Below, in pieces: positions 1 through 33,372 of a stretch of 33,372 nucleotides of DNA; positions within the stretch are counted from its first letter, which is position 1, and every line of letters begins with the position of its first letter. The DNA is taken from IMG/VR virus record IMGVR_UViG_3300025890_000069, positions 1-33,372 of that record, one strand, 5' to 3'. The notes under the pieces were generated by a model. It was not told the origin of the DNA. It searched no databases and was given only the letters and a program-made list of their open reading frames with translations. A program made the translations under genes and the position numbers. Source of the stretch: a virus.

Positions 1-937
1 CACCACCGCCAGCACCATAATGTACTGAGGCAGCACCCCCGTCGTAGCCTTGTCTAGCTTGGTCTAAGTAAGTGGACCCAGGATATACACCTATACCGGC
101 ACTTCTTACAGGAGCGCCGCCAGCATCAGAGTGAGCTGCTCCTCCTCCGGAGCCTCCGTTAGAACCACTCCCGCCATTTGAGCCCCCTGCACCACCTCCT
201 TTTGCAGTCACAATTGTCCAGCCAGAAGTTCCTGTTGCCGATATTATACTATCAGTTCCTGAAGTTGCGCTACCATACCATCCATCTTGTCCTGTGCCTC
301 CAGTTCCTACGGTAATAGCGTAAGTTCTGCCTCTATCTGTAGAGGCGATAGTTTGTGCTAGTAATCCACCGGCACCTCCACCGGCACCTCCTACTCCTCC
401 TCCACCGCCTCCACCAGCGACAACAAGATATTGAAGATCCATGCTAAAATCAAGCGTAACATCGACAAATCGAGTTGTAGTATTTGCTCCATCAGAGGCA
501 CTTAAACGTGCTTTAAATGTGCCTGAGTGTGCTGTATTTGTACTGGGAGTAAAAGTATAAGCACCAGTACTTTGATTTATAGTTGTATCTGCACCTAGCT
601 GAGTAGGCCTTACATTACTTGCTGTTTTATAGGCGATTCCATAAGTAATATCAAAACCTTCTGGGTCTTGAGCAGCCATAGATATTGAAGTTGTAGACCC
701 AGTAGCATCTAGATTATGAGTTGTCGGAGGATCTGTAAGAATTACAGGAGACTCTCCCCCGCTATCTACTCTATCCCAAGCTGCCCCCTCCCACACATAT
801 AAAGCATCTGTGTCTTGGGCAAAAGCTAAGTCTCCCTCTGCGTTTCCAGAAGAAGGAAAAGCCGCATAGTTAGCATAAGCAGTAACTCCGCCGCTACCAC
901 CGCTACCAGAACCTCTTATGCTAGAATAATTTGCCAT
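1..937 (-). CDS. Glycine-rich tail fibre/adhesin, C-terminus beyond the window
   Basis: The frame is open from the ATG at 937-935 to the left edge (312 complete codons, no stop), so the gene is partial at its 3' end. Residues 1-30 are Gly/Ser-rich. Residues 30-57 (GDLAFAQDTDALYVWEG) resemble short strand modules common in phage fibres. About 60-160 looks like an Ig/cadherin-like beta domain (DPEGFDITYGIAY, FKARLSASDG). From about residue 166 the motif DLQYLVVAGGGGGG opens a glycine-rich domain that continues to the edge. Glycine-rich domains of this kind occur in receptor-binding tips of tail fibres, so an adhesin role at the distal tail is inferred. Its ATG overlaps the stop of the upstream fibre gene by one base (TAATG), which suggests coupled translation. 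Confidence 0.8.
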   Translation of the reverse strand, partial: MANYSSIRGSGSGGSGGVTAYANYAAFPSSGNAEGDLAFAQDTDALYVWEGAAWDRVDSGGESPVILTDPPTTHNLDATGSTTSISMAAQDPEGFDITYGIAYKTASNVRPTQLGADTTINQSTGAYTFTPSTNTAHSGTFKARLSASDGANTTTRFVDVTLDFSMDLQYLVVAGGGGGGGVGGAGGGAGGLLAQTIASTDRGRTYAITVGTGGTGQDGWYGSATSGTDSIISATGTSGWTIVTAKGGGAGGSNGGSGSNGGSGGGAAHSDAGGAPVRSAGIGVYPGSTYLDQARQGYDGGAASVHYGAGGG

Positions 938-3672
938 TATCGCTCCGTCAATAGCCAGCCTTGAGCAGCATTATAAAATACTAAACCAAAAGCAGCTCTA
1001 TTTAAATCAATTATTAAGTTTGATGTAGCACCTTCAATTTTATGCCCATTTCTTGCTACAGTTATATTATTAGTTGCAGCATTTCCTGTTCCATCAATAA
1101 TTCTTATTTCATCTCCAATTGCTGCAGTAGCTGGAAGTGTTATTGTTACCGCGCTGGAAGTGTCTACTATTAATTTTTCCCCTGCTACGGCAACATAGTT
1201 ATTAGTTTTTTCTTTATATTTTTCTTCGGCGGATGTAATTCCTCCCACAGAAGGGTTAGTTTGCACCCATTGATTAGAGCTGCCATCAGCATAATAAACA
1301 TACAATACAAGAGCATCATCATCAAACCATAAATCTCCTGCAGAAGGACTACTAGGAGCGCTACCAGATACAGATACATTTGCTCCAGCACTAAATCCTG
1401 ATATTGCTGATTGAACAAAAGCTGTTGTTGCAAACTGAGTTGTGTTTGTACCGCTAGTAGCTGTGGGCCCTGAAGGCGTTCCTGTAAAAGTTGGACTAGC
1501 TAAAGGAGCTGCATCTGTAATACCGTATCCTGTTAGTGTAGTCGGCTTACCTGTGAGCGCACTAAACGCACCGCTAAATACTTCTGATTGATTTGCTAGC
1601 CGTACCCAGTTTCCCCCATGAGCAAAATAAGCAGCACCTGTAGCATGTACATGAGCAAACATACCATGATATGTAGTAGCACTGGGAAGATTTGCAACCT
1701 GTGAAAACATATTGGCAAAGTAGACTTTGCCTGTAGTAATAAAATCATTACTACCAATATCTGCATCTGCACCTGTAGTAAGTGCATCAGTAATACCGTA
1801 CCCTGATACTGTAGTAGGTTTGCCTGTTAAAGAGCTAAAAGATACTGAAGTTAAAAAACTACTCAGATCAGGCGGTGTATAACTAAATGCGCCACTAGAA
1901 TTATTATAACTAAGAGCGCCCCCTCCGGAAGCACTATTAGAAGTGACACTAAAATTTGTAAGATTTACTGTTCCTGCTACCGCTGTTTGTACAAATGCTG
2001 TAGTAGCTATCTGAGTAGTGTTAGTACTTGACCCTGCAGTTGGGGCTGTTGGAGTACCTGAAAGAGCTGGACTAGCTAAGGGCGCTTTTGTAGCTAAACT
2101 ATTTGTTACTGTTGTAGAAAAGTTTGCATCATCACCAAGAGCAGCTGCTAGCTCATTTAACGTATTTAAGGCTCCTGGGGCTGAATCAATAACTGCATCT
2201 ACTTTTGTTTGAACATCGGAATCCTGTAATGCCCATACTGGGTGTGCGGAAACTGTTAATGTAATATGAGAGTTGCTAGTGTTTGATGTGCCCGGCGACG
2301 TAAAAGTAAAACTCTTAATTTTAGTGTCTAGTGTATTTCCTGTAGATCTACTAATAGAGTTTGAATTTACTGTTGCTTGGGTATTATCCGCATAAGTTAC
2401 TACGCCAAGAGTAGGAGTATTAGACCCTGTACTCGAAAAAGACTCTATAAAAATAGCAGTATTAAAAGATACTGTACCACTTGGAAGTCCGGTTCCTAGT
2501 ACTAGTCTAGTGTCTGAAGCTCCCGCAGCAGGGATAGTTATAGTAGCAGAATTACTTGCTACCATAGTGCTATCTAGGGGCACTGTTGAGGCAGAGGCGG
2601 ACATCTTATACAGGCCGCCTGCATTAGTATCTATCCAAATCTCATCAAATACTGAAAAAGTAGGAGCATTATCTTGAAAATATACAGTATTACTTGTTTC
2701 AATAGAATCTTCTACAGTTGTATTTACAAATGCAGTAGTTGCTAGCTGAGTGGTATTTGTATTCAATGCAGCAGTCGGAGCTGTAGGGGTGCCAGTAAGC
2801 CCCGGGCTTGCTAATGGAGCTGCATCCGTGATACCATACCCTGATAAAGTTGTGGGCTTGCCTGTTAAAGAACTAAAAGCTCCATCAAAAGCATCGGTAA
2901 TTCCATATCCAGCTATAGTAGTAGGTTTACCTGTTAATGAGCTGTATGCTCCATCAAAAGCATCTGTGATACCATACCCTGCAATCGTTGTAGGTTTACC
3001 TGTTAGGCTTGCAAATGAGAATGTAGTATTTCCTGCAAGCGCAGTTGTAGCTGTGGTTCCTAGCTGAAGCGCATCGGTAATCCCATATCCAGCTATAGTT
3101 GTTGGTTTACCTGTTAAAGAACTAAAAACTCCGTCAAAAGCATCGGTAATTCCATACCCTGCTATAGTATTAGGTTTACCTGTTAAAGAACTAAAAGCTC
3201 CATCAAAAGCATCTGTGATACCATACCCTGCAATCGTTGTGGGGGTAGAAGTAAGATCAGAAAAAACTAAAGAGTGATTTACAAAATTTGTCCCATTATA
3301 CTTTATAAACCCTTTGTTTACTGTTAAGTTGGAAATAGAAACATTTGAAAGGTCTCCTAGCCCTGCGGTTGTTGCTAGGGCATCCGTGATACCATACCCC
3401 GCTAAGGTAGTAGGTTTACCTGTTAAAGAGCTAAAAGCCCCATCAAATGCATCTGTTATACCATAACCTGCAATAGTAGTAGGTTTATTCAGTAAGTCAG
3501 AGAATGAAAGCGGATAAATAATATACGCCAAAGAACTCCAAGCAGTAGAGCCATCTCCAACTTTTATTTTATTTGTATTAGTTTCTAGTCCTAACTCTCC
3601 TGAATTAAGAGTAGGATTAGCAGAAGCCCAGTTACTGGAAGTATCTCTTCTTATCTGTATTCTTGCCGCCAT
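937..3672 (-). CDS. Tail fibre with Mtd-type N-terminus and GYGITDA repeats (911 aa)
   Basis: Residues 1-55 (IQIRRDTSSNWASANP, GELGLETNTNKIKVGDGSTAW) match the N-terminal fold of the major tropism determinant family, used by many phage fibres as a virion-attachment or trimerisation domain. The body holds ten copies of a 22-26 residue unit of form SSLTGKPTTIAGYGITDA. It also has a DSAPGALNTLNELAAALG module and several TGTPTAPTA...TTQ(I/L/F)ATTAFV modules, all known from phage tail fibres. The C-terminus (VTITLPATAAIGDEIRIIDG, then NAAQGWLLTER) resembles a beta-structured tip domain. The start directly abuts the preceding stop codon. It is most likely a trimeric side or tip fibre; the receptor is unknown. 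The repeat content makes it prone to recombination. Confidence 0.85.
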   Translation of the reverse strand: MAARIQIRRDTSSNWASANPTLNSGELGLETNTNKIKVGDGSTAWSSLAYIIYPLSFSDLLNKPTTIAGYGITDAFDGAFSSLTGKPTTLAGYGITDALATTAGLGDLSNVSISNLTVNKGFIKYNGTNFVNHSLVFSDLTSTPTTIAGYGITDAFDGAFSSLTGKPNTIAGYGITDAFDGVFSSLTGKPTTIAGYGITDALQLGTTATTALAGNTTFSFASLTGKPTTIAGYGITDAFDGAYSSLTGKPTTIAGYGITDAFDGAFSSLTGKPTTLSGYGITDAAPLASPGLTGTPTAPTAALNTNTTQLATTAFVNTTVEDSIETSNTVYFQDNAPTFSVFDEIWIDTNAGGLYKMSASASTVPLDSTMVASNSATITIPAAGASDTRLVLGTGLPSGTVSFNTAIFIESFSSTGSNTPTLGVVTYADNTQATVNSNSISRSTGNTLDTKIKSFTFTSPGTSNTSNSHITLTVSAHPVWALQDSDVQTKVDAVIDSAPGALNTLNELAAALGDDANFSTTVTNSLATKAPLASPALSGTPTAPTAGSSTNTTQIATTAFVQTAVAGTVNLTNFSVTSNSASGGGALSYNNSSGAFSYTPPDLSSFLTSVSFSSLTGKPTTVSGYGITDALTTGADADIGSNDFITTGKVYFANMFSQVANLPSATTYHGMFAHVHATGAAYFAHGGNWVRLANQSEVFSGAFSALTGKPTTLTGYGITDAAPLASPTFTGTPSGPTATSGTNTTQFATTAFVQSAISGFSAGANVSVSGSAPSSPSAGDLWFDDDALVLYVYYADGSSNQWVQTNPSVGGITSAEEKYKEKTNNYVAVAGEKLIVDTSSAVTITLPATAAIGDEIRIIDGTGNAATNNITVARNGHKIEGATSNLIIDLNRAAFGLVFYNAAQGWLLTER
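1976..2190 (-). repeat. Fibre module, copy 1 (partner at 3890-4109)
   Basis: This stretch encodes the DSAPGAL(N/D)TLNELAAA and TGTPTAPTA-type module of the 911-residue fibre. It aligns over most of its length with 3890-4109 in the adjacent 625-residue gene at nucleotide level, for example the shared stretches around 2090-2135 and 4010-4055. Confidence 0.7.
2817..3243 (-). repeat. Tandem GYGITDA-coding repeats in the fibre gene
   Basis: Six of the ten SSLTGKPTTxxGYGITDA units of the 911-residue fibre lie in this stretch as direct repeats of about 69-75 bases. Other copies are near 1514-1575, 1786-1845 and 3377-3490. Blocks such as 2951-2994 and 3198-3241 are almost identical, while neighbouring copies differ mainly at synonymous positions. 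Confidence 0.8.
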
Positions 3673-5550
3673 TTACGCGCTACCTCCATCCAGAAAAATT
3701 ATTATATCGTTGGATACTGTTGTAGCAGTTCCTCCGTCTACAATAAAGTTAACTGTGCCTCCTGTGCCTGAGCCTATACCTGATTGATTTTGATTTACAA
3801 ATTTTTGAGAAGAAATACTATATGCTAAAACTTGACCATCCTGTATATTATTAATATCTACATCAGACAAATCCCCAATTTCTTGTGCTCCTGCTAAACT
3901 CTGTACAAAAGCTGTAGTTGCAATTTGTGTATTATTAGTTGCAGAACTAGCTGTAGGAGCTGTAGGAGTGCCTGTAAAAGCAGGATCTGCTAGAGGTGCT
4001 TTTGTGGCTAAACTATTTGTTACAGTTGTTGAAAAGTTTGCATCATCGCCAATCGCTGCAGCTAATTCATTTAATGTATCTAAAGCTCCTGGGGCTGAGT
4101 CAATTAATCCTGCTACTTGTTGATTTACATATTGTGTAGTAGCATAAGGACTTAAATCAGGCGGAGTAAAACTAAAAGTGCCTGTACTATTATTGTACGA
4201 AAAATTACCACTTCCACTGGCAGGAGATACAACTGAAGCCGATAAATCTTCTAGCTCTATCTTTGACTTGCCAATCACATAAGTATCTAAATTAGAGATA
4301 GAGAATAAAAATATCTCTGTTGTAGATACTGCTACACCTATTTTTTGAGTGGTAGTTGTTTTAGTTTGAGTAATTGTACCATTTTGCTCTATATGAACAG
4401 TGGTTCCTGACGTTAGCCCTGAGAATCCTCCCACAACGCCATGTACAGCTACTTTTATATCTAGATTAGCATTTTTTGTTTCTAGTGCTATGCCTATAAA
4501 AGCATCGCTTGCTGTAGTACTAGTTACTGCTACTACTTTTCCATTTGATAGTATTTTTACAGGATCATTAGCAGAAATACTTGCTGATGTTAAAAATGTT
4601 CCGACTAATCGCTCTGAGACCTGTCCAGTTGTTGCAAATCTTTCATCTATAAGAGTGTTTGCAAAAGAGGAAGGAATTTCATTTGCTTCTGTGCCAATAG
4701 AACTATTATTTGGTATCAGCAGTCCGCCCGAAGTAGTTTCGGAAAGTGACGCATCTCCAATATTTACTGTGCCGCCAAAGAAGTTACCACTATGAGCATA
4801 TAAATCTCTAAAGCGGTTTGTAAAAGAGCCAATATCTACATCTCTGTAGTGTACTGTTACTTGTTGACTTGGATTACTGGGATCTGTTTTTGTTTCAGTT
4901 GTATATATATTAGCCGATGAATCCGGTAAGATACTTTGCTGAACATAAATATCTCTCCAACCATTGGAAGAGCTGCCTAAGTCAAGATTAGTAGCTAATT
5001 GATTAGGTATTAAACTTCTGTTTAAAGTTCCAAACTCTCTTTGGAGATACTGAGTAGTGACCAAGTCTGAGTTATTTTGATTAGAAGATGTAGGGGTCGA
5101 AGCAGATACAACTCCCCCAAAAGTACCCCCAGTAGTTCTAGGGACAAAATTTACTTGATTATTTGAGTCAAACAGGGCACTATTTATAGTATTAATTCTG
5201 CCCGCTTCTTCTTCTATTTCATCAGTCCAGTAAGTAAGCTCTCTTTCTAGGCTTGCGATGCCTTGTTTTAGTTGTATAAAATTACTATCTACTTCAATTA
5301 CTGTTAGTAATTCTTCATTTGGTTTATGTGCAACAGTTTGGCCCTCTTTAGAAGTAAGAGGGCTGCTAAAAGAAGAAAGAGGTATTATATAATCGGCATC
5401 CGTATCTTTAGTAACAATATTAATATTCTTACTAATTTGTGTTTCCCAACGACCTGTAACAGTATTCCAAGCATATATAATGCCATCGACTGTTACAGGA
5501 CTGCCTACCCCATTAGCAGGTAGGCTTGAGGAAGTTCTAGGATGCGACAT
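3673..5550 (-). CDS. Modular tail fibre / structural protein (625 aa)
   Basis: The N-terminus (GVGSPVTVDGIIYAWNTVTGRWE) looks like a short attachment module. Residues about 85-120 (VIEVDSNFIQLKQGIASLERELTYW) may form a short helical segment. The middle is beta-rich, with SNGWRDIYVQ and TNRFRDLYAHSG as internal repeats of a kind seen in phage fibres carrying genomic-looking 'RDLY' units. From about residue 468 comes a module (DSAPGALDTLNELAAAIGDD, ATKAPLADPAFTGTPTAPTA, TTQIATTAFVQ) shared with the neighbouring 911-residue fibre. The last 40 residues are Gly/Thr-rich and end in FLDGGSA. The role is inferred: a fibre or fibre connector in the host-recognition cassette. The start is 16 bases after the previous gene, with a purine-rich AAAGAAGA upstream. 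Confidence 0.75.
   Translation of the reverse strand: MSHPRTSSSLPANGVGSPVTVDGIIYAWNTVTGRWETQISKNINIVTKDTDADYIIPLSSFSSPLTSKEGQTVAHKPNEELLTVIEVDSNFIQLKQGIASLERELTYWTDEIEEEAGRINTINSALFDSNNQVNFVPRTTGGTFGGVVSASTPTSSNQNNSDLVTTQYLQREFGTLNRSLIPNQLATNLDLGSSSNGWRDIYVQQSILPDSSANIYTTETKTDPSNPSQQVTVHYRDVDIGSFTNRFRDLYAHSGNFFGGTVNIGDASLSETTSGGLLIPNNSSIGTEANEIPSSFANTLIDERFATTGQVSERLVGTFLTSASISANDPVKILSNGKVVAVTSTTASDAFIGIALETKNANLDIKVAVHGVVGGFSGLTSGTTVHIEQNGTITQTKTTTTQKIGVAVSTTEIFLFSISNLDTYVIGKSKIELEDLSASVVSPASGSGNFSYNNSTGTFSFTPPDLSPYATTQYVNQQVAGLIDSAPGALDTLNELAAAIGDDANFSTTVTNSLATKAPLADPAFTGTPTAPTASSATNNTQIATTAFVQSLAGAQEIGDLSDVDINNIQDGQVLAYSISSQKFVNQNQSGIGSGTGGTVNFIVDGGTATTVSNDIIIFLDGGSA
3890..4109 (-). repeat. 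Fibre module, copy 2 (partner at 1976-2190)
   Basis: Counterpart of the module at 1976-2190. The two copies lie in neighbouring genes, have the same orientation, and keep the reading frame. Confidence 0.7.
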
Positions 5551-5566
5551 TAAACGTCTTCTTTAC

Positions 5567-7549
5567 TTATGTCAAATCTTGGAGCTGAACTGACCAAGTA
5601 ATTTGCAGAGTATCTGCGGTTGCCTTATTAACTGGATCGAAAGTTGTACGGCACAGCATTGTCTGAGTTAGAGGCCCTTTAGTAAAGCCAAAAGCCGCGG
5701 CAGTAATAGTTTTACCATCTTGGGTTAAAACACCTTCAACAGGATTATGATCTGTACCACTAGTAAGAGTATAGTCAATAGTAGTTCCTGCTGCTGTATT
5801 TGTTCTTTTATCAATATGAGCTAGTTCTGTATTAACTGCATCTGTACTTGTGTACGCACGATCACCCACATCAAAAACTCCAATATCTGCAACATGCTTA
5901 TTAAAAATACCAGCTTCTGTAATTGGATATATACGATTTAAAGGTGCTCTATGTGTTCCCGCTGCGGAAGCAAAAAGATCGTAATCTTGCTCTGGGCGAG
6001 GATTGTTCTCTTTAAAAGTAGCAACATATACAATACGATCACCATTCTTCTTTGCTCCTGCTACAGAATTTGGAGCATATGTACCTCCTCCAAAATTAAA
6101 GTTCAAAAATGCTTTGAATGTATTCGCTAAAGCATCTACACCTGTGCCGGCAATATTCAAACCACCTGCAACACCGTAGTTATTTTCCTCGGGTGGATAG
6201 CCCTCGGCAGTTCCATCTGAACTATTTGCAACAATACTTGAACCTACAAGGGCCCCTTGAAAAATGCCATCAACTGCTGTACCGAATTGAATAAATTCTG
6301 TGCCACGAGTACCTGCAGTATTGGTTCCTGCTACTGCAGAAGCATTTACAGTTGCAGTGCCCGAAGGCTTGTCCTCTTCAGCCCCTACAAAAGGAAATCT
6401 AGCCACACCAGCGTCAAGAACTGCAAAACCGGCTTCATCAATAGTGGTACTTACGCTTAGATCGCCCGCTGGGTTGCTATTTAAATCAATAGGGAGCCCG
6501 TCAACGTTAGTATGAGTAAGTAGAATATTATACTCTAACTCTCGCTCATAGAAAGCACCAATCTGGCCACGAGTAATACCTAACATTCCTTTACCATTTT
6601 CAAGATAGTCGGCATTTGGACCCCCTATATTACTACTTCTAGCCGATGCTGCGGCAAAGGGTCCAGTAGCATGAGCTGCTCCCGTTCCGGCTTCAAATAC
6701 AGAGCGAACAGCTGCATGCGTTGGGTGTGAAGGATTAATATTATAGTTTGTTTGAACAATTGCATCAACATACTCAACATCTATATGAACATCGGTTACA
6801 GAGCCTCCAGGAGGGGCACTAAGTGTTCCATCAAGAGTAAGCCGTGACGCAGTTGAGTTAGGAACTCCAGACTCAATTTTAGTAATTTTTATAGTCTGAG
6901 CATTTTTAACATTATTACTGCTACCGCCACTGGGGCCAGTATTTGAAGTGCTCCCAGTAAGTCCAGTTATTTGAAGGCCCTTTCTTAAACGCTTCAAAGT
7001 GTTCCCACCGTCACTGCCCGTAGTAAAGATAAGTTGACTATTTCCAGCACTATCAGTAGCATGCATCGCAGTTGAGCCATCTTGCTCGAGATGCACATTG
7101 ATAAGTGGAGCATAATCATCTGACGCACCCCCCAAAGCTATAGTAGTATCTTTCATAAGCTGAACACGAAAACCGCGCTCATCTTGAAGCATACGGTCAT
7201 ACGCTTTTGGAATAGCTGCTTGCTTTCTAGCAACTTTTAGGTTAGCTTGCGTACCACCACTATCACTGATACCCAATACTTTTGGAAGGTTATCAAAATC
7301 AGTATGGGTGTATCGATCTTTATTCGAGCGAGCAGCTGCTCCGATTCCGATTGCCATATGGCTCATCATTCGGGGCATCTTATGCTTGCCTGCACGATCT
7401 TGTCCATCATCAATCATACGACCGATAATATGAGCAATACCATCTTTCGTAACTTTGTTACGAATTGTTTTATGTTGCTTTACCTTTCCATTTTTATCAC
7501 GAAGGACTAGGTTTACAACACCTTTTAAGCGACAATCGTCTATATACAT
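5567..7549 (-). CDS. Virion structural protein, fibre-associated (660 aa)
   Basis: No firm family name. The N-terminus (LKGVVNLVLRDKNGKVKQHK, then IRNKVTKDGIAHIIGRMIDD) has the form 'short strand, D-x-x-G turn, N-x-V-T-x-x-G' that I know from phage tail and fibre proteins whose first domain docks on the virion. The C-terminal quarter holds ITEAGIFNKH (about residue 541) and ends in a strand pattern DTLQITWSVQLQDLT, also typical of such structural proteins. The middle is Gly/Ala/Thr/Asn-rich and likely beta-structured. It sits between the basic repeat protein and the modular fibre, with 11 bases to the preceding stop and a good AAAGGAG site. The function is inferred from context only. Confidence 0.65.
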   Translation of the reverse strand: MYIDDCRLKGVVNLVLRDKNGKVKQHKTIRNKVTKDGIAHIIGRMIDDGQDRAGKHKMPRMMSHMAIGIGAAARSNKDRYTHTDFDNLPKVLGISDSGGTQANLKVARKQAAIPKAYDRMLQDERGFRVQLMKDTTIALGGASDDYAPLINVHLEQDGSTAMHATDSAGNSQLIFTTGSDGGNTLKRLRKGLQITGLTGSTSNTGPSGGSSNNVKNAQTIKITKIESGVPNSTASRLTLDGTLSAPPGGSVTDVHIDVEYVDAIVQTNYNINPSHPTHAAVRSVFEAGTGAAHATGPFAAASARSSNIGGPNADYLENGKGMLGITRGQIGAFYERELEYNILLTHTNVDGLPIDLNSNPAGDLSVSTTIDEAGFAVLDAGVARFPFVGAEEDKPSGTATVNASAVAGTNTAGTRGTEFIQFGTAVDGIFQGALVGSSIVANSSDGTAEGYPPEENNYGVAGGLNIAGTGVDALANTFKAFLNFNFGGGTYAPNSVAGAKKNGDRIVYVATFKENNPRPEQDYDLFASAAGTHRAPLNRIYPITEAGIFNKHVADIGVFDVGDRAYTSTDAVNTELAHIDKRTNTAAGTTIDYTLTSGTDHNPVEGVLTQDGKTITAAAFGFTKGPLTQTMLCRTTFDPVNKATADTLQITWSVQLQDLT

Positions 7550-7561
7550 TTAGGTTCTCCT

Positions 7562-9616
7562 TTAAAATTGGCGTGATCTGCCAGGGGGTATTGTAGCAAC
7601 ATATGGCTGTAAAAAATATGCTCCTTTCGTATACTCTTCATCCCTCATCCAAACGTAGCCTTTTTCTGAAGAAGAGAGTGTGTCTCTAATACCGTCAGTT
7701 TTTTCTTGAAGTTTTTTCAGTGTTGTATCTTTTAGCCCAATTCTAAACTCTTTTACTTTATTAAGTAAATAAGGATTGAAACTATCATTCACTAAAAATC
7801 TTTCTGTTATTTGTTCTGCAAGTGCAGGTGTTACTGTAAAACTTAGTGCTTTTAGTTTATCAGACCTACCCTTTTTTAGAGAGTTTGCATACCTATTATC
7901 TTGGGTACCAACTGTAAAGGGTATAAAAGCCTTTCCTACTAAAGTTCCGCGTTTATCATCATCTACAAAAATTCTTGATGAAATTAATTTAGACCTTCCT
8001 TCTAAAACTAGATCAGCTATTTTTAGCGTTTCTTTTTGAGGTGTCCTAAACTGTTTCTTTATTCTATCAACAGCATTTACTAAATCTATTATCTTTCGTC
8101 CAAAGGTAAAAAATATATCTCCAATTCCTCCATGATCTCTGTCTTGTGTCTTCAACCCTGCTCGAGTACTAAAAACCCGGCTTTTAGCCTGTATTAAATT
8201 ATCAGAGATTTTTGCTTTTTCTGGAAATACTATTTGTTTATTAAAAAATTTAGCTATTTCTACATCTATTACATCAAATACTTCAAAAAGTCTAAATGGA
8301 AACTCAAGTTTAATAAACTCACTAGTTTGTAGTCTTTCTGTACTAAGTTTTGCCTTTGGGGTAAGTATAGAGTTTAAAATTTGTATTTGCTCTTTTTCTG
8401 CTAAGTTTGGATTTAAAGATATTTTTATAATCAAATCCACTACATCTTTTAAGGATCTATCAAACTTTTTTGAAGCGCTACTAAACGATGCGAGATTATC
8501 TACAGTTTGTTTAAATCTTGCAGGTTTAATTATTGCGTCTCTAATATTATACCTTTCGAATAAAACTCTGTTTACTTTAAAAAATTTATCAATAGATACA
8601 GTTACTAAATCACTTTTTTCTGTAATAGTTTTTAACTTATGTCTAGATTTTGTAGCTGCAGTATCTCTATTCAATAAGAATCTTGATACTAATTCATTTG
8701 TTCGCGTAGAAAAAGTAGAGCGTCTTACAATGCTAGCGTCTTTTGTTACTCTTTTAAATAACTGCATCTGATCTAGCGCATCAAAAGAAATCTTTAATTT
8801 AGTTTTAGATTTTGCACTAACTCTATCAGCCCGAATAAGTGCTTTAGGATTTAGAGTAAAGCTTTTTGTTGCTATATCTTCCTCTAAAACTTTTGTAGCC
8901 CTTATATCTTTAAATACTGCATTTAAAGTTGCTACATCTTCTCTGCTAGTGCTGGTTTTAAATGCAGGAGTAAAATCTTGTATTACTAATCTATCTATCT
9001 GAATTTTTGCTTTTGGAACTTTAATTACGTCTATAAAACTAATTTTATCCCGGGGCCTTACTCTTGCTGTTTTCTTTACAATTATTTCATCAAGTAAGCT
9101 TACAAGTTCTAATTTTTTAATTGATGTCTTTTTACTTAAAACATCTAAAGCTTTCAAGGATGTTACCAGACTCTTAGTACTCTTTAAAGTTTCTGAGTCA
9201 CTTATAAAAAAAGAATCTGCTAACGTAAATTTTTGTAAAAACTTTATAAATTGATCTATTTCTACTATGCTTTCTAAAGGCTTTGTTACACCTTTTCTAA
9301 CGTCCTCTATTCCTGTTAAAATGTCTCTGAACGCTTTATCTTGAGATATTGAAAGAACATCAATTAGTCTTAAACGACTTACAAGCTGTTCTTTTAGTAG
9401 GATAAATAGATCCAACTCTATATTGAACAAGTTGGGGTCATTTATCAAGGAAGCTGCCCCAAGCATAGTGGGCATGTTTCCTGTTATTCCTGCAAATAGG
9501 GGCTCATTAAGAACTGAGACTTCGTCTAATCTGGCTGCAGTTGTATTTTTATTCAGTAGCTCTGGATTATTTTTCAACTGAGATAGTAAAATTGAAATCT
9601 TGCTATCTAGTGACAT
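7562..9616 (-). CDS. Basic, repetitive structural protein of unknown function (684 aa)
   Basis: I do not recognise a named domain. The protein is rich in Lys, Asp, Leu, Ser and Phe, poor in Gly, has no Cys and a single Trp near the C-terminus (GYVWMRDEEY). It reads as degenerate 30-45 residue units of the form 'basic-hydrophobic stretch, S/T, D-x-(I/L/V), K', for example RPRDKISFIDVIKVPKAK and STFSTRTNELVSRFLLNRD. The C-terminus ends in GAYFLQPYVATIPPGRSRQF. Marine phages often carry long repetitive structural proteins with repeated S-x-x-D-x-(V/A)-x-K units and an aromatic C-terminal cap. This looks like a diverged member of that idea, but that is inference. It starts one base after the preceding stop (TAAAATG), in the cassette driven by the promoter at 10188-10216. 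Confidence 0.7.
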   Translation of the reverse strand: MSLDSKISILLSQLKNNPELLNKNTTAARLDEVSVLNEPLFAGITGNMPTMLGAASLINDPNLFNIELDLFILLKEQLVSRLRLIDVLSISQDKAFRDILTGIEDVRKGVTKPLESIVEIDQFIKFLQKFTLADSFFISDSETLKSTKSLVTSLKALDVLSKKTSIKKLELVSLLDEIIVKKTARVRPRDKISFIDVIKVPKAKIQIDRLVIQDFTPAFKTSTSREDVATLNAVFKDIRATKVLEEDIATKSFTLNPKALIRADRVSAKSKTKLKISFDALDQMQLFKRVTKDASIVRRSTFSTRTNELVSRFLLNRDTAATKSRHKLKTITEKSDLVTVSIDKFFKVNRVLFERYNIRDAIIKPARFKQTVDNLASFSSASKKFDRSLKDVVDLIIKISLNPNLAEKEQIQILNSILTPKAKLSTERLQTSEFIKLEFPFRLFEVFDVIDVEIAKFFNKQIVFPEKAKISDNLIQAKSRVFSTRAGLKTQDRDHGGIGDIFFTFGRKIIDLVNAVDRIKKQFRTPQKETLKIADLVLEGRSKLISSRIFVDDDKRGTLVGKAFIPFTVGTQDNRYANSLKKGRSDKLKALSFTVTPALAEQITERFLVNDSFNPYLLNKVKEFRIGLKDTTLKKLQEKTDGIRDTLSSSEKGYVWMRDEEYTKGAYFLQPYVATIPPGRSRQF

Positions 9617-9617
9617 T

Positions 9618-9803
9618 TTAAATCCTCACACTTGGGCGTACTACCTCCGAGGTTTTTAATAAGGGAACATTCCTAAGTATATTTATAGAACTTGGAGTAT
9701 CCAGTGTTACAAATTTTGCAATAGGAGTGTTCGCTTTAGCGGATTTTAACTCAGGAAAGTTTCCTAAATTGGGCTTCTTTGTATAAATAAAACTTTTTTT
9801 CAT
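9618..9803 (-). CDS. Small protein of unknown function (61 aa)
   Basis: I do not recognise it. It is basic and Pro-rich (YTKKPNLGNFPELKSAKANT, then RNVPLLKTSEVVRPSVRI), with no Cys, no convincing signal peptide and no membrane segment. It begins two bases after the stop of the 110-residue gene without a good Shine-Dalgarno sequence. It ends one base before the start of the 684-residue gene, so it is probably translated by coupling. The tight packing supports a real gene. A linker or adaptor role in the fibre cassette is possible but unproven. Confidence 0.6.
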   Translation of the reverse strand: MKKSFIYTKKPNLGNFPELKSAKANTPIAKFVTLDTPSSINILRNVPLLKTSEVVRPSVRI

Positions 9804-9805
9804 AA

Positions 9806-10138
9806 TTAGAAATCATCTCTAACCTTAATGTCAATTAGCTCGAATACGCTCATAATTTGACCATCTGAAAGAGTAAACTCTATTTCTGCTTCATAAAAGC
9901 CGTCCGTTGTTGAAGAATTTGTTAAAAAACTACTTAATGGAAATACTAGACTTCCTGTAGAAAGAGATGATTCTACAGTATCTAAAGGAATGGTTGAAAT
10001 TATAGTAGAAGTTCCCTTTTTACGAATACGCAAATTTGTAGTTGATGAACCTACAAAGGCGACTCCTGTATCTGAACGAGTTACAGTTGCTCTAAGCTGC
10101 GGGCCTGTGTCCCCTTTTACTACTTGAATTATATCCAT
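9806..10138 (-). CDS. BppU-like Ig-fold baseplate/fibre protein (110 aa)
   Basis: The sequence begins DIIQVVKGDTGPQLRATVTR. It continues with a strand NLRIRKKG, a T/S-rich turn, SLVFPLSSFL, then GFYEAEIEFTLSDGQIMSVF and ends IDIKVRDDF. This pattern (x-G-D-T-x-P at the start, 'G-x-Y-x-A-E-x-x-x-T-x-x-D-G' near the end) is that of the N-terminal domain of BppU-type upper baseplate proteins, which links receptor-binding parts to the tail. Here it is a single domain with no fused fibre. It is the first gene after the promoter at 10188-10216. The nearest Shine-Dalgarno (AAGGAG, 10153-10158) is about 14 bases from the ATG, unusually far. The fold assignment is moderately sure; the role in the virion is inferred. 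Confidence 0.7.
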   Translation of the reverse strand: MDIIQVVKGDTGPQLRATVTRSDTGVAFVGSSTTNLRIRKKGTSTIISTIPLDTVESSLSTGSLVFPLSSFLTNSSTTDGFYEAEIEFTLSDGQIMSVFELIDIKVRDDF

Positions 10139-10187
10139 CAGATTTCAACGTGCTCCTTAGGGAGGCTTTTAATATTTAATTAGAATG

Positions 10188-10216
10188 ATTATACCAATGC
10201 CGACATAAAATGTCAA
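10188..10216 (-). promoter_or_regulatory. Perfect sigma-70 promoter for the fibre cassette
   Basis: Read on the minus strand, TTGACA (10216-10211) and TATAAT (10193-10188) are separated by exactly 17 bases, a full match to the bacterial housekeeping consensus. It lies in the 104-base gap between the 75- and 110-residue genes, the largest gene-free gap in the fibre half of the window. Transcription would start near 10181 and enter the 110-residue gene. Confidence 0.9.
10202..10214. promoter_or_regulatory. Dyad overlapping the -35 box (possible operator)
   Basis: GACAT-3-ATGTC forms a perfect 5-bp dyad whose left arm on the minus strand includes most of the -35 TTGACA. Its position would suit a repressor or activator site. 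It is short and could be chance. Confidence 0.3.
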
Positions 10217-10242
10217 GATCTATTTTTCTTAGGGGTGGTATT

Positions 10243-10470
10243 TTAAGATGGCCACGCTGCAGCACATACTGCACGAACTTGGGAGGGCTCATTGGCATAG
10301 TCTTGACCCCGCATAATCACATACCTAGAAAAACTAGTGGATAAAATGTCCCCATTTTCTGTAATTTCAGTTTTTTCTCTGACCTGAATGTGAGTAATGG
10401 GGTTTCCCTCTATATCTCTAGTATTTATAATTTCTATTTTATCTTGGGTTATAGTTTTTGCAAGTGACAT
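10243..10470 (-). CDS. Small tail/fibre-associated protein (75 aa)
   Basis: The protein runs AKTITQDKIEIINTRD, IQVREKTEITENGD, STSFSRYVIMRGQDYANEP and ends VRAVCAAAWPS. Short proteins with this arrangement (a D-K-I-E-(I/V) start, an 'E-x-G-x-x-(I/L)-S-x-S-F-x-R' strand pair and a 'V-x-x-(V/I)-C-A-A-x-W' end) are found beside fibre genes in marine phages. I know no tested function. It starts 12 bases after the 1021-residue fibre with a textbook AAAGGAG site. It is the last gene before the internal promoter, so it belongs to the tail-tip operon. Confidence 0.75.
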   Translation of the reverse strand: MSLAKTITQDKIEIINTRDIEGNPITHIQVREKTEITENGDILSTSFSRYVIMRGQDYANEPSQVRAVCAAAWPS

Positions 10471-10481
10471 TTAAATCTCCT

Positions 10482-13400
10482 TTATGCTGTTTTATATGTT
10501 ACGCTAAACCTTATGCCTGTGTAAGCTCCGCTAGCTTGAGTAGTCCTAAGGACGTCCCCAACTGTCAGGGTGGACTCGGTTGAATTTGTAGAATTTCTCT
10601 GAACAATTGTAGCCGCGGCACTACCCGGCTGAGCAACAGCATAGGTCCCCAACATGCTACCTGCAGCTCGAGTCACAAAGTTAACTGCAGCACAAGGAAA
10701 TTGAAGATATGTTATATCAACTATAAATGGTAAGCTAATGAATAGATCGCCTGTACTAGTTAAACCACTTGGATTTATGTTTTGACAGGGAACAGAAACA
10801 TGAACAATATCTCCAATTTTTGTGTAGCTTCCAGTACCGGATGTTCCTGCAGTGACATAAGTACTTGAGGTTGCAGATCCTGACCTAAATTGAACTTGGT
10901 ATGTTCCCTCTTCGTAGTCGTCTAGTGCGTGAGCTGAAGTTGTTTCACCGTCAAAAGTAATTCCACCAGACGTTAGAATTCTTATCCGCTCTGTTATAGG
11001 GCCACTTATTGAGCCTCTTGTACCAAAAATAATATCGGCTGTAGTACCGCCAGACGAGGACAAAGTCTTAGCAGCAATCTCTACAGGTGGATTAGCGTAT
11101 CCTGAACTCGTATACCCCATTCCGATAGAATATACCCCGCCAGCTCTAAAAGTTTCCTGCCCGACTTGGAGCATTGGTGCACCAAATCCAGTAGGCGGGC
11201 CAGCAGAGCCAGTGCCGTGTTGTCTAATATCATTGATAACAACACGTGAGCCAGAGTGGTTTGAAGATGAGCCAATAGAAATGCCGCCGGCATTATCAAT
11301 AATCATTCTTTCACTGCCGGCTGTATCGAATCTAATTTTATCTTCGTCTGAGGCTTCTTCTACTTGTATTTTTGTGTCGCCATCCGCATCTTGTAATCCA
11401 CTGGCAGCCCCTCCAGACCCTGATGACGCTATTGTAATAGTATCTGTTGAAGCATTGGTTGTTAGTGAAATTCCACTACCCGCCGCAAAAGTTAAAGTAT
11501 CTGTGGCAGAATCTGCTACTACATTACTTTGACCCGATACTGCTACTGTCTTAAAAGCCTCCGTAGGTCCTGATGAAGATGAAGATATAGTAAGACTATC
11601 GTTGGTAGAAGAAGTTGTTAAAGTAATTCCAGTTCCCGCTACAAAAGTTAAAGTATCTGTGGCAGAATCTGCTGTTAGAGGCGTTTGGCCAGATACTGCT
11701 ACGGTCTTAAAAGCCTCCGTAGCAGCCAGGCTGCTTATTTGTATAGTTTGGCCGCTCCTTCCTAATGCTATACCGGCGCCCGGGTCTAAAGTTATTAATC
11801 CGGTAGAACCACTATAACTACCACTTGGTTTAATTAGTCTGATTTCTTTATTGTTTCCGGTACTGGCATCTGCTACTGATAGTTCATATCCCCCCTCTTC
11901 CCATCGTGAATTTCCCGCATTATACCATAGTACATCCCCATTTCCAGGGGCTGTAGTAACATTTGTTAAATCATTTAATGCAAGGCTTCCTCCACTGCCC
12001 CCAGATGAAAAAGTGATAGAGTCTCCTGTAGCATTAGTTGTTAGGGTCATATTTGTCCCTGCTACAAGAGTAAGAGTATCATCTACTCCATCTGCTACTA
12101 CACTAGTCTGCCCAGCTACTGCTATCGTTTTAAACGCCTCCGCACTATTTTCAATTTGAAGCGTGTCACCACTTCTACCAAGGGTTATGCCGGTTCCCCC
12201 TTCAAAATCAACTTTTTGATTATTAGCAGAAAAGGGGCGAGGGTCATAAAGTCTTAATGATTTATTATCGCTATTAGTAATATCTACCAGCCCTAAAGTA
12301 TATTGGCCATCATTCCACTGAGATGTACTAGAATTATACCATAGCACCTCCCCATTTGCAGGGACTGTAGTAACATTTGTTAAATCATTTAATACCATAT
12401 TAGTTGGTATAGCCGCAAAGCTTATAGAGTCTCCTGTAGCATTAGTTGTTAGGGTCATATTTGCCCCTGCTATAAGAGTAAGAGTATCCTCTATTCCATC
12501 TGCTACTACACTAGTCTGCCCAGCTACTGCTATCGTTTTAAACGCATGGGCAGTATTTTCAATTTGAAGCGTGTCACCACTTCTACCAAGGGTTATACCG
12601 TCTAGGCCTTCCAAGTCAAAATTATCGATTACAACAGAGTTAGGAGCAAGTAGATTAACTCTTTTATTTCCCCCTGTTACATCCGCAACACTAAATCCAT
12701 ACTGCCCTGCACGCCATTCTCCTAGCGAAGATAAATAGTATAATACCTGTGAATTAGTAGGCGCCGCTCCTCCTGCAAGATTTACATCGGTATGGTCGCC
12801 TAAAGCCTGTTGTAGGCTACTGCCAAAACTTGATGCAGACTTATTTGCCCAGTGTGAATTAGCACTGTCATATACGAGCACATCGTCGTTTGCAAGCGAT
12901 GTCATTGTTACATTGACTAAGTTTTGAAGTGCAAATGCGGTAGGCGAAAATCCACTTGCTGATGTTTTGACCCAAATATCATTTATCTGTGGAGTGCCCC
13001 CAATTGCATTACTTAAATCTTCAAAAGCTAAACTAAAACTTGAGGAAGCATTTTGAGGGGCCCATTCTGTGCCGGTCCATGCAAGGACTTGATTAGAGGT
13101 AGGGGCTGTAGAAGACACATTCCCTAAATCCTCTAAGTCGGCAAGAGGGGGTACGGTCGGAGTAGTAAAAGTAACTAAGCCATTGTTCCCTACAGTTAAT
13201 ATCTGACCTGTAGTCCCTCCATTAATTGTTAAATGTGAAGCATCTATGTCTAGTACTAGGTCACTTCCATCCCAAGTTATTTTTTCTTCCGCAGGGTCGC
13301 CTATTGCAACTTTATAGTCTTCGTCTTGATATCCTAACCAAAAGCCTACGCCTACGTCCCAATCAGTTTTTCCACCCTTTATACTGCCAGCATTGTTAAA

Positions 13401-13547
13401 AGTTATCCCACCGCCTAATTTATCTACAACAACTCCCGCATTTAGCCCTAAATCTGTGGCATCAGCAGGGCTCAGAGAAGTAGAAGTATCTTGATCAGAA
13501 GTACCATCTATATAGAACTCAAATTTTATATCAGTTGTAGTCGTCAT
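10482..13547 (-). CDS. Repetitive tail fibre with ALDDYEEGT C-terminal domain (1021 aa)
   Basis: The N-terminus (GLNAGVVVDKLGGGITFNNA, then GFWLGYQDEDYKVAIGDP) likely docks to the tail tip. Residues about 135-700 repeat a unit of roughly 136 residues: LNDLTNVTT, a VLWYNS-type strand, GITLGRSGDTLQIEN, then EAFKTIAVAGQTSVVADG and LTLTTNATGDSI. About residues 740-870 form a linker with SERMIIDNAGGISIGSS and TERIRILTSGGITFDG. From about 875 the motif ALDDYEEGTYQVQF, followed by YTKIGDIVHVS, opens a C-terminal beta-sandwich that I know from aquatic phage fibre proteins. The start overlaps the stop of the J-like gene (TAATG), so it is made with the tail tip and is a good candidate for the central or side fibre that binds the host. 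Confidence 0.85.
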   Translation of the reverse strand: MTTTTDIKFEFYIDGTSDQDTSTSLSPADATDLGLNAGVVVDKLGGGITFNNAGSIKGGKTDWDVGVGFWLGYQDEDYKVAIGDPAEEKITWDGSDLVLDIDASHLTINGGTTGQILTVGNNGLVTFTTPTVPPLADLEDLGNVSSTAPTSNQVLAWTGTEWAPQNASSSFSLAFEDLSNAIGGTPQINDIWVKTSASGFSPTAFALQNLVNVTMTSLANDDVLVYDSANSHWANKSASSFGSSLQQALGDHTDVNLAGGAAPTNSQVLYYLSSLGEWRAGQYGFSVADVTGGNKRVNLLAPNSVVIDNFDLEGLDGITLGRSGDTLQIENTAHAFKTIAVAGQTSVVADGIEDTLTLIAGANMTLTTNATGDSISFAAIPTNMVLNDLTNVTTVPANGEVLWYNSSTSQWNDGQYTLGLVDITNSDNKSLRLYDPRPFSANNQKVDFEGGTGITLGRSGDTLQIENSAEAFKTIAVAGQTSVVADGVDDTLTLVAGTNMTLTTNATGDSITFSSGGSGGSLALNDLTNVTTAPGNGDVLWYNAGNSRWEEGGYELSVADASTGNNKEIRLIKPSGSYSGSTGLITLDPGAGIALGRSGQTIQISSLAATEAFKTVAVSGQTPLTADSATDTLTFVAGTGITLTTSSTNDSLTISSSSSGPTEAFKTVAVSGQSNVVADSATDTLTFAAGSGISLTTNASTDTITIASSGSGGAASGLQDADGDTKIQVEEASDEDKIRFDTAGSERMIIDNAGGISIGSSSNHSGSRVVINDIRQHGTGSAGPPTGFGAPMLQVGQETFRAGGVYSIGMGYTSSGYANPPVEIAAKTLSSSGGTTADIIFGTRGSISGPITERIRILTSGGITFDGETTSAHALDDYEEGTYQVQFRSGSATSSTYVTAGTSGTGSYTKIGDIVHVSVPCQNINPSGLTSTGDLFISLPFIVDITYLQFPCAAVNFVTRAAGSMLGTYAVAQPGSAAATIVQRNSTNSTESTLTVGDVLRTTQASGAYTGIRFSVTYKTA
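11442..11566 (-). repeat. Fibre repeat, short copy 1 (partner 11598-11722)
   Basis: Direct repeat with its partner at an offset of 156 bases (52 codons), in frame. A block of about 32 bases (11486-11517 and 11642-11673) is identical. It encodes the EAFKTVAVSGQ and VADSATDTLTF part of the unit. Confidence 0.8.
11598..11722 (-). repeat. Fibre repeat, short copy 2 (partner 11442-11566)
   Basis: Second copy of the 52-codon unit, with the same orientation and frame as 11442-11566. It differs mainly where it encodes TPLTADSATD instead of SNVVADSATD. Confidence 0.8.
12016..12192 (-). repeat. Fibre repeat, long copy 1 (partner 12424-12600)
   Basis: About 177 bases nearly identical to 12424-12600 at an offset of 408 bases (136 codons). 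It encodes GITLGRSGDTLQIEN through LTLTTNATGDSI. The near-identity at synonymous sites points to recent duplication or gene conversion. Confidence 0.85.
12424..12600 (-). repeat. Fibre repeat, long copy 2 (partner 12016-12192)
   Basis: Upstream copy (in gene direction) of the 136-codon repeat unit. Only a handful of bases differ from 12016-12192. Confidence 0.85.
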
Positions 13548-16500
13548 TATGTGGGTCTCGAAATATCAGCTGCAATAGCATCATTAAGTATAGCAGGCCT
13601 AAAAGTAGGAATATATAAATTAGCTAAAAGTTTGGTTGCGGGAAAACTCCTGTCTATAGTAAGTAGTGTATCTGATGCTACGTTTGTTACTATTGCAGCA
13701 TCTCCTAAAGTTTCAGTCAAAGTAGTTAAGTTTGCTAAACTAATAACATCGCCTACTTGAACTTCTGTAGTAAAAGATGTTCCGGTTCCAACTAGCTTAG
13801 TTGTATTAGCTGTGACAAATGCTGAACTTACTGTAAGAGCTGTCCATGCATTAGGCATAGTTTGATTGGCGTCTCTCCAAAAAGCAGGGCCCTCTCCATT
13901 TGCCTTAGTGTCCCATTCTCCTAAAAATAACTTAGGCACACTATAATCAAATATAACATACAACTCTCGTGTATCATCATCCACAACACTTGATAGATCT
14001 ACTTTACCATTTGGGGATTCAGTTGTAATAAGTTTAAAGTCGTCAGGAGCCTCTCTTTGGGCAATTTGAACAGGATAATTTTTAAACCTAAAAACTTCTC
14101 CTCCGTAGGCACTTTCGGACCTATTAGAGGTAATTTTATAAAATTTATGGATTTCTCCTGCAGTGCTCCCGTGTCTCGGCCCGTTAGCTACAAAAGCGCC
14201 TGCTTTATATTCATATACTTTATTTGTAGCAGGGTCTTCGGCTCTTACTACAGTAGTTGAAAGGGCTGATGCAGGCACACTTTGAGCTGCAATAGCATTA
14301 TCTCCTCCGTTAGGAAGCCCTGTTGTGGCATTATTAGATGTCTGCAAAAGATTACCTGTAGTATTCCAATGATAATATGCGTACTCAGGGGCTGTACTAT
14401 TTTTCTGGTAAAATTCTACGACAAAATAAGGAGAGGATATGCTATACTTTTCATTTGTAGTCTCAGATATGTCTCGCACTATCTCCGCCTCTTGAGACGC
14501 TGTAATCCACTTTTTTAGCCCATGAATATTATCAGAATTGTCTGATCCTACAGCAGGACTTGTTGCAGAGTATTCAGTCTCTGCCCACTCTGAGACAGCC
14601 CCCTTTGGGGACATTGTTCGTACTTTAAAAGAGTATTTATTAGCAATTATTCCTTTAAACTCTTTATGTGTTTCGGTTTGTGTAAACATTCCAATATCAT
14701 CAATATTTGTTTGAATTTGAAATGCCGCCACAAAATTAGTCTCTGGAGGATTAAATGTAAGTAGTAAGCTAGTATCAGGAAAAGCTGTTGGGCCTGAGGG
14801 AGCTACAAGTAAATTTGTAGGCGGAGGTATTTCGTCAGGCTCTTGTTCGGGCGCATCAGTATTGTTAGGCACATTCCCTAAATCGTACCGTCCTTCAACC
14901 GCTGTAAATTTTTCATTGAAGTGTTCTGCGGCCGTAATAGCGTATATATTTTTTTCTGTCCTTTCTATATCTAGCAGTTTATACTCTTTGGCGGTGCCCT
15001 CTCCTCCTATCTGTTTTATGCTCCAAACGGCCCCCGCAGTAGGAATAGTAGTAAAAGTGTTAGAGCCGACTAGATTAACTGTTGTAATAGAGCCTGAAGT
15101 TTGAGTAATTTGATGGCCCTCTGCAGTAATATAAGGCTTCCACTCTACAGAAAGCGCATTGCCTCCGGCATCAAAAGCATTTGATGCTAATGATTCTTGG
15201 TCTAAAGGCAATAACGTCAGAGTGTCTCTAATCCCATTACCATTTGTATCCATGTAAATATGTGCTTCAGTTAGTACATCGCCTCTACTATAAGTGACTC
15301 CGTTTATAGTTATGTCGGCAGATCCAGTATAAATTGCTCCAGGAGCTGTAGACACAACAAAAATCTTATAAGTACCTCCCGTTAGTGTTATAGACCTATC
15401 GAAAGTAACAGAGTTAGTTGTGGAACTTTGAATTCTACCACCAAATTGCAGACCCTTCTTGTCTGGATCTTGTATACTTATTATATCTCCAGGCCGTAAA
15501 TAGCCGCCTTCTAATGAAGTGCTAAAATATACTATTTCTTTTTGATTCTGAGCAGTCCAAAGCTTCCACTTTCCATAACGAATTGCTTGGGACTCAGACG
15601 TACAGCCATATGCTACGCACTCTTCTGTGATAACTTTTTCCTGCCGTACTATTGCAGGACTATCTTCTATAATAAGAGGACTAAGCTCATAGTCAATTGT
15701 AGGATCGTTCCAATTTACAACTATTTGATTTGGCCTGTTTTTTATAGAAGAGCCCTCATAAGTAAAACTACCCCCTATAACATTTGCTTTTGCAAAGACT
15801 GCTACAGGCTCTTGAGGTGTATCCTGAACAACAGTGAGTTGACCATCCATCCAATATAGCATAGAAGTAAAAGCACTACACATGTCTTTTAAAACTTTGT
15901 AAACAGGCAACGATTTAGTCAAAAGAATATTCATCCTAAATCTAGGCTCTAGCAGAGTTACTTCTCCTGTTCCTACTGTAGGTACCTGTTTTAGGCGAAA
16001 TACTCCAGTTTCTCCATACGTTACCCCTGAGGTTCCTGCGACTTCGTTCCAATCTGTAGTTCCAAGAGTGGCAATTTTATAGTACTCTCCTCTTTTTGCA
16101 AAAGTAGCCGGTATAGTATCATTAGTATCTACTAATTCGTCACAGAATTTCGAAATACGATAAAGAGCATATTTGTCTATATCAGATTCTTTAATCCACT
16201 TTCCTGCACCATATCTATTGTTTGTAACAATATCATAAAAAATCCATGCAGGATTGTCCGTATAGTGTAGCTCGCTTTTAAAAGTTCCATCCCAAAAATT
16301 ACCGTAAATAGCTTTTCCTAAAGGAGCAGCGTCTCTAGGAGTATATGCACTGGGTATTTTAACAAGCTTTCCTTTAATGTCATAACTTCTTTTAGGAGGA
16401 TCTTTAAAATTACGAGAAGAAAAAGTAGAGTTAACAATAGCAGAATAAGGATAGCTAAACTTATCCTCATTTATTGCCTGTAAATTATCTATTTGAGATT

Positions 16501-17974
16501 TAAGCAATACAGTATATCTTTGCTTATTTGTATTAAATCTATTAGTGTCTATGCCCCCCATTGAAACCACGGGCAGACCAATGTGCCGAGTAACTCTTAT
16601 TATTTTGACCCTAAAATTTGTAAAGCTTAATTTCCTATAAGGCTCTAAATCAATTTGATGTTGAAAATTTAAAGCAGATTGTTTTTTACCCTTATGCTTT
16701 ACAAGCCCTCCAAAAGGCTCAACAGCATTTTGATAAGTTGTTCCCCCATTAATTTGAAATTCTATTTTTATATCATAAAACGCATAATTTGTGTGACGAT
16801 CTCCCTTCTCTTGATCTTGGCTAAATATTCCTTGAGGGTATGTAATATCAAATTTAACTTTATCTGCTTCTGCAATCTTAGCGGCAGTATCTAGTCCAAA
16901 ATCAGAACTGTTAAGTATAGTAGGGGATGAATTTGTATCACTAAAATCAGGAGTTCCGGGGTAGTCTCCATTATCAGCAGTATTAGGCATGCCATTTGTG
17001 TCAAATAAAGTTACACCATTTGCTACAGCATTAGCAGGATTAAGCATCTTTAGTGTGGGTAAGTTAACGCCCGTAGTACTCCCCTGTATTACAACGGCTC
17101 CGCCTACTCCCCCTACGTCTCGTATAGGCTCTTGATCTAACCATCCTGTATTCTCTTGAACAAACAGATTATCAATTTTTCCTGTTACTGCGTCTGGGTT
17201 AAATGTGCTTGAGCCCGTGCTACCTTCACTTGCATTAAAAGCCCCCGACTGACTTAAATTAAACCCATAAGTGCCATTAAATGATTGAGTATTGCCCCCG
17301 GCATCAGTATTGGAAACAGTAATTGTGCCCGCAGAAGGATTTATATCTGTTACAGCTGCAACATGTACAATTTTTAGTTGCGCGGTTGTTCCTGGAGCGC
17401 CTTCGTTGTCAGGATCAAGAATAGGTCCGGCCTGCCCCCAGATAAATACACCAGCAGTACTACTAACTACAAAAAAAGCTCCAAAAATTACTGTGTCTCC
17501 TACTATTAGAACTGTTTCTCGAATATTGTAGGCTGTACTATGGTCGCTTGCAGAAAAATTAGTTCCTGTAAGCTGCAAATTGTTATAGTCACCGTTTACA
17601 ACTAGAGCTCCTAAAGTAACATTAAGCGGTGTAGGGTCAATTAATCGAATAAAACGAGAAGAGCTTGTAGTATTAATTAAGTTTTCTGGTATAAAAGTAT
17701 TATCATCTACAGTTCCTACTACTCCATTGGAAAAAGTAATAGTCCCCGACTTATCAGTGCCTTCTTCGTTCCTACTCGGGGCGAACGATTTTAGCTTTGC
17801 TTGTAGTGCGGGATTATTGTCTAGGTAAAGAGAGGCCGCCCCCTCTACCAGTCCATGTATGGGGCCTTCGCACAAAAGATCTGTAGCAGATATATTTTGA
17901 CCAATTGAGCCTGTAAAGGCATTAGTAAGGGCAGTCTTCTTTTCACCCCGAATCGCATCCGCAAGCGTCCCCAT
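13547..17974 (-). CDS. J: Tail tip attachment / central fibre protein, lambda J-like (1475 aa)
   Basis: Residues 33-57 (LLCEGPIHGLVEGAASLYLD) carry the hallmark 'L-x-E-G-P-I-x-G-L-V-x-G-x-x-S-(I/L)-Y-L-D' of lambda gpJ-type proteins. Later come the tail-hub region with YGAGKWIKESDIDKYALYRI and LTVVQDTPQEPVAVF, and a fibronectin type III-like domain at about 1045-1130 (PPPTNLLVAPSG ... YSFKVRTMSP). At 1475 residues it is longer than lambda gpJ (1132). The extra length includes Gly/Asn-rich inserts at about 100-340. It forms the distal tail hub through which DNA passes and carries or positions the fibres. It starts on the stop of the I-like gene (TAATG) and ends on the start of the repetitive fibre. 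The symbol is given by family, not by tested function. Confidence 0.92.
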   Translation of the reverse strand: MGTLADAIRGEKKTALTNAFTGSIGQNISATDLLCEGPIHGLVEGAASLYLDNNPALQAKLKSFAPSRNEEGTDKSGTITFSNGVVGTVDDNTFIPENLINTTSSSRFIRLIDPTPLNVTLGALVVNGDYNNLQLTGTNFSASDHSTAYNIRETVLIVGDTVIFGAFFVVSSTAGVFIWGQAGPILDPDNEGAPGTTAQLKIVHVAAVTDINPSAGTITVSNTDAGGNTQSFNGTYGFNLSQSGAFNASEGSTGSSTFNPDAVTGKIDNLFVQENTGWLDQEPIRDVGGVGGAVVIQGSTTGVNLPTLKMLNPANAVANGVTLFDTNGMPNTADNGDYPGTPDFSDTNSSPTILNSSDFGLDTAAKIAEADKVKFDITYPQGIFSQDQEKGDRHTNYAFYDIKIEFQINGGTTYQNAVEPFGGLVKHKGKKQSALNFQHQIDLEPYRKLSFTNFRVKIIRVTRHIGLPVVSMGGIDTNRFNTNKQRYTVLLKSQIDNLQAINEDKFSYPYSAIVNSTFSSRNFKDPPKRSYDIKGKLVKIPSAYTPRDAAPLGKAIYGNFWDGTFKSELHYTDNPAWIFYDIVTNNRYGAGKWIKESDIDKYALYRISKFCDELVDTNDTIPATFAKRGEYYKIATLGTTDWNEVAGTSGVTYGETGVFRLKQVPTVGTGEVTLLEPRFRMNILLTKSLPVYKVLKDMCSAFTSMLYWMDGQLTVVQDTPQEPVAVFAKANVIGGSFTYEGSSIKNRPNQIVVNWNDPTIDYELSPLIIEDSPAIVRQEKVITEECVAYGCTSESQAIRYGKWKLWTAQNQKEIVYFSTSLEGGYLRPGDIISIQDPDKKGLQFGGRIQSSTTNSVTFDRSITLTGGTYKIFVVSTAPGAIYTGSADITINGVTYSRGDVLTEAHIYMDTNGNGIRDTLTLLPLDQESLASNAFDAGGNALSVEWKPYITAEGHQITQTSGSITTVNLVGSNTFTTIPTAGAVWSIKQIGGEGTAKEYKLLDIERTEKNIYAITAAEHFNEKFTAVEGRYDLGNVPNNTDAPEQEPDEIPPPTNLLVAPSGPTAFPDTSLLLTFNPPETNFVAAFQIQTNIDDIGMFTQTETHKEFKGIIANKYSFKVRTMSPKGAVSEWAETEYSATSPAVGSDNSDNIHGLKKWITASQEAEIVRDISETTNEKYSISSPYFVVEFYQKNSTAPEYAYYHWNTTGNLLQTSNNATTGLPNGGDNAIAAQSVPASALSTTVVRAEDPATNKVYEYKAGAFVANGPRHGSTAGEIHKFYKITSNRSESAYGGEVFRFKNYPVQIAQREAPDDFKLITTESPNGKVDLSSVVDDDTRELYVIFDYSVPKLFLGEWDTKANGEGPAFWRDANQTMPNAWTALTVSSAFVTANTTKLVGTGTSFTTEVQVGDVISLANLTTLTETLGDAAIVTNVASDTLLTIDRSFPATKLLANLYIPTFRPAILNDAIAADISRPT

Positions 17975-18639
17975 TAGCTGTGTCCCCTGCGTTCGTCGGC
18001 AAGCCTCCGCGCATTTTGAGCGTCTCTTCTGTTTGTGTTATTACCTGTTACACTTGAAATAAATCCGTCTTCATTACGAATTTCAAAACTTATTGGACGA
18101 CCCGGAATACGTAGTCTTCCGTAGCACACAGGAATAGGATCTTCAGCGTTAATATTTTGCTCCGACCCCGCAAATAGGTGCGAAACATCGTCATTTGCAT
18201 CTGTCGAAGGATCTTCTGCTAAAAGTTCATACATGCCCATTGAAAATAGATAGTTACCTGCCAACATTGCCAAGCTTCCGGCGGCAAGCTTTCCGGCAGC
18301 AAGAAAGCCCCCTCCTAGAGCTATAAGGGCAAAGCCCGCAAGTATTTTAAGACCGCTCTTAAGAATACTTGAAACCCCAGCCCCCGCAGGAACTGGTGTA
18401 ATTATCATATCGCCTACAGGATACTGTAAAAGTAATTGATCTGGGGCTGTTAGTTCTTCATCATTTATTTTCCAAATGAAGTAGATTTCTTTTTCGTAAC
18501 AATCCGCCAGATATGTCTTGAAATCTTCAAAATTTGCTTGTAGACAAAGAAGTACATCTTTAAAAGAGTCAGCTTGAATTTGTCTTTCAAACCCAAACTT
18601 CTCTCCTAGCTCTCCCTGTAAGTGTACTGTTCGTAACAT
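17974..18639 (-). CDS. I: Tail assembly protein, lambda I-like (221 aa)
   Basis: Length (221) is close to lambda gpI (223). The N-terminal 85 residues (LQGELGEKFGFERQIQADSF, then PVGDMIITPVPAGAG) form the ubiquitin-like half. A Gly/Ala-rich hydrophobic stretch at 92-140 (ILAGFALIALGGG, GSLAMLAGNYLFSMGM) looks membrane-active. A short C-terminal part has EDPIPVCYGRLRIPG (166-180), the usual 'N-P-x-P-x-x-Y-G-R' motif of the family. Members are needed for tail tip assembly. The gene follows the JAMM peptidase as in lambda K-I-J order, with its AAGGAG site inside the last codons of that gene. Confidence 0.9.
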   Translation of the reverse strand: MLRTVHLQGELGEKFGFERQIQADSFKDVLLCLQANFEDFKTYLADCYEKEIYFIWKINDEELTAPDQLLLQYPVGDMIITPVPAGAGVSSILKSGLKILAGFALIALGGGFLAAGKLAAGSLAMLAGNYLFSMGMYELLAEDPSTDANDDVSHLFAGSEQNINAEDPIPVCYGRLRIPGRPISFEIRNEDGFISSVTGNNTNRRDAQNARRLADERRGHS

Positions 18640-18640
18640 T

Positions 18641-18952
18641 TTAAATCTCCTTAGGATCTACTATGTTTAATGACATTTCCGGGTAGGTAAAAATATAATA
18701 AGGCAAATTTAGTATTTTGCAATTATTTAAATCTACTTGTGATGGAGTGTTTGGTGCGTCTATATGATTATGCACAATTCCTTTAATTTTATATTTCATT
18801 ACTAAATTTATATACTCCTCTGGACAAAATTTAAAACTATAATCATTATCTGCAATATTTTTACAGGGAATAAATTTATCTCCCTCAATAATTATACCAC
18901 AACCTTCTCGTGGATACTCGGCTTCAAAGTGTTTATATATTTCATCTATCAT
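18641..18952 (-). CDS. K: JAMM/MPN-domain tail assembly peptidase, lambda K N-half (103 aa)
   Basis: A complete JAMM metal site is visible: Glu16 in PREGCG, then H61-N-H63, Ser71 and Asp74 (HNHIDAPNTPSQVD), fitting E...H-x-H-x7-S-x2-D. Lambda gpK joins a JAMM domain to an NlpC/P60 cell-wall hydrolase domain; here only the first is present and the gene stops at 103 residues. It lies between L- and I-like genes as expected for K and starts in the stop of the L-like gene (ATGA). Family members act in tail tip assembly; the substrate of the JAMM part is not known to me. There is no good Shine-Dalgarno, so coupled translation is likely. Confidence 0.9.
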   Translation of the reverse strand: MIDEIYKHFEAEYPREGCGIIIEGDKFIPCKNIADNDYSFKFCPEEYINLVMKYKIKGIVHNHIDAPNTPSQVDLNNCKILNLPYYIFTYPEMSLNIVDPKEI

Positions 18953-20850
18953 TTAAATTTCTTCGACCCCGGAAATCCTCCAAAAGGTAGAGCTCTACTA
19001 CTGTTAAACTGAGCTGCGTCCGTAACAATTGTACCCGCCATAGAACTAGTAAAAGTACTGACTTTACTATGAAATCTCATTTTACAGGATCTAATTCTTT
19101 TACCACATATATCAATTCTTTTCCAATAGTACGAATTTGTCTCAGGGTCTTTTGCCTGTGGAACTGCTCTAAGTGCCTCATAAATTCTCCAGCCTCCTGC
19201 AGCTCCTGAAAATACTTTCTTTACTCTTTGCCCCGCACTATACCCTGAAATATAGGTCGCCCAAGTAGGAATATAGAAATTACCTGTTGTGGCATTTATA
19301 TTTGCTGTAATAAGTCTATCGTCTTCATCAAAAAATATTCCAAATGCATTTGCAGGGACAGTACATCCTCCTCTCTTATACAAAGCTCCTTGGTACTCCC
19401 AAGAACAATACTTACCTACAGCCCTTCTGTTTGGTAGCATTATATTGTCTAAATCTGCTGGAGTTGCTAGCTCAAATTGAATAGATGCAGATTCTTCTCG
19501 AGAAACTCTATCCAAGCTGTATGTAAACGAAGGATATTCAATAGGAAGGGAAACAGGTGTTGGGCCAGAAAGTATATACTTTAACAAAGTAGTTCTATAC
19601 GTCAAAGTACCGCCAAGAAAGTCTTCTGAGCTCCCCATACCTTCATCTGTGAAAATTTGTGCAAGATTTGTTTCATCATCTGTACCGTCCGTATTATTTG
19701 TAATCGTTCTACTTAGTACAGGAATATTTGCCATTGATAAAGTCGGCCGGTTTGAGCCTCCTCCTGCTTTTGTTTGTAGTCCATCTATAGTAATAGGGAA
19801 CGCTATGTACTCATTTACGGAAGTGCCGTCTTTAGATGGAAAATATATATTTTTACCCGTACCAGAGTCAAAATTTAAACCGTCATGCATAAATAAAGTC
19901 GTAGAGCGGGGCTCAGGTAGCTTTAACTCAAAAAGATGAACTAGTGCATCTTCCGTTTCTTGTACTTGAGTAGTTTTGATAAGGGCACTCGGCGCATTTG
20001 AAACAACTCCAGATATTGTTATACGCGTACTCTCAACACCACTAGTACTAAAAAAAGCAAATTTTCTAATGTACGTTGTTTCTTGCTCAATTGAATCATT
20101 GGTGGAATGGCGTGTTCCACTAAGTAATACAATGGAATAAGTGCTTGCTGTAGTAACTGCAGAACCTGCTCCTATGCCCCCGAGAGAATTCCAAGTACCG
20201 TTTACTGTGTCAAGTAAGTATGCCCTGAAACCGCCTGTTCCATCAGGGGAGTAGCTATCTATTTCTACTTTCTCTCCCACCGCTAGACTAAATGTCTCGC
20301 TATAATTTATTTGATTTATTACTACTCTAGGACCAAATTGAGTATAGTATGGAGCAATTGTAACTCCGGATGTAAGCGCTAAGGCGGGGTTGCCCGTAAC
20401 AGGATCTGTCGCTATATGAGCATATTTTAGGCTTTGGGTAACCTCGCTAGAAGTGGAATAATAAGGTATAGCGTGGCCAAAAACAGTTTTATATTGATTG
20501 AAGTATGTGGCAGTATCTCGACTCCAGTCAGTAAAGCCCGCTGTTGCACTATTATAGCCAATGTTATTCGCAGCTGGAGTACCAACTGAAAAATCTGGTT
20601 GATCAATATTTGGCCCAGCGTTTTTTAATATAAACGAAAATGCAGAATTTAAAGTACTGGAGCTAAAATCTGCTGTAAATATTGCAGAACCTGATGCAAC
20701 GCTAGAAGGAGAAACCGCGCAATTCGTTGGTGTTCCGTCTACAGTAATAGGGTAACCACTTCTAGAAAAAGTTGCTTCTAAAGTATCCTCTGCAGTTACG
20801 TTATTTCCAGTAGAGTTATTTCCGGTTAATGATATTCTCTTTATGCTCAT
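18949..20850 (-). CDS. L: Tail tip protein, lambda L-like, with Fe-S cysteine set (633 aa)
   Basis: The C-terminal part is L-like: LDRVSREESASIQFELATPADLDN-type text, RRAVGKYCSWEYQGALYKRG, then DICGKRIRSCKMRFHS and a terminal LPFGGFPG. Four cysteines at 482, 496, 582 and 589 match the set that holds a [4Fe-4S] cluster in lambda gpL; the last pair has the same spacing of seven. Lambda gpL is 232 residues, so this protein has a large extra N-terminal region (about 1-310, beta-rich, Ser/Thr-rich) and an insert between the cysteine pairs. It should sit at the tail tip between M and J. It overlaps M and K by ATGA junctions. Confidence 0.88.
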   Translation of the reverse strand: MSIKRISLTGNNSTGNNVTAEDTLEATFSRSGYPITVDGTPTNCAVSPSSVASGSAIFTADFSSSTLNSAFSFILKNAGPNIDQPDFSVGTPAANNIGYNSATAGFTDWSRDTATYFNQYKTVFGHAIPYYSTSSEVTQSLKYAHIATDPVTGNPALALTSGVTIAPYYTQFGPRVVINQINYSETFSLAVGEKVEIDSYSPDGTGGFRAYLLDTVNGTWNSLGGIGAGSAVTTASTYSIVLLSGTRHSTNDSIEQETTYIRKFAFFSTSGVESTRITISGVVSNAPSALIKTTQVQETEDALVHLFELKLPEPRSTTLFMHDGLNFDSGTGKNIYFPSKDGTSVNEYIAFPITIDGLQTKAGGGSNRPTLSMANIPVLSRTITNNTDGTDDETNLAQIFTDEGMGSSEDFLGGTLTYRTTLLKYILSGPTPVSLPIEYPSFTYSLDRVSREESASIQFELATPADLDNIMLPNRRAVGKYCSWEYQGALYKRGGCTVPANAFGIFFDEDDRLITANINATTGNFYIPTWATYISGYSAGQRVKKVFSGAAGGWRIYEALRAVPQAKDPETNSYYWKRIDICGKRIRSCKMRFHSKVSTFTSSMAGTIVTDAAQFNSSRALPFGGFPGSKKFK

Positions 20851-21233
20851 GGCTCGTACACTCTTCGTAAGTTTGCTGTTATAGAGTGAAAATTTTCAGA
20901 AACATAAGTAATATTATAATCCTCACAAACTACTTTTTGAGTTGTATTTCCCGCTTTATCTGCAACGGTGAATGAAAATGCTTTTCCAATATTTTCATTA
21001 AAAAACTTTTCAATATTGTAAATATCTGCTGCTGCTCTATTATTGAAAGTAATCATAAAAGTTTGGTCTTTTGCATTTACTCCGTCTATAACTCTTTGCT
21101 CGTACCCATCACCAAATTTAGCTGTAAGAACTCTGGGCACCGTATTTCTTGATAGCCCTCTATCTGCTGTAACTATTTGATCCGAGCCCCCTGTAATTGC
21201 TGCTGGAATTGTAAATTGAAACTGAGCTGACAT
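20847..21233 (-). CDS. M: Minor tail protein, lambda M-like (128 aa)
   Basis: The motif LTAKFGDGYEQRVIDGVN (about 37-54) with the following FMITFNNRAAADIYNIEKFF and NITYVSENFHSITANLRRVY is typical of lambda gpM-family tail tip proteins ('F-G-D-G-Y-x-Q-R-x-x-x-G-I-N'). Length is near lambda gpM (109). The family adds to the tail tip after L and before tail tube growth. It starts on the stop of the tape measure gene and ends in the start of the L-like gene, so the order H-M-L is preserved. Confidence 0.9.
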   Translation of the reverse strand: MSAQFQFTIPAAITGGSDQIVTADRGLSRNTVPRVLTAKFGDGYEQRVIDGVNAKDQTFMITFNNRAAADIYNIEKFFNENIGKAFSFTVADKAGNTTQKVVCEDYNITYVSENFHSITANLRRVYEP

Positions 21234-24200
21234 TATCGTGATCCATATGGACTAAGTAGTCCACCCGGGCGTTTCTGTGATTGTAACTCTCGTTGTACGG
21301 CTGCTGCAATTGCTCTTCCCATTTCTCTGGAGTCTCCTTCAGTTGTTGTTTCAGCGCTTCCATCATTATTAACATTAACATTTACACTTACATTGTTTGT
21401 CTGGGCACCTCCACCCGACATTTCAACAGGTATTGAGCGGCCGTTTGGAAGAGGTACTACAGCCTCTGTACCGTGAAGCATTGCCATATAGCCTGCATCT
21501 GACCCTCTAGCAACTCCTCCAACTGCATAGCCTTTTGGGGTCATACCACCGTATCGAAAATCAAAAGAACCAGGAGTAAAGTTTGCTCTACCAACCCCTG
21601 TACGAGGAGGGGTTACATTTGTAGGAACCCCGCCAGTAGCACCAGTACCAGGGACCCCGAACATGTTTCCAAGCATATTCATCGCGGACATTATCATTTG
21701 CTGAACGAGTAAGCGAGCAATAATTCGAGAAATATCCTGTAACATTGAGTTTGCTAATTGTTTAAATGCCTCTTTTCCACTTTCCGAGCCCGATATAATT
21801 GCTGCAAAAGCATTAGTAAAGTTTTCTTCCATTGACATTGCAGACTCTTCTACGGCCTCCTGTAGTCGGCTTGTTAGCTGTATTTGGGCTTCAAGCATAA
21901 ACTTCTTATGCTCTAACTGCTCTAGTTCATCTTCTTGACTTGCAGCGGCTGCTGCTCTTGCCGCGGTCTCCGTCGCAGCTAAGTCTGTCGTTAAAGAGGT
22001 TAGTCCAGCGTCCATCTCGCCAGTATAACTCTTGTTTGCTTTTGCATCAGCACGTGTTATATCTACTCTATGACGAAGTAACGCATACTCAGCTCGAATA
22101 GCTGCATCGGCCTGCTTTCCCCGTGCCATAATTAATTGCTTTTCTCTATCATAGCGCTTATTAAATGAGTCTAGCTCCATTTGGGCACGACGATTATCTT
22201 GGTCAATATAGTAAAAAGGATTTCTCAGCCGCTCTTCTACCTCGGTTCTATCAATTTGACGATCATCTCTTGCTTTTTCTAAATCTAACATTTGCTGTGC
22301 AAAATCAAGACGTTTTTTCTCTAAATCTAATAGTTGCTTATTAATCCCTAATACTTTATCCTGTGCTTTAAGACTTTCAAGATCACTGTTGGTCGAATCA
22401 TGCATATACTGCTTGGTTCTATCTCTAATTTGATCAAAAATTAGAGCTAGTTCTCTACCTAGTAGCTCGAGTTGATCTTGCATTGCTGATCTTTGAGTGG
22501 GATCCTTGGTTATATCTCTTGTAGCTTCTAGAGCAGCAATATCTGTTTCTATAAGCTTTCGTTCCTTAGCGAGATCTACAATAGCATTATGAAACTTTAT
22601 TCGGCGTTGTTCTTCTTTTGTCTCATCTCCTATTAATCTTATTGTTTGTTCTTTTGCAGAAATAGCAGTATCTCTTTTAGAAAGTTCTAAATCTGCAATC
22701 TTTTCTGCTGCTGATATTTGAAACGTAACTAAATCGCGCTCCGCTTGAAGTTTCTTCCGCTCTTCAGGATTTGTAAAAGTTCCTCCTAGTTTAAAGTCTA
22801 GAGCTTCTTGTTGTTCTGTTAGTTTTTGCAGCAACTGCTGTGCAGGAGTTAATTTAGCAGCCTCTGCAATAAATTGAGCTAAAGAATCCTTTGCTGTTTT
22901 TATAGCTAAATCAGCTGCCTTCATATCGTTTGAAAAATTTACAGCGCCTTTTTTTGCGTCTCCAAACTGATCTATCATCTCTTGTGTGATTACATCTGAA
23001 GTAAGAATTTCATCAACAGCCGCTAAAAACTTTGCTACAGGAGCATAAGCTGCTCCAGACGACTCTTGAACTGCAAGAATTCCATCTCTTAATTGTAACA
23101 ATCTTTTTTCAGTCTCCTCTCTCTGCTGATTTCTTGCTGTACGTGCTTGGCTGTCTCCTCCTGTAATCTCATCAGAAATCTTACCTGCTTCTCTAGCTTC
23201 ATCTATAATAGGCTCGATAAAAACATCTGAAGCAACAAGACTTGCTACAGCCGCTGTTGCAACGCCGAGTAGTCCCCCTATAGCCGTACCAATACCCGGA
23301 GCAACCACGCTACCCAGCCCTGCACCGATGCCGCCGAAAGTGCCCGCAGTAGCTAAAAAGCCTAGTCCTCCTACAGCCATCGCTGCATTGTCTACAAAAT
23401 CCATTTCTTTTGCATTTGCAACCATTTTCTCTTGTTCTTTACCAAGCTTTTTAAAATCAATAAGCATTCTTTTTGTTTGCTCAGGATTTTGGCCCGAAAA
23501 AAGACCACTTAAATTACCATACGCACTTACTCCTTGGATCTTTCCAAGCTCCATTTGAATTTCTGCAAATTTTTCAAATTCTTTATTCAGTTTAGCTAAA
23601 CGCTCTTGAAAAGTTTTTGTAGCCTCAGCATTGGCCTGTAACTCTTTTTCTTGGTCAGTTAAGGGGCCTTGAGTAAACTCTTTATACATTGAGAAGCCTG
23701 TAAACGCTAACGCCCCATAGGAGACCATACTAAGAACTTTTGAGAATATACCTGCAATTGCTGCTGCTGCCACTTTTACTGAAGCAGATATTCCTGCAAT
23801 CGCGGCCTTACTTCTCAGTGCAAATAATTCGGTTTTTCTAAGGGTACTGTCCTGTGCGGCATTCATTGAACGATATGCTTCGGCCATCTCACGAACCATA
23901 TGAATTTTCATACCCGTAAAGGCGCCTTTTATAACCACTCCTGAACTATTTACGTTATTTTCTGCGGCTTTTACCGCTGAATTAAATCTTGCAACCTCAG
24001 CGCCTCCTAAATCTTTCCCTTTGCTAAGAGTTGTTAAAAATCCTGCTTTGGCCCCATCGGCTAAGCCTACATTTGCAAGGCTTGTCAAATCTTTTTTGTA
24101 GTCTTGTGTGGTTTTAGAAGCTAGCTTTACTTCTTGCCTGACAGCCCTGTAAAAGGTTTTTTGTGATGCAGCAGAATCTCTCGCAGCGTCTGCAATTCCT

Positions 24201-25132
24201 GTGAAACTCAGCCCTAAAGCTCTTAGCGGGCCAGAAAGTAAAACACCTAAAGAGGCTACCGCAAGAGCAGGGGTTTCTTGTAATACTTTTGCTAGAGGGC
24301 CTGCTACCATATCTACAACTGATTTTACTGACATGATTATATCATCAAAAGCTTTTTGAAGTTGAGCATACTGATTTGGGCTTCTTCCTACAATATCAAG
24401 TATTTTTCCATATTTTTCTTCTGCTTGCTCTAGAATATCATTGGTTACTGCTTGTTGTTTTTGGAATGTTGTTAGTTCGGTTGCATTGATTCCTAAAGAA
24501 GTTGCATATTTTTGTGAAGCATCATCTAAACGAAGAATAATACCTAATTCGTCAAGTAGTTCTGGCTCTGCTTTTGTGGCGCCACGAACTAAACGATTAA
24601 AAGAATCAGTAACATCTCGACCCAAAATTTGAGAAGCATCTGCAGCAGCTTTGCCAAGTCTAACAAGCTGATCTGCGTTTAAACCAGCAGCACTACCAAT
24701 AGCCGCTGCTTGTGCGGCATCTCGGAAAGCAATTTGAGAGTCTGTTGCTCGTATAATATCGTCAGTAAGCGTATTGATTGCTACACCTGTTGAAGATGCA
24801 TAAGCAACTTGACCTGCGCGAAGAGACTTCAATTCTCCCGCAGATTTTAAAAAGTTAAAAGCGGCAGATACTGCAAATAATGAGGCAGCCAAAGAAGCAT
24901 AAGCACCAACTAGCCCGCCCATACCTTGTTGCATTTTTGAAAAGTTCTTAGAAGCGCTAGAAGAAGCTTGGGCAGTGCCTTTTATATTTCGATCTGCTTC
25001 ACGAGACGATTTAGACACATTGCCTAAGCCCTCATCAATGCCACCAAGTTGGTTTTTCAGCTTTTTAGCATCAACAGTAGCTTTTTGCATCTTACCATTG
25101 ACTTCAATATCGATCTGTATTTTTCTAGCCAT
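21233..25132 (-). CDS. H: Tail tape measure protein, lambda H-like (1299 aa)
   Basis: A long helical protein with an N-terminal coil, a first hydrophobic segment at about 71-97 (GLVGAYASLAASLFAVSAAF), further hydrophobic stretches near 440-480 and a Gly/Ala-rich one at 575-640, then a charged coiled-coil section at about 740-1100. The C-terminal part (GYAVGGVARGSDAGYMAML, TEAVVPLPNGRSIP at about 1199-1225) is the usual end of lambda-type tape measures. It sets tail length and leaves the tail lumen with DNA at infection. Its ATG overlaps the stop of the frameshifted chaperone (TAATG). By the common rule of about 0.15 nm per residue, the tail would be near 195 nm; this is an estimate. Confidence 0.95.
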   Translation of the reverse strand: MARKIQIDIEVNGKMQKATVDAKKLKNQLGGIDEGLGNVSKSSREADRNIKGTAQASSSASKNFSKMQQGMGGLVGAYASLAASLFAVSAAFNFLKSAGELKSLRAGQVAYASSTGVAINTLTDDIIRATDSQIAFRDAAQAAAIGSAAGLNADQLVRLGKAAADASQILGRDVTDSFNRLVRGATKAEPELLDELGIILRLDDASQKYATSLGINATELTTFQKQQAVTNDILEQAEEKYGKILDIVGRSPNQYAQLQKAFDDIIMSVKSVVDMVAGPLAKVLQETPALAVASLGVLLSGPLRALGLSFTGIADAARDSAASQKTFYRAVRQEVKLASKTTQDYKKDLTSLANVGLADGAKAGFLTTLSKGKDLGGAEVARFNSAVKAAENNVNSSGVVIKGAFTGMKIHMVREMAEAYRSMNAAQDSTLRKTELFALRSKAAIAGISASVKVAAAAIAGIFSKVLSMVSYGALAFTGFSMYKEFTQGPLTDQEKELQANAEATKTFQERLAKLNKEFEKFAEIQMELGKIQGVSAYGNLSGLFSGQNPEQTKRMLIDFKKLGKEQEKMVANAKEMDFVDNAAMAVGGLGFLATAGTFGGIGAGLGSVVAPGIGTAIGGLLGVATAAVASLVASDVFIEPIIDEAREAGKISDEITGGDSQARTARNQQREETEKRLLQLRDGILAVQESSGAAYAPVAKFLAAVDEILTSDVITQEMIDQFGDAKKGAVNFSNDMKAADLAIKTAKDSLAQFIAEAAKLTPAQQLLQKLTEQQEALDFKLGGTFTNPEERKKLQAERDLVTFQISAAEKIADLELSKRDTAISAKEQTIRLIGDETKEEQRRIKFHNAIVDLAKERKLIETDIAALEATRDITKDPTQRSAMQDQLELLGRELALIFDQIRDRTKQYMHDSTNSDLESLKAQDKVLGINKQLLDLEKKRLDFAQQMLDLEKARDDRQIDRTEVEERLRNPFYYIDQDNRRAQMELDSFNKRYDREKQLIMARGKQADAAIRAEYALLRHRVDITRADAKANKSYTGEMDAGLTSLTTDLAATETAARAAAAASQEDELEQLEHKKFMLEAQIQLTSRLQEAVEESAMSMEENFTNAFAAIISGSESGKEAFKQLANSMLQDISRIIARLLVQQMIMSAMNMLGNMFGVPGTGATGGVPTNVTPPRTGVGRANFTPGSFDFRYGGMTPKGYAVGGVARGSDAGYMAMLHGTEAVVPLPNGRSIPVEMSGGGAQTNNVSVNVNVNNDGSAETTTEGDSREMGRAIAAAVQRELQSQKRPGGLLSPYGSR

Positions 25133-25964
25133 TAGCCCTTTACATTATAGGTGTAATTTTTCCCACCGCTTTTTTGACGTTCTGATCGTTTGCGTTCTGC
25201 CTCTGCTTTATCTGCTCGATGCTCTACTATATGTCTTTCGTAAGATTTCATAAAGTAAAGAACTGTAGTTCTGTCCTCAATTTGGTAGGTATCAAAATAA
25301 AAATCTATACCATCCCATATTTTACCCATATATGTCCCACTCATTCCTTCCCATCTATCTGGTAGTAGACTAAGCATAAAAAATGCCACTTGAACCTCCG
25401 GAGGAAACTCCGAGATTTCGAGCGGCATTTTGGTAGGATCGGGCTCATGCCCTAATTGTTCACATACAAGCAGATACTTTTCTACATCAAAATTTGTATC
25501 ACTCTCTCGCACATAGCGCTTAAGTAGAGACTCTATACTCTCTACTTGCTCCCAGTAAAATTTTCAAGGTCGCCCACCGCCTCCGTAACCCAACTATCAA
25601 ATACATTGGAATTTTTCATTAGAAGCTCGGCATTGTCTTGAGTGTATGGAAGTTCATCATCAGGGTCCAAGTTTGAAACATCTACCAAAAGAAGCTCTTC
25701 TAGGTAACGAAATTTAATCCCGGACCATCCTTGGATTACTGCCCTACAATACTCTACAATAAATTTTTCTTCGTCTAACTCTTCTTCGGGCTGGCGCGTT
25801 TTACGATTGAATTTAGTACTAAGACATCGCTTACGTAGCTTGACTAGTTCTTCTCTTCCTAGATAACATAGCTCAATCGCCATTCCGGTATATCCTGGAA
25901 AATCTATACTAACAGTCTTGCTTGGCGTCAAAAGACTTGATAAAGAAACGGGTGTATCGCTCAT
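25132..25964 (-). CDS. Tail assembly chaperone GT, made by -1 frameshift (about 277 aa)
   Basis: Reading starts as the 140-residue G protein and slips back one base on AAATTTT (25563-25557). It continues YWEQVESIESLLKRYVRESD and on to the stop at 25132. That adds 141 residues to the first 136, total 277, close to lambda gpGT. The downstream frame alone has only a GTG at 25512 without a proper ribosome site, and it is open right back to the slip site, which fits fusion and not a separate gene. The T part (PLEISEFPPEVQVAFFMLSL, WDGIDFYFDTY) ends in a basic tail. In lambda, G and GT bind the tape measure and recruit tube subunits. Neither is in the finished tail. Confidence 0.9.
25522..25563 (-). 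promoter_or_regulatory. Programmed -1 frameshift signal: AAATTTT plus stem-loop
   Basis: The heptamer AAATTTT (25563-25557) is in the required phase (A AAT TTT) in G. After a 9-base spacer, AAGTAGAGA (25547-25539) pairs perfectly with TCTCTACTT (25530-25522) around an 8-base loop. The zero-frame stop TAG (25544-25542) lies in the 5' arm of the stem. Both tRNAs can re-pair after the slip (AAT to AAA, TTT to TTT). Confidence 0.92.
25542..25964 (-). CDS. G: Tail assembly chaperone G (140 aa)
   Basis: Same length as lambda gpG (140) and in the same place, between major tail protein and tape measure. It is acidic and helical (LGREELVKLRKRCLSTKF, EEELDEEKFIVEYCRAVIQG) and ends DLENFTGSK. It is the zero-frame product when the ribosome does not slip at 25557-25563. 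The start has AAAAAAGGA upstream and is the first gene after the promoter at 26003-26031. The G:GT ratio sets tail assembly in lambda and is expected to matter here. Confidence 0.92.
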   Translation of the reverse strand: MSDTPVSLSSLLTPSKTVSIDFPGYTGMAIELCYLGREELVKLRKRCLSTKFNRKTRQPEEELDEEKFIVEYCRAVIQGWSGIKFRYLEELLLVDVSNLDPDDELPYTQDNAELLMKNSNVFDSWVTEAVGDLENFTGSK

Positions 25965-26002
25965 TTTGTATCCTTTTTTAAAAGTAAAATTTATATTTTG
26001 TA

Positions 26003-26031
26003 ATTATAGGCGAAGGGAGCTGAAAAGTCAA
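26003..26031 (-). promoter_or_regulatory. Sigma-70 promoter before the chaperone/tape measure block
   Basis: On the minus strand TTGACT (26031-26026, five of six consensus bases) and TATAAT (26008-26003) are 17 bases apart. The promoter lies in the 131-base gap just after the terminator at 26049-26079 and would restart transcription into G, GT and the tape measure. It shares the context TCTTGAC with the promoter at 10188-10216. Confidence 0.88.
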
Positions 26032-26048
26032 GAACTTTTTTTCGCACC

Positions 26049-26079
26049 ATAAAGAAAAACCCACCGAAGTGGGCTTTAA
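26049..26079 (-). terminator. Rho-independent terminator after the major tail protein gene
   Basis: On the minus strand a stem AAAGCCCAC / GTGGGTTTT with a TTCG tetraloop closed by C-G is followed by a T-rich run (TTTTTCTTT). It begins about 19 bases after the stop of the major tail protein gene. No long T-run on the opposite strand makes it less likely to serve the plus strand. Confidence 0.9.
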
Positions 26080-26095
26080 GAAAGAAAAGACAGCT

Positions 26096-27346
26096 TTAAG
26101 GAGCAATGCCCTTATAAGTAATCTTAACCTCGTCTGCATTCGTAATAGTAGAAGGCAGAGCATGAAAGTTAGTCTCCAAGGAGATAACATCTTCAATTTG
26201 ATGAGTAGGAATATCAATGTGAGCACTTGGAAATTCAAATGCTAAGCCAACGCCAGTGGCGGCAGTAATATCACCAATAGTAAACTTCAAATTAAACTTA
26301 TTTCTAGTTAGGGTTGTAGTTGTAGAAAGATCTTTAAAGAATCTAGCACTACGATTATCAGTTCCTGTATTATCATCATTCAAGTAACAAGTAAAAGAGC
26401 CCGTAATATTTCGAGTGCCTGTTATATGGCCAATCGGAGTATTCACTCTACAAAGCTCCTCAGGAGTTAAGAATGTAATATTATTTTCAAGGTTAATGCT
26501 GCCCCCCGTAAGAATGAGGTTATAAGATGCAAGGAACTCATCCCCACTAATACCATCTGGATTCAAGTCACCCGCTTCCCCAAAAACTTGGTCAGTATCG
26601 GTGTCTGGTTGAACAGTCAGCGATGCGATACGATTTCGTAGAAAGTTGTTTGTTGCTAAAACCCCTGCTCGACCTAAAGTAGCCGTTGAGTTAGTATTAA
26701 AGTCAATTGCTGAACTAGCATCAACTTGAGTTACAGTTGATCCAAAACCTGACCAGTTAATAGTAGTAATACCATCAATGTCAAAATCAACGCCTGCAGT
26801 ATTTACAACGCAGCCGGCAACTTTGTAAATTGTTTGGCCGGCAGCTTCACTATAGGCTGATTCATCGGCCCCAGGTGCACAGCCACCTAGTACAAAATAC
26901 AGATCAAAAGTACCAAGCTCGGTACGGTCTGAATCATTTGCATCAAGTACGAGGGTCGTTGCTGCAGTAGTGCCTCGAGCGTTTATAACCACATTTGTAT
27001 TAGTGCCTTGATCCCACTCTTTGTTTGTAGCATCCCAAGAGCTTGCACCAAGGAAATAAGCCCAGAGAACTTCTTCTACAGCAGTTTGAGCGCTAGACTC
27101 GAACACGGGGCGTGCATAAGTAGAAAAAGACCACTCTGCAGGCTCCAAAGCATTTGTGAACATTGAACGTCCACGATTTGAGTTTCCGGAGGCATCTTGC
27201 ATTTCGTTCAAGGTCACCTCCGTAGTAGCCGTAGATTGCGAGAAAGAAAACCCGTCCAGTACCGGAATCTTCCAATAGACCGCAGTTGATCCTGCAGGTG
27301 CAATATACACATGAGTATCACGGCTTAGTTGAATAGTTGCTGCCAT
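26096..27346 (-). CDS. Major tail (tube) protein, lambda V position (416 aa)
   Basis: The N-terminus (AATIQLSRDTHVYIAP, then WKIPVLDGFSFSQSTATTEV, TLNEMQDASGN, and NALEPAEWSFSTYARP) is typical of tail tube subunits of siphoviruses, where 'D-G-(F/Y)-S-x-S-x-x-x-x-x-x-E-V' is a common strand-loop. At 416 residues it is longer than lambda gpV (246). The extra part (about 105-230) contains the paired strands TFDLYFVLGGCAPG and a Cys-bearing VAGCVV. It polymerises into the tail tube around the tape measure. A strong AGGAGA site and a following terminator fit high-level expression. Placement between tail terminator and chaperones supports the call. Confidence 0.9.
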   Translation of the reverse strand: MAATIQLSRDTHVYIAPAGSTAVYWKIPVLDGFSFSQSTATTEVTLNEMQDASGNSNRGRSMFTNALEPAEWSFSTYARPVFESSAQTAVEEVLWAYFLGASSWDATNKEWDQGTNTNVVINARGTTAATTLVLDANDSDRTELGTFDLYFVLGGCAPGADESAYSEAAGQTIYKVAGCVVNTAGVDFDIDGITTINWSGFGSTVTQVDASSAIDFNTNSTATLGRAGVLATNNFLRNRIASLTVQPDTDTDQVFGEAGDLNPDGISGDEFLASYNLILTGGSINLENNITFLTPEELCRVNTPIGHITGTRNITGSFTCYLNDDNTGTDNRSARFFKDLSTTTTLTRNKFNLKFTIGDITAATGVGLAFEFPSAHIDIPTHQIEDVISLETNFHALPSTITNADEVKITYKGIAP

Positions 27347-27370
27347 AGCATTTCTCCTAAAGATTGAAAG

Positions 27371-27402
27371 GACAAGGACGTGAGCTTTTGCTCGTGCCTG
27401 TC
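27371..27402 (-). other. Imperfect stem-loop in the gap before the major tail protein gene
   Basis: The 60-base gap holds GACA/TGTC and GG/CC pairs, an internal loop and a GAGC-AAAA-GCTC hairpin tip. There is no T-run. It might shape mRNA processing or stability upstream of a highly expressed gene, but it is weak and unproven. Confidence 0.3.
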
Positions 27403-27406
27403 GTTT

Positions 27407-27865
27407 CTAGTAATGAACCTGGACGAGTACTTCAGCTACTCCGAACGGTTCAAGAACTCCTTCATCAGTATTAATACTGATAATAATTATATCATGAGTT
27501 GATTGTGTTCTCCCTTGCCTATCAACATATGTTAGTTTTCCGTTCTTTTCTATGACGGTCTCGACATCTTCTAACAGCTCGTCGAGTGCCAATGATGCAT
27601 CGGTTTCCTTTACATAGCATCTGAGCGTAATGTTTAAGAAACGATCCTTGTAACCCCCGCCTTGGTATTGTCGAGTTTCTGAGCCCGCATTTATATGAAT
27701 CGCTGGAAATTGATCTACCTCGTCCCAAAACTTTAAACGAGGATGAACATTGTTATAAACATCTGTTAAAAAGTCTCCAGTTTCGTTTATTTCTTTTAAC
27801 TTTTCGACCAAAGCGGCTACAATTGCTGATCTTCTACCCGTGTAGAATCTATGATCAATTGACAT
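27407..27865 (-). CDS. U: Tail terminator protein, lambda U-like (152 aa)
   Basis: A small alpha/beta protein with an N-terminal helix (AIVAALVEKLKEINETGDFL), FPAIHINAGSETRQYQ, the strand DRFLNITLRCYVKE and a C-terminal strand GVAEVLVQVHY. This is the usual layout of U-like tail terminators (lambda gpU, 131 residues), which cap the tube and give the head-binding surface. It lies directly before the major tail protein gene, as U does before V, and its ATG overlaps the stop of the 423-residue gene (TAATG). Confidence 0.85.
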   Translation of the reverse strand: MSIDHRFYTGRRSAIVAALVEKLKEINETGDFLTDVYNNVHPRLKFWDEVDQFPAIHINAGSETRQYQGGGYKDRFLNITLRCYVKETDASLALDELLEDVETVIEKNGKLTYVDRQGRTQSTHDIIIISINTDEGVLEPFGVAEVLVQVHY

Positions 27866-29136
27866 TACTCTCTCCTAGTGTAGAATCTGCCTATTGCAAA
27901 TTGAGCTGCTATTTCTCGTATAGATTGATCTATAAGAATTCGTGGGTCATACTGAGGGTCAAACGGGTCTCCTTTTTCAAATACTTGATATGGATCCTTT
28001 TGATAAGTATATCCTATACTTGGAAATCCTTGTGGTGTCGCTACCATATCTGTAAGCCTTACTGAGTCTGCAAATCTTCCTGTTTGATTTGTAAGTCTTG
28101 GAGGCCCCATATTTTTTTGCAGAGTTCTTGGAAGTTGCTTATTTATCAATCCAATCAAGTGTAAAGGTAAAGAGGCTGCAGATTGTTGCTTGCTTTGTAC
28201 TGGCGCTTTTGGTCGTATTTTTCGATTTCTCTTTGTCTTTAAACCTACGCCTTTGTCTTTCTTAGTAGACTCTTTAGACATGGGGCTTGATTTTACTTTT
28301 CTTTTTGGGTCTATCAGATCTACATACTGATCTGCTATTCGATCTCCTATTGTTGGGGATCCTTTTATATCTAAAACATCTACCTTATCCCAAAAGCCGG
28401 CATTTGATACTTCTATATCCTCAATTATCTGCTTAAAAATTTCTCCGGCTAGTGCGGCCAGCGACCCGGTAGCCTGATTGAATTCTTTATTTTCATACTC
28501 GAAGGTTATCTTTGCTAACTTTCCGTTTACCTTTCCTCCAGTAAGAATATTGACATCAGATTTTATAAGTCCTTTTACAGTAAAGCCTTCTCCGGCCATT
28601 GACTCCAATCGATCTAAAATTTCATCTAAACTTAACTCATCATCTTCAGTTAAACCATCTATGGTTTTAACTACTGCAAATAACTTTGCCAAAGCGGCTC
28701 GTCTAGGGTCATCCGTTTCCATGTTATCTATGACCATTGCAAGAGATCCCCGAAGAACTGAAATATTTTTATGCCCTAATTCTTGTCCTTCAGTAAGCTC
28801 TGGAAAAAGCCTTTTCATCATGTAATTTTGTTGACGAAAATTTGCCATTCCCCCAACACTTTCATTTCGTCTACCATCTACTGCGGCTACAGTTCTGAGT
28901 GCAGAGCGGGCAGTAAAACTTTGACCTTCAAATTCAAATTTATAATCGCCTCTACGGGCTGCGGTCTTTGCTTCTCTTGCAAATTCCCCGAATCTCTCTA
29001 TATATTCTTTTTGTAATAGTAACTTCTGTCTTATTTTTGTATTTTTATCTATTGCTCTTCGCCATGTTTTTGCGCTGACATATGTTTTTTCAGCGATCAT
29101 CTTTTGCAAGATTTGATCAAATGTCATTGTAGGCAT
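27865..29136 (-). CDS. Probable tail completion / neck protein (423 aa)
   Basis: It takes the place of lambda Z or HK97 gp10, between the connector and the tail terminator. The last 100 residues (PPRLTNQTGRFADSVRLTDM, GYTYQKDPYQVFE, IREIAAQFAIGRFYTRR) resemble gp10-like completion proteins, which often read 'T-G-x-(F/L)-x-(D/N)-S-(I/V)-x-(V/L)'. The first 300 residues are helical and charged, and I do not recognise them. They include TKKDKGVGLKTKRNRKIRPK, a very basic linker at about 290-315. It is more than twice the size of lambda gpZ (192). It may combine neck functions held by several proteins elsewhere. The start overlaps the connector stop (TAATG). Confidence 0.65.
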   Translation of the reverse strand: MPTMTFDQILQKMIAEKTYVSAKTWRRAIDKNTKIRQKLLLQKEYIERFGEFAREAKTAARRGDYKFEFEGQSFTARSALRTVAAVDGRRNESVGGMANFRQQNYMMKRLFPELTEGQELGHKNISVLRGSLAMVIDNMETDDPRRAALAKLFAVVKTIDGLTEDDELSLDEILDRLESMAGEGFTVKGLIKSDVNILTGGKVNGKLAKITFEYENKEFNQATGSLAALAGEIFKQIIEDIEVSNAGFWDKVDVLDIKGSPTIGDRIADQYVDLIDPKRKVKSSPMSKESTKKDKGVGLKTKRNRKIRPKAPVQSKQQSAASLPLHLIGLINKQLPRTLQKNMGPPRLTNQTGRFADSVRLTDMVATPQGFPSIGYTYQKDPYQVFEKGDPFDPQYDPRILIDQSIREIAAQFAIGRFYTRRE

Positions 29137-29708
29137 TAGAAGTTCTTATACATATCCAGGACTCTTTTAATATGATCTGGAAATCCCTTGCCTTCTCCAG
29201 AAGGAGCATTTTCCATAGTTGCTCCAGAGAGAGTTTTTCTACCTTTGTGTTCGTCTTTGAAATAATAGTTAATTAAGTCAATTACTGCAATCTGAAGATC
29301 TGCAGGAGTGGATGCGTACCCAGCAGTATATGTAACTTTTACTGCCCCAGCCCCCTTGGGCCAGTTTCTATAAGTAGATCCTGTTACGTACAGTACACTA
29401 TCCGTCGAGGTATCAAGATAATAGTCTGTAGTTGCCACGGTAGTGTAACTTTCCGTAACAGAATCTCTTTTTTCTACAGAGACAACCGTATTTGCAGGGC
29501 TTTCGGTTAACTGCACAATATGGGTGCTCCAGTCAATATTGAACTCCTCTATTTTGTTAGTAGAGTAGTAATCTACCAAAGAATTTCCACAGTAGTTTTT
29601 TACTAATTCACTCACAGAATCAATAATACGCTGAAGCTTAAAGTCGTCTCGCGGATTCTGAATCTGCTCCGCGTCTTTAAACTGTTGTAAAGTAATTAAA
29701 TTAGCCAT
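29136..29708 (-). CDS. Head-tail connector, HK97 gp6-like (190 aa)
   Basis: The first part (LITLQQFKDAEQIQNPRDDF, LQRIIDSVSELVKNYCGNSL) is the helical 'adaptor' pattern of gp6-like connectors. Next come a beta hairpin region (VQLTESPANTVVSVEKRD, YYLDTSTDSVLYV), the typical VKVTYTAGYASTPADLQ and a last helix with LINYYFKDEHKGRKT. These form a ring of about 12 under the portal. The gene follows the capsid terminator at 29721-29750; the ATG is 13 bases after its T-run and has no Shine-Dalgarno sequence, so expression should be low. Confidence in the family is high because of the AGY...P-x-D-L-(K/Q) motif. Confidence 0.9.
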   Translation of the reverse strand: MANLITLQQFKDAEQIQNPRDDFKLQRIIDSVSELVKNYCGNSLVDYYSTNKIEEFNIDWSTHIVQLTESPANTVVSVEKRDSVTESYTTVATTDYYLDTSTDSVLYVTGSTYRNWPKGAGAVKVTYTAGYASTPADLQIAVIDLINYYFKDEHKGRKTLSGATMENAPSGEGKGFPDHIKRVLDMYKNF

Positions 29709-29720
29709 AAGTGTATTAGT

Positions 29721-29750
29721 AAAAAACTTGGGGAGGCGAGCCTCCCCAGT
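29721..29750 (-). terminator. Rho-independent terminator after the capsid gene
   Basis: On the minus strand GGGGAGG / CCTCCCC pairs perfectly around CTCG (29747-29730), with ACT/AGT extending the base of the stem, followed by TTTTTT (29726-29721). It starts about 16 bases after the capsid stop codon. The gap to the connector is too short for a new promoter. Confidence 0.92.
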
Positions 29751-29765
29751 TTATAAGGACAAATA

Positions 29766-31187
29766 TTACGTGTCGGTTCGAACCAACTTGATAACAGACT
29801 TATCAGTTGAAGTGTCAGCAACCAGCTGGTTAAAGCCTAGTGACTGAGTAGCAACGATAACGTTACGCTGATTCATTACTTCGTAATCTTGCTCAACGTT
29901 CACACCGCGCAGGCGTGGAATAACAAAGTTACGTACGTTGAGTGCAAGGCCTACTGCAGCGCCATCAGCTTCTGCAGGGAAGTTGTCAGATACAATTACA
30001 GGAGTACCGAAGATAGAACCTACCGTACCAGTAATCTTGGTCGCAATATCTGAACCTACATCAGTAATATCTGCGAAACCGGCATCTGCAATCAAATCAT
30101 AGTAACGTGCCTGAGAGACAACATATACAAGATCAGATGGGTTCATACCATACTTACCCATGGCCTTACGAGCATCCAAGAACTCGGATGCGGCGAGAGT
30201 CAGGTCTACTGCGGTGCCCCCAACTGCGTCAAGAACACTAGTGGAGTTGCTGCCGGAAAGCTTGATAAGACCGTCAAACGCATCGGAACCACCAGTAGCA
30301 ACGTGGTTAAGCAGAGCTTCATCCACTGCGCGAGCGTGAGCACGTGCAACAGACTCAACAAGCATAGGCATAAGATTGACAAGAACTTCCTCATCGATAT
30401 GATTATCCATGAGTGTGCTTGAAATCAAACGATACGCCTTGAGCACTACTTGGCTGGGCTGATAGGTATTAGCCGAAACCTGAGTTTTGTTCTCAAGAGT
30501 TGGAGTAGTTGCCGCACCGGTTTGGAACGAGGCCAAGTTAGTATCGGTTTGAATCGGCAGTACTTGAGCTTGAGAATTGATTTGAACCTCACGGAAAGCT
30601 TGTGCAAGACGAAGCTCACTCAAGATTTCCTTCTCGATTTGGCTAGATACTTCTGTAGCAATATTAGGTGCTGCAGTAGCGTAGCTAATACCTGCCTTCT
30701 CGATGATGCTCTTACCATAATTAGTTTGGTCAAGAGATTTGTTACCCAGCATGACACCAGCCATGTGAGCGTACATCAGTTCTTTGCCCCACTTAGAAAT
30801 GACACCTGTCTCTTCTGAACGATCTGCGAATACACGCTTTGAGTCACGAATCTTTGTGAGCTCTTCGTTCTTCTCTTCGAGCTGAGACTGGAATGAAGCA
30901 ACTACTTCATCAATCTTAGCGTCTTTTTCAGCGAGCTTGCTTTGAATGTCGTCCATCAGACGATCTGCGCCTGACTCAACACCTACGCGAATAGCTGCCT
31001 GAACTTCTTCTTCTTGAGCTGCCTTGACTTTGGCTTCTACTTGAGCCTTTTCAGCTTCTTCTTGGGCTGCCTTCTCTTCGGCTGCCTTTGACTCGGCTTG
31101 CTTCATTGCAATTTTAGCAGCAGTCTCTTCTGCTACCTTCTTTGCAAAAGCTTCCAAGTCGATTTCGGGAGTTTGTACCTCCGACAT
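29766..31187 (-). CDS. Major capsid protein with delta domain, from internal start (473 aa)
   Basis: Met204 of the fusion ORF (SEVQTPEIDLEAFAKKVAEE follows) is preceded by AAGGAGA with six bases from GGAG to ATG, a better ribosome site than that of the full-length ORF. Translation from here gives coil plus capsid without protease, 473 residues, which fits an HK97 gp5-like precursor. I expect this to be the main product and the 676-residue fusion the minor one, so that a few proteases enter each prohead. This is inference from the sequence; lambda C/Nu3 is a known case of an in-frame internal start within a protease gene. Confidence 0.82.
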   Translation of the reverse strand: MSEVQTPEIDLEAFAKKVAEETAAKIAMKQAESKAAEEKAAQEEAEKAQVEAKVKAAQEEEVQAAIRVGVESGADRLMDDIQSKLAEKDAKIDEVVASFQSQLEEKNEELTKIRDSKRVFADRSEETGVISKWGKELMYAHMAGVMLGNKSLDQTNYGKSIIEKAGISYATAAPNIATEVSSQIEKEILSELRLAQAFREVQINSQAQVLPIQTDTNLASFQTGAATTPTLENKTQVSANTYQPSQVVLKAYRLISSTLMDNHIDEEVLVNLMPMLVESVARAHARAVDEALLNHVATGGSDAFDGLIKLSGSNSTSVLDAVGGTAVDLTLAASEFLDARKAMGKYGMNPSDLVYVVSQARYYDLIADAGFADITDVGSDIATKITGTVGSIFGTPVIVSDNFPAEADGAAVGLALNVRNFVIPRLRGVNVEQDYEVMNQRNVIVATQSLGFNQLVADTSTDKSVIKLVRTDT

Positions 31188-31796
31188 AATGATCTCCTTG
31201 TTCACGGATTGTTCCGTTACATCCGGTGTTTCACTAGCTATAGATGAATTTTCATCCTTAGCCAGAGACTGACCGGCTAGATCTACACGATTGGTGAAAG
31301 TTTTCTTGAACTCATTATACTCATCAATGGAGTCAAATGACTTCGCCAGAGAGAAAGTAGCTGCTTGATTACAAGGCACAGATACAACTGAAACCTCAAA
31401 CAACTCAGCATCCTTAATCTTTAATCCATCAGTTTCCGACATATAATCAGCATCCTTGACTCGGAAACCAACAGAAAAAGCTCCAAGAATGCCTTCTTTT
31501 ACTAATTGCGCCACATGATCTGGCGCAGATTTAGAAATTTTTGCTTTTAGTTCGAGACCGTTTTCAGTAACTTTAAGTCCTGTGGCTCGACCAATAGGCT
31601 TGTTATAGTCATGATTAAAAAGAATAATTGGGTTCTTTTCAAAATTTTGAAGTCCACCCTTTGTCCATGCTTCTGCCATAATAACGTCGTTTGCACGATC
31701 CTCATCATGTGTACTTGCCATTCCGCAGATATGGACTCCGCCATCGTCTTCCTCGAGGGCTTTAAAAGTGGAAGTAAGATTAAAAATCTTTTCCAT
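29766..31796 (-). CDS. Prohead protease fused to scaffold and major capsid protein (676 aa)
   Basis: Residues 1-165 are an S78-type (HK97 gp4-like) prohead protease. His62 lies in ILFNHDYNKPIGRA, Ser108 in LGAFSVGF, and Glu134 in ELFEVSVVSVP, the expected His/Ser/Glu set. There is no stop before the capsid part. Residues about 165-203 are a linker; 210-325 are a Glu/Lys/Ala-rich coiled coil that would act as the scaffolding delta domain; and 330-676 carry the HK97-fold capsid sequence (QVLPIQTDTNLASFQTG, VNLMPMLVESVARAHARA, MGKYGMNPSDLVYVVSQARY, GTPVIVSDNFPA). Maturation would cut off protease and coil. The ATG overlaps the previous stop (TAATG). An internal start at 31187 is described separately. 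Confidence 0.93.
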   Translation of the reverse strand: MEKIFNLTSTFKALEEDDGGVHICGMASTHDEDRANDVIMAEAWTKGGLQNFEKNPIILFNHDYNKPIGRATGLKVTENGLELKAKISKSAPDHVAQLVKEGILGAFSVGFRVKDADYMSETDGLKIKDAELFEVSVVSVPCNQAATFSLAKSFDSIDEYNEFKKTFTNRVDLAGQSLAKDENSSIASETPDVTEQSVNKEIIMSEVQTPEIDLEAFAKKVAEETAAKIAMKQAESKAAEEKAAQEEAEKAQVEAKVKAAQEEEVQAAIRVGVESGADRLMDDIQSKLAEKDAKIDEVVASFQSQLEEKNEELTKIRDSKRVFADRSEETGVISKWGKELMYAHMAGVMLGNKSLDQTNYGKSIIEKAGISYATAAPNIATEVSSQIEKEILSELRLAQAFREVQINSQAQVLPIQTDTNLASFQTGAATTPTLENKTQVSANTYQPSQVVLKAYRLISSTLMDNHIDEEVLVNLMPMLVESVARAHARAVDEALLNHVATGGSDAFDGLIKLSGSNSTSVLDAVGGTAVDLTLAASEFLDARKAMGKYGMNPSDLVYVVSQARYYDLIADAGFADITDVGSDIATKITGTVGSIFGTPVIVSDNFPAEADGAAVGLALNVRNFVIPRLRGVNVEQDYEVMNQRNVIVATQSLGFNQLVADTSTDKSVIKLVRTDT
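31185..31199 (-). promoter_or_regulatory. Strong internal ribosome binding site inside the protease-capsid ORF
   Basis: AAGGAGA followed by TCATT and an in-frame ATG (31187-31185, residue 204). It sits exactly at the border between the protease linker and the start of the coiled coil. Confidence 0.88.
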
Positions 31797-32110
31797 TAGT
31801 CGTCACTCTTTTTGGCTGCTGGCGCAGGCTTAGCCTTTGGAGCAGGCTTGGCTTTTGGAGTAGATTCTTTTTTTGGTGCCGGTGCTGGTACGGGCGCAGT
31901 AGCCTTAATAATTCGAGGCTGAGACTTTTTAACTGCAAGAAGTAAGTACTTCCATGCTTTAAAACTGCGCTTTACTTCGATAGCACTAGTAGCCACTCTA
32001 GGGCCGACAATAGCAACATATGATTTATGATCAATATCTAAAGGTAGTTCAAAGTCTTTAAAATGCTTTGCTGTCTTATCTAGAATTGATTGTTTAGCTC
32101 TAACTCCCAT
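31796..32110 (-). CDS. Small protein with Ala/Pro/Lys-rich tail (104 aa)
   Basis: I do not recognise the family. Residues 1-65 look globular (DFELPLDIDHKSYVAIVGPR, then EVKRSFKAWKYLLLAVKKSQ). Residues 66-104 are a low-complexity tail of Ala, Pro and Lys (PKAKPAPKAKPAPAAKKSDD), similar in composition to histone-H1-like tails. It lies between portal and protease-capsid genes, directly after the portal stop and overlapping the protease start by one base. It may be a virion or prohead component that touches DNA or the portal, but nothing in the sequence proves this. Confidence 0.7.
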   Translation of the reverse strand: MGVRAKQSILDKTAKHFKDFELPLDIDHKSYVAIVGPRVATSAIEVKRSFKAWKYLLLAVKKSQPRIIKATAPVPAPAPKKESTPKAKPAPKAKPAPAAKKSDD

Positions 32111-33301
32111 TTACTCTTCTCCTTCTTCGGGTCTCCCGCCTTCGCTTGGATTTACTGCACTTCCCGCGATGTTTGCAGGAACCCTTAAGTCATCATAACC
32201 TTCAATAGGCTCCATATTTAAAGCTTCTCTAGCCTCATTCGGGCTAATAATTCCTGTATTTACCAAAGCTTGATAATAAGAAGCTTGATCCCTTAATTCA
32301 GGTTGAAGAGCAGGTATATTACTAGCTTCTTCTACAATCTCAAATCCAAAGAATCTTTCTAGTGCGAAATTAACTTTTCTTACTATTGGAAGAATTGTTT
32401 CCAAGTAGTACAGTCGCATATTTGGGCGAAGGTTAGCATTGTTTCCTGAGTCTAAAAGTATTGGAGGAACTCCTAACGCTTTTAGAATAATTTTCTCATT
32501 TTCTCCTATAGCTTGCTGAAAGTCTAACTCTTTAAAGTTTACATTTGAAATTTCGTCAATTTCAATACCTCCATCAAGAATAAGAGGTCGCCGTCCTCCA
32601 GCGTCTGGCTTATAGCGAGCAGACCAAGACTGAATCATTCTTTCTTTTATCTTTTCTGATAAAGTATTAGGTGATTTTAGTACAAGACCCGGAACTGCTC
32701 CATTCTTAAAAAAGTTATCTTGAAAGTCTCTCATGCGCCGCATTAGTATCATTGTTCTAAGTGCGGGTTTGAGTCTAGATACTCCTCTATATATTGAATA
32801 GAATGAGTTGTCTTTTATATGAATGATTTCTCTAGTAGAATAGTCTACTTGTTCGTTATATGTAAACTTATCTATATAAGTGCTCTCGCTTGCATGAATT
32901 TTCATTTTACTTGCAGGCAAGTGGTAAATGTGAACACCATCATAGTAAATAAAAATATTTCCGTCTAGTAAAAAATCAATTAATAAGTTACGACGAAAAG
33001 TATTGATATCTTGAAAAAGATTAGGTTCTTTATTTAGGAGAAGCTCTACTCTAGATCTTTTAATTCCTTTTACTACGCTGGAAATAGGAAGCTGAACTCC
33101 TACTTTTACATTTATTTCTGCGCAGTCGTCAACCAACATATTAACGCCGCGATTTACAATTTCTAAATCTTCGTATGCTCTTTCATAGCTAAAGGTGTCT
33201 TCGCGACTTCCTTCAATTTTATGTTCATAGTAAGGCTGTGCTGGATTTAGTTTTTCTTCCGCATCAGGCTTTTTGCCAAATATCGTGTTATACCATGCCA
33301 T
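32111..33301 (-). CDS. Portal protein, HK97 family (396 aa)
   Basis: The middle and C-terminal part are diagnostic: NGAVPGLVLKSPNTLSEK, GGRRPLILDGGIEIDEIS, NVNFKELDFQQAIGENEK, ALGVPPILLDSGNNANLRPN and a terminal GIISPNEAREALNMEPIEGY. This is the HK97-type portal (12-mer ring at the capsid vertex through which DNA enters and leaves, and onto which the connector binds). Length is close to HK97 gp3 (424). The N-terminus YNTIFGKKPDAEEK is a usual start for the family. The start overlaps the end of the upstream gene by 14 bases, with a weak AAAGAGAA site. Confidence 0.95.
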   Translation of the reverse strand: MAWYNTIFGKKPDAEEKLNPAQPYYEHKIEGSREDTFSYERAYEDLEIVNRGVNMLVDDCAEINVKVGVQLPISSVVKGIKRSRVELLLNKEPNLFQDINTFRRNLLIDFLLDGNIFIYYDGVHIYHLPASKMKIHASESTYIDKFTYNEQVDYSTREIIHIKDNSFYSIYRGVSRLKPALRTMILMRRMRDFQDNFFKNGAVPGLVLKSPNTLSEKIKERMIQSWSARYKPDAGGRRPLILDGGIEIDEISNVNFKELDFQQAIGENEKIILKALGVPPILLDSGNNANLRPNMRLYYLETILPIVRKVNFALERFFGFEIVEEASNIPALQPELRDQASYYQALVNTGIISPNEAREALNMEPIEGYDDLRVPANIAGSAVNPSEGGRPEEGEE

Positions 33302-33371
33302 ACTTTTCTCTTTGTAATTCTACCCAGCGCATTTGTTTTTCTGCAGTGCCAAGTCCAGGGTTTCGTCCATA
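33288..33371 (-). CDS. C-terminal end of the gene upstream of the portal (27 codons seen)
   Basis: One frame is open from the right edge and ends with TAA at 33290-33288, 14 bases inside the portal gene. It encodes GRNPGLGTAEKQMRWVELQR and a short end. By position it could be the large terminase subunit or a small gene between terminase and portal. The visible part is too short to decide. A second frame from the edge stops earlier, at about 33324. Confidence 0.45.
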   Translation of the reverse strand, partial: YGRNPGLGTAEKQMRWVELQREKYGMV

Positions 33372-33372
33372 A

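Follow-up and report, generated by a model that had tools for sequence, protein, structure and literature searches.

The question raised by this locus is how ribosomes reach the second of two overlapping open reading frames that lie among the tail genes of a marine phage. The window, by which we mean the whole 33,372 nucleotide stretch analysed (IMG/VR record IMGVR_UViG_3300025890_000069), carries on its minus strand a portal gene, head genes, a tail terminator gene, the major tail protein gene, the pair G and T, the tape measure gene and tip or fibre genes. The overlapping pair is thus placed between the major tail (tube) protein (26096–27346, minus strand; phrog_3575, 2.9e-45) and the tape measure protein (21233–25132, minus strand; phrog_3779, 6.6e-43, and Pfam Tape_meas_lam_C). 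The products of both frames match families of tail assembly chaperones. G, the zero frame protein of 140 amino acids (25542–25964, minus strand), matches phrog_313 (3.2e-13). T, an open frame of 141 codons plus stop at −1 relative to G (25132–25557, minus strand), matches phrog_3914 (1.7e-17). Neither product had a match in Pfam. Among the head genes, one 676 amino acid open reading frame (29766–31796, minus strand) matches phrog_80 and Peptidase_S78, a head maturation protease, at its N-terminal end and phrog_267 and phrog_617, a major head protein, at its C-terminal end. It looks like a fusion of protease and capsid protein with a coiled stretch between them.

The minus strand sequence at the end of G reads GAC CTT GAA AAT TTT ACT GGG AGC AAG TAG. 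It includes the heptamer A AAT TTT (25557–25563), in the codon phase of G, and T begins at the last base of this heptamer. A 9 nt spacer (25548–25556) separates the heptamer from a perfect 9 bp stem. The 5′ arm of the stem, AAGTAGAGA (25539–25547), contains the zero frame stop codon TAG (25544–25542). The loop, GTATAGAG, is 8 nt long (25531–25538) and the 3′ arm is TCTCTACTT (25522–25530). A −1 slip at the heptamer would give the junction ENF-YWEQ and a predicted GT fusion of 277 amino acids (25132–25964, minus strand), with both families in one chain. The stop codon of T, TAA (25134–25132), shares bases with the tape measure ATG (25132) in the sequence TAATG. The heptamer, spacer, stem and loop, buried stop codon, fusion length and overlap with the tape measure start had been given in a preliminary description of the locus, and each was confirmed in the sequence.

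Heptamers of the AAATTTT type are frequent when considered alone; 54 were counted in phase in 10,400 codons. Both strands of the 33 kb window were scanned for the full combination: an open zero frame, a stop codon at most 60 nt away, a −1 frame open for 100 codons and a 9 bp stem at a distance of 5–12 nt. The combination was found once, at the G/T site. The folding energy of the stem (z = −1.1) is uninformative when taken alone. On the sequence comparisons below, the convincing evidence for the stem is its conservation and covariation in relatives, rather than its folding energy.

The site has the features of a lambda-type G/GT cassette: the gene position, the chaperone families, an in phase X XXY YYZ heptamer with T at −1, and a T without its own start. 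Shared with lambda are the gene order (major tail protein, G, T, tape measure) and, as predicted here, a −1 shift late in G that yields a minor GT product. The slip site of lambda G/GT is GGGAAAG (Xu, Hendrix and Duda, 2004, as cited in PMC5009743). The window differs in having AAATTTT and a strong conserved stem that encloses the stop codon. Family searches detected no similarity of the window G to lambda G. Identification of the site as a G/GT tail assembly chaperone cassette is strongly supported by comparison with its relatives. We propose that tRNA-Asn on AAT in the P site and tRNA-Phe on TTT in the A site would be in place when the ribosome meets the hairpin 9 nt downstream. A fraction of ribosomes would then move one base backwards by tandem slippage, with the two tRNAs re-pairing on AAA and TTT, and so bypass the TAG and continue into T. 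By analogy with lambda, G and GT would be expected to cover the tape measure protein and to recruit tail tube subunits (reviewed in PMC5009743).

Relatives were drawn from IMG/VR by scans with G and T together with profile scans. The 435 loci obtained were sorted by the frame of T: 310 had T at −1, 119 had T at +1, and 6, at contig ends, were undecided. The 310 loci of the −1 group comprise 160 distinct complete junctions, all with T at −1. Every one of the 160 contains an in phase slippery heptamer. This is AAATTTT in 159 cases and TTTTTTT, which is also slip competent, in the remaining one (locus L157). After clustering at 75% identity, 33 AAATTTT and 1 TTTTTTT were counted among 34. The codons of the site are invariant (GAA 154/154, AAT 154/154 and TTT 155/155, with kinship ignored), and elsewhere in the same genes these codons are used at 69%, 61% and 82%. 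An upstream Shine-Dalgarno stimulator is not a general feature, being present in 27 of 160 −1 junctions and 0 of 96 +1 junctions. A single protein scan of bacterial genomes had one contig as its sole match. This contig (L440, PBHZ01000026.1, positions 4500–4620), binned as a marine archaeon of the Euryarchaeota, carries a −1 cassette with AAATTTT and the stem; it is probably a phage contig in the wrong bin.

The downstream stem was compared across the same junctions. In the main class, defined by a zero frame stop codon 12 nt past the heptamer (130 distinct junctions), ten stem positions were paired in 78% of cells, compared with 28–41% when one arm was slid by 1–3 nt. There were 132 cells with a double change, and the inner pairs occur as up to six standard pair types. 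Across all classes, 90% of −1 junctions had a stem score of at least 15 near the site. For controls the figures were 16% further downstream in T, 6% in shuffled sequences and 9% in the +1 clades, in which a downstream stem was sought and not found as a feature. The commonest spacers in relatives are 8–10 nt. About 10% of −1 relatives have no strong stem, and some stems are weak or shifted. In 17 of the 160 junctions the zero frame stop codon has moved to 21 or 33 nt past the heptamer. Several of these have the stem at a different distance, such as 15 or 5 nt. Such re-spacing is expected if selection acts on pairing rather than on the exact sequence. The preliminary description had proposed a −1 frameshift cassette and an alignment of relatives, in which loss of heptamer and stem with both frames intact would count against it. 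The proposal is supported by the families, the gene position and the 160 junctions: a slippery heptamer was lost in none of them, and the stem covaries.

The named relatives are T5-like phages. There are approximately 890 records, all below 60% identity, with the best G matches reaching at most about 42%. Their G and T are homologous to those of the window (phrog_313 and phrog_3914). T is at +1 in the 11 records fetched, from Demerecviridae or similar phages, and in phage T5 itself. A large sister clade, which is nearer to the window (50–55% identity), likewise has T at +1. When the fusions were aligned, TTT CGT or TTT CGA fell on a Phe codon, and this is the A-site codon of the window heptamer. 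All 96 distinct +1 junctions read TTT C, as TTT CGN in 94 and TTT CAC in 2. The Phe codon at the site is TTT in 95 of 95 cases, against 75% elsewhere in the same genes. Similarly, Arg at the site is always CGN, though 69% of Arg codons elsewhere in those genes are AGA or AGG. A point against the overall reading is that codon rarity would not explain pausing at CGU in the +1 relatives, as E. coli does not use CGU rarely (table in PMC3498833). The window and its clade do not belong to this UUU_C class, having T at −1 and TTT followed by ACN.

In phage T5 (AY543070.1, minus strand, record positions 97458–96624), a +1 slip at ACT TTT CGT would join T5.143 and T5.142 into a product of 277 amino acids. 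The two are annotated as separate hypothetical proteins. Upstream, a TAG at 8 nt shuts the +1 frame, and the zero frame ends 15 nt past TTT, so there is little room for another slip site. We predict from the sequence that T5.143 and T5.142 are one +1 frameshift gene with its site at ACT TTT CGT. The genome announcement for phage Sugarland describes a chaperone that, like that of T5, has no predicted frameshift signal (PMC6256483). The record for phage Shivani already annotates a coding sequence joined from two pieces. A further 41 kb record, of Corynebacterium phage CPphiVTCCBPA_418 (PQ773600.1), has T5-like chaperone genes that closely resemble those of coliphages, with 93% identity to the G of AKFV33. 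Its host assignment or assembly may be wrong.

In 11 distinct +1 junctions the sequence is GAA AAT TTT CGT, so that both signals are present together. Thus, the −1 heptamer can exist beforehand in a +1 gene. With the heptamer already present, a one base change of frame downstream and a stem would suffice for a switch. Before TTT, the +1 group has more AAC than AAT (51:26, compared with 367:487 elsewhere; Fisher p = 1e-4, with kinship ignored), and the −1 heptamer might be mildly avoided there.

Trees were built from the fused proteins, with the junction residues removed, and separately from G and from T, with midpoint rooting. A single change of direction suffices on each. In the fused tree the −1 clade has support of 100/99 and is present in 100% of bootstrap trees. 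The −1 clade and its +1 sister clade group together with support of 97/86, and outside this pair fall the Vibrio and T5 lineages, each of them +1. The change would run from +1 to −1 if the root lies outside this pair, where midpoint rooting and the successive +1 branches place it. The most likely origin of the window's clade is a +1 ancestor, by a single change of direction. We consider it probable that one gene pair, at the same codon, passed from an ancestral UUU_C +1 site, kept by T5, to A_AAU_UUU with a −1 shift in a large marine clade, gaining the stem by way of intermediates with both signals.

The strongest competitor is that recoding arose independently in the −1 and +1 clades, or that −1 is ancestral. 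Midpoint rooting alone fixes the root, a single change on an unrooted tree carries no direction, and phages at large use −1, −2 or +1 shifts for this gene pair (PMC5009743). Set against these points, the same homologous Phe codon carries the slip in both clades, the +1 state is shared by the sister clade and at least two deeper lineages, and the eleven junctions with GAA AAT TTT CGT are already in the +1 group. We regard this alternative as unlikely in comparison with a single switch from +1 to −1, though it retains some weight.

A very improbable alternative is that T is an independent gene, translated by reinitiation or from its own start codon after the stop of G. The T frame does hold start codons, such as GTG at 25512 in the window, and in most annotations of T5-like records T is a separate coding sequence starting at an internal ATG. 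However, a search of T in the −1 clade for a start codon that is conserved and preceded by a Shine-Dalgarno sequence found none. In this clade the first possible start varies over positions 10 to 43, nearly always without a Shine-Dalgarno sequence, and the AKFV33 record itself remarks 'No ribosome-binding site'. The T frame also behaves as protein upstream of any start. Directly past the slip, Y and Q are conserved (84/84 each), and T shows protein-like conservation from its first codon onwards, the third codon position having higher entropy than the first two. A fixed heptamer and a covarying stem would be left unexplained if T had its own start.

Still less credible is a fusion made by transcriptional slippage at the AAAATTTT run. 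Runs of A or T can make RNA polymerase slip, and L157 has seven T, but runs of four are, by general experience, too short for transcriptional slippage. The conserved phase and the covarying RNA stem downstream are instead marks of ribosomal slippage. A sequencing or assembly error, as might be feared for a homopolymer-like run in a metagenomic contig, is refuted by the 310 loci from many metagenomes that share the −1 relation, and its probability is negligible. Taken as a whole, the sequence comparisons make it very likely that a programmed −1 frameshift yields minor GT beside major G, at a site homologous to the +1 UUU_C(GN) site, with descent from a +1 ancestor as the most likely origin.

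The preliminary description had also called the heptamer unusual. This stands in part: a literature search, which did not cover Xu et al. (2004), found no paper naming AAATTTT in a phage tail chaperone. The reading of an exotic heptamer was dropped, as AAATTTT is a canonical X XXY YYZ sequence and a recognised viral slip site. AAAUUUU is a conventional −1 site in the umbraviruses GRV and E-TBTV (PMC4737148) and in roniviruses (PMC3169540). These share the heptamer with the window, but are RNA viruses of plants or invertebrates and use it in polymerase genes.

The T5.143/T5.142 pair shares with the window homologous G and T, the same Phe slip codon and a predicted fusion of 277 amino acids. Unlike the window, the T5-like pair has T at +1, the site NNN TTT CGW and no stem. 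For these +1 relatives the nearest known mechanism is that of influenza A PA-X, for which a +1 shift at UCC_UUU_CGU has been shown; Firth and colleagues foresaw a wider UUU_C class (PMC3498833). In PA-X, tRNA-Phe in the P site moves off UUU and onto UUC ahead of a CGN codon, and it would do the same in the +1 relatives, but not at the window site. PA-X differs in belonging to a eukaryotic virus, in its E-site codon and in the gene concerned, and the resemblance is one of mechanism, not kinship. The +1 junctions would provide a phage example of the class that Firth and colleagues foresaw.

A −1 shift in the genes that separate major tail protein from tape measure is widely known, and phages differ in using −1, −2 or +1; the reviewed cases belong to different phages and lack a site that is aligned among them (PMC5009743). 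A search of openly accessible papers found none that describes a frameshift changing its direction at a homologous codon. With its relatives, the locus is a documented case, at the level of sequence, of one recoding site used in opposite directions in homologues, with a +1 site predicted in phage T5. Both directions occur at one codon in alignable homologues, with 96 (+1) and 160 (−1) distinct examples and one inferred change. The way in which a frameshift changes direction can thereby be tested in E. coli with short reporter constructs. A candidate site is also offered for phage T5, for which there was previously no predicted signal (PMC6256483). Elsewhere in the window, an open reading frame with no assigned family (7562–9616) has an in phase TTTTTTA at 7616 (minus strand), 55 nt before its stop codon.
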